DNA of 64,000 nt from Microbacterium sp. USTB-Y (GTDB lineage: Bacteria; Actinomycetota; Actinomycetes; Actinomycetales; Microbacteriaceae), in NCBI RefSeq assembly GCF_023703415.1, contig NZ_JAGMTU010000001.1, forward strand, positions 248,001 to 312,000, read 5' to 3'. Shown here piece after piece: positions 1-64,000 of the stretch (position 1 is the stretch's first letter; every line of letters begins with the position of its first letter). The translations under genes were made by a program, and so were the position numbers. The notes beneath the pieces are model-generated. The model was not told the origin of the DNA. It saw only the letters and a program-made list of their open reading frames with translations, and searched no databases.

Positions 1-793
1 GGCCGCCCTGCTGGCCGGGGAAGACGGCCGAGTTGATCTTCTTCGCGATCTCGGCGTCGTTCGTGAGGATGAAGCCCGAGCGGGGGCCGCCGATGGTCTT
101 GTGCACGGTCGACGAGACGACGTGGGCGTGCGGCACCGGGTTCGGGTGCAGGCCCGCGGCGACGAGACCGGCGAAGTGTGCCATGTCGACCCACAGCAGG
201 GCGCCGACCTCGTCGGCGATCTCGCGGAACGCGGCGAAGTCCAGCGTGCGCGGGTACGCCGACCAGCCGGCGATGATGACCTTCGGCTTGTGCTCGATCG
301 CGAGACGGCGCACCTCGTCCATGTCGATGGTCGAGGTCTCCGGGTTCACGCCGTAGGCGACGATGTCGTACAGGCGGCCGGAGAAGTTGATCTTCATGCC
401 GTGGGTGAGGTGACCGCCCTGGTCGAGCGAGAGGCCGAGCAGGGTGTCGCCGGGACGGGCGATCGCGTGCAGCACGGCGGCGTTCGCGGTCGCGCCGGAG
501 TGCGGCTGGACGTTCGCGAACTCGGCGCCGAACAGCTCCTTGGCGCGGGCGATCGCCAGCTCCTCGGCGACGTCGACCTCCTCGCAGCCGCCGTAGTAGC
601 GGCGGCCCGGGTAGCCCTCGGCGTACTTGTTCGTCAGCACCGAGCCCTGCGACTGCAGGACCGAGACGGGGACGAAGTTCTCCGAGGCGATCATCTCGAG
701 GAAGGTCTGCTGACGCTTCAGCTCACGGTCGAGGACCTGGGCGATCTCGGGATCGACCTCGGAGAGAGGCGCGTTGAAGTAACGGTCGGTCAT
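1..793 (-). CDS. glyA: Serine hydroxymethyltransferase, N-terminal part (cut by window start)
   Basis: PLP enzyme that interconverts serine plus tetrahydrofolate with glycine plus 5,10-methylene-THF, the main supply of one-carbon units for purine and thymidylate synthesis in the cytoplasm. About 264 codons are visible; the C-terminal third lies outside. Visible family landmarks are MIASENFVP near residue 35, [13 protein letters not shown] near residue 55, and the PLP-lysine motif [13 protein letters not shown] with the Schiff-base lysine at residue 232. The ATG at 793-791 is preceded by a good ribosome site (AAAGGAG). It is monocistronic at its 5' end and sits behind a ZTP riboswitch, which couples it to folate or 10-formyl-THF shortage. 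The identification is secure. Confidence 0.97.
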
Positions 794-828
794 GGCGTGC
801 TCCTTTGACGGTTGCGAAAGAGGGGTGC

Positions 829-912
829 TCATCGGCCCAGGCGCGCGGTCGAATCCATGACGGTCGCTCCCCGGTGGTGACCCACCCAGACGCCAGTCGC
901 GACATCCCGAGC
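829..912 (-). promoter_or_regulatory. ZTP riboswitch (pfl motif) in the glyA leader
   Basis: The leftward strand just upstream of glyA carries the conserved blocks of the ZTP/ZMP-sensing pfl RNA in the right order: GCGACTGGCG (900-891), GTGGG (885-881), ACCACCGGGGAGCG (878-865) and, after a variable linker, CGCGCCTGGGC (847-837). The last block ends about 44 nt before the ATG. These riboswitches sense the purine intermediate ZTP, which builds up when 10-formyl-THF is short, and raise expression of folate and one-carbon genes such as glyA. I see no T-rich terminator after it, so control of translation is more likely than termination. Confidence 0.92.
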
Positions 913-983
913 CTACCCGATCGGGATGCGGATCCGTCGGGCGATGACGAGCGGCGGATGCCCCGGTCGGCCCGCGGGCGCGG

Positions 984-989
984 TAGTTT
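984..989 (+). promoter_or_regulatory. -10 box TAGTTT of a leaderless transcript
   Basis: TAGTTT ends 6 nt before the ATG at 996 and no Shine-Dalgarno lies between, which is the spacing expected if transcription starts on the start codon. The same arrangement recurs at many genes in this window. Confidence 0.5.
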
Positions 990-995
990 TTGTTC

Positions 996-2558
996 ATGGT
1001 CCTGCATGATGCGCTGCTGCTCATCCCGTTCCCGTCCTCCGCGAGCCTCGGGGAGGGATCCGTCCCGATCGCCTCCGTGCGGGTCGACGGGGATCCCGAG
1101 ACGGCCGCGCTGCTGCGCACCGACCTCGCCGCGATCCTCGGCTCAGAGGCCCTCACGACCGACGGCGGCACCGTGATCAGCCTCGCGATCGATCCGGCGA
1201 TCGGATCCGCCGAGGGCTACCTGCTCGATTCGTCCGCAGGCGGGGTCCGCATCACGGGGCACGACCGGGCCGGGCTGTACCACGGCACCCGCACGCTCCT
1301 GCAGTTGGTGCGCCGCGACGGGACGCTGCCCGTCGTGCGCATCGAGGACGCCCCGCGCTTCGGCTATCGCGGGGTCATGCTCGACGTGGCGCGCCACTTC
1401 TTCTCCGTCGCCGACGTGCAGCGCTACATCGACCGCGCGGCGGGGCTGAAGTTCAACCGCCTCCACCTGCACCTCACGGACGACCAGGGCTGGCGCATCG
1501 AGATCGCCTCATGGCCCCAGCTCACCGGTCGCGGCGCGGCCGGCGACGCGACCGGCGGACCCGGCGGCTTCTACACCCAGGACGACTATCGCGCGATCGT
1601 CGACTACGCGGCCGCGCGCCACGTCACGGTGATCCCCGAGATCGACCTGCCCGGGCACACCCACGCGGTCGGTCTGGGCTACCCCGAGCTCGTCGAGGAG
1701 CCGACCCTCACCGAGGCGAACCTCACCGAGGCCGCCGATCTCGGCCAGCCGCTGCCGGTGCACGGAGAGCAGTACGCCGGCTGGGGCGTCGGGCACTCCT
1801 CGGTGCGCATCCACGACGAGCGCACCTACGACCTCATCCGCGACGTGCTCGGCGAGATCGCCGCGCTCACCCCCGGCCCGTTCCTGCACATCGGCGGCGA
1901 CGAGTGCCTGGGCACCTCGGCCGCCGACTTCGCCCTGTTCTTCGAGCGCGCGGGAAGGCTGGCCGCCGAGACCGGCAAGGTTCCCGTGGCCTGGCACGAG
2001 GCCGGCGCCGTCGAGGGCCTCCCCGCCGGGATGATCGGCCAGTACTGGGGATCCGTCACGCCGGAGGGGGATCACGCCGCGCACGCGCGCCGGTTCGTCG
2101 AGCGCGGCGGCGCGCTGATCCTGTCGCCGTCCGACCGCGCCTACCTCGACATGAAGCCCCGCGCCGATCATCCGCGCGGGCTGGCCTGGGCCGGCATCGT
2201 GCCGCTGCGCACCTCCTATGACTGGGATCCCGCACGGGTGATCGACGGAGTGCCGGTCGAGGCGATCCTCGGCATCGAGGCGCCGCTGTGGACCGAGTCC
2301 GTGACGACCCTCGCCGAGGCCGACGGCCTCGCGTTCCCGCGGATCGCCGCGCAGGCCGAGGTCGGCTGGTCGGCACAGGACGGCCCGGAGCGCTCCTGGG
2401 AGTCGTTCCGCACGCGCGTCGCGGAGCTGGTCCCCGCCTGGGAGGCGGCCGGCATCGCCGTCGATCGCGCCGCACTCGACGACGATCCGCCGGCGCGAAC
2501 GGCGGACACCGAGACCCCGCACGCCCCTTCGACCACGACCGACCAGGAGACCGCATGA
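996..2558 (+). CDS. Beta-N-acetylhexosaminidase, GH20 family
   Basis: Hydrolyses terminal beta-linked GlcNAc/GalNAc by substrate-assisted catalysis. The protein has 520 aa: an N-terminal GH20b-like domain (to about residue 120), then the TIM barrel starting at [14 protein letters not shown]. The catalytic Asp-Glu pair is in HIGGDECLG (Asp302-Glu303). Other barrel motifs are [14 protein letters not shown] and [11 protein letters not shown]. No signal peptide or membrane segment is visible, so it probably acts on imported disaccharides or glycosides in the cytoplasm. I chose the ATG at 996 rather than the TTG at 990 because a TAGTTT -10 box sits 6 nt upstream, suggesting leaderless translation. 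Its TGA overlaps the nagA ATG by 4 nt, linking it to amino-sugar breakdown. Confidence 0.93.
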
Positions 2559-3730
2559 CCGCCCGCACCGAGAGCTCCGCGCAGGGAACGCTCGTCATCC
2601 ACTCCGCCCGTATCGTCTCCGGCGGGTCCTCCGTCGACGACGGGTGGGTGCGCTTCGAGAACGGCGCCGTCGTCGCGCGCGGAACCGGGTCCGGCTGGGC
2701 TCCGGCCGAGACGGTGGTCGACGCGCGGGAGGCGGCCGGACCCGGAGCGATCCTCACCCCCGGGTTCGTGGACATCCACGGGCACGGCGGCGCGACGGCC
2801 GCGTTCGACGACGGCGTGGAGGCGATCCGCACCGCGCGCGCCATGCACCGCAGCCACGGCACCACCCGGGCCGTGGTGTCGCTGATCACCGCGGCCCTCG
2901 ACCAGCTCGCCGAGCGCATCGGCATGGTCGCCGACCTGATGGAGATGGACCGGGACCTGCTGGGCTCGCACCTGGAGGGTCCCTTCCTCGATCCCGGCCA
3001 CAAGGGCGCCCACGACCCCGAGCTCCTGCGCCTGCCCGAAGCCGCGGACGTCCAGCGCCTGCTCGACGCCGGCCGCGGCACGGTGCGGCAGGTCACGCTC
3101 GCACCCGAGCTCCCCGGCGGCATGGAGGCGATCCGCCTCGTCGTCGCGGCGGGCGCCGCCGCAGCGGTCGGGCACACCGATGCGGATGACGACACGCTGC
3201 GCGAGGCCTTCGACGCCGGCGCGACGATCCTCACGCACGCCTTCAACGCGATGCGCCCCGTGCACCACCGCAACCCGGGCCCCGTGCTCACGGCGGCGCA
3301 CGACGAGCGCGTCACGCTCGAGGCGATCGCCGACAACATCCACCTGCACCCGCACGTGATCAAGCTCGTGTTCGACGAGGCCCCTGGCCGGGTCGCCCTG
3401 GTCACCGATGCCATGGCCGCGGCCGGAGCGGCCGACGGCGACTACATGCTGGGCTCGCTGCGGGTCACGGTCCTGGACGGCGTCGCTCGCGTCGAGAGCG
3501 GCTCGATCGCGGGATCCACGCTGACCCAGGATGTGGCGCTGCGCCGCGCCGTGGAGGCCGGCGTGCCGCTGCCCGACGTGATCGACGCGCTCACGCGCAC
3601 CCCGGCGCGGGCGATCGGCGTGGGCGACCGGCTCGGCGGCCTCGAGCCGGGAAAGCTGGGGGACGCGGTGCTCCTGACCGCCGACCTGGACGTCGCGGTG
3701 GTGTGGACCGGCGGCGCGCTGACGCGCTGA
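2555..3730 (+). CDS. nagA: N-acetylglucosamine-6-phosphate deacetylase
   Basis: Amidohydrolase-superfamily enzyme that removes acetate from GlcNAc-6-P to give glucosamine-6-P, the substrate of NagB encoded at 8725-9504. The protein has 391 aa. Metal and substrate motifs are visible: TPGFVDIHGHGG (HxH), HLEGPFLDPGHKGAH (Glu ligand), VGHTDAD and THAFNAM (His ligands), and LVTDAM with the catalytic Asp. The start ATG overlaps the stop of the GH20 gene (ATGA), so the two are translationally coupled. The encoded pathway is hexosaminidase to GlcNAc, a ROK kinase to GlcNAc-6-P, then NagA and NagB to fructose-6-P. Confidence 0.95.
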   Translation: MTARTESSAQGTLVIHSARIVSGGSSVDDGWVRFENGAVVARGTGSGWAPAETVVDAREAAGPGAILTPGFVDIHGHGGATAAFDDGVEAIRTARAMHRSHGTTRAVVSLITAALDQLAERIGMVADLMEMDRDLLGSHLEGPFLDPGHKGAHDPELLRLPEAADVQRLLDAGRGTVRQVTLAPELPGGMEAIRLVVAAGAAAAVGHTDADDDTLREAFDAGATILTHAFNAMRPVHHRNPGPVLTAAHDERVTLEAIADNIHLHPHVIKLVFDEAPGRVALVTDAMAAAGAADGDYMLGSLRVTVLDGVARVESGSIAGSTLTQDVALRRAVEAGVPLPDVIDALTRTPARAIGVGDRLGGLEPGKLGDAVLLTADLDVAVVWTGGALTR

Positions 3731-4260
3731 TCCGCGAGACGCGGATCCGGCGAGGGCCGGGGGCCTGCCGCTCCCCAGCGGCGACCCCCGTACCCTCGAC
3801 CCTTCCCCAGATCCTCACGCAACCCGAAATCGGAGGATCCCCCCGTGTTCAGAGCGGGGCGGCCCGGAACTCCTCCCCCGAGGCGCCGGGCCGACCCCGC
3901 CGGCGGATCCCCATCCGCCGGAGTCGTTGTTCGCCGCCCCCCGGTGGCTTTCGCAGACTGTCTCTGACAGGAGAGATGGGGTCGCAACGGATCCATTACG
4001 CGACTTCGCAAGATTTCTTCGGATTTTTTCTGAAGCCCCGGATCCGCGGGGCCGGGGGCCGACCGGCACCGTGTCGGGAAACCGCGTCTCAGCATCCCCG
4101 ACACCGAGTCCCGTGAGCGCAGAACCCGACTTCGGTTCGGGGATTTCGTTCGCACCCTGGCGCGTTCCCAGCCAGAGGGTGAAGAATGGGGAGTCCGCGT
4201 GATGAGAAGACTGGGTCCGCGTCTCTTTGCCGAGAGCGCTTCCGACCTGAGAACCGAGAG
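3731..4260. other. 530-bp intergenic region, no gene recognised
   Basis: No convincing ORF, tRNA or known RNA motif is seen between nagA and the sigma factor gene. It contains a weak hairpin around the GGATCC at 4036-4053 and some lower-GC stretches (about 3990-4030) that are out of character with the surrounding coding DNA, as expected for a promoter region. GGAAAC (4077-4082) and CGAC (4099-4102), separated by 16 bp, resemble an ECF-type promoter and could be the autoregulated promoter of the downstream sigma factor; this is only a pattern match. Confidence 0.4.
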
Positions 4261-6372
4261 ATGACCGACTACACCGAACACTCGCACGATGCCGCGGCCG
4301 CATCGCCGCGCAGCGACGCCGATCTGGTGCTGCGCACGCGCTCAGGCGACCCCGAAGCCTTCGCCCAGTTGTGGCGTCGTCACTACGCGTCGGGCATCAC
4401 GGTCGCACGGTCGATCACGAGCACCTTCGATGCCGACGACCTCGTCCAGGAGGCGTTCGCGCGCACCTATCAGGCGATCCAGAAGGGCGGCGGCCCGACC
4501 GGCTCCTTCCGCGCGTACCTGTTCACGAGCATCCGCAACACCGCGGCCGGCTGGGGGCGCGCGCGCCGGGAGGCGCCGATCGACGAGCTCGACACGGTCG
4601 CCGATCCGTCCTCGACGGAGCAGGCCACGAACGACGCCCTCGATCGCAGCCTCTCGGCCCAGGCGTTCCGCAGCCTTCCCTCGCGCTGGCAGGAGGTGCT
4701 CTGGTACTCCGAGATCGAGCAGATGAAGCCGGCCGAGATCGCGCCTCTGCTCGGGATGACCGCCGGGGCGACCGCACAGCTCGCGTTCCGGGCCAGGGAG
4801 GGCCTGCGCGAGGCCTGGATCCAGGCCCACCTCAGCACCGCCGTGCCCGGATCCGTCTGCGAATGGACGATCGAGCGCCTCGGTGCGTACTCGCGCGGCA
4901 ACCTCGGCACCCGTGATCGCGCCAAGCTGGAGCGGCATCTGGGCGAGTGCGCGCGCTGCCTGATCGTCGCCGCCGAGGCCAAGGAGGTCTCGCACCGGCT
5001 GGCCTTCGTGCTCCTCCCGCTCGTCCTGGGCGTCGGCGGATCGAGCGCCTACCTCGCGATGCTGCAGGGCGGCGCCCTGCCGGCCGTGGCTCTCGCAGCG
5101 ATGCCGTCGAGCGTCGTGCAGGGGGCCGTCGTCGCGGGTGGCGCGAGCGCGGCGGGCGTCGGCGCGGCGCACGGCGCCGCCGCGGCGTCCTCGACCGCTT
5201 CGGGCGGGGCGACGGGCTCGTCCGGCGGTGCCATCGCAGGATTCGGCGCCCTGGTGGGCGCGGGTTCCGCGGCACTGGTGATCGCCGGCGCCATCGTCGC
5301 CGCCGCGGTCGTCCCCGGCCTCACGGCGAATCCGGCATCGACCTCCGCCCCGTCCGCGTCGGACCAGGGCGACTCCAGCATCGTCGCGCAGGTCACGCCC
5401 CCCTCCACCACGACCGTCCCCGCGCCGGCCCCGGTGCCGACGGAGCCCCCGGCCGACCCCGCACCGCACGTCGACAAGCCGAAGCCGGTGGTGAGCGCCC
5501 CGGTCGACACCACGACCGCCCCGGAGCCCGCCGCCGACCCCGTGCTCCCTCCGGATCCCCCGGCGGAGGAGAAGCCGCCCACCAACCCCGGCACGGACCC
5601 GGGAACCGACCCCGGTACCGATCCCGGCACGGATCCTGGCACTGACCCGGGAACGGATCCTGGCACGGACCCGGGAACGGACCCCGGCACAGACCCGGGA
5701 ACCGATCCCGGCACAGACCCTGGCACAGACCCGGGAACCGACCCCGGCACGGACCCCGGCACCGATCCGGGTCCCGCGACTCCGCCGGCCTCGGCGCCGG
5801 TGCTCGGGACGGCCTCCCTGCACTGCGGCATCCTCTCGCTGATCGACGGCATCCGGGTGACCGTGCCCGTCAGCGGCGTGCCCGGCACCACGCTGCGCGC
5901 GACCTCGGACAACGGCGCGAACCTCACGACGAGCGTCGTCCTGAACGCCGCAGGAAACGGCGTGATCGAACTCGCCCCGAGCCGCAGCCAGATCAACAGC
6001 GGCGCCCTCGTGACGATCGCCTACGTCCTGGGCGACAAGGTCGGCGGATCGGCGGTGCTCGATCTCGGCACGCTCGGCCCGCTGCACTGGTGGGAGTGCC
6101 TGCTCTCGGACGTCGCCGACCCGACGCCGCCCGCCGACGCCCCCGCGACCGATCCCGCCGCCCCTCCGGCCGACTCCTTCGCCCCGGCGGACACCCCGGC
6201 TCCCGCCGAGACACCGGCGCCGACCGAACCGGCCCCCGCCGACCCCCCGACGGTCGATCCCGCACCCGCACCGCAGAACGCTCCGGAGACGGATCCCGTC
6301 TCCCCCGCGCCCGCGACGTCGGGCGAGCCGACCCCGTCCTCCGACCCCGCCTCGAGCGTCCCGGCAGCCTGA
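4261..6372 (+). CDS. Membrane-tethered ECF sigma factor with fused zinc-finger and extracytoplasmic domain
   Basis: The N-terminal ~190 residues are an ECF sigma-70 factor: region 2 with ITSTFDADDLVQEAFARTYQ and region 4 with LPSRWQEVLWYSEIEQMKPAEIAPLLGMT. Then comes an anti-sigma-type zinc finger, HLGECARC (HxxxCxxC), hydrophobic segments around LAFVLLPLVLGVGGSSAYLAML and LVIAGAIVAAAVVPGL, a Pro/Thr-rich stretch, 15 GTDP repeats, a folded-looking domain with two Cys, and a Pro/Ala-rich tail. In total about 703 aa, far longer than a normal ECF (~180 aa). The layout resembles described actinobacterial ECF groups carrying fused anti-sigma and surface-sensing domains. Start: ATG 4261; an in-frame ATG at 4186 (25 codons earlier) has a GAGGGTGAAGA stretch before it and cannot be excluded. 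Confidence 0.85.
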   Translation: MTDYTEHSHDAAAASPRSDADLVLRTRSGDPEAFAQLWRRHYASGITVARSITSTFDADDLVQEAFARTYQAIQKGGGPTGSFRAYLFTSIRNTAAGWGRARREAPIDELDTVADPSSTEQATNDALDRSLSAQAFRSLPSRWQEVLWYSEIEQMKPAEIAPLLGMTAGATAQLAFRAREGLREAWIQAHLSTAVPGSVCEWTIERLGAYSRGNLGTRDRAKLERHLGECARCLIVAAEAKEVSHRLAFVLLPLVLGVGGSSAYLAMLQGGALPAVALAAMPSSVVQGAVVAGGASAAGVGAAHGAAAASSTASGGATGSSGGAIAGFGALVGAGSAALVIAGAIVAAAVVPGLTANPASTSAPSASDQGDSSIVAQVTPPSTTTVPAPAPVPTEPPADPAPHVDKPKPVVSAPVDTTTAPEPAADPVLPPDPPAEEKPPTNPGTDPGTDPGTDPGTDPGTDPGTDPGTDPGTDPGTDPGTDPGTDPGTDPGTDPGTDPGTDPGPATPPASAPVLGTASLHCGILSLIDGIRVTVPVSGVPGTTLRATSDNGANLTTSVVLNAAGNGVIELAPSRSQINSGALVTIAYVLGDKVGGSAVLDLGTLGPLHWWECLLSDVADPTPPADAPATDPAAPPADSFAPADTPAPAETPAPTEPAPADPPTVDPAPAPQNAPETDPVSPAPATSGEPTPSSDPASSVPAA
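5590..5769 (+). repeat. 15 tandem 12-bp units encoding Gly-Thr-Asp-Pro
   Basis: Exactly fifteen 12-bp units encode (GTDP)15, inside the extracytoplasmic part of the ECF protein. The units vary at third codon positions (for example acg/acc/aca for Thr, gat/gac for Asp), so the protein repeat is preserved while the DNA has drifted. It probably forms an extended stalk through the cell wall; copy number may vary between strains. Confidence 0.95.
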
Positions 6373-6432
6373 GCCGCACGCCCGCCGGATCCTCCGCGGA
6401 TCCTCCCATCGCCCCCGCGTAGAATCGTCCTC

Positions 6433-6855
6433 ATGCCCGCCGACACCCCTGCCGCCGAAAGTCCCCGGGCGACCCCGCCGCTTCCCGCTGAGCCGGTGCC
6501 GACCCCGCCTCAGGGCATGCTGCCGCGCGCCACGCCGCTCGACATCGTCCGCGTCGTCGTCCTCGTCGCCGCGCTGGCGTCCCTGGCCCTGTGGGGCCTG
6601 GTCGCGTGGACCCTGCCGTGGAACCTCGTCGCCGCGATCGGCGCGCCCGTCATCACCCTGCTGCTCTGGGCGCTGTTCCTGTCGCCGCGGCCGGTGCTGG
6701 CCGTGCATCCGTTCCTCCGCGCCGCCGTCGAGCTCGTCGTCTACGCCGGGGTGACCGTCGCCTGGTGGACGATGGGTCAGGCCTGGATCGGCATCGGTTT
6801 CGCCGTCGTCGCGGTCGCGTCCGGCCTCTTGGCCGGACGCCGCGCCCTGTCCTGA
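6433..6855 (+). CDS. Small membrane protein, YrdB/DUF2568-like
   Basis: 140 aa with a Pro-rich N-terminal tail (about 30 residues) and four predicted transmembrane helices: IVRVVVLVAALASLALWGLV, LVAAIGAPVITLLLWALFL, AAVELVVYAGVTVAWWTM and WIGIGFAVVAVASGLLAG. The pattern with NLVAAIGAP and LLLWALFLSPR matches the YrdB (DUF2568) family, whose function is unknown. The ATG follows TAGAAT (6420-6425) by 7 nt, suggesting leaderless expression independent of the sigma factor gene. It ends 8 bp before the next gene, with which it may be cotranscribed. Confidence 0.75.
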   Translation: MPADTPAAESPRATPPLPAEPVPTPPQGMLPRATPLDIVRVVVLVAALASLALWGLVAWTLPWNLVAAIGAPVITLLLWALFLSPRPVLAVHPFLRAAVELVVYAGVTVAWWTMGQAWIGIGFAVVAVASGLLAGRRALS

Positions 6856-6863
6856 GGGCTGCC

Positions 6864-8282
6864 GTGGGCGACTCGGTGCTGGAGCGGCTGCGAGCCGCCC
6901 TGGGAGAGCTCGTCGACACCGGTTCCGCAGCCCTCGACGCCGCCCGGGCCGACCGCTCGGGCCATTCGTCCCCGACGCCGCCGCTCGCCGTGGTCCACGC
7001 CACGTCGACCGCCGACGTGCAGGCCGTGCTGCGCATCGCGCACGACACCGGGACGCCCGTCGTCGTGCGCGGCGCCGGAACCGGGCTCGCCGGAGCCGCG
7101 ATCGCCGGCGCGGGCGAGATCGTCCTCTCCACCCTGCGGATGCGGCGCGTGCTCGAGGTGCGCCCCGACGACCTCCTGGCGGTCGTCGAACCGGGACTCC
7201 TCAACGGCGAACTCGACGCGGTGCTCTCTCCGCTCGGGCTGTGGTGGCCGCCGGATCCGGCCAGTCGCGACATCTCGACGGTCGGCGGGAACATCGCCAC
7301 GGGGGCCGGCGGCCTGCTCTGCGCGAAGTACGGCGTGGTCCGCGACGCCGTGCTGGCGGTCGACCTCGTGCTCGCCGACGGACGCCTGCTCCACCTCGGG
7401 CATCGCAGTGTGAAGGGCGTGACGGGCCTGGATCTGACCTCCCTCGTGATCGGATCCGAGGGACGACTCGGCGTGATCGTCGGAGCCACCCTCAAGCTGC
7501 GCCGCCTCGAGCCGGGCGCCGAATGCACGATCGTGGCGACCTTCCCCGCGGTGCGCGACGCCGCACGGGCGTCGGCGGCCGTGACGGCGTCGGGTGCGCA
7601 GCCGGCGATCATGGAGCTCATGGACGCGCACAGCCTCGCCGCCGTGCACGCCCTGCTGCAGCTCGAGCCTCCTGCCGCCGAGCTCGCCCAGCTCACCATC
7701 CGGACGGACGGCCGTTCGGCCGCCGCCGAGGCCGACCGGATCGCGACGGTCCTGCGCGAGGCGGGCGGCGCGGTGACCGTCACCGACGATCCCGCGGAAG
7801 GCGAGGAGCTGCTCCGGATCCGCCGCTCAATGCACGCGGCGATGGCCAGCCTCGGGACCACGCTCATCGAGGACGTGTCCGTGCCCCGCAGCGCGCTGCC
7901 CGCGATGTTCGACGAGATCGCCCGGATCGAGCCGGCCTACGGCATCGTGATCCCCACGGTCGCGCACGCCGGGGACGGCAATCTGCATCCGAACTTCATC
8001 GTGCCGGGACCCGAGATCCCGGACCGCGTCTGGCAGGCCGCGGACGACCTGTTCCGCGCCGCACTCCGCCTCGGCGGCACGCTCACCGGCGAGCACGGCA
8101 TCGGCATCCTCAAGAGCCGCTGGCTCGCCGACGAGCTCGGCGAGGATCAGTGGGAGCTGCAGCGCGAGATCGTCCGGGTCTTCGACCCGCGCGGGATCCT
8201 CGCGCCCGGCCGCGTCTTCGCACCGCAGGCCGCCGATCCACGACCCGCCGCCGCGCACACCTCCGAGGAGCCCCATGCCTGA
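6864..8282 (+). CDS. FAD-linked oxidase, GlcD / D-lactate dehydrogenase type
   Basis: 472-aa flavoprotein of the GlcD/DLD (VAO) family that oxidises a 2-hydroxyacid such as glycolate or D-lactate. The FAD-binding PCMH domain is N-terminal (GTPVVVRGAGTGLAGAA, PPDPASRDISTVGGNIATG, GVTGLDLTSLVIGSEG). The C-terminal cap domain carries VAHAGDGNLHP and LTGEHGIGILK, where the active-site His residues lie. No iron-sulfur domain is fused, and no GlcE/GlcF partner is next to it. The start is GTG 6864; the reading frame is open further upstream but that part overlaps the previous gene. The 3' end overlaps the Nudix gene by 8 nt, so they are coupled. The exact substrate cannot be read from sequence. Confidence 0.88.
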   Translation: MGDSVLERLRAALGELVDTGSAALDAARADRSGHSSPTPPLAVVHATSTADVQAVLRIAHDTGTPVVVRGAGTGLAGAAIAGAGEIVLSTLRMRRVLEVRPDDLLAVVEPGLLNGELDAVLSPLGLWWPPDPASRDISTVGGNIATGAGGLLCAKYGVVRDAVLAVDLVLADGRLLHLGHRSVKGVTGLDLTSLVIGSEGRLGVIVGATLKLRRLEPGAECTIVATFPAVRDAARASAAVTASGAQPAIMELMDAHSLAAVHALLQLEPPAAELAQLTIRTDGRSAAAEADRIATVLREAGGAVTVTDDPAEGEELLRIRRSMHAAMASLGTTLIEDVSVPRSALPAMFDEIARIEPAYGIVIPTVAHAGDGNLHPNFIVPGPEIPDRVWQAADDLFRAALRLGGTLTGEHGIGILKSRWLADELGEDQWELQREIVRVFDPRGILAPGRVFAPQAADPRPAAAHTSEEPHA

Positions 8283-8685
8283 CATCCACGTCTCGGCCGC
8301 GATCATCACCGACGGCGCCGGACGCGTGCTCGTGGTGCGCAAGGAGGGGACCGAGCGCTTCATGCAGCCCGGCGGGAAGCCCGAGGCGGGCGAGACGCCC
8401 GCTCAGACGCTCGCCCGGGAGCTGCACGAGGAGCTCGGCCTGCGGATCGAGGAGGACGCGCTGGTGCCGCTGGGCGTGTTCGTCTCGGCCGCCGCCAACG
8501 AACCCGGGCACCGCGTGATCGCCACCGCGTTCGCGACCACGGCCGAGCCGGCCGACGTGCGCGTGCAGGCCGAACTCGCCGAGCTGCGCTGGATCACGCC
8601 GGCCGATGCGGAGACGCTGCCGCTGGCCCCGCTCAGCGAGGAGCACCTGCTCCCGCTGGCGTGGCCCGGCGTGAGGGGCCGCTGA
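8275..8685 (+). CDS. Nudix hydrolase
   Basis: 136 aa with a complete Nudix box (GX5EX7REUXEEXGU) from Gly41: the visible signature is GGKPEAGETPAQTLARELHE followed by ELGL. These enzymes hydrolyse nucleoside diphosphates linked to another group; the N-terminal start (IHVSAAIITDGAGRVLVVRK) is like MutT/ADP-ribose-type members, but the substrate is not predictable. The ATG lies within the end of the GlcD-type gene, implying translational coupling. Confidence 0.88.
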   Translation: MPDIHVSAAIITDGAGRVLVVRKEGTERFMQPGGKPEAGETPAQTLARELHEELGLRIEEDALVPLGVFVSAAANEPGHRVIATAFATTAEPADVRVQAELAELRWITPADAETLPLAPLSEEHLLPLAWPGVRGR

Positions 8686-8724
8686 GCGAGTCGGTGCTCG
8701 CCCGGCAGCCCCGGCGGGGTCTTG

Positions 8725-9504
8725 TCAGATCCCCTGCCACGACGGCTTGTGCGCGAAGGTGTAGCGGTAGTAGTCCGCGAGCTTGAGCTTCGACGCCGCC
8801 TCCTCGTCCACGACGACCGTGGCGTGCGGGTGCAGCTGGATCGCCGATCCGGGGACGAAGGCCGACAACGGACCCTCCACCGCGTCCGCGATCGCCTGCG
8901 CCTTGCCCGCACCGTAGGCGAGCAGGACCAGGTGGCGCGCCTCGAGGATCGTGCCGAGCCCCTGGGTGATGCAGTGCATCGGCACCTGGTCGGGGGAATC
9001 GAAGAAGCGGGCGTTGTCCTCGCGGGTCTGCTCGGTGAGCGTCTTCACCCTGGTGCGGGACGCGAACGAGCTGCCCGGCTCGTTGAACCCGATGTGCCCG
9101 TCGGTGCCGATGCCGAGCAGCTGCAGGTCGACGCCGCCCGCCGCGTGGATCTTGGCGTCGTACTCGGCTCCGGCATGCTCGATGCCGTCCTCGGATCCGT
9201 CCGGCACGTGCACGAGCGATGGGGTCAGGCCCAGGGGCTCGACGACCTCCCGCGTGATCACCGAGCGGTAGCTCTCCGGGTGCGACGGGTCGATCCCGAC
9301 GTACTCGTCCAGGGCGAAGCCCCGCACCCGCGACAGATCGACCCCCTTCAGCTGCGTGCGCAGGGCCGAGTACACCGGCAGCGGCGTGGATCCGGTCGCG
9401 AGCCCCAGGACCGCGTCGGAGCGGCGGGCGATGAGCCGGCCGATCTCGGCGGCCACCAGCTCACCCGCGGCGGCGGAGTTCTCGACGATGACGACTTCAG
9501 CCAT
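8725..9504 (-). CDS. nagB: Glucosamine-6-phosphate deaminase
   Basis: Converts glucosamine-6-P to fructose-6-P plus ammonia, the last step of amino-sugar catabolism. The protein has 259 aa, normal for the family. Motifs include LGLATGSTPLPVY (phosphate loop), FALDEYVGI (catalytic Asp), GIGTDGHIGFNEPGSSF (active-site Asp/His) and LVLLAYGAGKAQAI. The start is the ATG at 9504, after AAGGAGCCGTGC; it overlaps the end of the ROK kinase gene by 8 nt. It is third in a leftward operon (ROK regulator, ROK kinase, nagB), while nagA and the hexosaminidase are in a separate rightward operon at 996-3730. Confidence 0.96.
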   Translation of the reverse strand: MAEVVIVENSAAAGELVAAEIGRLIARRSDAVLGLATGSTPLPVYSALRTQLKGVDLSRVRGFALDEYVGIDPSHPESYRSVITREVVEPLGLTPSLVHVPDGSEDGIEHAGAEYDAKIHAAGGVDLQLLGIGTDGHIGFNEPGSSFASRTRVKTLTEQTREDNARFFDSPDQVPMHCITQGLGTILEARHLVLLAYGAGKAQAIADAVEGPLSAFVPGSAIQLHPHATVVVDEEAASKLKLADYYRYTFAHKPSWQGI

Positions 9505-10519
9505 GCACGGCTCCTTCTGTTTCGATCTCGGGACGTCCGGTCCCGACGGGAATGCTCGGCGCGGCACCCGCGCCCAGGATGACACGACCTGTGTGCGGGT
9601 TCTCGCCCTCCCGCAGCGCGGCGCCCACCAGAGCGGCGCCGAGAGAGGCCGCCGGCGATCCCGCCGGCAGCAGCTCGACGCGCTCGTCCAGCCGCAGCGA
9701 GGCGAGGAACGGCGACTCCGCGTTCTCGCGGCGCAGTCGCGCGAGGAGGTCGTCGAGCAGCCGGTCGCCGAGGGCGGTGATCCCGCCCCCGATGACGACG
9801 GTCTCCACGTCGGCGCTGAGCACCAGGCTGCGCACGGCCGAGGCGGCGCCGAAGGCGATCCCCGCGCGCAGCTCGGCGGCCAGCGGGTCCCCCGTCTCGG
9901 CCAGATCGAAGATGTCGCGGATGGGCAGCTCCCCGCCGCGGCCCCAGGCCTTCATGACGGCGCCCCCGCCGCAGAACGTCTCGATGCAGCCGTGCTGTCC
10001 GCAGCCGCACACGCGGCCCGCCGGATCCACCGAGAGATGCCCGACCTCTCCGGCGGTGCCGCGCGCGCCGCGCCAGAGCACGCCGTCGATCACGATGCCG
10101 GCGGCGACCCCGGTGCCGAGGTTCAGGTAGGCCATCGACCGGGAGTCGCCGCGAAGCGACCCCGCCCCCACGGCGGCGGCCTTCACGTCGTTCTCCACGG
10201 CGACCGGGACGGGGATCCGCGCGCGGATCGCCGCCGCGAGGTCGAGCTCCTCCACCCCCAGGTTCACCGCGTGCAGCACCCGTCCGCCGGCGGCATCGAC
10301 GAGGCCGGGGATGCCGATGCCGATCGAGATCACCTCGCTGGCGGTGAAGCCCCCCTCGTCGGACAGCGCCGCGATCGCGGCGAACACGGCGGCGATGACG
10401 CCCTCGTCACCCCAGCCCGTCGGGATCCGCGTGCGCGCGAGGATCGTGTCCTCCGCGCTGAGCGCGAGCGCCTCGATCTTCGTGCCGCCGACGTCCAGGC
10501 CCACCCGGATCGCGCTCAT
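9497..10519 (-). CDS. ROK-family sugar kinase, probable N-acetylglucosamine kinase
   Basis: 340-aa ATP-dependent kinase. ATP-binding GLDVGGTKIEAL is at the N terminus; AVENDVKAAAVGAG contains the catalytic Asp; the zinc motif CGCGQHGCIE and the ExGH motif AGEVGHLS are present. ROK kinases phosphorylate glucose, GlcNAc, ManNAc or related sugars; the neighbours (ROK regulator and nagB) favour GlcNAc giving GlcNAc-6-P for NagA. It overlaps the regulator gene by 4 nt (ATGA) and nagB by 8 nt, indicating tight cotranslation. Confidence 0.9.
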   Translation of the reverse strand: MSAIRVGLDVGGTKIEALALSAEDTILARTRIPTGWGDEGVIAAVFAAIAALSDEGGFTASEVISIGIGIPGLVDAAGGRVLHAVNLGVEELDLAAAIRARIPVPVAVENDVKAAAVGAGSLRGDSRSMAYLNLGTGVAAGIVIDGVLWRGARGTAGEVGHLSVDPAGRVCGCGQHGCIETFCGGGAVMKAWGRGGELPIRDIFDLAETGDPLAAELRAGIAFGAASAVRSLVLSADVETVVIGGGITALGDRLLDDLLARLRRENAESPFLASLRLDERVELLPAGSPAASLGAALVGAALREGENPHTGRVILGAGAAPSIPVGTGRPEIETEGAVHG

Positions 10520-11667
10520 GACACGCCCAGTTCGCCGGAGAGCACCATCACGGCGGCGCCACGCAGCACGATGTCGTCCTGGGCGGTGAGACGGATCACG
10601 AGGTCGTCGAACACGCCCTCGAGGGTCCGCGCGGTCAGCGTGCTGCGCGCGGCGTCGATCAGGGTGCCCGCGAGCAGATCCGCCGGACCCGAGAGCACGA
10701 TCTCGGACAGGTCGAGGGCCGCCACGATCGGGGCGATGGCCACTCCCAGCCTGGTTCCGGCCTCGCGGAGGACCTCCTCCTCGGAGGCGGGATCCTCGGC
10801 GATGCGCGCCCGCAGGCTCGTGGCGTTCAGCCACGCCTCCAGACAGCCGTGCTTGCCGCAGGCGCAGCGCGGTCCCCCGTCGGTGCCGACCACGACGTGG
10901 CCGATCTCGCCGGCCGCGTACCTGCTCCCGACGAGCGGCTGGCCGTCCGAGATGAGCCCGGCGCCGACGCCGCGGCCGATCCGGATCAGCAGCATGTCGG
11001 GCAGCGCCTGGCCGAACGTGTACTCGGCGAGGACCGCCGCGTTCGCGTCGTTGCGCACCAGCACCGGCAGATCGAGCGCCGCCCCCAGCAGTGCCTCGAG
11101 CGGGAAGTCGCTCCAGCCGAGGTTCGGCGAGTTCAGCACCACCCCATCGGGTCGCACGATGCCCGGAGCGCCGACGCCGACCCCCAGCACGGGCACGGTG
11201 GACAGGGCGACCAGCTCCTCGGCGAGGGAGCGCACCGCCTCATAGGCCGCGGTGCCCCCGGCGGGCCGCGGCAGTTCGCGGCGCTCCAGGACGACCCCGT
11301 CGAGGCTCATCAGGGCGCCCTCGAAGACTCCGGGACCGGAGAGGTCGAGACCGACGATGCGGTGCCCTTCGCGGGCGATGTCGATGAGGATGGGCGGCTT
11401 GCCGGGGCCGGTCGTCTCCCGGATGCCCCTCTCCACGACGATCCCGTCGTGGATGAACTCCCCGACGAGGTCGGAGATCGTCACGCGGGTCAGTCCGGTC
11501 TCACGGGAGAGATCGGCACGGCTCATGGCGCCGGAGTGGTAGAGCGTCTGCAGGACGAGAGCCCTGTTGTGCCCGCGGGCGTGCTCGGGCAGCACTTTGG
11601 TGCTCGTGCGCAGCTGGCGCGCCGACCCGAAGCGGTGCGGACTCGCGCCGCCGTTCTCCGCGCTCAC
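10516..11667 (-). CDS. ROK-family transcriptional regulator of the amino-sugar operon
   Basis: 383 aa: an N-terminal winged helix (NRALVLQTLYHSGAMSRADL then TGLTRVTISDLVGEFI), then a ROK sugar-binding domain with the zinc motif CACGKHGCLE and ENDANAAV-like motif VRNDANAAVLAEY. NagC/Mlc/XylR-type regulators of this family bind sugar or sugar phosphate and repress uptake and catabolic genes. I chose GTG 11667 because a palindromic operator and a promoter-like pair lie upstream at 11697-11733; longer versions of the frame would be translated from within that operator. AGGG sits about 7 nt before the GTG. It is the first gene of the operon with the kinase and nagB and probably autoregulates. Confidence 0.88.
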   Translation of the reverse strand: MSAENGGASPHRFGSARQLRTSTKVLPEHARGHNRALVLQTLYHSGAMSRADLSRETGLTRVTISDLVGEFIHDGIVVERGIRETTGPGKPPILIDIAREGHRIVGLDLSGPGVFEGALMSLDGVVLERRELPRPAGGTAAYEAVRSLAEELVALSTVPVLGVGVGAPGIVRPDGVVLNSPNLGWSDFPLEALLGAALDLPVLVRNDANAAVLAEYTFGQALPDMLLIRIGRGVGAGLISDGQPLVGSRYAAGEIGHVVVGTDGGPRCACGKHGCLEAWLNATSLRARIAEDPASEEEVLREAGTRLGVAIAPIVAALDLSEIVLSGPADLLAGTLIDAARSTLTARTLEGVFDDLVIRLTAQDDIVLRGAAVMVLSGELGVS

Positions 11668-11696
11668 CGGGCGACCCTGCTCATTCGTGCGACCAT

Positions 11697-11719
11697 GTTT
11701 GTAAGTACACCTTACGAAC
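11697..11719. promoter_or_regulatory. Palindromic operator upstream of the ROK regulator
   Basis: GTTTGTAAG (11697-11705) and CTTACGAAC (11711-11719) form an inverted repeat with one mismatch and a 5-bp centre. It overlaps a promoter-like pair read leftward: TTGATT (11733-11728), 18 bp, TGTACT (11709-11704). It ends 30 bp before the regulator's GTG, the placement expected of an autoregulatory operator. Confidence 0.7.
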
Positions 11720-11939
11720 GAGGTGAAAATCAAGCCCTCACGCGCGTGGCGCGTTTCGGGACCTGCCACAGGTTACCGGATCCGCAGGCCCAGGCCCGGC
11801 TTTCCCGTCATGCCGTCTCACGCGTCCGCCCGCCTGGCTCCACGTGACCCTCCACCGATGTGCCTCCGTTGCCGTTTTGTGATATGGCTTCGCGTATCCT
11901 GGAAAGACTGACAATGCTCTGAAGCAGGGGGGTGTGCAC

Positions 11940-13424
11940 GTGACGGATCTGGCAACGGCAGCGGGGGCTCCGACCGAGGAGAACGCGATCGTCGACGGCA
12001 CGGATGCGACCGGTTCCGCGGAGTCCGCGGGCGGTGACGGCGCAGGAGACCGCCCCGTGGAGTGGGCTCCCGCAGAGGACGCACCGAAGAAGAAGCGCCA
12101 CATCGGCCGCTGGATCGGCATCGGACTGGGTGTCATCGCGCTCGGTCTCGGGGCCGCCTCGACGATCCTCATCGCCCCCGGCACCGCGATCGCCGGCGTG
12201 CAGGTCGGCGGCATGACGGCGGGCGCCGCGGCCGAGGCCGTGAGCAACCACCTGAACGGGATGCAGGTCACGCTCACCGGAGAGGGCGGCGGCAAGCAGG
12301 TCACCGGATCCGATCTGGGCGTCCGCGTCGATGCGACCAAGCTCGCCGACAAGGCCTTCGCCGAGCGCCCGATGTGGAACATCACGAGCTGGATGGCCGC
12401 GCCGATCAGCGCGCCCCTCACCCTCGACGACCGGGCCGCCGATCACGCGCTGCGCGCGCAGGTGCCCACGGTCTATCAGGACGCCACCGACGCCACCGTG
12501 TCGTTCACCGGCGCGGGCTACACCGCGACGCCGGCCAAGAACGGCTCCGGAATCGACCTGAAGGCGCTCACCGCGGCGATCTCCGACGCGGCGGAGAAGG
12601 GTCGCAGCACCCTGTCGTTCCGGGCCGAGCCTGCAGCGGTCTCCCCGGCGATCAGCGACAAGGACGCCGCGGCCACGGTCGGCGAGCTCAACACCCTGCT
12701 CTCCACGGTCGGTTTCTACGTCGGCACCGAGCGCACCGTCCCGATCGACGCGGCGACCGCCTCGAAGTGGCTCACCGTCGCCCCGGAGGACGGCAAGCTC
12801 ACCATCCGGGCCGACCAGGCGGCCATCCAGAAGTCGGTCGATGCGCTGCCCGCACTCGTCAACCGGGCGCCCGTCAACGCCACCAGCATCGTCGACTCCT
12901 CGGGCTCCGTGCTCGACGACGTGACCCCCGGCGTCGCCGGGCGGCAGCTCGGCGACGTCTCCGGAGCGGCGGCCGCGTTCGCCGCGCAGCTCGCCGAGGG
13001 CAAGGGGAGCTTCGCCCTGCCGGTCAAGGACACCCCGTTCGCCTCCACGACGCTGCTGCGCAAGATCGACGTCAACCTCAGCACCGAGACGCTGACGGTC
13101 ACCGAGAACGGCAACGTCGTGGATTCCTGGCTGATCTCCTCGGGCCGCGGCGACTTCGCCACGCACACCGGCTCGTTCACCGTGAACTGGAAGCTCGACA
13201 GCCAGAACATGGGCAACACCGACCTCACGAAGGCGCCGTTCTACTACCAGCCCGATGTGAAGTGGGTCATGTACTTCAACGGCGACGAGGCGCTGCACGG
13301 CGTGTACTGGCACGACAACTGGGGCACCCCGATGAGCCACGGCTGCGTCGGCATGCCGGAGTGGCGCGCCGAGTGGCTGTTCGACTGGAGCCCGCAGGGC
13401 ACCGAGGTCAACGTCCACTACTGA
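11940..13424 (+). CDS. L,D-transpeptidase (YkuD domain) with membrane anchor
   Basis: 494 aa. A cytoplasmic N-terminal tail ends in KKKRH, then one transmembrane segment (WIGIGLGVIALGLGAASTIL) places the rest outside the cell. Two middle domains resemble the putative peptidoglycan-binding domain often found before YkuD (for example VQVGGMTAGAAAEAV). The C-terminal YkuD domain carries HGVYWHD and the catalytic MSHGCVGMP with Cys469. Such enzymes make 3-3 (mDap) or other non-classical cross-links, or attach proteins to peptidoglycan. Start GTG 11940 is preceded by a run of six G about 7 nt upstream; an in-frame GTG at 11934 is the alternative. It is monocistronic and followed by a strong hairpin. 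Confidence 0.92.
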   Translation: MTDLATAAGAPTEENAIVDGTDATGSAESAGGDGAGDRPVEWAPAEDAPKKKRHIGRWIGIGLGVIALGLGAASTILIAPGTAIAGVQVGGMTAGAAAEAVSNHLNGMQVTLTGEGGGKQVTGSDLGVRVDATKLADKAFAERPMWNITSWMAAPISAPLTLDDRAADHALRAQVPTVYQDATDATVSFTGAGYTATPAKNGSGIDLKALTAAISDAAEKGRSTLSFRAEPAAVSPAISDKDAAATVGELNTLLSTVGFYVGTERTVPIDAATASKWLTVAPEDGKLTIRADQAAIQKSVDALPALVNRAPVNATSIVDSSGSVLDDVTPGVAGRQLGDVSGAAAAFAAQLAEGKGSFALPVKDTPFASTTLLRKIDVNLSTETLTVTENGNVVDSWLISSGRGDFATHTGSFTVNWKLDSQNMGNTDLTKAPFYYQPDVKWVMYFNGDEALHGVYWHDNWGTPMSHGCVGMPEWRAEWLFDWSPQGTEVNVHY

Positions 13425-13460
13425 GCCGGATCCTCCCGCATCCGCGGGCCTTGAGCGAAG

Positions 13461-13503
13461 ACGCCGAAGGGGCGGACGCAGCGCGCGTCCGCCCCTTCGG
13501 CGT
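13461..13503. terminator. Bidirectional hairpin terminator
   Basis: A perfect stem of 18 bp (13462-13479 with 13485-13502, extended by one A-T pair) with a 5-nt loop lies between the convergent L,D-transpeptidase and icd genes. There is no T run, which is common for high-GC actinobacterial terminators. Confidence 0.85.
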
Positions 13504-13508
13504 TCCGA

Positions 13509-15728
13509 TCAGCTCAGGCCGTCGACGACCGCGTTGAGCGTGGCGGACGGGCGCATGACCTTCGCCACCAGCGCGCCGTCGGGACGGTAGTAGCCGCCGA
13601 TCTCGGCGGGCTTGCCCTGCACCGCGGTGAGCTCGGCGACGATGCGGTCCTCGTCCGCGGCGAGCGCCGCGGCCACGGGGGCGAACACCGCGGCGAGCTC
13701 CGCGTCCTCCGTCTGCTTCGCCAGCTCCTGCGCCCAGTACAGCGCGAGGTAGAAGTGGCTGCCGCGGTTGTCGATCGTGCCGAGCGCGCGGCCCGGCGAA
13801 CGGTCGTTCTCCAGGAACGTGCCGGTCGCCGCGTCGAGGGTCTTCGCGAGGATCGCGGCCTTCGCATTGCCCGTGCGGTCGGCGTAGTGCTCGAACGAGG
13901 CGGCCAGCGCGAAGAACTCGCCCAGCGAGTCCCAGCGCAGGTAGTTCTCCTCGACGAGCTGCTGCACGTGCTTCGGCGCGGACCCGCCCGCCCCGGTCTC
14001 GAACAGGCCGCCACCCGCGAGGAGCGGGACGATCGACAGCATCTTCGCGCTCGTGCCGACCTCGAGGATCGGGAAGAGGTCGGTGAGGTAGTCGCGCAGC
14101 ACGTTGCCGGTCACCGAGATGGTGTCCTCGCCCTTGCGCATGCGCGCGAGCGAGTAGCGCGTGGCCTCCTCCGGGGTGAGGATCTCGATCGTCAGCCCGG
14201 TGGTGTCGTAGTCCTTCAGGTACTCGGTCACCTTGGCGATCAGCGCGGCGTCGTGCGAGCGCGCCGGGTTCAGCCAGAAGACGGCGGGAGCGCCGGTCGC
14301 GCGGGCGCGGCTCACGGCGAGCTTGACCCAGTCGCGCACCGGGACGTCCTTGGTCTGCGTCGCGCGCCAGATGTCGCCCTTGTGCACCTCGTGCTCGAGG
14401 ACGACCTCGCCGGCCGCGTTCACGACCTGCACGCGGCCGTCCGCGGCGATCTCGAACGTCTTGTCGTGGCTGCCGTACTCCTCGGCGGCCTGGGCCATCA
14501 GGCCCACGTTCGGCACGGTGCCGATCGTGGCGGGATCCAGCGGGCCGTTCGCGATGACGTCCTCGATCGTGGCCTGGTAGACGCCGGCGTAGGAGGAGTC
14601 GGGGATGACCGCGAGGGTGTCGGCCTCGCCGCCGTCCTTGCCCCACAGCTTGCCGCCGTTGCGCACCAGCGCGGGCATCGAGGCGTCCACGATCACATCG
14701 CTCGGCACGTGCAGGTTCGTGATGCCCTTGTCCGAGTTCACGTAGCTGAGGCGCGGGCCGTTGTCCATCGCCGCCGCGAACGCCGCCGCGATCTCGGCGC
14801 CGCCCTCGACGTTCGCGAGGCCGGCGAGGATGGCGCCGAGTCCGTCGTTGCCGGTGAGCCCGGCGGCGGCGAGCGAGTCGCCGTAGGTCGCGAACACGTC
14901 CTTGAAGTAGGCGCGCACCACGTGGCCGAAGATGATCGGGTCGGAGACCTTCATCATCGTGGCCTTGAGGTGCACGGAGTACAGCACGTCCTCGGCCGCC
15001 GCCGTGGCGAGGGTCTCGGCGAGGAAGGTGTCGAGGGCGGCCGCGTTCAGGAAGGTCGCGTCGACGATCTCGCCGGGGAGCACCTTGAGGTTCTCCTTGA
15101 GGACGGTGACCTGGCCGTCGCCGGAGACGTGCTGGATCGTCAGCACGTCGTCGCCGGGCGAGACCCAGCTCTTCTCGTTCGCCTTGAAGTCGTCGTGCCC
15201 GAGGGTCGCGACGCGGGTCTTGGATCCGGCGCCGAACGCCTTGTTGCGGTGCGGGTGCTTCTTCGCGTAGTTCTTGACCGCGAGCGGGGCGCGGCGGTCG
15301 CTGTTGCCCTCGCGCAGCACCGGGTTCACCGCGGAGCCCTTGATGCGGTCGTAGCGGGCGCGGACGTCCTTCTCCTCGACCGTGTTCGCGTCGTCCGGAT
15401 AGTCCGGGACGTCGAAGCCCTTCTGCTGCAGCTCGGCGATGGCCGCCTTGAGCTGCGGGATGGAGGCCGAGATGTTCGGCAGCTTGATGATGTTGGCCTC
15501 GGGGGTGGTGGCCAGTCCCCCGAGCTCGGCGAGCGCGTCGCCGACGGCCTGCCCTGCGCTCAGGCGCTCCGGGAAGGCGGCCAGGATCCGGCCGGCGAGC
15601 GAGATGTCGCGGGTCTCGATGTCGACCCCCGCCTGGTGGGCGTAGGCCTGGACGATCGGCAGCAGCGAGGCCGTGGCCAGAGCCGGCGCCTCGTCTGTGT
15701 AGGTGTAGATGATGGCGTCGTCGGTCAC
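13509..15728 (-). CDS. icd: Isocitrate dehydrogenase, NADP-dependent, monomeric type
   Basis: TCA-cycle enzyme that oxidatively decarboxylates isocitrate to 2-oxoglutarate with NADP+. The length of 739 aa matches the monomeric class (about 740 aa), typical of actinobacteria such as Corynebacterium, and not the 400-residue dimeric class. Characteristic stretches include [49 protein letters not shown] and [17 protein letters not shown]. Start GTG 15728 gives the normal N terminus ([18 protein letters not shown]). Not in an operon. Confidence 0.97.
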
Positions 15729-15908
15729 CGGGGTCTCCGTTTCGCACAGGGCGGATTTCACGCAGGATTTGTCTCGATACCAAGATACCTTCCCCCGGTC
15801 CTGCTCCGTGCGGATCCGGACCGTCGCGGCCTGCTCCGGCCGGTCCGGGCCGAAGATGAACTTCTCCCCACGTTTCACCGCGCTCCGCCACGAGCGCCGT
15901 CCAGGGGT

Positions 15909-15914
15909 TAGCCT
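15909..15914 (+). promoter_or_regulatory. -10 box TAGCCT of a leaderless transcript
   Basis: TAGCCT ends 7 nt before ATG 15922 with no ribosome site between; GNAT gene transcription probably begins at its start codon. Confidence 0.45.
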
Positions 15915-15921
15915 GGGGACC

Positions 15922-16374
15922 ATGACGGAACTGCGACTGGTCGAACTGTCCGCGGCGACGATCGTCGCCGTCAACAACCTCTCCCTGAAGCCCGGGCAGG
16001 AGCAGTACCTCGCGCCGGTCTCCTACGGCATCGCCTCGACCGTCATGAACCCGCAGACCAGCTGGCAGCGGGTCGTGCTGGACGGCGACGAGGTCGTCGG
16101 CTTCGTCAGTGCGAACTTCGATCACGACGCCCCCGAGGAGCACTTCCGCTCCGTCCTGTGGCGGATCAACGTCGATGCCGACGACCAGGGCCGCGGCGTC
16201 GGTCGGTTCGCCGTCGAGAGCATGATCGCCGAGGCGCGCACGCGCGGCTTCGAGCATCTGAACGTGATCTACGAAGCCGGTGACGGGGGTCCCGAGGCGT
16301 TCTTCCAGCGCGTCGGCTTCAGCCCGGTCGGCGAGACCGAGTACGCGGAAGTGATCGCCGAGATCCGTTTCTGA
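15922..16374 (+). CDS. GNAT-family N-acetyltransferase
   Basis: 150 aa, a single GNAT domain. The acetyl-CoA loop is seen as [19 protein letters not shown] (R/Q-x-x-G-x-G/A type), with the later strand [22 protein letters not shown] typical of SpeG/PaiA-like members that acetylate polyamines or small amines. The substrate cannot be assigned. The gene is alone, with its own -10 box, and is followed by a hairpin shared with the convergent gene at 16565-17416. Confidence 0.85.
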
Positions 16375-16383
16375 TCTTCGGTG

Positions 16384-16419
16384 CGGCCGAGTTGCACGGT
16401 ACGGCCGGGTTGCACAGTA
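16384..16419 (+). repeat. Two tandem 18-bp units
   Basis: Positions 16384-16401 and 16402-16419 differ at only two bases, sharing CGGCCGRGTTGCACRGTA. The inner GTTGCACRG resembles the core of the 21-bp array at 53.7-54.0 kb. Confidence 0.7.
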
Positions 16420-16435
16420 ATCTGAGACCGGCGGC

Positions 16436-16468
16436 GGGGCTTCGAATCCCCTCCCCCATCGAAGCCCC
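16436..16468. terminator. Hairpin between convergent genes
   Basis: GGGGCTTCGA (16436-16445) pairs perfectly with TCGAAGCCCC (16459-16468) around a 13-nt loop, between the GNAT gene and the leftward gene ending at 16565. Probable bidirectional terminator. Confidence 0.65.
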
Positions 16469-16564
16469 GTCGTCCTCCGTCACCTCGAGTCGCGCCCCGG
16501 ATGCCCTGCACATCGGCACCGGAGCCGCCGACCGACGGCCCGCCGGTCCTCCGCCGCCCTCTTC

Positions 16565-17416
16565 TCAGTCGCGCCCGTCGCGACGCTTCGAGCCCCGGCC
16601 GCGGGCGTTCCACGCAGCGACCCAGGAGGCCGCCGCGTCCGTGGCGCGGTCCAGCACGTCCGACGAGAGCGCGAGCACCTGCTGCGCCGCGTCCTGCCAT
16701 CCGGTCGCGCGCTCCGCACGCTCGCGCTCGCTGAGCGGATCCCGTCCTTCCGCGCGCGCCCGGGCGTCGGCCTCCGCCAGGCCGAAGGTGCGGCGGAGGC
16801 GGTCCACGGCGTCGCGATAGGCGCCGAACTCCGCGGGCGTCACCTTGGCGGTCGGCGCGGGTCGCGCATCACGGGCCTCGGCCATCGCCGTCAGGAAGGC
16901 GTGCGTCGAGGGATCCCGCGCATCGCCCATCGTCGGGAAGGCGAGGAGCAGGCCGGGATCGGTCTCGTAGGCCATCCAGCGGGTGAGCACCGCGTCGTGC
17001 GCCGCGAGGGTGCGCGGAAGGGGACGGCGCTGCGGATCCGCGCCGATCGCCAGTTCCGCGCGGGCCGCGTCGAGCTGGGCGCGCCGCGCGCGCACCGCGG
17101 CCGCCGCGGCGCGCGAACGCTGCTCGGCGTCGCGGGCGAGGCGACGCGCCTCGGCGACCGTCGCTGCATCCGTCGCCCCCGCGGCGCGGCCCGCGACCAG
17201 GCCCGTGAGCTCGGCCCGGGCGACGCGCACGGCGACGCGGGACTCGTTCGCCTCTCGCAGGGCGTTCCGCAGATCGAGCCGCGCGGCGTCGTACCCGAGG
17301 CGACGGCCGCCGGAGCGGAGCCGCTGCCGTGCGCCGGCCACGCTCAGCACCGCCCCGCCGGCGAGCACCGGCGCGACCCACCAGAATTCCGCGGCCGCGG
17401 CCCAGAACGGATCCAC
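16565..17416 (-). CDS. Hypothetical protein with N-terminal membrane segment and coiled coil
   Basis: 283 aa, not recognised. The first ~30 residues contain a hydrophobic segment (FWWVAPVLAGGAVLSVAGA), consistent with one membrane helix. Residues about 35-125 are rich in Ala, Arg, Glu and Leu with long helical runs (LRNALREANESRVAVRVAR, ARRLARDAEQRSRAAAAAV) that look like a coiled coil. The C-terminal third has a conserved-looking patch PSTHAFLTAMAEARDARPAP and ends in a very basic tail. The GTG start is 6 nt after TAGGCT (17428-17423), so it is probably leaderless. Codon usage is like the neighbours, so it is a real gene of unknown function. Confidence 0.7.
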   Translation of the reverse strand: MDPFWAAAAEFWWVAPVLAGGAVLSVAGARQRLRSGGRRLGYDAARLDLRNALREANESRVAVRVARAELTGLVAGRAAGATDAATVAEARRLARDAEQRSRAAAAAVRARRAQLDAARAELAIGADPQRRPLPRTLAAHDAVLTRWMAYETDPGLLLAFPTMGDARDPSTHAFLTAMAEARDARPAPTAKVTPAEFGAYRDAVDRLRRTFGLAEADARARAEGRDPLSERERAERATGWQDAAQQVLALSSDVLDRATDAAASWVAAWNARGRGSKRRDGRD

Positions 17417-17503
17417 GCCTCGAGCCTACCGATCTCGCACTCGCCGCCTCGGCCGTCCGTCATGGTGGGGGCGTCGCCCGCGCGCGCACGGCGCACCACT
17501 CCA

Positions 17504-17568
17504 CAGGACGATTGCAGTTCCATAGGAAAATTCCTCCGGATCCATCCTGCAGAGTCGCCGACGTCCTG
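17504..17568. repeat. 65-bp palindromic element, copy 1 (decayed)
   Basis: Two 24-nt arms (17504-17527, 17545-17568) around a 17-nt loop that ends in CCGGATCCA. The arms keep the family ends (CAGGACG and TCCTGCAG) but pair poorly in the middle, so this looks like a degenerate copy. It lies in the divergent region before the DUF559-type gene, not at a gene end. Confidence 0.7.
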
Positions 17569-17699
17569 CACAACGTACGGCGGGTGCACGACCGCCCGCC
17601 GGCGGCGGCTCGTCCTCCACATCGGCATGTCGGCGCGACCTGTCCCCCTGTTCCGCAGATCGGCTCCCGCTCGCCTCTGCCGCACCGCAGGCTGTCCGC

Positions 17700-18544
17700 A
17701 TGGATCTGCTCACCTGGCTCTCTCTTCGCGAAGGCATCGGTCACCGAGACGACGCCGCGGCGGCCGGCTTCTCTCCTGTCCGGGTGCGGGCCGTGATCCG
17801 CACGGGCGGGGTTCAGCGCATCCGCGCCAGATGGATCGCGCTCCCGTCCGCTCCGGTCGAGCTGAAACGAGCAGCTGCGGCCGGTGGCGCGCTCACCTGC
17901 GTCTCTCTGGCGCGACGGAGGAAGTGGTGGGTGCCGCCCGAGGCGGACGATGCGCTGCATGTCCACCTGCCGGGACACGAGTCGATCCGGGAGGACAGCC
18001 TTCGGGCGCACTGGGCGAAGCCGCTCGGCCCGACTCGGCCGAGATCCCTGGAGGCGTCGGTGGAAGACGCGCTCGCCCACGCAGCGGAGTGCTTCGAACT
18101 CGACCAGGCGACGGCGATCTGGGAATCGGCGATCCGCACCGAGGCGATCACCCTGGATTCCCTGCAGCAGGTGAAGTGGCGCAGCACGGCTGCGCGTCGG
18201 GTCGCCGAGCACGCGCGCAACGACACCGGATCCTCGCTGGAGACGATCTTCCACGTGCGGCTGACCGGCTGGGGCGTGCGCCTGCGCTTCAGGTGCATCT
18301 GGCCGGCCACGACGTGGACTTCGTGATCGGCACGCACCTCATCGTCCAGGTCGACGGCTGGGCCTATCACTCGTCGTCGGCAGACCGCACCCGTGACATC
18401 GCGCACGACGCCGAGCTGCGTCTGCGCGGCTACACCGTGTTCCGGTTCTCCTACGCGCAGATCATGTACGACTGGCCGAGCGTCGAGCGGATCCTCATCG
18501 CCGCGATCAGTCGCGGTGCGCATCTCGCCCCGTTCCACGCATGA
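17700..18544 (+). pseudogene. DUF559-type endonuclease-like gene with AbiEi-like N terminus, broken by a frameshift
   Basis: Frame 1 (from ATG 17700 to a stop at 18326) encodes an N-terminal helix-turn-helix-like region (RDDAAAAGFSPVRVRAVIRT) similar to AbiEi/transcriptional-regulator-like N termini, a middle region, and the start of a DUF559 domain (GSSLETIFHVRLTGWGV). After about 18290 the domain continues in another frame: QVHLAGHDVDFVIG, VQVDGWAYHSS, RDIAHDAELRLRGYTVFRF, ending at 18544. Adding one base near 18290 restores a 281-codon gene. DUF559 is a restriction-like (Vsr/PD-(D/E)XK) fold; the function in these proteins is unsettled. ATG 17700 follows CAGGCT by 6 nt. Either a true pseudogene or a sequencing error. 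Confidence 0.8.
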
Positions 18545-18561
18545 CGACGAGGCGTCACGCG

Positions 18562-18626
18562 CAGGACGTTCGCAACTCTGCAGGACGATCCACGCGGATC
18601 CATCCTGCAGAGCTGCAAACGTCCTG
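18562..18626. repeat. 65-bp palindromic element, copy 2
   Basis: Arms 18562-18585 and 18603-18626 match as an inverted repeat at 22 of 24 positions, around a 17-nt loop ending GCGGATCCA. Lies between the convergent DUF559-type gene and the ABC exporter operon, so it could act as a terminator here. Confidence 0.85.
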
Positions 18627-18648
18627 CAGAATCGCGCCTCCTGGCCGA

Positions 18649-20457
18649 TCAGACCAGGGTCTGCTGCCAGGCGGCGTGCAGCTGCGCGAACTTGCCCGTG
18701 CCGGCGATGAGGGCGGCGGGGGCGTCGTCCTCGATGATGCGGCCGTGCTCCATGACCAGCACGCGGTCCGCGATCGCCACCGTGGACAGCCGGTGCGCGA
18801 TGATGATCGCCGTGCGGTCGGCGAGCAGCGTCTGCAGCGCGTCCTGGATCAGCCGCTCCGACGGGATGTCGAGCGAGGCGGTCGCCTCGTCGAGGATCAG
18901 CACCGCGGGATCGGCGAGGAAGGCGCGCGCGAACGAGATCAGCTGTCGCTGTCCCGCCGAGACGCGGCCGCCGCGCTTGTTCACGTCGGTGGCATAGCCG
19001 TCGGGCAGGGATTCGATGAACGTGTCGGCGCCCACCGCCTTCGCCGCCGCGCGGATCTCCTCCAGCGTCGCGTCGGGCTTGCCCAGCGCGATGTTGTCGG
19101 CGACCGTGCCGCTGAACAGGTAGGCCTCCTGCGTGACCATGACGATCGCCCGGCGGAGGTCCTTCGGATGCAGATCGCGCAGATCCACGCCGTCCAGCGT
19201 CACGGATCCGGCGGTCGGGTCGTAGAAGCGCGACACGAGCTTCGCCAGGGTCGACTTCCCCGCGCCGGTCGTGCCGACCAGGGCGATGGTCTCCCCCGCC
19301 GGGATGTCCAGCGAGAAGTCGGGCAGGATCACCCGATCCGCCGCGTAGCCGAACTCGACGTCGTCGAAGCGCACGTGCCCCTTCGACTCCCACAAGTCCT
19401 TCGGCTTCGCGGGATCCGGAACCGTCGGCACCTCCTCCAGCACCCCGGACACCTTCTCCAGCGCGGCCGTGGCCGACTGGAAGGAGTTCAGGAACATGGC
19501 GATCTCCTGCATGGGCGCGAAGAAGTTGCGCACGTACAGCACCGCCGCGAGCAGGATGCCGACCTGGATCTCGCCCTGCGCCATGCGGATGCCGCCCCAC
19601 ACCACGACCACGCCGAGGGTGAGCGCGGCGACCGCCATGAGCCCGGGCTCGAACGTGCCGAAGAGCAGCATCGAGCGGCGGTTCACGTCGCGGTAGTCTC
19701 CGGCGACCTCCTGGAAGGAGACGTCGTTGCGCGGCTCCTTGCGGAACGCCTTCACCGCGCGGATGCCGGTCATGGTCTCCACGAACTGCACGATGACCTT
19801 GGCGCTGATCACGCGCGACTCGCGGTACACGAGCTGAGAGCGCTGGTAGAACCACCGCATCAGGTACACGAGAGGGATCCCCGCGAGCACGAGCACCACG
19901 CCCGACTCCCAGTCCACCAGCACGAGCGCGATGAACGTGAACACCCCGTAGAGGAGTCCCGAGGTGAGCTCGTTCAGGCCCCCGTCCAGGAGCTCCCGGA
20001 TCGAGTCCAGGTCGCTGGTCTGGCGCGAGATGATCCGGCCGGACGTGTAGCTCTCGTGGAACTCCAGGCTCAGCCGCTGAGTGTGCAGGAACATGCGCTT
20101 ACGCAGGTCGAGCAGCACCGCCTGGGTGATCCGGGCGGTGAGCACGGCGTACCAGCCGATGAGGGCGGATCCGAGCCCGCCGATCACGAGGAACGCCGCG
20201 CCCACGACGAACGTCGGCATCCAGTCCCCACGCTTCAGCACGGCGGGAAGAGCCGAGTTCAGCCCGTAGGCGATCAGCGCGGGACCGGCCACCTGTGCGG
20301 CGGTCGAGATCACGAGCACGAGCGCCGTGAGCGTGATCTGCACCTTGAGCGGCGCCATCAGCGATCCGAACAGCCGCATGGACCTGTTCCGGATCGCCCG
20401 GCTCTCCTCCTTGGTCAGGACGGAGCGGTCCTCGTCCTGCGTTCCGACGACGCTCAT
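18649..20457 (-). CDS. ABC exporter half-transporter, subunit B (canonical ATPase site)
   Basis: 602 aa: six-helix exporter membrane domain ([38 protein letters not shown] and others) followed by an ATPase domain with Walker [10 protein letters not shown], signature VSAGQRQ (deviating from LSGGQ), Walker [13 protein letters not shown] with the catalytic Glu, and the H-loop IIAHRLSTV. It is encoded directly after subunit A with a 4-nt overlap. The combination of a variant signature here and an Asp in place of the catalytic Glu in subunit A is the hallmark of heterodimeric exporters (BmrCD, TM287/288 type) with one degenerate ATP site. Such pumps export drugs, lipids or peptides; the substrate is unknown. 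Confidence 0.92.
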
Positions 20458-22373
20458 GCCTGCACCTCCTCTGCTTCTGTGCGCTCTTCGACGGGCTCGG
20501 AGCCCCCTTCGGGTGGCTCGGAGCCGCCTTCGTCGTGTTCGGCCACCGTGATGACGGGGATCGCTCCGGTGCGCACCGCCTCCTCCGCCTCCAGGCTGGA
20601 GATCACATGGCGGTAGTGCGCATTCGTGCGCAGCAGCTCGGAGTGCGTGCCCACGGCCGTCACCCTCCCGTCCTGCAGCAGCGCGACGCGGTCTGCCAGG
20701 GCCACGGTCGACGGGCGGTGCGCGACGATGAGCGCCGTGGTCTCGGCGAGCACGTGGCGCAGCGCCTCCTCGACGAGCGCCTCGGTGTCGACGTCGAGCG
20801 CGGACAGCGGGTCGTCCAGCACGAGCACCTTGGGCGACGCGGCCACGGCGCGCGCGAGGGCGAGCCGCTGGCGCTGACCGCCGGACAGGCTCATGCCCTC
20901 CTCGCCGATCATCGTCTCGACGCCCTCCGGGAGCGCGTCGACGAACGAGGCCTGAGCGACGTCGAGCGCCTCGCGGAGCACGCGCTCCGCCTCCGGGCTG
21001 CGGATGTCCAGATCGGCCCGGCCGAGCAGCACGTTCTCCCGCACGGTCGCCGAGAACAGCGTCGCGTCCTCGAACGCCATGGCGATGTGCGTGCGCAGCT
21101 CCGCCAGGGTGAGGTCGCGCACGTCCACGCCGTCGAGCGTCACGCGTCCTCCCGTCACGTCGTACAGACGCGTCGGAAGTGTCGTGAGCGTGGTCTTGCC
21201 GGATCCGGTGATGCCGACCAGCGCCATCGTCTCCCCCGGCCGCAGCACGAGATCGATGCCGTCGAGCAGGTCGCGCTCGTGCGGCCGGGCGTCCTGATAG
21301 CGGAACCGGGCGCCCTCGAACGCGAGCTCGCCGCGCGGCTCGGCGATGGTGACCGGGTTCTCCGGGTCGGTGATCGTGTTCTGCTCGTCGTAGATCTCGA
21401 ACACCCGATCGGTGGCCGTGCGCGCGTCGAGCATGAACGAGAACAGGAAGCCGATCGACTCGATCGGCCAGCGCAGCACGGTCGCCATCGCGAAGTACGC
21501 GAAGAGCTCGGGCGCGTTCAGCGCTCCCTGGGCGATCAGCCAGATGCCCGCGACGAGGTTCAGCGCGAACGCGATCTCGGGCATGAGCACGAGCCAGAAC
21601 CAGATCCAGCCCACCGAGCGCGCCTTGCTCAGCTCGGTCTCGCGGAGGGACTCGGCCTGCCGGGCGAACTTGACCAGGGCGTGCTTGCCGCGTCCGAACG
21701 CCTTGAGCACGCGGATGCCGTGCACGCTCTCCTCGACGCTCGTGGCGAGGTCGCCGGCCTGGTCCTGGCTGCGCCGCGTGAGCACGCCGTAGCGCTTCTC
21801 GAAGAGGAAGCCCGAGATCCACAGCGGCACGGCCGTGATCAGGAAGATCGTGCCGAGCAGCCAGTGCCAGCGGAACAGCAGGGCGGCGCCGATGACGATC
21901 GTGAGCAGGTTGACGACGAGCAGCACGAGGCCGAACGCCAGCCAGCGGCGGATCAGGCCGATGTCCTGCATCATGCGGCTCAGCAGCTGTCCGGACTGCC
22001 AGCGGTCGTGGAAGGCGACCGGGAGGCGCTGCAGGTTGGAGTACAGCTGCGTGCGCATGCGGTACTCCACCTGCGTCGCGGGGTTCAGCACGAACTGGCG
22101 GCGCAGCCACACCATGAGCGCCTCGCCGAGGGCGAGCACGGTCACGGCCACGGCGCCCCAGACGATGGCGCCGATCTCGCCGGTCGCGATGGGGCCTTCG
22201 AGCACGACCTGCAGCAGCAGCGGCACGCACAGCGCGATGACGGCGGCGGCGAGCGCCGAGAGCCCGCCGCCGACCAGGCGCCAGGCGACCGGTCTGACGA
22301 AGGGCGCCAGGCGCGCGAGCGCGCGGGGAGTGGACAGGGAGGAGGCGGATGAGGGCGTGGTGTGTTCAGACAT
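20454..22373 (-). CDS. ABC exporter half-transporter, subunit A (degenerate ATPase site)
   Basis: 639 aa: transmembrane domain ([40 protein letters not shown] and further helices) and ATPase domain with Walker [10 protein letters not shown], canonical signature [14 protein letters not shown], and Walker [13 protein letters not shown], in which the usual catalytic Glu is Asp. It therefore supplies the non-hydrolytic site of a heterodimer with the next gene. Start ATG 22373 has only a weak ribosome site. The gene has a long leader (22374-22611) with its own promoter, a short ORF and a hairpin, suggesting regulated expression, perhaps by ribosome-targeting compounds as known for several actinobacterial ABC genes. 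Confidence 0.92.
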
Positions 22374-22461
22374 GATTCTCAGAAGTGACGTATCGCGGCA
22401 ACGGAGGGAAGGGACGAGAAGGAGCGGATGCGATGCATCCGTGCGATGAGCGGCCGGTGTG

Positions 22462-22495
22462 GGCCGAGGAGGACCGGAGCGGTCAGTCCTCGGCC
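22462..22495 (-). terminator. Attenuator-like hairpin overlapping the leader ORF stop codon
   Basis: Read leftward, GGCCGAGGA (22495-22487) pairs with TCCTCGGCC (22470-22462), and inside it GACCG (22484-22480) pairs with CGGTC (22476-22472). The 5' arm contains the last sense codons of the leader ORF and its TGA lies at the base of the inner stem, so a ribosome there would open the hairpin. No T tract follows. Confidence 0.6.
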
Positions 22496-22554
22496 GGGGT
22501 GAGGGGCGAACCGGTGACAGCGCTGATCGACGACGCAGTGGTGATCGTGGGCAT
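22483..22554 (-). CDS. 23-aa leader peptide ORF upstream of the ABC exporter
   Basis: ATG 22554 follows a near-perfect ribosome site (GAGGAGG, 5 nt spacing) and is read for 23 codons, giving MPTITTASS...TPAED, rich in Thr/Ser with three acidic residues near the end only. It is transcribed from a good promoter about 45 nt upstream. The strength of the ribosome site compared with the weak one of the exporter gene argues that it is translated. Its end lies within a hairpin. It may be a regulatory leader peptide; an independent small protein or exported peptide is also possible. No homologue is known to me. Confidence 0.6.
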
Positions 22555-22605
22555 GGTGTCCTCCTCGGTTCGACGGCCGCCGGTCGGTTGACGCGACAGC
22601 CGTCC

Positions 22606-22635
22606 AGCCTATGTTCGGGATCCACGGGAGCGCAA
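22606..22635 (-). promoter_or_regulatory. Promoter of the ABC exporter leader
   Basis: Read leftward: -35 TTGCGC (22635-22630), 18-bp spacer, -10 TAGGCT (22611-22606). Expected start near 22599, giving a ~45-nt 5' region before the leader ORF. One of the best housekeeping-type promoters visible in the window. Confidence 0.65.
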
Positions 22636-22858
22636 GCGTTTTCCCGAAATCGGTCTCACGGTCCCGCGGCACCGGCCGCGGGCGCCGCGTCGGGGCGATT
22701 CTCCGGTGCGAGGGGGAACGCCCCGCCGCCCGGATCCCTTCCCTGCCGGCCCGATCGTCGGATCGGATCAAACGGGGCAGCGGGTTTCGGTCGAGCGGAC
22801 AGTCGGGCGGCTCCCGGGCCTCAGCAGGATGGGACCACCCCCATCCGAAGGAGCCGCC

Positions 22859-24019
22859 ATGCCGGAACCCGTCGAGACGATGGTCGCGGAGATCCTGCGC
22901 CTCGTCCGCTGCGAGTCGCCGTCGGACGACCTCGCCGCCGTCGCCCGCAGCGCCGACGCCGTGGCCGAACTGGGCACGACCCGCCTCGGCGCGGTGCCGG
23001 AGCGGATCGTCATCGACGGACGCACCCATCTGCGCTGGCGCTTCGACGGCGCACCGCGGATCCTCGTGCTCGGCCATCACGACACGGTGTGGCCGGTCGG
23101 ATCCCTCGACGAGCTCCCCGCCCGAGCCGACGACGAGACCCTCGCCGGCCCCGGTTCCTTCGACATGAAGGCCGGGCTGGTCATCGCCTTCCACGCGCTG
23201 AGCCGGCTGACCGACCTGGCCGGGATCACCGTGCTCGTGACCGGCGACGAGGAACCCGGCTCGGCGACCTCGCGGGCGCTCATCGAGGATGAGGCGCGTG
23301 CCTCGATCGCCGCCCTCGTGCTCGAGGCCGCGGGTCCGGACGGCGCTCTGAAGATCGCCCGCAAGGGGGTCTCCCGCTACGAGATCGCGGTGCACGGCCG
23401 GGCGTCGCACGCCGGGCTCGACCCCGAGCGGGGCGTGAACGCCACCCTGGAGCTCGCGCACCAGGTGCAGGCCGTCGCCCTCCTCGGCGACGCCGCGGCG
23501 GGCACCACGGTCACCCCGACGCGCACGAGCTCGGGCACGACGACGAACACCGTCCCGGCGCTGGCCTCGTTCTCGGTCGACGTGCGCGCCCTCTCCGCCG
23601 CGGAGCAGGAGCGCGTGCATGCCGGGATGCTCGCGCTCAGCCCCCGGATCGACGGCGCCCGCGTCGTGGTCGACGGCGGTGTCAACCGCTCCCCCCTTGC
23701 CGCAGACTCGTCCGCCGAGCTGTTCCGCCGGGCGCAGCGCGTCGCGGATCGGCTCGCGCTGCCCCCGCTCACCGGGATCAGCGTCGGCGGAGCCTCGGAC
23801 GGCAACTTCACCGCCGGCGTCGGCACGCCCACGCTCGACGGCCTCGGTGCCGTCGGCGGCGGCGCCCACGCCGCGCACGAGCACGTGCTGATCGCCGAGC
23901 TCGAGCCCCGGGTGCGGCTGCTCGCCGGTCTCATCGACGACCTCCGCGCCGCGCCGCCCGGCCCGCCCGCGCCGGCCGCGTCCTCGACGCGGGCCCCGAT
24001 CTCGAGCACGGCCCGATGA
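22859..24019 (+). CDS. M20-family metallohydrolase, probable N-acyl (N-succinyl) amino acid hydrolase
   Basis: 386 aa of the M20/ArgE/CPG2 family. Zinc motifs: LVLGHHDTVWPVG (His and Asp), FDMKAGLVIA (bridging Asp), VTGDEEPGSATSR (catalytic Glu pair), LEAAGPDG, and the C-terminal GGGAHAAHEHV His ligand. The dimerisation domain starts at GRASHAGLDPERGVNA. Start ATG 22859 follows AAGGAGCCGCC. It overlaps the next gene by 4 nt. Followed by a GNAT protein and a racemase of the N-acylamino-acid racemase type, it is a good candidate for the L-desuccinylase of the D-to-L amino acid conversion pathway described in Geobacillus kaustophilus; a carboxypeptidase G2-like role is the alternative. Confidence 0.85.
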   Translation: MPEPVETMVAEILRLVRCESPSDDLAAVARSADAVAELGTTRLGAVPERIVIDGRTHLRWRFDGAPRILVLGHHDTVWPVGSLDELPARADDETLAGPGSFDMKAGLVIAFHALSRLTDLAGITVLVTGDEEPGSATSRALIEDEARASIAALVLEAAGPDGALKIARKGVSRYEIAVHGRASHAGLDPERGVNATLELAHQVQAVALLGDAAAGTTVTPTRTSSGTTTNTVPALASFSVDVRALSAAEQERVHAGMLALSPRIDGARVVVDGGVNRSPLAADSSAELFRRAQRVADRLALPPLTGISVGGASDGNFTAGVGTPTLDGLGAVGGGAHAAHEHVLIAELEPRVRLLAGLIDDLRAAPPGPPAPAASSTRAPISSTAR

Positions 24020-24921
24020 ACGGCGCCACCGCCCTCGCCCCGGGCGCACGGAGCGCCCTGGCCGCCGGCGCCGACCGCGCGGCCGCGGACGCAGAGGCCG
24101 CGTCCGGCGTGGTGATCCGCCTGCTCGACGACGTGCGCGACCTGGCGGCCGTGCGCGCGCTGTACGAGGGCATCTGGCGCACGGGAGCGACGAATCCCCC
24201 GGTCACCGCTGATCTGCTGCGCGCGCTCGTGCAGGCGGGCAACTACGTCGCCGGCGCCTTCGACGACCGCGGCGGCGACCCGGATCTCGTCGGCGCCTGC
24301 TTCGGCTTCTTCGGCCCGCCCGCCGCGCGCACCCTGCACAGCCACATCGCCGGCACGGTCCCGCGGGCACGCGGGCGGCACCTCGGCTTCGCCCTGAAGC
24401 TGCACCAGCGCGCCTGGGCGCTGCACCGCGGGATCGACACGGTCACCTGGACCTACGATCCGCTCATCCGCCGCAACGCGCACTTCAACCTCGGCAAGCT
24501 CGCCGCATCGGTCGGCGCCTATCTGCCCCGCCTCTACGGCGCGCTCGACGACCGCATCAACGGCGGCGACGAGACCGACCGGATCCTGGTGCGGTGGGAG
24601 CTGGCCTCGTCGCCGGTCCTCGCCGCGGCCGCGCACCGGCCGCTCGTGGTCGACGCCGACCGGGCGCGCGCCGAGGGCGCCGCCGTCGCGCTGCGGCCGG
24701 ACGATGCCGACGCCCCGCTCGTCGCGGCGTCCGACGCCGACACGGTGCTGATCGGGGTGCCCGCCGATATCGAGGGCATGCGCGAGACGGATCCGCGGCG
24801 AGCCGCCGACTGGCGGCTCGCCCTGCGCGACGTGCTCGGGGCGCTCCTCGCCGAGGGCGCGACCGTGCGCGGCTTCGACCGCGCGGGCTGGTACATCATC
24901 GACAGACGGGAGAGGTCATGA
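24016..24921 (+). CDS. COG3375-like acyltransferase (GNAT), probable amino acid N-succinyltransferase
   Basis: 301 aa. The fold is GNAT-like: VRALYEGIWRTGATNPPVTADL, YVAGAFDD, LVGACFGFFG, HSHIAGTVPRARGRHLGFALKLHQRAWAL (acyl-CoA loop), TWTYDPLIRRNAHFNLGKL, and a long extra C-terminal part ending GWYIIDR. This type of protein (COG3375) is commonly encoded beside enolase-superfamily OSBS/NSAR racemases, as here. In the described pathway the GNAT enzyme succinylates D-amino acids from succinyl-CoA. Overlaps both neighbours by 4 nt (ATGA at each junction), so the three are made together. Substrate is inferred from context only. Confidence 0.75.
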   Translation: MNGATALAPGARSALAAGADRAAADAEAASGVVIRLLDDVRDLAAVRALYEGIWRTGATNPPVTADLLRALVQAGNYVAGAFDDRGGDPDLVGACFGFFGPPAARTLHSHIAGTVPRARGRHLGFALKLHQRAWALHRGIDTVTWTYDPLIRRNAHFNLGKLAASVGAYLPRLYGALDDRINGGDETDRILVRWELASSPVLAAAAHRPLVVDADRARAEGAAVALRPDDADAPLVAASDADTVLIGVPADIEGMRETDPRRAADWRLALRDVLGALLAEGATVRGFDRAGWYIIDRRERS

Positions 24922-26027
24922 AGCTCGAGGGCGTGGAGATCCGGACGATCCGGATGCCGCTGGTGAGCCCGTTCCGCACCTCGTTCGGCACCGAGACCGT
25001 GCGCGAGGCGGTGCTCGTGCGAGCGGTGGGCGCGGGCGGCGAGGGCTGGGGCGAGTGCGGAGCGAGCGCGCTGCCGCTGTACAGCTCGGAGTACACCCCG
25101 GCGGCGGCGGCGGTGCTGGCGGACGTGCTCGTGCCCGCGCTCGCCGGACAGGGGGACCTGGATCCGCACCGCGTCGCCGCGGTGCTGTCGCCGTTCAAGG
25201 GGCACCGCCAGGCCAAGGCCGCGCTGGAGACCGCGATCCTGGACGCCGACCTCCGCACCCGGGACGTGCCGCTCTCGTACCACCTCGGCGCCGTGAAGGA
25301 CCGGGTCGCCTGCGGGGTCTCGGTGGGCATCACCCCGACGATCCCCGCACTCCTGGACGCCGTCGAGGGCTACCTCGCCGACGGCTACGTGCGGATCAAG
25401 CTGAAGATCGAGCACGGCTGGGATCTGGAGCCCGTCCGCGCCGTGCGCGAGCGCTTCGGCGACATCCTGCTGCAGGTGGATGCGAACGCCGCCTACGGAC
25501 GAGCCGACATCGAGCACCTCGCGAAGCTGGACGCGTTCGACCTCTCGCTTCTGGAGCAGCCCCTGGCCGCCGACGACCTCGTGGGCCATGCGGCGCTCGC
25601 ACGACGGATCGGCACGCCGATCTGCCTGGACGAGTCGATCCTGTCCGCCGAGCATGCGGCCCAGGCGATCGAGCTCGGCGCGTGCCGCATCGTCAACATC
25701 AAACCGGGACGCGTGGGCGGCTACCTGGAGTCCCGCCGGATCCACGACCTCTGCCGGGCGCACGGGGTGCCGGTCTGGTGCGGCGGGATGCTGGAGACCG
25801 GCATCGGCCGCGCGGCCAACCTCGCCCTCGCCGCCCTCCCCGGCTTCACGCTGCCGGGCGACACCTCGGCGTCGGAGCGCTATTACGCCACCGATCTGAC
25901 CCCGCCGTTCCGGCTCGAGGACGGGCACATGACGGTGCCGACGGGCCCGGGCATCGGCGTGGCCCCGGATCCGGACCTGCTGGAGGCGGTCACGGAATCG
26001 CGCGCCTGGATCCCGCTCGCGTCATGA
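24918..26027 (+). CDS. N-acylamino acid racemase / o-succinylbenzoate synthase family enzyme
   Basis: 369 aa, enolase superfamily, muconate-lactonising subgroup. All five active-site residues are visible: Lys161 and Lys163 in RIKLKIE, Asp188 in VDANAAY, Glu213 in LLEQPLAADD, Asp238 in CLDESI and Lys262 in NIKPGRVGG. These positions are within one residue of the Lys163/Asp189/Glu214/Asp239/Lys263 set known from the Amycolatopsis NSAR/OSBS. Family members racemise N-succinyl (or N-acetyl) amino acids, and some make o-succinylbenzoate for menaquinone. No men genes are nearby, while an M20 hydrolase and GNAT are cotranscribed, which favours the racemase role. Confidence 0.85.
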   Translation: MKLEGVEIRTIRMPLVSPFRTSFGTETVREAVLVRAVGAGGEGWGECGASALPLYSSEYTPAAAAVLADVLVPALAGQGDLDPHRVAAVLSPFKGHRQAKAALETAILDADLRTRDVPLSYHLGAVKDRVACGVSVGITPTIPALLDAVEGYLADGYVRIKLKIEHGWDLEPVRAVRERFGDILLQVDANAAYGRADIEHLAKLDAFDLSLLEQPLAADDLVGHAALARRIGTPICLDESILSAEHAAQAIELGACRIVNIKPGRVGGYLESRRIHDLCRAHGVPVWCGGMLETGIGRAANLALAALPGFTLPGDTSASERYYATDLTPPFRLEDGHMTVPTGPGIGVAPDPDLLEAVTESRAWIPLAS

Positions 26028-26108
26028 ACGGCGCGGCGCCCGTCGAGACGCGTCCCGGCCCCGCCCAGGGCGGCGACGAACGCCCGGGAGCGCCCGCGCC
26101 CGCCGTGC

Positions 26109-26114
26109 TAGCGT
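26109..26114 (+). promoter_or_regulatory. -10 box TAGCGT of a leaderless transcript
   Basis: TAGCGT ends 7 nt before GTG 26122 of the PucR gene; no ribosome site in between. It supports GTG 26122 over the ATG 9 nt downstream. Confidence 0.5.
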
Positions 26115-26121
26115 CGCGAAG

Positions 26122-27735
26122 GTGCCCCCGATGAACCACCGTCCGCAGGTGACCCTGGTGCGGGTGCTCGAGGCGCTCGACACCACGCTGCTCACGGTCG
26201 TATGCGGGACGGTCCGGCCCGATCGCACGGTCGAGGCGATCGTCATCCACGATCCGCGCGACGTGCCGGACGCCCCGCGCAACTCGCTCGTCATGGGCGT
26301 CGGCGTCGAGGATCCCGACCTCGTCCTGGGCCTGCTCCCGCTGCTCGCGCAGGCCGGGGTCACGGCGCTCGTGGTGCGGGCGCCGTTCGCCGCGGGAGAG
26401 GCCCTGCGTGCCGAGGCCGAGGCGACCGGGGTCGTCGTGCTCGCCCTCAACCCCGGCACCACCTGGGCGCACCTGGCCGGCATGCTGCGCTCGCTGATGA
26501 CGCCGGGGGATCCGGACGACGCGCGTCCGGTCACCTTCGGCGGAATACTCGCGGGAGACCTGTTCGCGGTGGCGGACGCGATCGCCGCCCTGCTGGAGTC
26601 CCCCGTCACGATCGAGGACCGCAACGCGCAGCTGCTCGCCTTCTCCAACGGCCCGGAGTCGCAGCGGGCCCCCGGGATCCGTGCCAGGCCGCTGCCGCCG
26701 CAGGACATGCGCGCGCTGGAGGAGAGCGGGACGCTCGCGCGGATCGCCCGCAGCGAATGGCCGGTCGAGGTCACCGCCGGATCCGCCGGCGACGAGGTGC
26801 GCACCGCGATCGCGGTGCGCGCGGGCGACGAGGTGCTCGGCACGATCTGGGTCGCCGGCTCCCTCACCCCCGAGCGCGGCGCGTCACTGCGCGAGGGCGC
26901 CAAGCTCGTCGCCATGCACCTGGTGTGGCAGCGCACCGACGCCGACGTCGAGCGCCGGCTGCGGGCCGAGCTGCTGCGCACCGCCCTCGCCGGCGGTCCC
27001 TCCGCCGGTGAGGCCGTGCACCGGCTCGGCCTGCGCGAGGAGCCCTGCGTCGTGCTCGCGCTGACCCTGCACGGCCCTGCGGCCGAGCAGCTCCCGCACG
27101 CGCACCTCGCCGCGGAGCGCAAACGCGTCGCCGATGCGCTCGCGGTGCACCTCTCGTTCGCGCACCCGCGCTCGGTGTCGGGGCTCGTAGGCGACGTCGC
27201 CTACGGGGTGCTCCCCCTCGCCGCGGACGCGGACGACGAGGGCGACAGCGCGGCACGGGTCGCCACGGAGTTCCTCGCCCGGATGCGCTCGGCGCTGCGT
27301 CCCCTGATCGGCGTCGGGGTCGCGGTCGCGGAGACCTCGCTGCTGCCCCGCTCGCGGACCAGCGCAGACCGCGCGCTGCGCGTGCTCCGCGCCGGGATCG
27401 TCGACCGGCAGGTCGTCCGTCTCGACGAGGTGCACGCGGAGGCGCTGCTGCTCGAGGTCGCCGGGGCCGCGCGGGACATCCCGTCAGGACCCCTGGCGCG
27501 GCTGATCGCCTATGACGAGACCCACGGATCCAGCCTCACCGAGACCCTCGAGGCCTGGCTGGACGCGTTCGGCGACGTGACCGTCGCCTCGGCCGCGAAG
27601 TTCGTGCACCCGAACACCTTCCGGTACCGCCTGCGCCGTGTGGCCGAGGTCGGCCGGATCGACCTCGACGACCCGAACGCGCGCTTCGGCGCGATGATGC
27701 AGCTGCGGCTGCGCGCGATCAACGCAGAACGCTGA
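26122..27735 (+). CDS. PucR-family transcriptional regulator
   Basis: 537 aa. An N-terminal PucR-like sensor region (VTLVRVLEALDTTLLTVVCG through ALVVRAPF), a middle GAF/GGDEF-like region (SPVTIEDRNAQLLAFSNGPE; PLIGVGVAV), and the C-terminal PucR helix-turn-helix with ASAAKFVHPNTFRYRLRRVAEV. PucR-type activators control purine, amino acid and peptide catabolic genes. It lies between the rightward acyl-amino-acid genes and the leftward peptide gene set, so it is the natural candidate regulator of one or both. Its last 17 bp overlap the convergent fusion gene. Start GTG 26122 by the -10 box. Confidence 0.85.
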   Translation: MPPMNHRPQVTLVRVLEALDTTLLTVVCGTVRPDRTVEAIVIHDPRDVPDAPRNSLVMGVGVEDPDLVLGLLPLLAQAGVTALVVRAPFAAGEALRAEAEATGVVVLALNPGTTWAHLAGMLRSLMTPGDPDDARPVTFGGILAGDLFAVADAIAALLESPVTIEDRNAQLLAFSNGPESQRAPGIRARPLPPQDMRALEESGTLARIARSEWPVEVTAGSAGDEVRTAIAVRAGDEVLGTIWVAGSLTPERGASLREGAKLVAMHLVWQRTDADVERRLRAELLRTALAGGPSAGEAVHRLGLREEPCVVLALTLHGPAAEQLPHAHLAAERKRVADALAVHLSFAHPRSVSGLVGDVAYGVLPLAADADDEGDSAARVATEFLARMRSALRPLIGVGVAVAETSLLPRSRTSADRALRVLRAGIVDRQVVRLDEVHAEALLLEVAGAARDIPSGPLARLIAYDETHGSSLTETLEAWLDAFGDVTVASAAKFVHPNTFRYRLRRVAEVGRIDLDDPNARFGAMMQLRLRAINAER

Positions 27736-30700
27736 CCGGATCCGGATTCGGATCCGGGAGCCCGAGCGCGCCCAGCAGGCAGGCCAGCCAGGCCGCGTCC
27801 TGCGCGACGATCACGTCGTGGCCCGTGCCGGATCCGTGTCCGGCGTTCTCGTACACGTGCAGCAGGATCGGCGCCGGCCCGCGCTGCGCGGCCTGCAGAC
27901 GCGCGACGAACTTGCGCGCCTGCCAGGGAGGGCAGCGCGGATCGTTGGCCCCGGCCTCCACGTACAGCAGCGGATACTCGGCCGGACGCACCCGCTCGTA
28001 GGGCGACAGCGCGATCATCCGCGCCACGTCGACGGGGTCGGCGGGGTCGCCCCAGGCCTTGCGGATCACGAAGTCCAGGTACGGGTTGCGGAACCCGCCG
28101 ACGAGGTCGAGCAGAGGGGCGCGGGGCAGCACGGCGCGCCACAGCTCCGGGCGGGCCGTGATCGCGTTGCCGCACATCAGCCCGCCGTCGGAGCCTCCGG
28201 TGAGCGCCAGCCGCCCCGGCGCGGCCACTCCCTCGGCGAGCAGGTGCTCCGCGACCGCGAGCAGGTCCTCGTCGCGGACGCCGCGGCGCTCGCGGTCGGC
28301 GGCGCGGAACCAGGCGCTGCCGAACTCTCCCCCGCCGCGCAGATAGGCCTGCACGAGGGTGCCCCCGGCGGCGACGAAGGCCGCGAGGTCGGGCTGGTAC
28401 TGGGGCAGCGTGGGGATCCCGGCCGCACCATATGCCGAGATGAGCACGGGACCGGGCCCGGACGCGCCGCGCGGGCGCACCACGTGGTACGGGATCGGGG
28501 TGCCGTCGGGGGCGGTCGCCGCGCGCAGCTCCGCGTGCGCGTCGATCGTCACCGCCGGCTCCCGCAGCATCTCGAGCGCGCCGCCGGGACGGTGCCGGTA
28601 GACGCCCCAGGACGACGTGAGCGTCGAGAACGCGAAGACGAAGGATCCGTCGCTCGTGGCCGCGAGCCCGGTGAGCGGGAAGAACGGGGCGGCGAGCGCC
28701 CCCTCCCCGGGCAGCGGCAGCACGCCCTGCGCGGTGCCGTCGCCGCGCAGGATCCGCACCCGCGCCGCCGTACGGTGGAACTCGCTCAGGTAGAGCGCGT
28801 CGCCGACGGGGAGGACCGACCGCAGCACTGCGTCGCTCTCCGGTACCAGCTCCGCCCAGCAGGCCGGGTCGTCGGGATCGGCGGCGTCCAGCGGGATCGC
28901 CACGAGCCGCCGGCGCGGCGCGCCCCGGTCGGTGACGGCGACGTAGCGGTCTCCGACGACGTGCCCGGCCACCGTCTCCTGCCCCGGGGCGAGGAAGGGC
29001 CGCCAGCCGCCGGAGGGATCGTGCAGGTCGCGCACCGCGACGGGGAACGGCGTGCCGACCCGATGGCTGGCGACCGCCCAGCGGCCGTCCGGCGAGAACT
29101 GGATCCGGGTGTACTCGCGGGAGCCCTCCGGCAGGGGCACGTGCTCGAGCTCGGAGGGGCCGCGGACGCCCAGGTCCCGGCGGTACACGACCTGGTGGAA
29201 GTCGTGCGCCGGGCCGCTGAGCCCGAGGAACGAGAATCCGCCGCTGTCCGGACGCCACGAGATCCCGCCGCCCCAGGCGCTGTGCAGCAGCTCCGGCGGG
29301 GCGTCGTCGCGCCGCGTGGCCGAGCGCACGTCGACCAGCTCGACACGGTTGTGCTCGCTGCCGTCGGTGCAGACCCCGACCGCGAGCACCGTGCCATCCG
29401 GGGACGGGGCGAACCAGCTGAGCACCGCCGTGCGCCCGGGTCCGTCGAACTCCGCCAGGTCGACGAGCGCGCGCCCGGGACCGTACGGCTCGTCCGCGAC
29501 GACGATGCGGCGCCCCTCGGCGCGGAACCACCGGCCGCCGGCGCCGACGGGCAGCTCCGGGCGGGCGCCGGCGTGGCTGCGCTCGATGAGGGCGCGCACG
29601 GCGTCGCGGTCCCGGCCCGCCCAGATCGTCTCCTCGGCGTAGGCGGCCTGCGCGCGCTGCCAGGCGCCGACCTCGGGGTCGGCGGCCGCGTCCCCCTCCA
29701 GCCAGCGGTACGGATCCGCGACGGCGATCCCGGCGACGGTCTCGACCGTCGCTCCGGTGCGCGCCAGCGGCGGCGCACCGGCCGCTGCCGGGGCGCCGAA
29801 CTCGGCGCGCAGCCTCTCCAGGCGGCCCTCCACGAGCGACGCGCGCCGGAGGTGGGCGATCGCGTCGAAGGCGGTGGCGGCATCGGCGAGCGGGTCGAGC
29901 CCGGTGCCGGCGAGCGTGCCCACGACCCCCGCGAGGAGCGCGGCCGGCGCCCTGCGCAGGTCGACGACCGCGTCGCCGAGCGGGTCGAGGGCGTGCTCCA
30001 GGGAACCGGGCACGGGCTCCCGCTCGGCGAGCGACGCCTCCCAGTCGAAGGGCCGCGGCGAGCGCTCGGCGAAGGAGACGACCGGGCCGCGGCCGGAGGT
30101 CATGCCGATCACACGCAGGTCGGATCCCCAGCGCTCCTGCAGCAGGGAGCCCAGGGTGGGCCGGCCGTGCAGCGGCTCCCGGCGGACGTGCGCGTTGTGC
30201 GCGAGCACGAGGATCCGCTCCTCGCGCTCGGCGATCCAGCTCACGGTGCCGGCCATGAGCGACTCGCGTGGATAGGGTCCCTCGCCGCCCGACCACGACA
30301 GCTCGGCGAGGAAGGCGCGCAGGGTCTCGGCCGAGCGGCGCGCGAGGTCGTCGCCGTGACGCTCGACGCGGTCCAGGAGCCCCCTGATGCCCGCCCGGAT
30401 CTGCTCGCGGGCCGCCTCGTCCCTGGTCTCCCAGGCGATCGCCGCCTCCGTGCGCCCTCCGAGGTCGGTGATCCGGCGCAGCTCGTCGTCGCCCGCCTCC
30501 GCGGGGATCCGGGCCAGGCACAGCCGCACGGCGGAGCCCGGGGACGTGGCGGAGCCGGGCAGGTCCATGCCCCAGAAGCGCAGCGGCGACCGGCCACGGG
30601 CGTTCTCCGCGCGCATCCACGTCAGCTGGCGCCGCACCGCCTCGGACTCGCCGAAGCCGTAGGTGAGCCCGGCGCGGGCGATGTCGCCGACCTCCCCGGG

Positions 30701-30955
30701 ACCGCCCTGGATCCAGTCGTCCACCTCGATGCCCTCGGCGAAGCCCGACTCCCTCACGAACGCCGTGAAGCCGAGATCGCTCGCGAGCGTGCGGAACAGC
30801 CCGTCGGCGAGCCGGGCGAAGTCGTCGACGCCGTGCGCGCCCTCGCCGAGCAGCACGATGCGCGCATCGCCGACCAGCTCCCTGACGAGCGCGGGATCCC
30901 AGGGCTCGCCGGGTGCCGCCAGGGGCAGGACGTGCGTCCGGTCCGTCTCATGCAT
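27719..30955 (-). CDS. Fusion: erythromycin-esterase-like domain + prolyl oligopeptidase (S9)
   Basis: 1078 aa. Residues about 20-400 are an EreA/ChaN-like domain: VLLGEGAHGVDDF with the conserved Glu/His, FWGMDLPGS, and VLAHNAHVRREPL. Residues about 410-1070 are a prolyl oligopeptidase: N-terminal cap DPYRWLEGD, a seven-blade propeller region, and the alpha/beta hydrolase with Ser922 in GGSDGG, Asp in GANDPRCPP and His in AGHGSG. Both halves keep their key residues. POP cleaves short peptides after proline; Ere-like proteins hydrolyse macrolides or unknown esters. The ATG at 30955 follows AGAGGA by 8 nt; a GTG at 30973 is also in frame. It is cotranscribed after the peptide-binding protein, with a hairpin between. 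No signal peptide. Confidence 0.85.
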   Translation of the reverse strand: MHETDRTHVLPLAAPGEPWDPALVRELVGDARIVLLGEGAHGVDDFARLADGLFRTLASDLGFTAFVRESGFAEGIEVDDWIQGGPGEVGDIARAGLTYGFGESEAVRRQLTWMRAENARGRSPLRFWGMDLPGSATSPGSAVRLCLARIPAEAGDDELRRITDLGGRTEAAIAWETRDEAAREQIRAGIRGLLDRVERHGDDLARRSAETLRAFLAELSWSGGEGPYPRESLMAGTVSWIAEREERILVLAHNAHVRREPLHGRPTLGSLLQERWGSDLRVIGMTSGRGPVVSFAERSPRPFDWEASLAEREPVPGSLEHALDPLGDAVVDLRRAPAALLAGVVGTLAGTGLDPLADAATAFDAIAHLRRASLVEGRLERLRAEFGAPAAAGAPPLARTGATVETVAGIAVADPYRWLEGDAAADPEVGAWQRAQAAYAEETIWAGRDRDAVRALIERSHAGARPELPVGAGGRWFRAEGRRIVVADEPYGPGRALVDLAEFDGPGRTAVLSWFAPSPDGTVLAVGVCTDGSEHNRVELVDVRSATRRDDAPPELLHSAWGGGISWRPDSGGFSFLGLSGPAHDFHQVVYRRDLGVRGPSELEHVPLPEGSREYTRIQFSPDGRWAVASHRVGTPFPVAVRDLHDPSGGWRPFLAPGQETVAGHVVGDRYVAVTDRGAPRRRLVAIPLDAADPDDPACWAELVPESDAVLRSVLPVGDALYLSEFHRTAARVRILRGDGTAQGVLPLPGEGALAAPFFPLTGLAATSDGSFVFAFSTLTSSWGVYRHRPGGALEMLREPAVTIDAHAELRAATAPDGTPIPYHVVRPRGASGPGPVLISAYGAAGIPTLPQYQPDLAAFVAAGGTLVQAYLRGGGEFGSAWFRAADRERRGVRDEDLLAVAEHLLAEGVAAPGRLALTGGSDGGLMCGNAITARPELWRAVLPRAPLLDLVGGFRNPYLDFVIRKAWGDPADPVDVARMIALSPYERVRPAEYPLLYVEAGANDPRCPPWQARKFVARLQAAQRGPAPILLHVYENAGHGSGTGHDVIVAQDAAWLACLLGALGLPDPNPDPVSVLR

Positions 30956-30977
30956 CGGGGTCGATCCTCTCACCGTG

Positions 30978-31007
30978 CCGGGGCCGGCCTTGCTCGGCCG
31001 GCCCCGG
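30978..31007 (-). terminator. Hairpin between the binding-protein gene and the fusion gene
   Basis: A 12-bp perfect stem (30978-30989 with 30996-31007), 6-nt loop, starts 11 nt after the stop of the binding-protein gene and ends 22 nt before the next ATG. Likely partial terminator or mRNA-stabilising stem that raises the level of the binding protein. Confidence 0.7.
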
Positions 31008-31018
31008 ATCCGGATCCG

Positions 31019-32872
31019 CTACTTCTGCTTCTCGGTGAAGTACCACTGCTCCGGGGAGTAGATGAACTTCAGCAGGCCCTCGAACGTCTCGGGCGGTCCG
31101 GAGAGCGTGCTCTTCCAGACGATGAGGTTGTCGGGGGTCGGCAGGAACAGCACCGGCAGATCCTTCGAGATCAGGGTGGTCTCCGCGCTCAGCGCCTTCG
31201 GATCCGAGCCGAACACGCTCGCCTCGATCGCCTTGTCGGCCTCGGGGTTGCTGTAGCTGCCCAGGTTGAAGCTGCCGTCGGTGTTGAACGCGCCGTTCGC
31301 CGTCGGGTACGACGTCATCACGAGGGGACCGGTGTCCTGCATCCCCCACTCGTCCGCGTTCGCCGGAGCGCCCGGGTTCGTGTAGTTCTCGTACATGTAG
31401 TTCAGCGACTTCGTGACGACCTTCACGTCGATGCCGAGCTTCTTCGCCTCCGAGGAGAACGCCAGGTCGCGGGCGCCGACGTAGCTCGGCGAGCTCGCCG
31501 AGGCGAGCGTGAAGGAGATCTTCTGCCCCTTCTCGATGCCCTCGCCGCACTGACCGGATCCCGCTCCCGGCTTCTCGCAGACGGTCCCGGCCTTGTCGAC
31601 CTTCCAGCCGTGCTCGGTCAGCAGCTTCTCCGCGGCCTTCGGGTCGAACGGGTACGGGGCCTTGTCCCCGAACGCGGGAGGGAAGGCGGAGCCGAGTCCC
31701 ACGGTCGCGTAGTTCTCGCTGGCCGCCCCGTTGTAGACCCCGCGGCTCTTGATGTAGCCCGGCTGGTCGACGAGGTGCTGCAGCGCCTGGCGCACGTACG
31801 GCTGCGCGATGATCCTGTCGAAGCCGCCGGTCGTGTTGGCGAAGTTGATCACCAGCGGATCCGATCGCGCCGGCGCCGGAGCCGCGTAGACGTCGTAGCC
31901 CTTCTTGCGCAGGTCCTCGATCTTCGACGAGTAGCTGGAGTCGAGGCGCCCGACGGTCACCGTTCCCGCCTGATACTGGTTGTAGACAGCGGCCGCCGAC
32001 GTGAACGCCTTGAAGTCGACCTGCGCGAGCTTGTGCTCGCCCGGACCCGTGTACGCGGGGTTCGGCGTGAGCGAGAAGGAGCCGGTGGTGGGCTCGAAGC
32101 TCTTCAGCGCGTAGGGGCCGCTGACGACCTGCCAGAGCGGGTTCGTCGCGAACGACGACTGGTCGGCGGACTGGCCGGTGAGGAACGTGTAGATCGCGGC
32201 CGCGTTGGCCGGATCGGTGTAGTCCAGGACGGGCCCTCCCGCCGTCGCGATGCTCCAGTCCGCCGAGGGGAGCACGACGAGCTGCTGCAGGAGCGACTCG
32301 AGGTAGGCGGGGTTGTACGCCTTCTCGAGCGTCAGCACGACGGTGTCGGCGCCGCTCGCGGTCGCGGTCACGCCGTCGGGGAACTGGCCCGGGGTGTAGA
32401 ACGCCCAGTTGGCCGCGCTCGCGGCGACGGCGGCCTTGAGGATGTCGAGGGAGAAGACCACGTCGCCCGCGGTGAGGGGCTTGCCGTTGGACCAGTCGTT
32501 CTTCTTGAGGGTGATCGTGACGGTGCGCCCGTCGTCGCCGTACACGGGGGCCTCGGCGAGGCTCGTGTCCGCGTTGCTCTTGCCGTCGACGTCGGCCCGG
32601 TACAGGGTGCGCCACATCAGGTCGTAGCCGATGACGGCGCCGTTCGCCTCGGCGGGCGGGTACGGGAAGATGTAGTTCGGCGCGAGGCCCGGCGTCATGG
32701 CGACCGTGATGACGCCTCCGTCGACGGCCTTGCCGCTCGAGGCGGGGATGGTGCGGTACTGGGAGGGGTCGACCTTGGCGGTGCCGGCGCTGCAGCCGGT
32801 GGTGATCAGTGCGGCGGCGACCGTGAGGGCGATCAGGAGGCGCCGTCGCCTCCGGGGAACCTGCGGGTTCAT
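31019..32872 (-). CDS. Peptide ABC transporter substrate-binding lipoprotein (SBP_bac_5)
   Basis: 617 aa. Signal peptide with RRRRR n-region, hydrophobic core LLIALTVAAALI and lipobox-like TTGC, so a lipoprotein at the outer face of the membrane. The mature part shows family-5 features: YDLMWRTLYRADVDGK, WSNGKPLTAGDVVFSL (the typical W-x-DG-x-P-hTAxDV block), VRQALQHLVDQPGYI and YNNPEADK-like SYSNPEADKAI. These proteins bind di- and oligopeptides or nickel. A disulfide-rich insertion (VCEKPGAGSGQCGEG) is present. ATG 32872 follows AAGGAGCACAGC. It probably starts its own transcript after dppC and feeds the DppB/C/DF permease. Confidence 0.92.
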   Translation of the reverse strand: MNPQVPRRRRRLLIALTVAAALITTGCSAGTAKVDPSQYRTIPASSGKAVDGGVITVAMTPGLAPNYIFPYPPAEANGAVIGYDLMWRTLYRADVDGKSNADTSLAEAPVYGDDGRTVTITLKKNDWSNGKPLTAGDVVFSLDILKAAVAASAANWAFYTPGQFPDGVTATASGADTVVLTLEKAYNPAYLESLLQQLVVLPSADWSIATAGGPVLDYTDPANAAAIYTFLTGQSADQSSFATNPLWQVVSGPYALKSFEPTTGSFSLTPNPAYTGPGEHKLAQVDFKAFTSAAAVYNQYQAGTVTVGRLDSSYSSKIEDLRKKGYDVYAAPAPARSDPLVINFANTTGGFDRIIAQPYVRQALQHLVDQPGYIKSRGVYNGAASENYATVGLGSAFPPAFGDKAPYPFDPKAAEKLLTEHGWKVDKAGTVCEKPGAGSGQCGEGIEKGQKISFTLASASSPSYVGARDLAFSSEAKKLGIDVKVVTKSLNYMYENYTNPGAPANADEWGMQDTGPLVMTSYPTANGAFNTDGSFNLGSYSNPEADKAIEASVFGSDPKALSAETTLISKDLPVLFLPTPDNLIVWKSTLSGPPETFEGLLKFIYSPEQWYFTEKQK

Positions 32873-33043
32873 GCTGTGCTCCTTGTTCGGGTGGGTCGGT
32901 TCGGGCGGACGCTATCGGCGGTGCGGCCGCCGGCGTCGTATTCCGGTGATTCGAGGGTGCAGGACGGGCGCGGCCGCCCGTTCAGCGATCCGGACAGTTT
33001 CGATGCGGTGCGCCTGTGTGCGCGGACACACCCCTGCGGCCGC

Positions 33044-33949
33044 TCATCGGCGTCGGTCCAGGACGTCGCGCAGGGCGTCTCCGAGCAGGTTCAGCCCGAG
33101 CACCACGAGCACGATGCAGAGCCCTGCGGGGTAGATGAGCCACCAGTTGCCGGCGGTGATGTAGGCGACGCCGCTGGAGAGCTGGCTGCCCCAGTCCGTG
33201 ACGGGATAGCTCAGCCCGAAGCCGAGGAATCCGAGAGCGGCGATCACCAGGATGGCGTCGGCGACCTGGAACGTGAGGTTCACGATGATCACGCCCATGG
33301 TGTTCGGGATCAGGTGGGTGAAGATCAGCCGGCGATCGCTGGCGCCCATGAGACGCGCCGCCTGCACGAACTCGCGGACCCGCAGGGACAGCACCTCGCC
33401 GCGGATCAGCCGGGCCGAGACGAGCCAGGAGAACCCTCCGATCACGAGGCTCAGGGTGAGCGGCGTCGCGGTGAAGCGCGCCGCGATGATGAGCACGAAG
33501 AACAGGAACGGGATCGCCAGCAGCACGTCGACGAAGCGCATCATGATCCCGTCCACCACCCCGCCCACGAGTCCCGCGACGGCGCCGTAGACGGTGCCCA
33601 GGGTGGTCGCGAAGACCGCGGCGAGCAGACCGATCTCGAGCGACACCTGACCGCCGAGCATGAGCCGGCCGAGCACGTCGAAGCCGTTCGGATCCGTGCC
33701 GAGCGGGTAGCCCTCGCCGGGGGGCAGCAGCGCGTCGAGGAGGTTCACGTCGGTCTGGTTCGTCGGGTACAGCAGCGGTCCGACGAAGCTGAACAGCACG
33801 AGCAGCACGAGCAGCGACGCGCCCGCCACCGCCATCGGACTGCGTCGCAGCGCGCGCAGCACGGCGGCGGCCGCGAGAGGTCGCGCCGCCGTGGCGGTGG
33901 CCACGATGACGTCGGTCTTCTCGGACATCTCGGGGTGTGCGGTGGTCAT
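33044..33949 (-). CDS. Peptide ABC transporter permease, DppC type
   Basis: 301 aa inner-membrane permease with an N-terminal cytoplasmic tail, a first helix (MAVAGASLLVLLVLFSFVGP), a loop containing the family's YPLGTDPNGFDVLGRLMLGG, five further helices and the ABC-binding EAA loop around FVQAARLMGASDRRLIFTHLIP. Encoded after DppB with 4-nt overlap (ATGA). Pairs with DppB to form the channel for peptides delivered by the lipoprotein encoded at 31019-32872. Confidence 0.93.
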   Translation of the reverse strand: MTTAHPEMSEKTDVIVATATAARPLAAAAVLRALRRSPMAVAGASLLVLLVLFSFVGPLLYPTNQTDVNLLDALLPPGEGYPLGTDPNGFDVLGRLMLGGQVSLEIGLLAAVFATTLGTVYGAVAGLVGGVVDGIMMRFVDVLLAIPFLFFVLIIAARFTATPLTLSLVIGGFSWLVSARLIRGEVLSLRVREFVQAARLMGASDRRLIFTHLIPNTMGVIIVNLTFQVADAILVIAALGFLGFGLSYPVTDWGSQLSSGVAYITAGNWWLIYPAGLCIVLVVLGLNLLGDALRDVLDRRR

Positions 33950-34896
33950 CTGCTCAGCTCGATCCGTCGGTCCGCGCGTGCGACCACGAGGTCGGCGAGG
34001 AGGTTGCCCAGCACGGTGAGCGCGCCACCGATGAGGGTGTAGGCCAGCAGCACCGGGTAGTCCTCCCGATGCAGGCTGTTGAGGAACAGGAGGCCGAGGC
34101 CGGGGTAGTTGAACACCGACTCGACGATGAGGTTTCCGGCCAGCAGCGTCGGGATCATGACTCCGACGAGCGTGATGAGCGGGATGCAGGCGTTGCGCAG
34201 CAGGTGGCGCAGCAGCACGATCCGCTCCGGGGCGCCCTTGGCCCGGGCGACCTTGATGTAGTCCATGCCGAGCTGTTCGAGCGCCGCCGAGCGCTGGTAC
34301 TGGGAGAACACCACGACGTTCGTGAGCGCGAGCGTGATCAGCGGCAGCGCCATGGCCCGCGGATCCGTGAACACGACCCAGGGCGAGGTCGACTGCGAGG
34401 CCTCCGCAGGGAAGAGCGGCACGAGCTGGCTGAGCAGCGCGATCAGCAGCAGCGCGACGAGGAACGAGGGGGTCGCGTAGAGGAGGTAGGCGACCCCGGT
34501 GGCGGCCCGGTCGACGACGCTGTTGCGGCGCACCGCCTGGAGGATCCCGAGCGGGATCGCGATGAGCAGCGCGAGCACGAGCCCGGAGAGCGACAGCACG
34601 GCGCTGCGTCCCGCGTTCTGCGCGAACAGCACCGTGACCTCCTCGTTCAGCTTGTAGGAGCGGCCGAGGTCGCCGTGCAGGAGCTGCACCACGTAGTCCG
34701 CGTACTGCACGAACAGCGGTCGGTCGTAGCCGTTCTCCCGGTTGAAGGCCTCGACCGCCGCGGCGGAGGCCTGGGGCCCGAGCACCACGCGGCCCGGGCT
34801 GTCGGAGATGAGGTGCAGCATCACGAAGATCACGATCGAGATGCCGATGAGCACGAGCAGCGAGACGAGGATCCGCCGCAGCAGGTAGGAGATCAC
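33946..34896 (-). CDS. Peptide ABC transporter permease, DppB type
   Basis: 316 aa. The first helix LVSLLVLIGISIVIFVMLHL follows the basic start YLLRRIL; six transmembrane helices in all, and an EAA-type loop YIKVARAKGAPERIVLLRHLLRNA. GTG 34896 is the start and overlaps the stop of the ATPase gene by 4 nt. The long loop with YDRPLFVQYADYVVQLLHGDLG is typical of DppB/OppB. Confidence 0.93.
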   Translation of the reverse strand: MISYLLRRILVSLLVLIGISIVIFVMLHLISDSPGRVVLGPQASAAAVEAFNRENGYDRPLFVQYADYVVQLLHGDLGRSYKLNEEVTVLFAQNAGRSAVLSLSGLVLALLIAIPLGILQAVRRNSVVDRAATGVAYLLYATPSFLVALLLIALLSQLVPLFPAEASQSTSPWVVFTDPRAMALPLITLALTNVVVFSQYQRSAALEQLGMDYIKVARAKGAPERIVLLRHLLRNACIPLITLVGVMIPTLLAGNLIVESVFNYPGLGLLFLNSLHREDYPVLLAYTLIGGALTVLGNLLADLVVARADRRIELSR

Positions 34897-36950
34897 GCCG
34901 CCGCCTCCGTCTCGCCCGGCCGCGCGCCCGGGGCGCTCGCGTCCGCCGGCGCCTGTGCCTTGGGCTGCAGCGGGAAGTGGCACGCCACGTCGTGCGCGTC
35001 CCCGACCGCCTCCAGCGTCGGCTCGACCGTCGCGCACAGCTCGGTCGCGAGCGGGCACCGGGTGCGGAACCGGCAGCCGCTGGGCGGATCCAGGGGGCTG
35101 GGCAGCTCGCCCCGGACGCGCTCTGCGGCGTCCGGCGGCGGCGCATCCGGATCCGCGATCGGCACCGCGGCGAGCAGGCCGGCGGTGTACGGGTGCGCCG
35201 GGCGCTCGTACACCTCGTCGGTGGCGCCGACCTCGACGATCTTGCCGAGGTACATCACGCCGACCCGGTCGGAGAGGTAGCGGATGACCGACAGGTCGTG
35301 CGAGATCACGACGCTGCTGAGCCCGCGCTCGCGCTGCTGGGTGCGCATGAGGTTGAGCACCTGGGAGCGGATCGAGACGTCGAGCGCGCTCACCGGCTCA
35401 TCCGCGACGAGGACGTCGGGATCCAGTGCGAGAGCGCGGGCGAGCCCGATGCGCTGCCGCTGCCCGCCGGAGAGCTCATGCGGATACCGTTCCAGGATCG
35501 ACGGGCCGAGGCCGACGCCGTCCAGCAGCGCGATCGCCCGTTCGGTCCGCTCGGCGGTCGTGCCGATCCCCTGGATCGCGAGGGGCTCCCGCAGGATCGT
35601 GCCGATCGTCATCTTCGGATCCAGCGCGGCGCCGGAGTCCTGGAACATCATCTGCAGTCGCGCCCGGCGAGCGCCGAGCCCGCGCCGGCCGATCCCGGAG
35701 ACCTTCGTGCCCTCGAGGCGCACCTCCCCCGCCGTGGGCCGGTCCATCGCGACGAGCATGCGCCCGAGCGACGACTTGCCGCATCCGGACTCTCCGACCA
35801 GCCCCAGGGTCTCCCCTGCCTGCACCGTGAAGCTCACCCCGGAGACCGCCTTCACCGTGCGCCGGCGCCCCTTCGGAGCCCAGCCGGAGACGGGGTGCTC
35901 CTGCACGAGGTCGACGACCTCGAGCCGCGGCTCCGTCGACGTCTCGACCACGGGGGCAGCCGGGAGCGCGCGGCCCGGGAGCACGGGCGGCGCGTCGGCG
36001 ACCGGGTTCCAGCAGGCGAAGACGTGCCCGCCCTCGCCCTCGAGCGGCGGGCGCTCGGCCCGGCAGCGATCCGTGGCGGCGGCGCAGCGCGGCGCGAACC
36101 GGCATCCGGGAACCGTCTCGGCGGGATCCGGCGGGGATCCGGGGATCGAGAACAGCTCGACGCCGCGGTCCTGCTCGAGCGAGGGGATCGAATCGAGCAG
36201 CGCGCGCGTGTAGCGGTGCCGGGTGCGCCGGAACAGCGCGCGCGTCGGACCGGTCTCCACGAGCCGTCCGGCGTACATGACGCCCACTCGGTCGGCGTGC
36301 CGCGCCACCACGCCCATGTCGTGCGTGACGAGGATCATGGCCATGCCGAGCTGCTCCTTGAGCCTTCCCAGCAGCTCCAGGATCTCCGCCTGGATCGTCA
36401 CGTCGAGGGCGGTCGTCGGCTCGTCGGCGATGAGCAGATCGGGCTCGGCGATGAGCGCCATGGCGATCATCACGCGCTGCCGCATGCCGCCGGAGAGCTG
36501 GTGCGGATAGTCGCGCATGCGCTCGGACGGGCGCGGGATGCCGACCAGCGCCAGCATCTCCTCGGCCCGGCGCAGCGCCTCCGCCCGGTGCGCGAGACCG
36601 TGCAGCAGCAGCGGCTCCGCGACCTGGTCGCCGATGCGCCGGGTCGGGTTCAGGGCGGTCAGCGAGTCCTGGAACACCATGGAGATCCGGCGTCCGCGCA
36701 GCGACCGGTACGCCCGGGGGTCGCGGCCGACGAGCTCCTCGCCGTCGAAGCGGATGGATCCGTTCATGATCTCGGATCCGGCCGGCAGCATCCCCATGAT
36801 GGCGAGGCCGGTCATCGACTTGCCCGAGCCGGTCTCGCCCACGATCCCGAGCGTCTCGCCGCGGGCGAGGTCGAGGTCCACTCCGCTGATCGGACGCACG
36901 ATCCGGTCGCCGGTGCGGATCTGGACCGAGAGGTCTCGAATCGTCAGCAT
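34893..36950 (-). CDS. Fused dipeptide ABC transporter ATPases (DppD-DppF)
   Basis: 685 aa with two complete ATPase domains. First (to about residue 325): Walker [10 protein letters not shown], signature LSGGMRQRV, Walker [13 protein letters not shown]. Second (from about residue 360): Walker [10 protein letters not shown], signature [10 protein letters not shown], Walker [13 protein letters not shown]. Each is followed by an oligopeptide-type C-terminal Cys cluster (GCRFAPRC...C...C and GCRFRTRCP...C...C), which may hold an iron-sulfur cluster in this family. Normally DppD and DppF are separate proteins; here they are one chain. ATG 36950 follows GGGAG. First gene of the ATPase-DppB-DppC string, all with 4-nt overlaps. 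Confidence 0.93.
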
Positions 36951-37104
36951 TGCGCGCTCCCTTGCGCCCGCCGCGCGTGTTCGGCGCCGCCGGGCTTGGC
37001 TTCTCTCATGATCCTGCGGCACCGGGTCGGCCGCTCGTTCGTCCGATCCGTCGAACGGACCCGTGCGAGTTCGTCCCCCTGCACGACTCCGCGGACCTGG
37101 CCGC
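36951..37104. other. 154-bp gap between the dipeptidase and ATPase genes
   Basis: Leftward intergenic region with no gene. It holds the GGGAG ribosome site of the ATPase gene near its left end. A separate promoter for the transporter genes could lie here but I see no clear -35/-10 pair. Confidence 0.4.
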
Positions 37105-38157
37105 TCATCGTCCGCCGGGCACGCCGAGTTCGCGGCGGAACAGCCGCTGCACGTTCCCGCCGAGCACGCCGAGGATATCGGCCTCCGGCCACCCCCGGCG
37201 CAGCAGCGCGTCCGTGAGCAGCGGGAGTCCCCGCGGGCCCTCCAGCCCCGGGAGATAGATGTCGGCCGGCACCCCCTGCACCTCGGTGACGGTGCAGCAG
37301 GGCGGGGTGGTCTCCGCGATGACCTCCTGCACGAAGTCCGGGCCGATCCCGGTGTGCTCCACACCCGCGACGGCGGCGATGTGCTCCAGGTGGTCGACGA
37401 GCCGGTCGATCGTGGGGTGCCCGACGTCGAGGAACGGGGCGAAGAAGTTGGCGCAGACCACCCCTCCGCCCGCCGCGATCGCCACGAGCTGGTCGTCGGG
37501 GAGGTTGCGGTGGTGGTCGCGCAGCGCCCGCGCCGAGGAGTGCGTCGCGATCACCGGTCGGGTCGCGATCTCCAGGACGTGCGAGACCCCCGCGGCGCCG
37601 AGATGGCTGAGGTCGACGAGCATCCCGATGCGCTCCATCTCCTGGACCGCGGCGACGCCGGCCGCGGTCATGCGGCTGCGGGCCGCATCCTCGCCCGACC
37701 CGTCCGCGAAGGCGCCGCGTCCCACGTGCGTGAGCGAGCCGACGCGCACGCCGAGCCGGTGCATCGTGGCGAGGAGCTCGACGTCGCCGTCCAGCCCCGG
37801 CATGCCCTCGAGGGCGAGCACCAGCGCGATCCGGCCGTCCGCGATCGTGCGGTCGACCTCCGCCCCGGTGCGGCACAGGGCCACGCGTCCGGCGTTCTCC
37901 TCGGCCAGACGGTGCGCCGCCTCGATCATGCGCAGCGTGCGGCGCAGCGCCCCCTCGGGACGATACGGGTCTTCGACGAACACCGGGAGCACCTGCAGGT
38001 CGACCCCGCCCGCCTCGAGCTGCGGCAGCCAACGCTCCCGGAAGAACGCGCCCCACAGCTCCGGAGGACGGGCGACGACCGCGCAGAGCAGGTCGTTGTG
38101 CGCGTCCGCGACGACCGCGCGATGGTGCAGCGCCTCGGCGGCGCGCGACGGCGTCAT
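37105..38157 (-). CDS. M19 membrane-dipeptidase family enzyme
   Basis: 350 aa zinc dipeptidase of the renal dipeptidase (M19) family. Metal ligands are visible as VVADAHNDLL (HxD), LVLALEGMPGLDG (bridging Glu), VIATHSSARAL and the later GIGPDFVQEV region (Asp). Members hydrolyse dipeptides, several preferring a D-residue at the C-terminal position. No signal peptide, so it acts on imported peptides, which fits its position upstream of the peptide permease genes. ATG 38157 overlaps the stop of the serine hydrolase gene by 4 nt. Confidence 0.9.
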   Translation of the reverse strand: MTPSRAAEALHHRAVVADAHNDLLCAVVARPPELWGAFFRERWLPQLEAGGVDLQVLPVFVEDPYRPEGALRRTLRMIEAAHRLAEENAGRVALCRTGAEVDRTIADGRIALVLALEGMPGLDGDVELLATMHRLGVRVGSLTHVGRGAFADGSGEDAARSRMTAAGVAAVQEMERIGMLVDLSHLGAAGVSHVLEIATRPVIATHSSARALRDHHRNLPDDQLVAIAAGGGVVCANFFAPFLDVGHPTIDRLVDHLEHIAAVAGVEHTGIGPDFVQEVIAETTPPCCTVTEVQGVPADIYLPGLEGPRGLPLLTDALLRRGWPEADILGVLGGNVQRLFRRELGVPGGR

Positions 38158-39533
38158 GACGCCACCCGCCGGTCGGCGCGGCCGGTGTGCAGGAACAGGG
38201 CACGGCCGGCGCCGTCGTCGCCGAGGAAGGCGACGGGCTGCCGCATCCCGCCGTCCGTCTCCACCGGCAGGAGCACGTCTCCGCGCCAGCCCACCAGCTC
38301 CGTGCGGAACGGCAGGTCGCCGAGGTCGGCGACCACGCCGTGCGGGACGCGGTCGAGCCACACCCGGCCGTCCGCGGTGCGGCTGATCGTGGTGAGCGCG
38401 GTGCTCGACGCGTACCGGCCGACGAAGCGGTCGGCGTCCGCGGGCACGGCGCCGGAGGGAGCGGGAGCGGGCTTCGCCGCGATGCCGGCGAGCTCCTCGA
38501 GCACGACGTCCACGAGCGCCGCGAACACGGGATGGGGGTCGCCGCCGTTGGCGAGCACGGCGATCGCCGCGTCCTGCTCCGGCAGCAGCCGCAGGCACGA
38601 CGACTGCCCGATCGTGTTCCCGTCGTGACCCGGGATCAGGCGCCCCGCGCGGTCGAACAGCTCCCAGCCGAGCCCCCAGGCGGCTCCCTGGTCGATGTCG
38701 GGCAAGAGGATCTGCGGGGTGCGCATCGCCTCCGCTCCCTCCCGGGAGAGCAGGCGGGTGCCATCCCGGGCGACCCCGGCGCGCAGATGCAGCCGGGCGA
38801 ATGCGAGCAGATCGGCCGCACTCATCGCGAGCCGCGAACCTGCCGCCGCCCCCGCGCGTTCCATCGCCCAGACCGCGGTCGGGGCGAACTCGCCGTCGTC
38901 CTGGCGCAGATGCCCCACGGCGGCACGATGCAGGATCGCCTCGGAGGCGTCCACCGCCGCGTGACGCAGCCCCAGGGGCGCGAGCAGGCGATCGCGCAGC
39001 ACCCGCTCGTACGGCGCTCCGCGGAGCACCTCGACGATGCGCCCGAGCGTGGAGAACCCCGCGTTGTTGTACGAGAACATCTCCCCCGGCGCGAAGAGCT
39101 GCGGCGTCTGCGCGAGGAGGCCGACATAGCGCGCCAGGGCGTCGTCGCCGTCGCCCGTGTCGACGAACACGTCGCCCTCGAAACCGGCTGTGTGGCTGAG
39201 CAGCTGGCGCGTCGTGATGGTCGCGGACGCGTCGTCGTCCAGGACGCGGAACCCCGGGAGGATGCTCCGCACCGGGGCGTCCGGATCCAGCACCCCCTCC
39301 TCGACGAGCTGCAGGACCAGTGTGGCCGTGAGCACCTTGGTGACGGATCCGATCTGGAACACGGATCCGGGGTCGGCCTTGACGCCGGTGCCGCGGTGGA
39401 GGATCCCCCCGGCCCAGACGAACGTCGCGTCTCCGGCGCCGATCGCCAGGGAGACGGCGGGCACGCGATGGCGTGCCATCAGCGTGGGAAGGTGCTCCTC
39501 GATCCAGGCCTGGACGGTGGCGAGCTCGGGCAT
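38154..39533 (-). CDS. Serine hydrolase of the class C beta-lactamase / D-peptidase fold
   Basis: 459 aa. Active-site motifs of the penicillin-binding/beta-lactamase fold: SxxK in IGSVTKVLTATL, YxN in FSYNNAGFSTLG, and a His-x-Gly (GHDGNT) in place of KTG. The C-terminal ~100 residues form a beta-rich domain (FVGRYASSTALTTISRTADG) often seen in D-aminopeptidase and EstB-like members. No signal peptide is visible, so it is probably cytoplasmic and a peptidase or esterase and not a resistance enzyme. ATG 39533 has a strong GAGGAGG site. First gene of a leftward unit with the M19 dipeptidase. Confidence 0.87.
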   Translation of the reverse strand: MPELATVQAWIEEHLPTLMARHRVPAVSLAIGAGDATFVWAGGILHRGTGVKADPGSVFQIGSVTKVLTATLVLQLVEEGVLDPDAPVRSILPGFRVLDDDASATITTRQLLSHTAGFEGDVFVDTGDGDDALARYVGLLAQTPQLFAPGEMFSYNNAGFSTLGRIVEVLRGAPYERVLRDRLLAPLGLRHAAVDASEAILHRAAVGHLRQDDGEFAPTAVWAMERAGAAAGSRLAMSAADLLAFARLHLRAGVARDGTRLLSREGAEAMRTPQILLPDIDQGAAWGLGWELFDRAGRLIPGHDGNTIGQSSCLRLLPEQDAAIAVLANGGDPHPVFAALVDVVLEELAGIAAKPAPAPSGAVPADADRFVGRYASSTALTTISRTADGRVWLDRVPHGVVADLGDLPFRTELVGWRGDVLLPVETDGGMRQPVAFLGDDGAGRALFLHTGRADRRVAS

Positions 39534-39639
39534 GGTCCTCCTCGACGTCGGCTCAGGTCGAGGCTAGAGCGCTCCGAGGGCTCCCGATTCGTCGATCCGC
39601 ACCAGCGGGACCATCCCGGATCGTCGGGACCGCCAGCGC

Positions 39640-40146
39640 TCAGGCGCGGATCGCCTGGGCGGCCTCCCGATCCAGCAGCCGGCGCTTCACGTCCTCGCCC
39701 CAGGCGAACCCGCCGAGCGTCCCGTCCACGCGCAGCACCCGATGGCACGGCACGAACAGCGCTGCGGCGTTGCGGGCGCAGATCGAGGCGGCGGGGCGCA
39801 CGGCCCCCGGCCGGCCGAGCGCGGCGGCGAACCCGGTGTAGGTCAGCGGCGCGCCCGGCGCGATCCGCCGCAGGGCGTCCCACCCGGCGTCCTGCATCCC
39901 GGTGCCGGACTGGTGCACCTCGACGGCGTCGATCGCGGCGAGGTCGCCCGCGTAGTACGCGTCGACCGCGGCGGCCGCCCGGGTGGTCCCGGCGACGACG
40001 TCGGCCGGGCGGTTCCGGTCGGCGAGACGATGCAGGATGGCGTCGCGGTCGGCAGTCCATCCGGACGCGAGCACGCGGTCCTGTGCATCCGCGAGGATCG
40101 TGAACGGGCCGTCGGGGGTGGCGATGGTCTGGATGATGGCGGTCAT
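39640..40146 (-). CDS. ogt: Methylated-DNA--protein-cysteine methyltransferase
   Basis: 168 aa. Suicide enzyme that removes O6-alkyl groups from guanine. The acceptor motif is VPCHRVLR, and the DNA-binding helix region is [20 protein letters not shown]. The N-terminal part is short, as in Ogt/MGMT. It follows the Ada/AlkA fusion by 35 bp on the same strand, so the two form an alkylation-repair operon that splits the functions of Ada, with the O6 methyltransferase domain encoded separately. Confidence 0.93.
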
Positions 40147-40181
40147 TCTCGGGCTCTCCGTGGTCGAGGGGGTGGGTGGGG

Positions 40182-41804
40182 TCATCGGCGTGAGGCGGGA
40201 CGCGACGCTGAGGCACCCGGCGAACCGGCGCCCGGCGCCTCCGGCCGGCCGCTCCGTGCGACCCTCACGGGCGCCGCGCGCCAGAGGTGCGCGGTGAGGT
40301 AGCTGCGCCAGGGGGCCGTGCGGGCCGCCCACGCGTCCAGGGGGCCGGCCTCCGCCGGGAGCCCGGCTCCGCCGGCCCCGGCGCGCGCGGCCACGTCGCC
40401 GGGCAGGAACACGTCGGGATCCCCGAGCACCCGCATCCGCACGTAGTCGGCGGTCCACGGTCCGATCCCCGGCATCGCGAGGAGCGCCCTGCGCTGCTCC
40501 GCGCCGTCGTCCGCGAGCGTGAGCCGGAGCGAGCCGTCGGCGAGGGCGGCCGCGGCGCCGGTGACGGCCCTGATCCGCGCGGCAGGTCCGCGCAGCACCT
40601 CGTGCCCGTGCTCGGCGATCGCCGCCATCGTCGGGAACAGGATCCGCGACTCCGGGCCGTCCGCCGCGTTCCCGTCGCCGAAGTCGTCCGAATCCGCGGC
40701 GGAGGACGACGTCTTCTGCGACGGGAACGAGCTGTCGGATCCGATCCGCTCCCCCAGCTCCTCGGCCAGCCGGGTCAGCGCGGTGCGCGCCGCCGCGACG
40801 GTGACCTGCTGTCCGACCATCGTGCGGATGAGCATCTCGTGCGGATCCGCGGCCCCCGGCACCCGGATGCCCGGGACCCGGGCGACGAGCGGCGCGAGCG
40901 GCGCGTGCGCGGACAGCGCGGCGTCCACGGCCTGCGGATCGGCGTCGAGGTCGAAGAGCCTCCGGGCGCGGGCGACGACCGGCGCGAGGTCGCCGAGACC
41001 CGTCAGCCCCGCCCGCAGATGCAGCCGGTCGGCGTCGTCGAGGCGTAGCTCGAACCATCCCGGTCCGCCGTCCAGCCGCAGGTTCCTGCGGAAGAAGCGC
41101 TCGCCGGCTTCCTCCACCCCGGGCAGCGCCCGCGCCCGCATCCACGCGAACAGCCCTGCGGCGTCGAACGGCGCACGGTACGGCAGCAGCAGGCCGATCT
41201 CGCCCGGCGCGGCGGCGGTCCGCTCGTCGCGGCCGTGGCGGCGTGCGCGCAGCTCCCCCGGGGTCAGGCCGAACACCTCGCGCACCGTGTCGTTGAACTG
41301 GCGCACGCTCGCGAACCCCGCCGAGAACGCGACGTCGGCGATCGCCAGGTCGGTGCCGACGAGGAGCATCCGCGCGGTGTGCGCACGGTGGGCGCGGGCG
41401 AGCGCGAGCGGACCCGCCCCGAGCTCGGCGGCGAGCAGCCGGGTGAGGTGGCGCGAGGAGTAGCCGAGCCGCGCGGCGAGCCCCGGCACGCCCTCGCGCT
41501 CGACGACGCCGTCGGCGATGAGCCGCATCGCGCGGGCCACGACGTCGCCGCGCAGGTTCCACTCCGGCGATCCGGGCGCCGCCTCGGGCAGGCACCGCTT
41601 GCAGGCGCGGTAGCCCGCCTCGTGCGCCGCGGCGCTGGTGGGGAAGAACGTGACGTTCTCGGGCCGGGGCGTGCGGGCCGGACAGCTCGGCCGGCAGTAG
41701 ATCCCGGTCGAGCGCACGGCCGTGACGAACTGCCCGTCGAAGCGGGTGTCCCGCGCGTCGATGGCGCGGTACCGCTCGTCGAAGGTCATCGCGGGAAGGC
41801 TCAT
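40182..41804 (-). CDS. Ada regulatory domain fused to AlkA 3-methyladenine DNA glycosylase
   Basis: 540 aa. Residues about 5-85: Ada zinc domain with CRPSCPAR and CKRC (phosphotriester methyl acceptor). Residues about 90-195: AraC-type DNA-binding domain ([20 protein letters not shown] and [22 protein letters not shown]). Residues about 205-310: AlkA N-terminal domain. Then the HhH-GPD glycosylase, [31 protein letters not shown] and the catalytic Asp in VFLPGD. It combines sensing, transcription activation and base excision in one protein. The O6-methylguanine methyltransferase domain is absent and encoded next (ogt). A low-complexity insert [19 protein letters not shown] lies within the glycosylase. 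Start ATG 41804; ATG 41789 is an alternative. Confidence 0.92.
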
Positions 41805-41813
41805 GCCTCCACC

Positions 41814-41859
41814 CTGTCATGTCCGATTCCCGCAGGCTCGCGGAAATCGGACATGACAG
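41814..41859. repeat. 46-bp hairpin sequence upstream of the Ada/AlkA gene
   Basis: CTGTCATGTCCGATT (41814-41828) pairs perfectly with 41845-41859; after one C-A mismatch the stem continues with 4 bp around a 6-nt loop. It begins 9 bp upstream of the ATG, so it could be an operator or a transcript structure. Its geometry (long stem, one C-A mismatch, short stem, 6-nt loop) is like the hairpin at 49183-49232. Confidence 0.75.
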
Positions 41860-41893
41860 TGCGCTCCCACCCGGTCCTCTCGACTCAAGAGAA

Positions 41894-41958
41894 AAGGACG
41901 ATCGCACGTCTGCAGGACAGGATCCGCGGATCCATCCTGCAAACGTGCGATCGTCCTG
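41894..41958. repeat. 65-bp palindromic element, copy 3
   Basis: Arms 41894-41917 and 41935-41958 match as an inverted repeat at 22 of 24 positions, loop 17 nt ending GCGGATCCA. The loop itself contains the perfect palindrome GGATCCGCGGATCC. Lies after purH, so it may terminate the purine transcript. Confidence 0.88.
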
Positions 41959-41997
41959 CAGAGTTCGGGCCGGCTGGGAGCCGTGGAGACCTCCGGC

Positions 41998-43605
41998 TCA
42001 GTGGAAGAAGTGCCGCTCCCCGGTGAAGAACATGGTCACGCCGGCCTTGCGCGCCGCGTCCACGACCTCCTCGTCCCGCACCGATCCGCCCGGCTGCACG
42101 ATCGCCGTGACACCGGCGTCGATGAGCACCTGGGCGCCGTCCGCGAACGGGAAGAACGCGTCGGAGGCGGCGACGGATCCGGCCGCGCGGTCGCCCGCGC
42201 GCTCGACGGCGAGACGGCAGGAGTCGACCCGGTTGACCTGCCCCATGCCGACGCCGACCGTCGCGTTCGCCTTGGCGAGCACGATCGCGTTCGACTTCAC
42301 CGCGCGGCACGCCTTCCAGGCGAAGATGAGGTTCTCCATCTCCAGATCGTCGGGGCGCTCGCCCGAGACGAGCTCCCAGTTCGCGGCGACCGAGACGATG
42401 TCGTCCGGGAACCGGTCCGCGTCCTGCAGCAGCAGTCCGCCGGAGACGAGGCGCACGTCCATGCGCTCCTGCTGCCAGTCGTCGGGCAGCTGCAGCAGGC
42501 GGAGGTTCTTCTTCGCCTTGAACACCTCGAGCGCCGCCGGCTCGAACGCGGGGGCGACGATGACCTCGGTGAAGATGTCCTTCAGGTTCTCCGCCATCTT
42601 CAGCGTCACGGTGCCGTTCGCCGCGATCACGCCGCCGTACGCGGACACGGGGTCGCACTCGTGCGCGCGCAGGTGCGCGCTCGCGATGGGATCCAGCGCG
42701 TTCGGCGCCGTCGTCGCGATGCCGCACGGGTTGGCGTGCTTGATGATGGCGACCGCGGGGTGCACCATGTCGTAGGCCGCGCGCAGGGCGGCGTCGGCGT
42801 CGACGTAGTTGTTGTACGACATCTCCTTGCCCTGCAGCTGCGTGGCCTGGGCGATGCCGTGCCCGCCCGCCCGCGTGTAGATCGCGGCGCGCTGGTGCGA
42901 GTTCTCGCCGTACCGCAGGGTGGCCAGGCGCGACGCCGAGATGGTGAGGTGCTCCGGCAGCTCGGTGTCGCTGGACAGGGTGCCGTCGGAGAACCACTGC
43001 GCGACGGCCGTGTCGTAGGCGGCCGTGTGCGCGAAGGCGCGCGCGGCGAACTCGCGGCGCTGCGCGAGCGTGGTGCCGCCCTCCTCGAGGGCGCGCAGCA
43101 GCGACGGGTAGGACTCGGGCGAGACGACGATCGCGACGTTCGCGTGGTTCTTCGCCGCCGCGCGCACCATCGCCGGGCCGCCGATGTCGATCTGCTCCAC
43201 GACGTCGTCGCCGACCGCGCCCGAGGCGACGGTCTCCACGAACGGGTAGAGGTTCACCACGACGAGCTCGAACGGGCTGATCCCGAGCTCGGCGAGCTGC
43301 TGCTCGTGGTCCTCCAGCCGCAGGTCGGCGAGCACGGCCCCGTGGATCGACGGGTGCAGCGTCTTCACGCGGCCGTCGAGCATCTCGGCGACGCCCGTGA
43401 CGGCCGCCACATCGGTGACGTCGAGCCCCGCGGCACGGATGGTCTGGGCGGTGGATCCGGTCGACACGATCTCGATGCCGTTGTCGGCCAGCGCCTGCGC
43501 GAGGGGGACGAGACCGGTCTTGTCGCTCACGGAGACGAGAGCGCGGCGGATGCGCACCGCATCGCGGGGACGGTAGAGAGACGGGTCGTGGGCGGGACCG
43601 GCCAT
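41998..43605 (-). CDS. purH: Bifunctional AICAR transformylase / IMP cyclohydrolase
   Basis: 535 aa; final two steps of purine synthesis: AICAR + 10-formyl-THF to FAICAR, then to IMP. IMP cyclohydrolase domain: [51 protein letters not shown]. Transformylase domain: [36 protein letters not shown], and [13 protein letters not shown] 43605 follows AAGGA. It is 23 bp after purN on the same strand. AICAR/ZMP, its substrate, is the parent of ZTP sensed by the glyA riboswitch at 829-912. Confidence 0.97.
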
Positions 43606-43628
43606 CGGGGTTTCCTTCCGGGTTGGCG

Positions 43629-44258
43629 TCAGGTCGCGTCGCCGGCCTGCGGCCGGTGCGCGTCCCGAGCAGGGGGGCGTGCGCCGAGGTCGAGCTCGCC
43701 CTCGGCGATGCGGCGGACGACGTCGATCAGCAGGCGCCGCTCGACGGGCTTGATGCGCTCGTGCAGCGCGGACTCGGTGTCGCCCTCGTGCACCGCCACG
43801 CGCTCCTGCGCGAGGATCGGTCCGCTGTCGACGCCGTCGTCGACCACGATCACGCTGGCTCCGGTCTCGCTCACGCCCGCGGCGATCGCGTCGCGCACGC
43901 CGTGCGCCCCGGGGAACTCGGGCAGGTAGGCGGGATGCGTGTTGATGATGTTCGGCGCCCAGGCCGCCACGACGTCGTGCGGCAGCAGGCGCATGAGGCC
44001 GGACAGCACGATCAGGTCGGGGTTCCAGACCTTGAGCTGCGCGTCGAGCTCGGCGCCCCACTCCTCCCGGGTGGCGAAGGCCTCCCAGGGCACGACGAAC
44101 GAGGGGATCCCGAAGGCCTCGGCGTGGGCGAGCCCGTCGGCCTCCCGGTCCGCCCCGATCACGATGACGCGGGCCGGGAATCCGGGGTCGTCGGCCGCGT
44201 CGAGGAGGGCACGAAGATTCGAGCCGGTGCCCGAGATGAGTACGGCGACCGTCAGCAC
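43629..44258 (-). CDS. purN: Phosphoribosylglycinamide formyltransferase
   Basis: 209 aa; transfers the formyl group of 10-formyl-THF to GAR, the third purine step. Motifs: [16 protein letters not shown] (phosphate binding), [35 protein letters not shown] (catalytic Asn/His) and [10 protein letters not shown] (catalytic Asp). The C-terminal tail [17 protein letters not shown] is extra. GTG 44258 lies 6 nt after TAGACT (44270-44265), indicating a leaderless start and possibly a promoter for purN-purH apart from the upstream membrane protein gene. Confidence 0.96.
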
Positions 44259-44325
44259 CCGAACAGTCTAGGGGGTGTCCGCCGTGGCGAGTCGTCGCGG
44301 GCGACGGGCCGCGGAGGCGCCGCGC

Positions 44326-45582
44326 TCATACGCGGTCGGAGCGGAGCGCGTCCTCGTCGTCGAGCCAGGCGGCGTCGAGCGGACCGCGGCGGCGAGGGGC
44401 GAGGAGCAGGATGCCGGCGCCGACGAGGACCTCGAGTCCGAGCGCGAGCGCCACGGGGCCCGGATCCGGCCCCGCGACGGCGAGCCGCCCCGGCCCGAGG
44501 GATCCGCGCGACAGCGCCGCGAGCAGCGCGCCCGCTCCCCCGGCCAGCACCGCGATGCCCGCCGCCGTCGCGGCGCGCGGGCCGAAAGGGGCCTCGGCCC
44601 CGGCGGCGACCTGCTGCGAGCGGATGAGCCAGCCGGCGAGGGCGCCCGCGGCGATCGGCACGAGCACGATGATGAGGAACCACGGCGAGGAGCTGTCCGG
44701 CACGAGGCCCAGCGCCGGGACTCCGGGGACCACTCCGAGCGCGGTGCCCGCCGGAGACACGGCGGTGCCGGCGCCGATCGAGAAGCCGGGGCCTGCGATC
44801 CAGGCGACGGCCCACGCGACGAGCGTGGGGACGTAGGCGAGCTGTGCGAGCCCGATCACCACGACGCCGAGCCCGTCGGCGCGCAGGGCCTCGAACAGCG
44901 CGACGACCTGACCGCCCCGCACCAGCGCCGCGACGGCCACGACGACCGCGGCCGCACCGACGACGCCGGCGACCGCGACGGCCGCCCCTCGTACGATGTC
45001 GCCCGGCGTGTGCGCCCAGTCGGGGTGGCGGTCGAGGGCGTCCTGCACCCGGTCGACGAGGCCTCCGTCGCCCTCGCTCCACGCGGTGGCGATCGCACCG
45101 GCGAGCGCACCGCAGAGGAAGACGAGCGGCGGGAAGAGCACCGCCATCCACAACGGGGTCTGCACCGCCCCGAGCGCGCCCGTGAACGCGGCGCCGGCGG
45201 AGATCGCCGCGAAGACGACCGTGCCGCTGATCACGCCGCTGGGCCAGGATCCGGCGAGTGCCGCGCGGCGGCCGGAACGCGCCGCGAAGATCGCCGTGAA
45301 GCAGAGCAGCAGCAGCGGAGCGACCGACAGGACGAAACGCGCGGCGGAGGGATCCAGTCCGGTCGATCGCACCAGCGCGTCGGGCAGGGCGACCGTGAGC
45401 GGCACCCCGTGCCCGAACTGCCACAGCGTCGCCGTCGTCGGCCACAGCGCCCCCCAGTCGGCGCGCTGCCCGAACGCCACCGCCCAGATCACGGTGAGCG
45501 GGGCGAGCAGCAGGGCGAGGCCGATCGCGGCCGCGACCACGGCGTCGACCGCCGCCAGGAGCACGATGAGGAGGCGTTGCAT
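44326..45582 (-). CDS. DUF6350 family polytopic membrane protein (PerM-like)
   Basis: 418 aa with about ten hydrophobic segments (LLIVLLAAVDAVVAAAIGLALL, FVLSVAPLLLLCFTAIFAA, VAVAGVVGAAAVVVAVAALV, LAYVPTLVAWAVAWIAG, FLIIVLVPIAAGALAGWLI and others). The WQFGHGVPLTVALP and SPAGTALGVVPGVPALGL motifs fit the actinobacterial DUF6350/PerM-like family, which is usually encoded next to purN and sucD. Mycobacterial PerM is linked to cell division under stress; the role here is unknown. ATG 45582 lies 10 nt after TAGGCT. Confidence 0.82.
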   Translation of the reverse strand: MQRLLIVLLAAVDAVVAAAIGLALLLAPLTVIWAVAFGQRADWGALWPTTATLWQFGHGVPLTVALPDALVRSTGLDPSAARFVLSVAPLLLLCFTAIFAARSGRRAALAGSWPSGVISGTVVFAAISAGAAFTGALGAVQTPLWMAVLFPPLVFLCGALAGAIATAWSEGDGGLVDRVQDALDRHPDWAHTPGDIVRGAAVAVAGVVGAAAVVVAVAALVRGGQVVALFEALRADGLGVVVIGLAQLAYVPTLVAWAVAWIAGPGFSIGAGTAVSPAGTALGVVPGVPALGLVPDSSSPWFLIIVLVPIAAGALAGWLIRSQQVAAGAEAPFGPRAATAAGIAVLAGGAGALLAALSRGSLGPGRLAVAGPDPGPVALALGLEVLVGAGILLLAPRRRGPLDAAWLDDEDALRSDRV

Positions 45583-45703
45583 GACGGTTTCGAGCCTACG
45601 TCCTCCCCTTCGCGCTCCCCTGCGGGCACGCGGGCGACGCCGCCCGCAGCGCGACACACGGACGACATCCGCGACGCGATACGGTTTTCCGCGGAGGTCC
45701 CCC

Positions 45704-47125
45704 ATGACAACAGTCCCCCCGCCCACGACCGACCAGACCGCCGCGGAGCCGAAGAACGCCCTCGACCGGTTCTTCGAGATCACCCGACGCGGATCCACCC
45801 TCGGCACCGAGGTCCGCGGCGGCATCGTCACCTTCGTGACGATGGCCTACATCGTGATCCTCAACCCGATCATCCTGGCCACGCCCGACGTCGCCGGCCA
45901 CACCCTCCCCGGCACTGCCGTCGCCGCCGCCACGGCGCTGACCGCGGGCGTGATGACGATCCTGTTCGGGCTCGTCGCCCGGCTGCCCTTCGCCTTCGCG
46001 GCCGGGCTCGGCATCAACGCGTTCCTCGCGTTCACGGTCGTGAAGTCGGTCACCTGGCCCGAGGCGATGGCACTGGTGATGATCAACGGCCTCATCATCG
46101 TCCTGCTCGCCGCGACCGGACTGCGCAAGCTCATCTTCGACGCCGTTCCCGTGCAGCTCAAGCTCGCCATCACGGTCGGCATCGGCCTCTTCATCGCCTT
46201 CATCGGCTTCGTGAACGCGGGCTTCGTCACCTCGACCAAGCAGCCCTCCCCGCCGGTCGACCTCGGCGTCGGCGGATCCGTCGCCTCGATCCCCACGCTG
46301 CTGTTCGTGCTCACCCTGCTGATCGGCGGGGTGCTCATCGCCCTGCGGGTCAAGGGGGCGATCCTGATCGCGCTCGTCGGCGGAACCGTGCTCGCCGCGA
46401 TCCTCAACCTGATCTGGCCGTTCGGGCTGAACTTCGGCTTCTCGGGCAGCATCGTGAGCATCCCCGACCTCAGCCTGATCGGGCGGGTCGACTTCGGCTT
46501 CGACCTCGCGAAGGTCGGCGGCGTCACCCTGGTGATGTTCGTCTTCACGCTGCTGTTCTCGAACTTCTTCGACGCGATGGGCACGATGACCGGTCTCGCG
46601 AAGGAGGCCGACCTGGCGAACGAGAAGGGCGACTTCCCGCGCATCAAGTCGGCGCTCGTCGTCGAGGGCGTCGGCGCGATCGTCGGCGGGGGCACGTCGT
46701 CCTCGTCCGCGACCGTGTTCGTCGAGTCCGGCGCGGGCATCGGCGAGGGCGCGCGCACGGGCCTCGCGACCACCGTCACCGGCGTGCTGTTCCTGCTCGC
46801 GATGTTCTTCACGCCGCTCACCGCCCTGGTCCCGAGCGCGGTCGCGGCGGCAGCGCTCGTGCTCGTCGGCGCGATGATGCTGTCGCAGATCAAGAACATC
46901 GACCTGACCGACTTCCGCGTCCTGCTGCCGGTGTTCCTCACGGTCACGGTCATGCCGATGACCTACTCGATCGCCAACGGCATCGGCGCCGGGTTCGTCA
47001 GCTGGATCGTCGTGAACGCCCTCACCGGCCGCGCGAAGACGATCCATCCGCTGCTGTGGGCGGTCGGCATCGGGTTCGTGCTGTTCTTCGCCCGCGGCCC
47101 CATTGAGGCGCTGCTCGGCGCCTGA
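45704..47125 (+). CDS. NCS2-family purine permease (AzgA/GhxP type)
   Basis: 473 aa, about 14 transmembrane helices, proton-coupled uptake of adenine/hypoxanthine/guanine. Family motifs: GIVTFVTMAYIVILNPIIL, AFAAGLGINAFLAFTVV, FSNFFDAMGTMTGLAKEA (helix 8), GGGTSSSSATVFVESGAGIGEG (helix 10, substrate site). ATG 45704 follows GGAGGT. It is adjacent to de novo purine genes but transcribed away from them. Salvage and synthesis genes therefore sit together. Confidence 0.93.
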   Translation: MTTVPPPTTDQTAAEPKNALDRFFEITRRGSTLGTEVRGGIVTFVTMAYIVILNPIILATPDVAGHTLPGTAVAAATALTAGVMTILFGLVARLPFAFAAGLGINAFLAFTVVKSVTWPEAMALVMINGLIIVLLAATGLRKLIFDAVPVQLKLAITVGIGLFIAFIGFVNAGFVTSTKQPSPPVDLGVGGSVASIPTLLFVLTLLIGGVLIALRVKGAILIALVGGTVLAAILNLIWPFGLNFGFSGSIVSIPDLSLIGRVDFGFDLAKVGGVTLVMFVFTLLFSNFFDAMGTMTGLAKEADLANEKGDFPRIKSALVVEGVGAIVGGGTSSSSATVFVESGAGIGEGARTGLATTVTGVLFLLAMFFTPLTALVPSAVAAAALVLVGAMMLSQIKNIDLTDFRVLLPVFLTVTVMPMTYSIANGIGAGFVSWIVVNALTGRAKTIHPLLWAVGIGFVLFFARGPIEALLGA

Positions 47126-47161
47126 GGATCCGCCGGCCGCGCCCGGATCCGTCCAGATCCG

Positions 47162-47222
47162 TCGAGGCCCCCTCGCAGCATCGGGGCCCCCTCCCCGGAA
47201 CGTTTCCGGGAGGGGGCCTCGA
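47162..47222. terminator. Terminator region with two alternative hairpins
   Basis: Between the convergent permease and MBL genes. Stem 1: 47185-47200 with 47204-47218 (one bulged C, 3-nt loop). Stem 2: 47162-47174 with 47210-47222, 13 bp perfect. They compete for the same right arm. Probably a bidirectional terminator. Confidence 0.75.
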
Positions 47223-47273
47223 TGCGCAGAGCGGGCCTCGACGTGCGTCCGGCAGCGCACCGCGTCGCCGGGC

Positions 47274-48029
47274 TCAGAGCGGGAGCGGGACGCCCGCCTC
47301 CGGCACGCGCAGCCGGTCGGACAGGCCCGCGTAGCCGAACTCCCGCACGAGCCGCTCGCGGGTCTCGGAGAAGTGGTGCCAGCCCTCGGCATGCACGGGC
47401 ACGATCACGGCGTCGCCGAGCTCGCGCGCCGCCTCGACCGCGGTGCGCGCGTTGAGGGTGAGGTCGGCGTCGCCGAAGCGGCCGACGTTCGCCGCACCGG
47501 CGAAGAGCACCGCGACGTCGATGCGCCCGATCCGTTCCGCGATGGCCGTGACGAGCGCGACCGAGGCGTTGTCTCCGGAGACGTAGACGACCCGCTCCCC
47601 CGGCGCGCTCAGCACGAAGCCGGTCACCGTGCCGGACAGCTCCTCGGCGCCCTCCGGCCCGTGCAGCGCCGGCACCGCCGTGATCTCCACATCGCCGATG
47701 CGGTGGGTCTGCCACGGCGCGAGCCCGGTGACCCCTTCCACCCGATCCTCGGCCTCCGGGGTGGAGAGCACGACTCCCGCGCGCGGCAGGAACGCCCGCC
47801 CTGCCTCGTCGAGGTTGTCCGGATGCTGGTCGTGCGAGAGCAGGACCGCATCGATCTCGCCCACCGCGTCGGCGTCGAGAGCAGGGCCGGTGAGCTTGTG
47901 CAGCGGGATGCCGCCCGGATAGGTCTGCGGGGCGTCGAAGGTGGGATCCGTGAGCAGACGCAGGCCGGCGTAGTCGATCACGGCGGTCGGTCCGCCGACG
48001 AGGGTGAGGGTCAGAGGGTTCTGGGTCAT
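47274..48029 (-). CDS. MBL-fold hydrolase, UlaG-like
   Basis: 251 aa metallo-beta-lactamase-fold protein. Metal ligands: LLSHDQHPDNLD (HxxHxDN variant of HxHxDH), PALHGPEG, VSGDNAS and PVHAEGWHHF. Such L-ascorbate-6-P lactonase-like proteins hydrolyse phosphodiesters or lactones; the substrate is unknown. ATG 48029 gives the family's normal N terminus (LTLTLVGGPTAVIDYAGLRLL); the frame is open further upstream but would overlap the divergent gene's promoter. It is divergent from a GlxA-type regulator 70 bp away that may control it. Confidence 0.85.
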   Translation of the reverse strand: MTQNPLTLTLVGGPTAVIDYAGLRLLTDPTFDAPQTYPGGIPLHKLTGPALDADAVGEIDAVLLSHDQHPDNLDEAGRAFLPRAGVVLSTPEAEDRVEGVTGLAPWQTHRIGDVEITAVPALHGPEGAEELSGTVTGFVLSAPGERVVYVSGDNASVALVTAIAERIGRIDVAVLFAGAANVGRFGDADLTLNARTAVEAARELGDAVIVPVHAEGWHHFSETRERLVREFGYAGLSDRLRVPEAGVPLPL

Positions 48030-48087
48030 GGATCCATCGTGGCGAGCCGGTAGACGGCGCGGGAGTGGCCCTGATGACACCTTTCGA

Positions 48088-48093
48088 TAAGAT
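48088..48093 (+). promoter_or_regulatory. -10 box TAAGAT of a leaderless transcript
   Basis: TAAGAT ends 6 nt before ATG 48100, with no ribosome site between. Confidence 0.5.
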
Positions 48094-48099
48094 CGGGCC

Positions 48100-49050
48100 A
48101 TGCGCACCGCCGCCGTCCTCGCGTTCCCCGGGATCAGCCCCTTCCACCTCTCCGTCCCGCTGATGGTCTTCGGCGGAGTCGGCGTCCGCTCGGTCGAGGC
48201 CGCCTACCGCGTCGTCACCGTCGCGGAGCACCCCGGAGCCGTCCGCACCGCCGCCGGGCTCGACCTCCTGGTGACCGACGGGCTGGACCTCCTCGCGACC
48301 GCGGATCTCGTCGTGCTGCCGAGCTGGGATCCGGATCTGGTGCCGAGCGCCGAGCTCCTGGACGCGGTCCGCACGGCGCACGCGCACGGGGCGAAGGTGC
48401 TCGGCCTGTGCCTCGGCGCTTTCGTGGTGGCCGCGAGCGGCATCGCGCAGGGCAGGGAGGTCTCCACGCACTGGTCCGCGGGCCCGCAGCTCGCCGCGCG
48501 CCACCCCGAGCTCACGGTGCGGTGCGAGGCGCTGTGGACCGACCTCGGCGACGTCGTGACCTCCGCCGGCGTGGCAGCCGCCCTGGACTGCTGCCTGCAC
48601 GTCGTCCGCACGGAGCAGGGCAGCGCCGTCGCCGCCGACCTGGCCCGCTCGCTCGTGATGGCGCCGCACCGCGAGGGATCCCAGGCGCAGTTCCTCTCCC
48701 GCCCGCTCGCCGCCGACCGGGACGGGGACGAGATCGACCGTGCCATCGCCTGGGCGCTCGAGCGGCTCGACACCCCGGCGCCCCTCGACGCCTGGGCGGG
48801 CGCCGTGCACCTCTCCCGCCGCACGTTCACCCGGCGCTTCCGCGACCGCACCGGCAGCAGCCCCGGCGACTGGCTGCTGCAGCGCCGCCTGGACGAGGCG
48901 CGGCGGCTGCTGGAGGCCTCGGATCTGCCCGTCGAGGCCGTCGCGCATCGCACCGGCTTCGGCAGCGCCGTGACCCTGCGCCACCACTTCCGCGCGCGCT
49001 TCGGCACCACCCCGGGCGCGCACCGCCGGGCGTTCGCCGGCCCCGCCTGA
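48100..49050 (+). CDS. GlxA-type regulator (DJ-1/PfpI domain + AraC HTH)
   Basis: 316 aa. N-terminal class I glutamine-amidotransferase-like (DJ-1/PfpI) domain with the nucleophile elbow LGLCLGAFVVAASG; C-terminal AraC-type domain with AGAVHLSRRTFTRRFRDRTG and VAHRTGFGSAVTLRHHFRARFG. GlxA-type proteins are usually activators responding to small nitrogenous or aldehyde compounds; the amidotransferase domain is sensory. It is divergent from the MBL hydrolase gene (70-bp gap), the obvious candidate target. Confidence 0.9.
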   Translation: MRTAAVLAFPGISPFHLSVPLMVFGGVGVRSVEAAYRVVTVAEHPGAVRTAAGLDLLVTDGLDLLATADLVVLPSWDPDLVPSAELLDAVRTAHAHGAKVLGLCLGAFVVAASGIAQGREVSTHWSAGPQLAARHPELTVRCEALWTDLGDVVTSAGVAAALDCCLHVVRTEQGSAVAADLARSLVMAPHREGSQAQFLSRPLAADRDGDEIDRAIAWALERLDTPAPLDAWAGAVHLSRRTFTRRFRDRTGSSPGDWLLQRRLDEARRLLEASDLPVEAVAHRTGFGSAVTLRHHFRARFGTTPGAHRRAFAGPA

Positions 49051-49075
49051 CCGTCGCGCCGTGGGCTTCCGGCTG

Positions 49076-49170
49076 GCGGAATCCCGCCCGTCCCGGCCCG
49101 CCTCCTGCCCCGCCTCCCGGCCCGCCTCCTGGCCCGCCTCCTGCCCGCCTCCTGGCTCGCCTCCTGCCCC
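49076..49170 (+). repeat. Degenerate tandem repeat of a CCCGCCTCCTG unit
   Basis: At least six near-copies of an 11-14 bp unit built on CCGCCTCCTG follow one another directly after the GlxA-type gene. All-pyrimidine-rich on this strand. No coding value seen. Confidence 0.7.
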
Positions 49171-49182
49171 CAGATCAGGACG

Positions 49183-49232
49183 ATCGACCGAGATCAGGCG
49201 GATCCTGCCAGATCCGCCCGATCTCGGTCGAT
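49183..49232. repeat. 50-bp hairpin sequence after the GlxA-type gene
   Basis: ATCGACCGAGATC (49183-49195) pairs with 49220-49232; after one A-C mismatch GGCGGATC (49197-49204) pairs with GATCCGCC (49211-49218), leaving a 6-nt loop. Lies between convergent genes, so a terminator role is plausible. Confidence 0.75.
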
Positions 49233-49286
49233 TCACCTCTTCCCGGCAGGGCCGGAGCGCTCTCCGGGTCTCACCGGACGGCACGA

Positions 49287-49322
49287 CGAAGGGCCCCGGG
49301 CAGATCCGCCCGGGGCCCTTCG
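49287..49322 (-). terminator. Terminator of the sucCD operon
   Basis: A 15-bp perfect stem (49287-49301 with 49308-49322) with a 6-nt loop starts 13 nt beyond the sucD stop codon. Confidence 0.8.
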
Positions 49323-49334
49323 ATCGGCAGCTGC

Positions 49335-50264
<930 letters not shown>

Positions 50265-51431
50265 TCAGGCGTTCGCCAGCTCGGCGGCCTTGTCGGCGCC
50301 CTCGTCCATGGTGGCGGCGAGCGTGACGAGCGGGTGGTTCGCGGCCGTGAGGATCGCGCGCCCCTCCTCGACCTGGTTGCCGTCGAGGCGAACGACGAGC
50401 GGCTTGGTGGCCGCGTCGCCGAGGATCTCGAGCGCCTTGACGATGCCCTCCGCCACGGCCACGCAGCTGGTGATGCCGCCGAAGACGTTGACGAAGACGC
50501 TCTTGACCTGCTCGTCGCCGAGGATCACGTCGAGCCCGGAGGCCATGACCTGCGCGTTCGCGCCGCCGCCGATGTCGAGGAAGTTCGCCGGCTTCACGCC
50601 GCCGTGGTTCTCGCCCGCGTAGGCGACGACGTCGAGGGTCGACATGACCAGGCCCGCGCCGTTGCCGATGATGCCGACCTGGCCGTCGAGCTTGACGTAA
50701 TTCAGGCCCGACTCCTTGGCCTTGGCCTCGAGCGGGTTCTCGGTCGCCTTGTCGGCGAGCTCCTCGTGCTCGGGGTGGCGCACCTCGGAGGCGTTGTCGT
50801 CGAGCGTGACCTTGCCGTCCAGGGCGATGATGTCGCCGTCCTCGGTCTGCACGAGCGGGTTGACCTCGACCAGGGTCGCGTCCTCGCCCTTGTAGACCTC
50901 GTAGAGCTTGACGAAGACGTCGGCGACCTTCTCGGCGAGGCCCGGCTCGAAGTTGCCGGCCTTCGCGATCTCGAGCGCCTTCTCGGGGGTGATGCCCTCG
51001 AGCGGGTTGACCTCGACGCGGGCGAGCGCCTCGGGCTTCTCCACGGCGAGCTGCTCGATCTCCATGCCGCCCTCGACCGAGGCGAGGCTCAGGTAGGAGC
51101 GGTTGGAGCGGTCCAGCAGCACCGAGAAGTAGAACTCGCGGGCGATGCGGGCGCCGGCGGCGACCATGACGCGCTTGACGACGTGGCCCTTGATGTCCAG
51201 GCCCAGGATCGCCTTCGCGGCCTCGTACGCCTCGTCGGGGTTCTTCGCGACCTTCACGCCGCCGGCCTTGCCGCGGCCGCCGGTCTTGACCTGCGCCTTG
51301 ACGACGACCACTCCGCCGAGCTTCTCCGCCGCTGCCTTCACCTCCTCGGGGGTGTCGGCGACGATGCCGGCGAGGACCGGCACTCCGTACTTCTCGAAAA
51401 GGTCTCGTGCCTGGTACTCGTAGAGGTCCAC
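50265..51431 (-). CDS. sucC: Succinyl-CoA ligase, beta subunit
   Basis: 388 aa, ATP-grasp subunit carrying the nucleotide site. Start of the domain: [82 protein letters not shown] 51431 was chosen because it gives the universal VDLYEYQA start and follows GAAGGA; the frame is open for 61 further codons upstream but without similarity. First gene of sucCD. In many actinobacteria sucCD is followed directly by DUF6350-purN-purH; here about 3.7 kb of other genes intervenes. Confidence 0.97.
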
Positions 51432-51629
51432 GTGCAGTCCTTCGCTGGTTGCGACGAATGGGACGCGACAGGAATTCTGTCGGGTGTCGATGTGATTCGA
51501 CCCGATCAACCAGCCTACTACCGCGGAATCGCGCTTCCTGACCGCGGACCCGGCCACCTGTCCAGCCCCCGAGACCTCGGGTGACTCGGCAGTCCCGGCG
51601 CAGGATCCGGACAACTAGGCTCTCCTTCT

Positions 51630-52301
51630 ATGACCGAGCACGCCGACGTGTCGCCCGCCCGCACCGCCGTGGTGCGTGCGGCGCTCGAGCTGTTCTCCGC
51701 CCAGGGCTTCGATTCGACCTCCGTCGAGCAGATCGCGCGGGCCGCGGGCATCTCCCGTTCCACCTTCTTCCGCCAGTTCGGCGGCAAGGACGACGTCGTC
51801 TTCGCCGACCACGAGGAGCTCCTGGAGGGGCTGCGCCGCTATCTGGACCGCGCGCATCCCAATCCCTGGAGCGCGGTGTGCGACGCGTCGATGATGGTGT
51901 TCCGCGCGTTCGCCGCCGACCCCGACCTGGCGCGCCTGCGCTATCAGGTGGTGCGCGAGGTGCCCACCCTGCGCGATCGTGAGATCGTCGCGGTGTTCCG
52001 CTACGAGCGCCTGTTCGACGAGTACCTGCGCCGCTCGCTCCCGGACCTGGATCCGCTCGACGCGGTCGGCTTCGCCGCCCTCGTCACCGCCGTGCACAAC
52101 CATGTGCTGCGCCGGCTGCTCCGCGGATCGCGCACCTCGGCGGCCGCCCTGCGTCGCGCGCTCGACGACGTGCTGCGCCGGTACGGCGTGCACCCGGACG
52201 GCATGAAGGAGCCCGGCGAGGACGCGGTCGTGGTGGCCGTGTTCCCGCGTTCCATGCCGATGGCGGAGATCACCCGCCGCCTGCGCGACGAACTGGACTG
52301 A
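51630..52301 (+). CDS. TetR-family transcriptional regulator
   Basis: 223 aa. N-terminal helix-turn-helix ALELFSAQGFDSTSVEQIAR then AAGISRSTFFRQFGGKDDVVF; the ligand-binding C-terminal part has no recognisable motif. It lies 114 bp upstream of, and on the same strand as, an acyl-CoA dehydrogenase gene whose promoter carries a perfect 15-bp palindrome, so it probably represses that gene in response to an acyl-CoA. The -10 box TAGGCT (51616-51621) is 8 nt before the ATG. Confidence 0.9.
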   Translation: MTEHADVSPARTAVVRAALELFSAQGFDSTSVEQIARAAGISRSTFFRQFGGKDDVVFADHEELLEGLRRYLDRAHPNPWSAVCDASMMVFRAFAADPDLARLRYQVVREVPTLRDREIVAVFRYERLFDEYLRRSLPDLDPLDAVGFAALVTAVHNHVLRRLLRGSRTSAAALRRALDDVLRRYGVHPDGMKEPGEDAVVVAVFPRSMPMAEITRRLRDELD

Positions 52302-52362
52302 GCTCGGCGCGGCACGACGGATCCCCGGTGGATCCGATGCTCGTCGCGCTCGCGAATGGCGG

Positions 52363-52368
52363 TACGCT
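52363..52368 (+). promoter_or_regulatory. -10 box TACGCT of the acyl-CoA dehydrogenase gene
   Basis: TACGCT places the transcription start near 52375, 8 bp before the palindromic operator. An in-frame ATG at 52374 could be used leaderlessly, but ATG 52416 has a ribosome site. Confidence 0.45.
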
Positions 52369-52381
52369 GTCTCATGAAACC

Positions 52382-52396
52382 TGAGACTCAGTCTCA
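52382..52396. promoter_or_regulatory. Palindromic operator, probable TetR-type site
   Basis: TGAGACT-C-AGTCTCA is a perfect 15-bp inverted repeat between the -10 box and the start codon of the acyl-CoA dehydrogenase gene, just downstream of the adjacent TetR gene. Bound repressor here would block transcription. Confidence 0.75.
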
Positions 52397-52415
52397 CTCC
52401 TCGGACGGAGACCCC

Positions 52416-53648
52416 ATGAGCAACGACGCCCGCTTCCCCGGTGAAGCCGTCACCTCCTACGACCTGACCGGTCGCGGCGGCACCGATTACTACGAGGTCT
52501 TCTCCGACATCCCGGCCGCCGATCGCGCGCACTGGGAGCGCGCCCAGGCCTACGTCGACGAGGTCGGCCCGCGCATGCAGGCCGCCTGGGACCGCGCGGA
52601 GTACCCGCTCGACGTCGCCCGCCGCATGGGCGAGATGGACCTCGTCGTGGACGGCATCGACCACCCTGCCCTCACCCGGATGAGCCCGCTCGCAGCGGGC
52701 CTGGTCAACATGGAGATCTCACGCGGCGACGGCTCCCTCGGCACCGTGCTCGCCGTGCAGGGCGGACTCGCGCTGCGCACCCTCGCGCTGTTCGGCAGCC
52801 CCGAGCAGCAGGAGCGCTGGCTCGTCCCCCTCGCCGACGGCTCCGTGCTCGGATCCTTCGCCCTCACCGAGCCCGACCACGGATCCGATTCCGTCTCGCT
52901 CGAGACGGTCGCCCGTCGCGACGGCGACGAGTGGGTGCTGCGCGGGGCGAAGAAGTGGATCGGCAACGGCGCCTCCGGCGGCATCACGTTCGTGTGGGCA
53001 CGCGTCGACGACGAGGGGGCCGAGGACCACGGGGCCGTGCGCTGCTTCCTCGTCGAGCAGGAGCGCCCGGGCTACCAGGGCACGGTGATCACCGGCAAGG
53101 TGTCACTGCGCGGGATCCATCAGGCGCACATCCGCCTCGACGACGTGCGCGTGCCGCTGGACGCGGTGCTGCCCGGCACGCACAGCTTCAAGGACGCGTC
53201 CACCGTGCTGTACGCGACGCGCTCCGGCGTGGCATGGTCGGCCCTCGGGCACGCGACCGCCTGCTACGAGGCGGCGCTCGCCTATGCGAAGACCCGGATC
53301 CAGTTCGGCAAGCCGCTGGCGAGGTTCCAGATGGTGCAGGAGCGCCTCACGCACATGCTGGAGGAGCTCACGGCGATGCAGCTGTACTGCCGTCGCATGG
53401 CCGACATGGACGGGGCGGGGACGCTCCGGCCCACACAGGCGTCGCTGGCGAAGTTCCACAACACCCGCGCCGCCCGCCGCATCGCGCAGACCGCGCGCGA
53501 CCTGCTCGGCGGCAACGGCATCCTGCTCGAGAACGGCGTGATGCAGCACATGGCCGACATCGAGGCGATCCACACCTACGAGGGCACCGAGAGCGTGCAG
53601 GCGCTGCTCATCGGCCGCGACATCACCGGGATGAGCGCGTTCGCCTGA
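52416..53648 (+). CDS. Acyl-CoA dehydrogenase family protein
   Basis: 410 aa flavoprotein that oxidises an acyl-CoA to the trans-2-enoyl-CoA. FAD/substrate motifs: GSFALTEPDHGSDSVSLET, GAKKWIGNGASGGITFVWAR, RIQFGKPLARFQMVQERLTHM. The catalytic Glu is in HTYEGTESVQALLIGRDITG, placed as in glutaryl-CoA dehydrogenase-type members, and the Arg of RRIAQTARDLLGGNGI is present. The long N-terminal extension (SYDLTGRGGTDYYEVFSDI) resembles actinobacterial glutaryl-CoA/isovaleryl-like proteins. ATG 52416 follows GGAG; controlled by the upstream palindrome and TetR. Exact acyl chain not predictable. Confidence 0.9.
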   Translation: MSNDARFPGEAVTSYDLTGRGGTDYYEVFSDIPAADRAHWERAQAYVDEVGPRMQAAWDRAEYPLDVARRMGEMDLVVDGIDHPALTRMSPLAAGLVNMEISRGDGSLGTVLAVQGGLALRTLALFGSPEQQERWLVPLADGSVLGSFALTEPDHGSDSVSLETVARRDGDEWVLRGAKKWIGNGASGGITFVWARVDDEGAEDHGAVRCFLVEQERPGYQGTVITGKVSLRGIHQAHIRLDDVRVPLDAVLPGTHSFKDASTVLYATRSGVAWSALGHATACYEAALAYAKTRIQFGKPLARFQMVQERLTHMLEELTAMQLYCRRMADMDGAGTLRPTQASLAKFHNTRAARRIAQTARDLLGGNGILLENGVMQHMADIEAIHTYEGTESVQALLIGRDITGMSAFA

Positions 53649-53689
53649 CGGGCGTCGGGCGCGCGCACGCCCGCTCCGCCCGGTCCCCG

Positions 53690-54005
53690 GAGGTTGCGCA
53701 GGGCCCGCGGACGTTGCGCAGGGCCCCGGGGCCGTTGTGCAGGGACCCGGTGGCGTTCTGCAGGGACCCGGGGCCGTTGTGCAGGGACCCGGCGCCGTTC
53801 TGCAGGGACCCGGGGCCGTTGTGCAGGGACCCGGTGGCGTTCTGCAGGGCGGATCCGGTATTCCGGCCATTCCACGGGCGGCTACCGGGGCATGCGCGCC
53901 GGGGCTCCTGCAGAACGGCGCGGCCGCCCTGCGCAACAGCCGGGGCTCGCTGCACAACGACCGGGCCTCCCTGCACAACGGCGCGGGGTCCCTGCAGAAC
54001 GGCAT
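53690..54005. repeat. Inverted array of thirteen 21-bp-period units
   Basis: Fills the gap between two convergent genes. Eight units with core CGTT(G/C)TGCAGGG or GTTGCGCAGGG begin (at GTT) at 53693, 53713, 53734, 53755, 53776, 53797, 53818 and 53839; seven steps of 21, 21, 21... after the first step of 20. After a ~55-bp centre, five units in opposite orientation (CCTGCA(G/C)AACG) end their AAC at 53916, 53937, 53958, 53979 and 54000, again 21 bp apart. In six direct units the base after GTT alternates G, C, G, C, G, C. Both strands are open as 7-residue peptide repeats, but codon usage and start sites do not support a gene. Confidence 0.9.
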
Positions 54006-54010
54006 GGGAC

Positions 54011-54529
54011 TCAGTCGCAGCCGCAGCCGCCGGACGGCGTCTTCACCATGAAGCACACGTCGCAGATGCCGTAGTCGCGCTCCGCGAGCGGGGTCGCCTT
54101 CGGGGCGCGCGGCTCCGGCTTGGGCTTCGCCGCGGCGCGGGTGCCCGGGGCGCGGGTGCCCGCGGCGCGCGACGGACGGGCGACGCCCGCCGGCGCGCCC
54201 TGCAGCTCGCTCGGATGCGTGACGTAGAAGTACGGCGCCCGCCCCTCGCTGGGCGCGAGCGGCAGCACGCGTCCGGCGACGACGACCTGCTCGTCCTCGC
54301 CGAAGCCGTTCGTGTAGGTGCGCCCGATGTGCAGCGCCGCCCCCTCGCCACGCCGGATCGCCTCGATGTAGCGACCGCGGTCGATGAAGGTGCTGATGCC
54401 CACCGCCTCGACGATCGCGCGGATGAAGTCGTGGTTCACCGGATCGATGCGCTGACCGCGCAGCGCCTCGGCGAGGGACTTGTAGGGACGGGAGGTGCCG
54501 GTGGGGGTCGGGCCCTGGACTTCGTTCAT
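54011..54529 (-). CDS. Small conserved-type protein with C-terminal Cys motif, unknown function
   Basis: 172 aa. Residues 1-95 look folded (SLAEALRGQRIDPVNHDFIRA, STFIDRGRYIEAIRRGEGA, HIGRTYTNGFGEDEQVVVAG, YFYVTHPSELQG). Then a Pro/Ala/Arg/Lys linker, and a C-terminal CDVCFMV...GGCGCD cluster with four Cys that could bind zinc. ATG 54529 follows GGAGGGG. I do not recognise the family. The stop codon lies directly at the end of the 21-bp array. Confidence 0.75.
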   Translation of the reverse strand: MNEVQGPTPTGTSRPYKSLAEALRGQRIDPVNHDFIRAIVEAVGISTFIDRGRYIEAIRRGEGAALHIGRTYTNGFGEDEQVVVAGRVLPLAPSEGRAPYFYVTHPSELQGAPAGVARPSRAAGTRAPGTRAAAKPKPEPRAPKATPLAERDYGICDVCFMVKTPSGGCGCD

Positions 54530-54616
54530 CCCCTCCAGGATCCCACGTCCTGCTGCACGCGACCTGCACGTCCGCGCTCCGCCCGCGGGCGCGCGACTCC
54601 GACTCCGACTCCGTGC

Positions 54617-54622
54617 CAGACT
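54617..54622 (+). promoter_or_regulatory. -10 box CAGACT of a leaderless transcript
   Basis: CAGACT ends 6 nt before ATG 54629; weaker match to TANNNT than the others. Confidence 0.35.
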
Positions 54623-54628
54623 GGCGGC

Positions 54629-56107
54629 ATGCCCCGCGCCACCGTCATCGGCAGCGGACCGAACGGGCTCGCCGCCGCCGTCTCCCTCGCCCGCGCCGGC
54701 TATGCCGTCGAGGTCCTCGAGGCGGCCCCGACGATCGGCGGCGGCGTGCGCAGCGCGGCGTCGACCCTCCCCGGGTTCGTGCACGACGTCTGCTCGGCGG
54801 TGCACCCCGCGGCCTACTCCTCGCCGTTCCTGCGGGCCTTCGGCCGGGACCGCGTCGAGTGGATCATTCCCGAAGCGGCATATGCGCATCCCCTCGACGA
54901 CGGAAGGGCCGGCATCGCCTGGCACGACCTCGAGCGCACCGCCGACGCGCTCGGGCCGGACGCCCGGGCCTGGCGCGCACTGCTGCGTCCCCTGAGCACG
55001 CACATCGAGGGCCTGCTCGACGTGACCGGGGGGTCGCTGCTGCGGATCCCCCGGGATCCGGTCACGGCGGTGCGGTACGGGCTGCGGGTGCTGGAACAGG
55101 GATCGATGATGGCCCGGAGCACCTTCCGCACCGCCGAGGCGGCCGGGCTGGTCGCCGGCGTCGTCGCGCACGCGAACACGGCGCTGCCCGCGCTCAGCGG
55201 GGCCGCGGCCGGGCTCCTGCTCATGGCCCAGGCGCATGCAGGCGGCTGGGCGTATCCGCGCGGCGGCGCGCAGCGGATCGCCGACGCGCTGGCCGACGAC
55301 CTGCGCGCCCACGGCGGCGCGATCCGCACGGACGCCCCCGTGGCCGACCTCTCGGCGCTGGACTGGGGGGATCCGCACCGCGGCGATCTGCTGCTCCTCA
55401 ACACCGCACCGCGGCTCGCGCTCACGCTGCGCGACGTGCCGGCCCGGTACGCCTCGGCGATCCGGGCCTACCGCTACGGCCCCGCCGCCGCCAAGGTCGA
55501 CTTCGCCCTGGACGGGCCGGTGCCGTGGACGAACCGGGAGGTCGCCCTCGCCCCGACCGTGCACGTGGGCGGCACCCGCGAGGAGGTGTGGGCGAGCGAG
55601 AACGCCGTCGCCCAGGGGCGCGTCTCCGAACGGCCCTACGTGCTGGTCGCGCAGCCCTCCGTGCTCGACGACTCCCGGGCCCCGGCGGGGAAGCAGACGC
55701 TGTGGGCGTACATCCACGTGCCGGCGAACTCGGACGCGGATCCGACCGAGCTCGTCGTGCGGCAGATCGAGCGCTTCGCGCCCGGGTTCCGCGACCGCAT
55801 CCTGGCGAGCCAGGCGGTGCCCGCGCGGGAGCGCGTGCACCTCAATCCCGCGGAGATCGGGGGCGACATCTTCGGCGGCTCCTTCACGATGCGCCAGGCC
55901 GTGGTGCGCCCCGTGCTCTCGCCGGCCCCCTGGCGCACGCCGATGCCCGGGGTCTATCTCGCCTCCGCGGCGACCCCGCCCGGTCCCGGGGTGAACTTCC
56001 AGGCCGGCTGGCACGCGGCGCGCACGGCGCTGGCGGATGCGGGCGAGCGCGTCGACCTCGGAGACCTGTTCGGATCCGCGCCGGCGGGTCCGAACCATGG
56101 CGATTGA
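54629..56107 (+). CDS. Phytoene dehydrogenase-like NAD(P)/FAD oxidoreductase
   Basis: 492 aa. N-terminal dinucleotide fold ATVIGSGPNGLAAAVSLAR with EVLEAAPTIGGGVRS; middle region WAYPRGGAQRIADALADDL; C-terminal FAD motif TPMPGVYLASAATPPGPGVN. This is the COG1233 group related to CrtI/CrtO and found widely in actinobacteria outside carotenoid clusters; it is not the cluster desaturase, which starts at 63246. Probably a flavin-dependent oxidoreductase of a lipophilic compound; the substrate is unknown. Ends 27 bp before the ligase gene on the same strand. Confidence 0.85.
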   Translation: MPRATVIGSGPNGLAAAVSLARAGYAVEVLEAAPTIGGGVRSAASTLPGFVHDVCSAVHPAAYSSPFLRAFGRDRVEWIIPEAAYAHPLDDGRAGIAWHDLERTADALGPDARAWRALLRPLSTHIEGLLDVTGGSLLRIPRDPVTAVRYGLRVLEQGSMMARSTFRTAEAAGLVAGVVAHANTALPALSGAAAGLLLMAQAHAGGWAYPRGGAQRIADALADDLRAHGGAIRTDAPVADLSALDWGDPHRGDLLLLNTAPRLALTLRDVPARYASAIRAYRYGPAAAKVDFALDGPVPWTNREVALAPTVHVGGTREEVWASENAVAQGRVSERPYVLVAQPSVLDDSRAPAGKQTLWAYIHVPANSDADPTELVVRQIERFAPGFRDRILASQAVPARERVHLNPAEIGGDIFGGSFTMRQAVVRPVLSPAPWRTPMPGVYLASAATPPGPGVNFQAGWHAARTALADAGERVDLGDLFGSAPAGPNHGD

Positions 56108-56134
56108 AGCCTGTCGGGCGGCAGGATGGGATCC

Positions 56135-57178
56135 ATGCGCTACGAGATCCCCGCACCGATGCTCGCGAAGGCCGCCGCTTCCGTGCCCGAACCGGCGAAG
56201 TTCCCGGGCGGCCTGCTGTACGAGCCCAAATGGGACGGGTTCCGCGGACTGATCTCGTGGGACGGCGAGTCGGTCGAGATCGGCTCACGGGGCGCGAAGC
56301 CGCTGACGCGTTACTTCCCCGAGCTCGTGGAGGCGATCCCGCGCCTGCTGCCCGGTCCGTGCCTGCTCGACGGTGAGATCGTCGTCGCATCCGGACCGGC
56401 CGGTTCCCAGCGCCTGGACTGGGAGGCCCTGAGCCAGCGGATCCACCCCGCCGCGTCCCGGGTGCAGAAGCTCTCGGCGGAGACTCCGGCGATGTTCATC
56501 GCGTTCGACCTCCTCGCCGCGGGCGACGAGGACCTGCAGCCGCTCCCCTTCGGCGAGCGACGCGCACGCCTGGAGAGGCTGCTCGCCGACGTCCCGCACC
56601 CGCTGCACCTCACCCGCACCACGGCCGACCCGGTCACGGCCCGGCGCTGGCTCGCCGAGTTCGAGGGCGCCGGCCTCGACGGCGTCGTCGCGAAGCCCCT
56701 CGATCAGCCCTATGCGCCCAACAAGCGCACCCTGTTCAAGATCAAGCACGCCCGCACCGCCGACGTGGTCGCCCTCGGCTACCGGATCCACAAGAGCGGA
56801 TCCGGTGTCGGATCCCTCCTCGTCGGCCTCTACGGGGACGACGGCGTGCTGCGCCAGGTCGGCGGCGTCGCGGCCTGGAGCGACGCGATGCGGCAGCAGC
56901 TGGTCGACGACCTCGCGCCCCTCGTGGAGCGCGACGAGTCCGGCGCAGCCCTGACCGGCGACGGCGAGCGCTCCCGGTTCAGCGGCAGCAAGGACACCTC
57001 GTTCGTGCGGCTGCGTCCCGAGCGTGTGCTCGAGGTGCGCTACGACCAGCTCGAGGGCTGGCGGTTCCGCCACACCGTGCAGTTCGAGCGCTGGCGCGAC
57101 GACCGCGAGGCCCGCTCCTGCACCTACGAGCAGCTCGAGACCGTCGCCGGCTACGACCTCGGCGACGTCATCGACTGA
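56135..57178 (+). CDS. ATP-dependent DNA ligase (LigC / LigD ligase-domain type)
   Basis: 347 aa. Motif I EPKWDGFRG with the adenylated Lys, GSRGAK (motif Ia), CLLDGEIVV (III), FIAFDLLA (IIIa), LDGVVAKPLDQPYAPNKR (IV) and LFKIKHART (V), followed by an OB-fold domain ending EVRYDQLEGWRFRHTVQFERWR. It is the stand-alone version of the ligase part of LigD, used in non-homologous end joining and base-excision gap repair in actinobacteria. ATG 56135 lies 7 nt after CAGGAT; an ATG 9 nt upstream is less likely. Convergent with the PrimPol gene. Confidence 0.93.
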   Translation: MRYEIPAPMLAKAAASVPEPAKFPGGLLYEPKWDGFRGLISWDGESVEIGSRGAKPLTRYFPELVEAIPRLLPGPCLLDGEIVVASGPAGSQRLDWEALSQRIHPAASRVQKLSAETPAMFIAFDLLAAGDEDLQPLPFGERRARLERLLADVPHPLHLTRTTADPVTARRWLAEFEGAGLDGVVAKPLDQPYAPNKRTLFKIKHARTADVVALGYRIHKSGSGVGSLLVGLYGDDGVLRQVGGVAAWSDAMRQQLVDDLAPLVERDESGAALTGDGERSRFSGSKDTSFVRLRPERVLEVRYDQLEGWRFRHTVQFERWRDDREARSCTYEQLETVAGYDLGDVID

Positions 57179-57186
57179 GCCCCGTC

Positions 57187-57291
57187 GGGGTCGTTGAGCG
57201 ACCGCCGCGGGCGGAGCGAGACGAAACGCGGTCACTCGCGGGGAACCGCGTTTCGTCTCGGTCGGCTTCGCCGTCCTCGCTCAACGACCCC
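57187..57291. repeat. 105-bp imperfect palindrome between convergent repair genes
   Basis: Outer arms GGGGTCGTTGAGCGA (57187-57201) and its complement at 57277-57291; inner arms CGAGACGAAACGCGGT (57217-57232) and complement 57245-57260; 12-nt centre. The GGTCGTTGAGCGA...GAGACGAAACG wording is, from memory, a recurrent intergenic sequence in Microbacteriaceae and relatives. Probable bidirectional terminator built from a mobile or repetitive palindrome. Confidence 0.8.
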
Positions 57292-57306
57292 GGGAACGGT
57301 CGCCCG

Positions 57307-58368
57307 TCACTCCTCGACGCGCTCGCCGTTCTCGTCCCAGTGCGCGGCGACCTTCTTCGAGGGCTGCACACGAGGGGGCTCTCCGGGCATCTTGGGGAAC
57401 TCCGGCGGGAACGGCATCTCGCCGAGCCCGTTCTCCACGTCGCGCTCCCACCAGGCCAGGAGCGTGTCGATGCGGCCCGGGGCGTCCTGCATGCGCGCCC
57501 ACGGGTCGCCGACGTCGGCGAGGCGCTGCGGGACCGTGCGCACGGTGAACCGGGTCGGATCCACCCCGTCGAGCTCGTCCCACTCGATCGGGGTCGACAC
57601 CGTGGCGCCGGCCAGTGCGCGCGGGCTGTAGGCGCCGGCCATGGTGCGGTCGCGGTTGGCCTGGTTGAAGTCGACGAAGATGCGCTCCCCGCGCTCCTCC
57701 TTCCACCACGCCGTGGTGACGCGGTCGGGCATCCGCCTCTCCAGCTCGCGCCCCGCCGCGATCACGGCGTGCCGCACGGTCAGGAACTCCCACTCCGGGA
57801 CGATCGGGCAGAACACGTGCAGCCCGCGGTTGCCGCTGGTCTTGATGAAGGCCTCGAGCCCTGCTTCGCGCAGCACGGAGCGCAGCTCGTGCGCGGCAGG
57901 GATGGCCTCGGCGAAGCCCGTGCCCGGCTGCGGGTCGAGGTCGATGCGCAGCTCCACCGGGTTGTCCGTGTCCGATGCGAGCGAGGCCCAGGGGTGGAAC
58001 ACGACGGTGTTCATCTGCACGGCCCAGACGATGGCCGCCGCCTCGGTGAGCACGATCTGCGGATGCTTGCGGCCGGAGTTGTAGGTGCACATCACGCTCT
58101 GCACGAAGTCGGGCGTACCCTTGGGCGGGTTCTTCGAGAAGAAGCTCTCCCCGGAGATGCCGTCGCGGTACCGCTCGAGCGAGACGGGCCGGTCGCCGGT
58201 CGAGGCGAGGAACGGCGTCGCGACCGTCTGCACGTACTCGGCGAGCTCGGCCTTGGTGATGGGGCCGCCCTCCGCGTCCGGCCAGACCGCGCGGTTGGGG
58301 CTGGACAGATCCAGCGACCGCTCGCCCTCGGGCCCGGGGATGGTCAGCGTGATGCGCTCGGATGCCAT
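57307..58368 (-). CDS. LigD-type polymerase/primase domain protein (PrimPol)
   Basis: 353 aa AEP-superfamily polymerase, the equivalent of the polymerase domain of LigD. Motifs: LSSPNRAVWPDAEGGPITKAEL at the start (not fully spelled by catalytic residues), SLERYRDGISGESFFSKN, ELRIDLDPQPGTGF with the catalytic Asp-x-Asp, TSGNRGLHVFCPI, and VDFNQANRDRTMAGAYS. It fills gaps with NTPs or dNTPs during end joining, together with a Ku protein (not in the window) and the convergent ligase. ATG 58368 is 6 nt after TAGGGT (58380-58375), so leaderless. Confidence 0.93.
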   Translation of the reverse strand: MASERITLTIPGPEGERSLDLSSPNRAVWPDAEGGPITKAELAEYVQTVATPFLASTGDRPVSLERYRDGISGESFFSKNPPKGTPDFVQSVMCTYNSGRKHPQIVLTEAAAIVWAVQMNTVVFHPWASLASDTDNPVELRIDLDPQPGTGFAEAIPAAHELRSVLREAGLEAFIKTSGNRGLHVFCPIVPEWEFLTVRHAVIAAGRELERRMPDRVTTAWWKEERGERIFVDFNQANRDRTMAGAYSPRALAGATVSTPIEWDELDGVDPTRFTVRTVPQRLADVGDPWARMQDAPGRIDTLLAWWERDVENGLGEMPFPPEFPKMPGEPPRVQPSKKVAAHWDENGERVEE

Positions 58369-58432
58369 GAGTCGACCCTAGGGCGCGCCGCCGACGCCGC
58401 GCCAGCGTCCGCGGGCCGCGGTGCCCTCGCCC

Positions 58433-59323
58433 TCAGCGCAGCACGTGACCGGCCTCGGCGCGGATCTCCGCCGCGATCGCATCCAGCAGCTCGGAGCGCA
58501 GGTTCCACTGCTGCCAGTACAGCGGCGACGCGAGCTCGCCGTCGTCGAGCCGCACCAGGCGCCCATCGGCGAGGCCCGCCTCGGCGTGCGGCACGGGCAG
58601 CAGCGCCCAGCCCAGGCCGAGCTCGACGGCGACAGAGAAGTCCGCCGACGCCGGCACGTGGTGGCGCGGCACGGGCCAGGGATCCACCCCGCGCTCGCGC
58701 AGCCAGTCCTGCTGCAGCACGTCGCGGCGGTCGAAGTCGACGAAGGGCGCCCGGGCGAGCGCGGCGGCGGTCACCCCGTCGGCGAACCACCGGCGGGCGA
58801 ACCCCGGCGATGCCGCGGCCACGTAGCGCAGGGCGCCGAGGGCCTCCACCCGGCAGCCGCCGACCGGCTCCGACTCGCTGGTCACCGCGGCCATCACCGC
58901 GCCGGACTCGAGCAGCCGGGCCGTGAAGTTCTGGTCGTCGCGATGCAGGTCGAACTCCACGTCATGGCGGGCGGACAGCCGCGCGAGCGGCGCGAGGAAC
59001 CACGTCGCCATCGAGTCGGCGTTGACGGCGAGGGGGATGCGCACCCTGGCGCCTTCAGCCTCGCCGGCGAGCCCGGATCCCGTGATCGCATCCCGCTCGA
59101 GGAGCGCGACCTGGCGTCCGAACCGCGCCACCGCCTCCCCCGCCTCGGTCGCGCGCGCGGGCTTGCTGCGTACGAGCAGGATCCGGCCGAGCTGCTGCTC
59201 GAGCGTCTTGACGCGCTGGCTCACGGCGGACGGCGTCACGAGCAGCCTCCGCGCCGCGCCCTCGAAGCTGCCATCGTCGAGCACGGCGGCCACGGTGCGC
59301 GCCGCCTCCGGATCCACCTGCAC
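58433..59323 (-). CDS. lysG: LysR-family regulator, LysG/ArgP type
   Basis: 296 aa. N-terminal winged helix (VAAVLDDGSFEGAARRLLVT then PSAVSQRVKTLEQQLGRILL) and effector domain (IPLAVNADSMATWFLAPLAR, typical of ArgP/LysG/IciA). In Corynebacterium LysG with lysine or arginine bound activates the divergent lysE exporter gene, exactly the arrangement seen here. GTG 59323 is 7 nt after TAGGAT (59336-59331). The 70-bp divergent region (59324-59393) must contain the LysG binding site; it has a low-GC stretch CTAATCTGGCTTAAGGAATG. Confidence 0.92.
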   Translation of the reverse strand: MQVDPEAARTVAAVLDDGSFEGAARRLLVTPSAVSQRVKTLEQQLGRILLVRSKPARATEAGEAVARFGRQVALLERDAITGSGLAGEAEGARVRIPLAVNADSMATWFLAPLARLSARHDVEFDLHRDDQNFTARLLESGAVMAAVTSESEPVGGCRVEALGALRYVAAASPGFARRWFADGVTAAALARAPFVDFDRRDVLQQDWLRERGVDPWPVPRHHVPASADFSVAVELGLGWALLPVPHAEAGLADGRLVRLDDGELASPLYWQQWNLRSELLDAIAAEIRAEAGHVLR

Positions 59324-59393
59324 ATCAGAGATCCTAATCTGGCTTAAGGAATGTTCGCTGGTACTGAAGTTCCGCGGCCCGTATCGTCATTCC
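59324..59393. promoter_or_regulatory. lysG/lysE divergent control region
   Basis: 70 bp with two oppositely directed -10 boxes (TAGGAT leftward at 59336-59331, TATCGT rightward at 59382-59387), each 6-7 nt from its start codon, so both genes appear leaderless. The AT-richer centre is the likely LysG site. Confidence 0.65.
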
Positions 59394-60056
59394 GTGCTCA
59401 CCCTGCTCTCCGGCCTCGGACTCATGTTCTCGCTCATCGTCGCCGTCGGCGCCCAGAACGTCTACGTGCTGCGCCAGGGACTGCGCCGCGAGCACGTGCT
59501 GTCCGCGGTGCTGATCTGCGCGGCCTCGGACGCCGCACTCGTGCTGGCCGGAACCGCGGGGCTCGGCTACCTCGTCAAGACGCTGCCGTGGCTGATCGTC
59601 GTGGCCCGGTGGGCGGGCGCGATCTCGCTCATCGTGTACGGGATCCTCGCCGCGCGGCGTGCGTGGGCCTCAGGGGGCGAGGCCCTCATCGCCGATGGCG
59701 CGGAACCCGCGACCGATGCGGCCGGCGGCCGGGGCACGGCGACCCTCACCCGCACCGCACCGCTCGCGCCGGTGATCCTGGCCACGCTGGCCTTCACCTG
59801 GCTCAACCCGAACGTCTACCTCGACACGGTCCTGCTCATCGGCGGCATCGCCGCCACGCACGGCGACGGCCGGTGGCTGTTCGCGGCCGGCGCGATCCTC
59901 GCCAGCGTCACGTGGTTCTTCGCGCTCGGCTACGGTGCGCGCCACCTTGGACGCTGGCTGCGCACCCCGCGCGCCTGGCGGATCCTGGACACGGGCATCG
60001 CGGTGCTGCTCGTGGTGATGGGCGTCGCGCTCGTGCTCCCGGTCTTCTTCGGCTGA
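59394..60056 (+). CDS. lysE: LysE-family basic amino acid exporter
   Basis: 220 aa with about six hydrophobic segments. The start LLSGLGLMFSLIVAVGAQNVYVLRQGLRREHV is the LysE/ArgO signature; AFTWLNPNVYLDTVLLIG carries the conserved Asn-Pro. Exports L-lysine/L-arginine when the cell accumulates them, for example from peptide uptake. GTG 59394 was chosen from the -10 box and the family N terminus. Confidence 0.93.
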   Translation: MLTLLSGLGLMFSLIVAVGAQNVYVLRQGLRREHVLSAVLICAASDAALVLAGTAGLGYLVKTLPWLIVVARWAGAISLIVYGILAARRAWASGGEALIADGAEPATDAAGGRGTATLTRTAPLAPVILATLAFTWLNPNVYLDTVLLIGGIAATHGDGRWLFAAGAILASVTWFFALGYGARHLGRWLRTPRAWRILDTGIAVLLVVMGVALVLPVFFG

Positions 60057-60074
60057 GCGGCGCGACTCCCTCGG

Positions 60075-60680
60075 TCAGCCGTTCTCGGAGCCCGTCCCGC
60101 CCAGGGCGTCTGCTCCCCCCTCGGACGAGGGTCCGGATCCGTCCTCCTCGGTGGTGGCGAGCTCGCGCAGGAACCGCGTGACGACGCCGCGCTCCTCCGA
60201 GGACAGCCGGGCGGCGACGTCGAAACGCCGCGCATGCAGGCGACCCACGCTCTCGCGCGCCGCGAGGCGCGTCTCGGGCGTGACCGTGAGCACGATCGCA
60301 CGCCGGTCGCCCGGATGGGGCCGGCGCTCCACATGACCTCCGTGCTCGAGGCGATCGAGCATCTTCGTCGTCGCCGCGCTGCTGATGCCGAGATGGTCGG
60401 CGACGGCCCTGGCGGTCACGAGTTCACCCGCGTTCTCCGAAGCGATGAGGAGGCGCAGCGCGCGCATGTCGTTCTCGTTCAGCTTCATGTAGCGCCGTGA
60501 GGCCTCGCTCATCCGTGCGGCGGCACGGTGCCAGGCGCGCAGCGCCGACATCAGGTCGACGATCTCGTCGACCTCGCCATCGGAGAGATGGGCGCGGTGC
60601 ACGAGCTCCCTGCGGGGATCGATGAGTCGCGGATCGACCATGGCGCGGTCGATGCGGCGCTGGGACTCGGGGACTTCCAC
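60075..60680 (-). CDS. MarR-family regulator, CrtR-like
   Basis: 201 aa. MarR winged helix: NENDMRALRLLIASENAGEL, VADHLGISSAATTKMLDRLE, HGGHVERRPHPGDRRAIVLTVT, with N-terminal and C-terminal dimerisation helices. It is divergent from the carotenoid operon, as is CrtR of Corynebacterium glutamicum, which represses crt genes and is released by geranylgeranyl-PP. GTG 60680 follows TAGAGT (60692-60687) by 6 nt; this -10 box is inside a perfect palindrome, so the gene is probably autorepressed. Confidence 0.9.
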   Translation of the reverse strand: MEVPESQRRIDRAMVDPRLIDPRRELVHRAHLSDGEVDEIVDLMSALRAWHRAAARMSEASRRYMKLNENDMRALRLLIASENAGELVTARAVADHLGISSAATTKMLDRLEHGGHVERRPHPGDRRAIVLTVTPETRLAARESVGRLHARRFDVAARLSSEERGVVTRFLRELATTEEDGSGPSSEGGADALGGTGSENG

Positions 60681-60685
60681 GGGAG

Positions 60686-60704
60686 GACTCTATGCCATAG
60701 AGTC
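60686..60704. promoter_or_regulatory. Palindromic operator of the MarR/CrtR-like regulator
   Basis: GACTCTATG-C-CATAGAGTC is a perfect 19-bp inverted repeat covering the -10 box of the regulator gene in the 72-bp divergent region. Confidence 0.8.
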
Positions 60705-60709
60705 TATTC

Positions 60710-60737
60710 CTAACAAGGTTAGTAAATTTCTCGGTTA
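60710..60737. promoter_or_regulatory. crt promoter region with further repeats
   Basis: CTAAC-AAG-GTTAG (60710-60722) is a second, smaller inverted repeat, and GGTTAG occurs twice (60717 and 60733) as a direct repeat in an AT-rich stretch right before the idi ribosome site. Likely contains the crt promoter and a second regulator contact. Confidence 0.5.
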
Positions 60738-60752
60738 GCAAAAGGAGCCCCG

Positions 60753-61307
60753 ATGACCCCCGACGTCGAGATGGTCGTACTCCTCAACGCCGAGGGAGCG
60801 CAGATCGGCACCGCCCCGAAGAGCACGGTGCACGGCGCCGACACGCGCCTGCACCTCGCGTTCTCCTGCCATGTCTTCGACCCGCGCGGCCGGCTGCTCG
60901 TCACCCGCCGTGCGCTCACGAAGGCCGCCTGGCCGGGCGTCTGGACGAACTCGTTCTGCGGCCACCCCGCTCCCGGCGAGGGGCTGGTGGCGGCGGTGCG
61001 CCGCCGGGCCGAGTATGAGCTCGGGATCGCCCTCGACTCCGTCGACCCGGTGCTGCCGTTCTTCCGCTACCGCGCCACCGACGCCACAGGCATCGTGGAG
61101 AACGAGATCTGCCCGGTGTACCTGGCGGTCACCTCGGACACCCCGCGCCCTCACCCGGACGAGGTCGTCGAGCACCGCTGGGTGGATCCGGACGATCTCG
61201 CCGAGTCGGTGCGCCGCACCCCCTGGGCGTTCAGCCCCTGGCTCGTGCTCCAGGCGCAGCTGCTGCCCTTCCTGGGCGGGCGCGGGCTCGAGGAGCTCGC
61301 CTCATGA
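60753..61307 (+). CDS. idi: Isopentenyl-diphosphate delta-isomerase, type I
   Basis: 184 aa, Nudix-fold enzyme interconverting IPP and DMAPP, supplying the starter for geranylgeranyl-PP. Active-site Cys in TNSFCGHPAPGE, metal-binding His in HLAFSCHVFD, and the ENEICPVYL motif with catalytic Glu. ATG 60753 follows AAAAGGAG. First gene of the carotenoid operon; overlaps crtE by 4 nt. Confidence 0.96.
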   Translation: MTPDVEMVVLLNAEGAQIGTAPKSTVHGADTRLHLAFSCHVFDPRGRLLVTRRALTKAAWPGVWTNSFCGHPAPGEGLVAAVRRRAEYELGIALDSVDPVLPFFRYRATDATGIVENEICPVYLAVTSDTPRPHPDEVVEHRWVDPDDLAESVRRTPWAFSPWLVLQAQLLPFLGGRGLEELAS

Positions 61308-62359
61308 CGGGCAGAGCCGTCGCGGAGGACCTGCTCGCGGAGGTCGAGACCGTGATCGACCGGGTCTTCCAGGACGCGGGAGGTCGGCTCGGCGACCTCG
61401 CCGGCTTCGACGCGGTCTGGGAGGAGGCCCGCCAGGGCGCGGCGGGCGGCAAGCTCCTGCGCCCCCGCCTCCTGCTCGCGGCGCAGGGAGCGTTTGCCGG
61501 CGAGCCCGCGGAGAGCGCCGTCCACGCCGCCGCCGCGCTCGAGCTGCTCCATCTCGCCTTCCTCCTCCACGACGACGTGATCGACCGCGACGTCCTGCGG
61601 CGGGGCGAGCCCAACCTGATCGCCCGCCGGAGAGACGCCGCGCAGGCGGCGGGTGCCGACGAGGCCGGCGCGCTCCGCTACGGCGACAGCTGCGCGATCC
61701 TCGCGGGCGACCTCCTTCTCTCCGCCGCGCATCGCCTCATCGCCGAGCTCGACGCCCCCACAGCGCATCGCAGGGCGCTCCTCGCCGTCCTGGGCGACGC
61801 GATCGAGGCCGCGGCCGTCGGCGAGCACGCCGACGTCGTCCTCGGACTCCGCGGCGATGCCGACGAGGAGGCGGTCCTGCGCACCATGGAGCACAAGACC
61901 GCCCGCTACTCGTTCAGCGCCCCGCTCCGGATGGGCGCCCTGCTCGGCGGGGCGGACCCCGCCGCGATCGACACGCTGGGCTTCATCGGGACGACGATCG
62001 GCATCGCCTTCCAGGCGAGGGACGACGTGCTCGGCGTCTTCGGCGATCCCGAGCGCACCGGCAAGTCCGTGCTCTCCGACCTCCGCGAGGGCAAGGTCAC
62101 GCTGCTCGTCGCGCACTCCCGCAGCCATGCGTCCTGGCGGGAGGCGTCCGCGCTGTTCGGCGATCCCGGCCTCGACGAGCGCGGCGCCGCCGTGCTCCGG
62201 ACCGCGATCGTGGAGTCGGGCGGCCTGGCCCGCACCGAGGCCGCGATCTCCGGTCTGGTCGCCGAGGCACGTGCCGCCCTCCTGTTCTCCGCGCTCCCCG
62301 CCCCGCTGATCGCCGAGCTCGAGAGCGTCATCGCCCGCGCGACGGAGCGCACCCGATGA
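61304..62359 (+). CDS. crtE: Geranylgeranyl diphosphate synthase
   Basis: 351 aa trans-prenyltransferase. First Asp-rich motif LLHDDVIDRD, second Asp-rich motif FQARDDVLGVFGDPE, and RTGKSVLSDLREGKVTLL; substrate Lys/Arg in GGKLLRPRLLL. Makes C20-PP from IPP and DMAPP, the substrate for CrtB. Overlaps idi and crtB by 4 nt each, so all are translated together. Confidence 0.95.
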   Translation: MTGRAVAEDLLAEVETVIDRVFQDAGGRLGDLAGFDAVWEEARQGAAGGKLLRPRLLLAAQGAFAGEPAESAVHAAAALELLHLAFLLHDDVIDRDVLRRGEPNLIARRRDAAQAAGADEAGALRYGDSCAILAGDLLLSAAHRLIAELDAPTAHRRALLAVLGDAIEAAAVGEHADVVLGLRGDADEEAVLRTMEHKTARYSFSAPLRMGALLGGADPAAIDTLGFIGTTIGIAFQARDDVLGVFGDPERTGKSVLSDLREGKVTLLVAHSRSHASWREASALFGDPGLDERGAAVLRTAIVESGGLARTEAAISGLVAEARAALLFSALPAPLIAELESVIARATERTR

Positions 62360-63249
62360 CGGCCGTCGCGGGTCTCGCCCTCTACGATCGCGCCGCGGCC
62401 CGCGGATCCGCCCAGGTCCTGGACAGCTACTCGACCTCGTTCCGTCTCGCGAGCCGGCTCTGCTCGCGCGCCGTGCGCGCCGACCTCGCCGCGATCTACG
62501 CCCTCGTGCGCGTGGCCGACGAGATCGTCGACGGGTGCGCGACGGACGCCGGGCTGTCCTCGCCGGAGTGCCGGGAGGTGCTCGACGGCCTCGAGCGCGA
62601 GGTGGAGGCCGCGCTCCGCTCGGGGTACAGCGCCAATCTCGTCGTGCACGCGTTCGTCACGACCGCGCGGGCGACGGGGATCGGCGACGACCTCACCCGC
62701 CCGTTCTTCGCATCGATGCGCCGCGATCTCAGCCCGCTCGTCTTCACCGAGGAGCGCGAGCTCGACGAGTACGTGCACGGCTCGGCCGAGGTCGTCGGGC
62801 TCATGTGCCTCGCCTCGTTCCGGCGCGGGCTCGCTCCGGATCCGGTGCGGAACGCCCGCTGGGATCGCGGCGCGATCGCGCTGGGCTCGGCGTTCCAGCG
62901 GGTGAACTTCCTCCGCGACCTCGGCGAGGACGCCGACGGGCTCGGCCGCCGCTACCTGCCCGGGGTCGATCCGCACTCGTTCACCGATTCCCAGCGCGAT
63001 CGGATCCTGGACGGGATCGATGCGGAGCTCGCGATCGCGGGCGCCGTGATCGGCGAGCTGCCGTCATCCTCGCGCCGCGCGGTCGCCGCCGCGCACCTGC
63101 TCTACTCCGAGCTGTCCGCGCGTCTACGGCGCACCCCGGCCCGCGTGCTCGTCGGACGGCGAGTACGCGTTCCGGCGGCGCGCAAGGCCGCGTTGCTCGC
63201 GCGCGCCGCGCTGGTCGGCAGCGGCACGGCGCGGCGGAGCGCCCGGTGA
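62356..63249 (+). CDS. crtB: Phytoene synthase
   Basis: 297 aa squalene/phytoene-synthase family. First Asp-rich motif YALVRVADEIVDG, second RVNFLRDLGEDADGLGRRYL; substrate helix SYSTSFRLASRLC. Condenses two GGPP to phytoene. Ends with a basic tail (RRVRVPAARKAALLARAAL). Overlaps crtI by 4 nt. Confidence 0.95.
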   Translation: MTAVAGLALYDRAAARGSAQVLDSYSTSFRLASRLCSRAVRADLAAIYALVRVADEIVDGCATDAGLSSPECREVLDGLEREVEAALRSGYSANLVVHAFVTTARATGIGDDLTRPFFASMRRDLSPLVFTEERELDEYVHGSAEVVGLMCLASFRRGLAPDPVRNARWDRGAIALGSAFQRVNFLRDLGEDADGLGRRYLPGVDPHSFTDSQRDRILDGIDAELAIAGAVIGELPSSSRRAVAAAHLLYSELSARLRRTPARVLVGRRVRVPAARKAALLARAALVGSGTARRSAR

Positions 63250-64000
63250 GCCGGGTCGCCGTGCTCGGCGGCGGCATCTCGGGGCTCGCCTCGGCGGCCC
63301 TGCTCGCCGCCGACGGGCACGAGGTCACCCTCTTCGAGCAGGCCGCACAGCTCGGCGGGCGCGCCGGCAGCTGGGAGCGCGACGGCTTCCGCTTCGACAC
63401 CGGGCCGTCCTGGTACCTCATGCCGGAGGTCTTCGAGCACTGCTTCCGGCTGCTCGGCACGAGCGCCGCGGCGGAGCTCGACCTCGTCCGCCTGGATCCC
63501 GCCTACCGCCTCTTCGCCGACGGGGCGGCACCGCTGGACGTGCACTCGGACCGCGAGCGCTCGCTCGCGCTGTTCGAGTCCGTCGAGCCCGGGGCCGGCG
63601 CGGCCCTCGCGCGCCACCTCGACTCGGCCGCCCGCACGGCGCGGATCGCGAACGACCGCTTCCTCTACACCGACTTCTCGCATCCGAAGGCGTTCCTGCC
63701 CGGCGGCGAGCTCCGCGAGCTGCCCCGTCTCGCGACGCTGCTCGGCACCTCGCTGCGGAGCATGGTCGAGGCGTCGTTCTCGGACCGCCGGCTGCGGCAG
63801 ATCCTGCAGTACCCCGCCGTCTTCCTCGGCGGCTCGCCCGACATCGCGCCCGCGCTGTTCCATCTGATGAGCTCCTTCGACCTCGCCGAGGGCGTGCTCT
63901 ACCCGCGCGGCGGGTTCACCACCGTGATCGAGGCGTTCGCCCGCCTCGCCCGGGAGGCGGGGGCGCATCTGCACACGGGCGCACGGGTGCACCGGATCCT
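63246..64000 (+). CDS. crtI: Phytoene desaturase, N-terminal part (cut by window end)
   Basis: The first 251 codons are present. FAD-binding VAVLGGGISGLASAALLAADG, EQAAQLGGRAGSWERDGFRFD, DTGPSWYLMPEVFE, and later YPRGGFTTVIEAFARLA are the standard CrtI motifs. It dehydrogenates phytoene to lycopene in the membrane. GTG 63246 overlaps the crtB stop. The genes after it (probably cyclase/elongase genes such as those for C50 carotenoids) are outside the window. Confidence 0.95.
   Translation, partial: MSRVAVLGGGISGLASAALLAADGHEVTLFEQAAQLGGRAGSWERDGFRFDTGPSWYLMPEVFEHCFRLLGTSAAAELDLVRLDPAYRLFADGAAPLDVHSDRERSLALFESVEPGAGAALARHLDSAARTARIANDRFLYTDFSHPKAFLPGGELRELPRLATLLGTSLRSMVEASFSDRRLRQILQYPAVFLGGSPDIAPALFHLMSSFDLAEGVLYPRGGFTTVIEAFARLAREAGAHLHTGARVHRI

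Follow-up and report, generated by a model that had tools for sequence, protein, structure and literature searches.

In the bmrB/bmrCD system of Bacillus subtilis, drug-induced transcription of a multidrug ABC transporter is described as requiring translation of a leader, a short ORF directly in front of the operon that encodes the heterodimeric exporter. The bmrB leader lies within alternative RNA structures, and the ribosome translating it is the proposed sensor (PMC4191407). In Streptomyces lincolnensis, lmrC is controlled by uORF2, which overlaps a terminator, and loss of the uORF2 start leads to constitutive expression (PMC8546547). The uORF of whiB7/wblC in actinobacteria is reported to respond to many ribosome inhibitors, as cited in PMC12121999 and PMC13236596. 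Escherichia coli toiL is reported to sense several drug classes, with Rho termination following from repression of translation (PMC12121999), and leader ORFs with attenuation, partly involving Rho, are described for mycobacteria (PMC12810186, PMC13236596).

Here we analyze a leader in Microbacterium sp. USTB-Y. The window, by which we mean the whole 64,000-nt stretch of DNA under study, holds on its reverse strand, in this order, a dedicated promoter, a leader ORF, a hairpin, and an ABC exporter with a weak ribosome site. We consider bmrB/bmrCD the closest described system in function: in both, a short leader ORF directly precedes a heterodimeric ABC exporter operon and the translating ribosome is the proposed sensor, and the alternative RNA structures of the bmrB leader have predicted counterparts here. 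However, as described in PMC4191407, bmrB has 53 codons and contains an intrinsic terminator inside its coding region, whereas the leader here has 23 codons and a hairpin that covers only the last of them, with no U-tract. The two systems also belong to different phyla, and drug induction, which has been demonstrated for bmrB, is a prediction for the present leader. The lmrC region is likewise actinobacterial, with a uORF that partly overlaps a terminator hairpin before a resistance gene and acts by ribosome-mediated attenuation, but lmrC encodes an ABC-F protein rather than an exporter, and its terminator was shown by mutation (PMC8546547). The whiB7/wblC ORF is an actinobacterial leader as well, but one that controls a transcription factor (PMC12121999, PMC13236596). 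In toiL-topAI, the uORF pairs with the downstream ribosome site (PMC12121999), which provides a model for some relatives of the window (clade A, below). In the window's own species group, by contrast, the exporter start is predicted to be open, and pairing of the toiL type is missing.

In the open-access literature, searched by titles and the starts of abstracts, we found no description of such a leader in Microbacterium or Microbacteriaceae. On balance, our results favor the reading that the conserved leader is a ribosome-mediated attenuator of a heterodimeric ABC exporter, probably transcriptional and Rho-assisted, and similar to bmrB/bmrCD. If so, it would be an actinobacterial leader-ORF attenuator on a heterodimeric drug exporter, a counterpart of B. 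subtilis bmrCD, and would couple an intrinsic Microbacteriaceae pump directly to ribosome status.

Organization of the locus

The features of the locus are collected in Table 1. To judge from their sequences, P0001 and P0002, which lie downstream, each encode one half of a heterodimeric ABC exporter of the multidrug type, as in bmrCD. P0001 has ABC transmembrane and ATPase domains, and a TM_0288 chain is among its bacterial relatives of known structure. In its Walker B motif, Asp has replaced the catalytic Glu (VLVLDD), while the motif of P0002 is canonical (VLILDE), and we take such a degenerate-plus-canonical pair to be the pattern of heterodimeric exporters.

Table 1. Features of the leader and exporter locus, in the direction of transcription (positions in the window)
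Feature	Position	Strand	Basis or remark
-35 box TTGCGC	22630..22635	-	sequence; TTG conserved
-10 box TAGGCT	22606..22611	-	18-nt spacer from -35 box
Start-site element GGCTGTCGCG	22592..22601	-	presumed transcript 5′ end; putative start site
Pre-SD segment CGAACCG	22566..22572	-	complementary to 22513-22507 (leader codons 14-16)
Leader ribosome-binding site CCGAGGAGGAC (segment 1)	22558..22568	-	contains GAGGAGG 22566-22560
Leader ORF, 23 codons	22483..22554	-	sequence; conserved in genus
Two-part hairpin over last leader codons and stop (segments 2 and 3)	22462..22495	-	folding
GUCCUCCUCGG, perfect 11-bp complement of leader ribosome site CCGAGGAGGAC	22464..22474	-	alternative partner of hairpin 3′ arm
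Second hairpin CGGATGC-ATC-GCATCCG	22425..22441	-	sequence
C-rich, G-poor spacer, leader stop to exporter	22374..22482	-	C 0.45, G 0.20
ABC exporter half 1, P0001, 639 aa	20454..22373	-	catalytic Walker B Glu replaced
ABC exporter half 2, P0002, 602 aa	18649..20457	-	canonical Walker B; overlaps end of half 1

The promoter lies where a sequence-only reading of the window had placed it, with the arrangement TTGCGC-18-TAGGCT. That reading had also called it a good promoter, a judgment that does not stand, given that each box matches the consensus at only 3/6 positions and that the promoter is absent from the list produced by a simple sigma-70 scan of the window. Its support comes from conservation rather than from consensus. 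Indeed, TTG is found 16-19 nt from the -10 box in 119/119 leader-bearing loci of the genus (110 of them at 18 nt) and is in place in 45/46 leader-bearing loci of other genera, against 1/119 and 0/46, respectively, at a control position 30 nt further upstream. The -35 box is outside the rule by which leaders were found (below), and the -10 box, as TAnnnT, is inside it. TAGGCT is the -10 box of 70/119 leader-bearing genus loci, the others having TAGTCT, TACTCT, TATCCT, and similar hexamers. When 99 genus genomes were scanned for the start-site element together with the -10 box, allowing up to one mismatch, 51 of them gave a total of 52 places, and 51 of the 52 lie, by coordinates, just upstream of the exporter. 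In the window's own genome, the element has one exact place and one with three mismatches, and a reversed-pattern control has four.

A divergent gene for an M20-family peptidase (22706-24019, forward strand) adjoins the promoter region. In several relatives, another gene ends there, which by eye, from its motifs, we take to be methylguanine methyltransferase-like or PurH-like. Because the gene that ends at the promoter side differs between relatives, leader and exporter seem to move as a unit.

The two start sites are of very different strength, as had been claimed from the sequence for the window itself. The 23-codon ORF with its GAGGAGG site is present, and 106/119 genus leaders are preceded by a 6-nt match to AGGAGG. 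The exporter ATG at 22373 stands behind UUCUGAGAAUC (also written UUCUGAGAAUCAUG), and the weakness of its ribosome site is borne out both in the window and in its relatives: within 20 nt of the ATG, the match is at most 4 nt in 119/119 genus loci and in 36/37 loci of other genera with a recognizable ATG, and at the normal distance (-16 to -5), the longest match in the genus is 3 nt. Exporter ribosome sites, spacer composition, exporter-start pairing, and openness were all computed at the exporter ATG, and the 9/46 other-genus loci without an in-frame ATG were excluded from the ribosome-site, spacer, and pairing statistics. A short ORF with its own ribosome site thus lies between the promoter and the presumably regulated gene, which is the arrangement found in ribosome-mediated attenuators.

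Conservation and natural absence of the leader

A match to the exporter protein (E up to 0.001) was present in 149/149 genus genomes, and nearly all matches were close and full-length. Three genomes were not used (two with partial matches, one without a close ortholog), and five of the 146 loci read were excluded because they are cut by contig ends, leaving 141; one further genus locus, L177, has a visible leader and stands outside the count. Leaders were called by a fixed rule that demands TAnnnT, 3-6 nt, and GGCT, followed by a ribosome site, ATG or GTG, and an ORF of 12-50 codons with no fewer than 40 nt between its end and the exporter match.

Conservation of the ORF in relatives had been set beforehand as a check on the attenuator reading, and the ORF passed it. 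By the fixed rule, a leader precedes the orthologous exporter in 119/141 Microbacterium loci, where shuffling of the sequence behind the promoter in these 119 gives a chance expectation of 1.1, and in 46/87 loci of other Microbacteriaceae (0.8 expected, again in shuffles of the leader-bearing ones). The latter comprise 26/34 loci of genera near Microbacterium (0.5 expected) and 20/53 of more distant genera of the family (0.25 expected), rates that depend on the choice of loci: the 34 near loci are the 28 closest hits and six others, five of one genus, and the 53 represent 53 genera, one of which is already among the first. Two of the 20 distant-genus matches, L211 and L234, are doubtful. Outside Microbacteriaceae, 0/16 loci have a leader by this rule, of which the family's promoter is itself a part. 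Among 80 named loci, a set that overlaps the 141, two were too short and 71 of the 78 readable ones have the leader; M. azadirachtae and Microbacterium sp. 8M are among the named records nearest to the window.

The 22/141 genus loci that fail the rule fall into three classes. Five have a leader by eye with a variant promoter (L005, L089, L094, L096, and L155), two are masked by N (L104 and L129), and 15 have no leader. In the leaderless loci, the exporter is kept along with a promoter-like element, which lies 54-123 nt ahead of the exporter match; the leader is thus dispensable. A clean loss is seen in L128 compared with L130, whose flanks are closely alike: the deletion reaches from behind the start-site element to the mid-spacer hairpin, removing the leader ORF and its ribosome site while keeping the promoter, the start-site element, and the mid-spacer hairpin. 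Such natural deletions limit the claim made for the leader, yet they also provide a natural experiment.

By eye, the orthologs L189, L190, L191, L195, and L196 from outside the family are leaderless with a short 5′UTR, in which an inverted repeat, GTAGTTGCTA..GAAACTAC, stands just before the exporter start.

Hairpins and predicted competing pairings

In the window, the end of the leader is predicted to fold into a two-part hairpin whose 5′ arm holds the last codons and the stop of the ORF, just as the sequence-only reading had it. The outer stem, GGCCGAGGA/UCCUCGGCC, joins 22495-22487 with 22470-22462, the inner stem, GACCG/CGGUC, joins 22484-22480 with 22476-22472, and the UGA stop sits at the junction of the two. 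The stretch folds with -25.6 kcal/mol compared to -13.0 ± 2.7 kcal/mol for shuffled sequences (z -4.74; 0/200 as good). For the whole leader RNA, z is -2.0, with 5/200 shuffles as good. In a milder test, which sets the ORF end against shuffled versions of the C-rich spacer, the window reaches no more than z -1.3.

A like hairpin is found in seven near relatives with z from -3.6 to -0.9, the weakest being those of the most diverged, L263 and L265. The inner stem shows compensating changes, reading GACCG/CGGUC in the window, GAACCG/CGGUUC in L258, and GAUCCG/CGGAUC in L265. The hairpin alignment covers nine loci, eight of which were folded (all except L259); it leaves aside L002, L003, L262, and L314, which have extra hairpins inserted into the window-type hairpin, and L004 and L264, which fold differently. 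Across 88 genus representatives, however, the ORF end and the spacer pair no better than shuffled sequences do (mean z +0.21 ± 0.10, kinship ignored), and a mechanism based on the ORF-end hairpin is therefore not family-wide. The earlier proposal of a ribosome-sensing attenuator is thus upheld in its parts and in the conservation of its ORF, while its hairpin persists, with compensating changes, only among near relatives. The associated claim that a ribosome at the end of the ORF would prevent the hairpin has the right geometry in the window's species group, but cannot describe the mechanism of the family.

By sequence, the 3′ arm of the hairpin is predicted to have two mutually exclusive partners, namely the ORF end and the leader ribosome site. 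Pairing of GUCCUCCUCGG with CCGAGGAGGAC gives -24.3 kcal/mol (z -4.0 against the shuffled spacer), and a ribosome on the last leader codons would leave the 3′ arm only this second partner. With kinship ignored, pairing between leader site and spacer has a mean z of -0.41 ± 0.12 in the genus and +0.31 ± 0.18 in other genera, from which we take it to be a matter of the genus.

Further downstream, 26 leaders of clade A, recognizable by peptides of the form MTTIA..GSTPVRPLR, have a longer mid-spacer hairpin with the same outer arms as the window's second hairpin. In this hairpin, 97.7% of cells are paired, and 4/12 pairs have changed on both sides compared with 1.6 in shuffles, a value reached by 1/500 of them; the number of pair types is not above shuffles. 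As far as the sequences tell, hairpins between leader and exporter recur, but they are not one and the same hairpin. Rfam has no match in 22300-22700 at E up to 5. An RNAalifold consensus for the 5′UTR and leader of 36 loci gave a weak fold with 0/9 pairs changed on both sides, and we make no claim for it.

Termination and accessibility of the exporter start

There are no terminator-like sites in 22300-22800, and with no U-tract present, the region lacks a recognizable intrinsic terminator. Throughout the genus, the longest T run in the spacers has a median of 2 nt, and 29/119 spacers have five T within some 8 nt. Because of the missing U-tract, termination would probably be Rho-assisted. The C skew of the spacers is +0.30 (genus) and +0.28 (other genera), whereas upstream of the promoter it is approximately zero; that of the window's spacer, +0.38, is matched by 0.12% of the window's 120-nt stretches (both strands). 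A C-rich spacer of this composition suits Rho, without being proof of Rho loading.

The leader might instead regulate translation, as in erm or toiL. In such a scheme, the leader region would pair with the exporter start, a ribosome on the leader would set that start free, and transcription would not be the primary target. Clade A speaks for it, in that the leader ribosome site and the exporter start of these relatives, GAGGAGGACA and UGUCUUCCUC, are complementary. In predictions, blocking the leader start makes the exporter start more open, with a gain above 0.1 in 10/11 clade A loci and 25/88 genus representatives, and pairing of the leader site with the exporter start has a mean z of -0.73 ± 0.17 across the 88 (kinship ignored). 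The scheme fits poorly elsewhere: predictions for the window's group leave the exporter start open anyway (0.57), so that the downstream site is not hidden, and 0/4 loci respond to a ribosome on the leader start; among representatives of other genera, 0/21 respond. We therefore consider it unlikely that translation attenuation explains the leader as a whole. Since hiding of the start is predicted for clade A but not for the window's group, transcription attenuation is our preferred reading for the window, with translation attenuation being possible for clade A.

The segment ACGAAACTCGTCTGAGAGACATGTCTTCCTCG, from -25 to +12 nt around the exporter start, is nearly invariant in 26 clade A loci (L007-L029, L060, and L122-L124), and its conservation exceeds that of the remaining spacer. 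This may be explained only in part by pairing with the leader ribosome site, because L127, which has no leader, keeps the same exporter start; the sequence thus seems to have another reason too.

Constraint on the peptide and on the RNA

Another possibility is that the product of the leader matters, either as a small protein with a function of its own or as a specific arrest peptide that is recognized in the exit tunnel. The peptides are recognizable within clades and are enriched in Ala, Thr, and Ser (0.20, 0.09, and 0.07, compared to 0.11, 0.06, and 0.05 in the exporter), residues that favor chloramphenicol-type stalls. However, the pN/pS ratio in five groups of leaders of equal length is 1.24 (21 distinct sequences), 2.66 (4, the window's group), 3.21 (4), 1.14 (11), and 0.65 (6), and thus above 1 in 4/5 groups; the exporter control of 0.57 comes from an ungapped alignment and is rough. 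Furthermore, when the true frame is compared with shifted frames, coding constraint in the leader is no clearer in the true one. In 18 species, the leader shows fewer synonymous differences than the exporter does (0.157 versus 0.392, again a rough control), which points to constraint on the RNA, with RNA pairing as one reason, and the Gly-Ser codons of the leader coincide with an RNA helix. Taken at face value, these ratios speak against a specific peptide, which makes a dedicated product very unlikely; the peptide itself is not the conserved thing, and it would be the act of translating, rather than what is translated, that matters.

One pairing that could account for such constraint links the pre-SD segment to the leader codons. 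In the window, CGAACCG pairs with CGGUUCG over 7 bp; in clade A, CGAGCC pairs with GGCUCG in codons 13-14; and in L012 and L126, UUCGAGCC pairs with GGCUCGAA at the corresponding places. Across 88 genus representatives, this pairing is better than in shuffles (mean z -0.67 ± 0.12, kinship ignored), while in 24 representatives of other genera it is not above shuffles (mean z +0.17 ± 0.24, kinship likewise ignored).

Three further tests were set aside. A swapped-partner test ranked the pairing of pre-SD segment and ORF end first (z -3.8, others up to +8), but some exporter segments were misplaced in it, and we treat the outcome as a mere hint. That 98/98 gaps within the ORF are multiples of three is circular as evidence of translation, because every ORF length is a multiple of three. 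A freer gap test (83/185 in the ORF, 28/269 in the 5′UTR, and 230/1098 in the spacer) has partly the same flaw and was not used for this purpose.

Finally, the 15/141 leaderless genus loci and the 33/53 more distant-genus loci that fail the rule might point to the ORF as a passive relic, with a 5′ part that goes untranslated or unregulated and sets only mRNA stability or basal expression, but we give this little credence, since a strong ribosome site, ORF, and promoter are kept in most of the genus against about one expected, and the helices show compensating changes.

Proposed mechanism

For the window, we thus return to transcription attenuation governed by the ribosome on the leader. The dedicated promoter would give rise to an RNA with a single strong ribosome site, that of a leader ORF of approximately 20-35 codons. 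In an unstressed cell, ribosomes would pass the leader quickly and the RNA behind them would fold; in the window, the last codons and the stop would pair with the 3′ arm at 22476-22462, and RNA polymerase would then tend to stop in the C-rich untranslated spacer. A drug or starvation that slows ribosomes in the leader would change this outcome, because a ribosome on the last codons would hold the hairpin open. The 3′ arm, thus freed, could turn to the leader ribosome-binding site, by then vacated, as its pairing partner, and transcription of the operon would go ahead. In this scheme, leader translation, Rho-assisted termination, and induction by translation inhibitors are what we infer from the arrangement of these parts.

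A broader version can be put forward tentatively, although we doubt that it holds in full. The leader may be a translation-stress sensor throughout Microbacteriaceae for which the peptide is irrelevant, with a fast-evolving leader reporting the progress of the ribosome to a Rho-dependent stop in the C-rich spacer and the leader ribosome site serving as the switch strand. The folds would be rebuilt from clade to clade, while the logic of promoter, strong leader start, and weak exporter start would be kept. The family offers a natural set for such questions, consisting of many leaders with varied peptides and folds and of close species with and without a leader, which allows one to ask whether the peptide, the hairpin, or mere translation carries the signal.

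Elsewhere in the window, Rfam has a single match, a ZMP/ZTP riboswitch at 828-910 on the reverse strand (RF01750, 53 bits). The gene behind it reads by eye as serine hydroxymethyltransferase.
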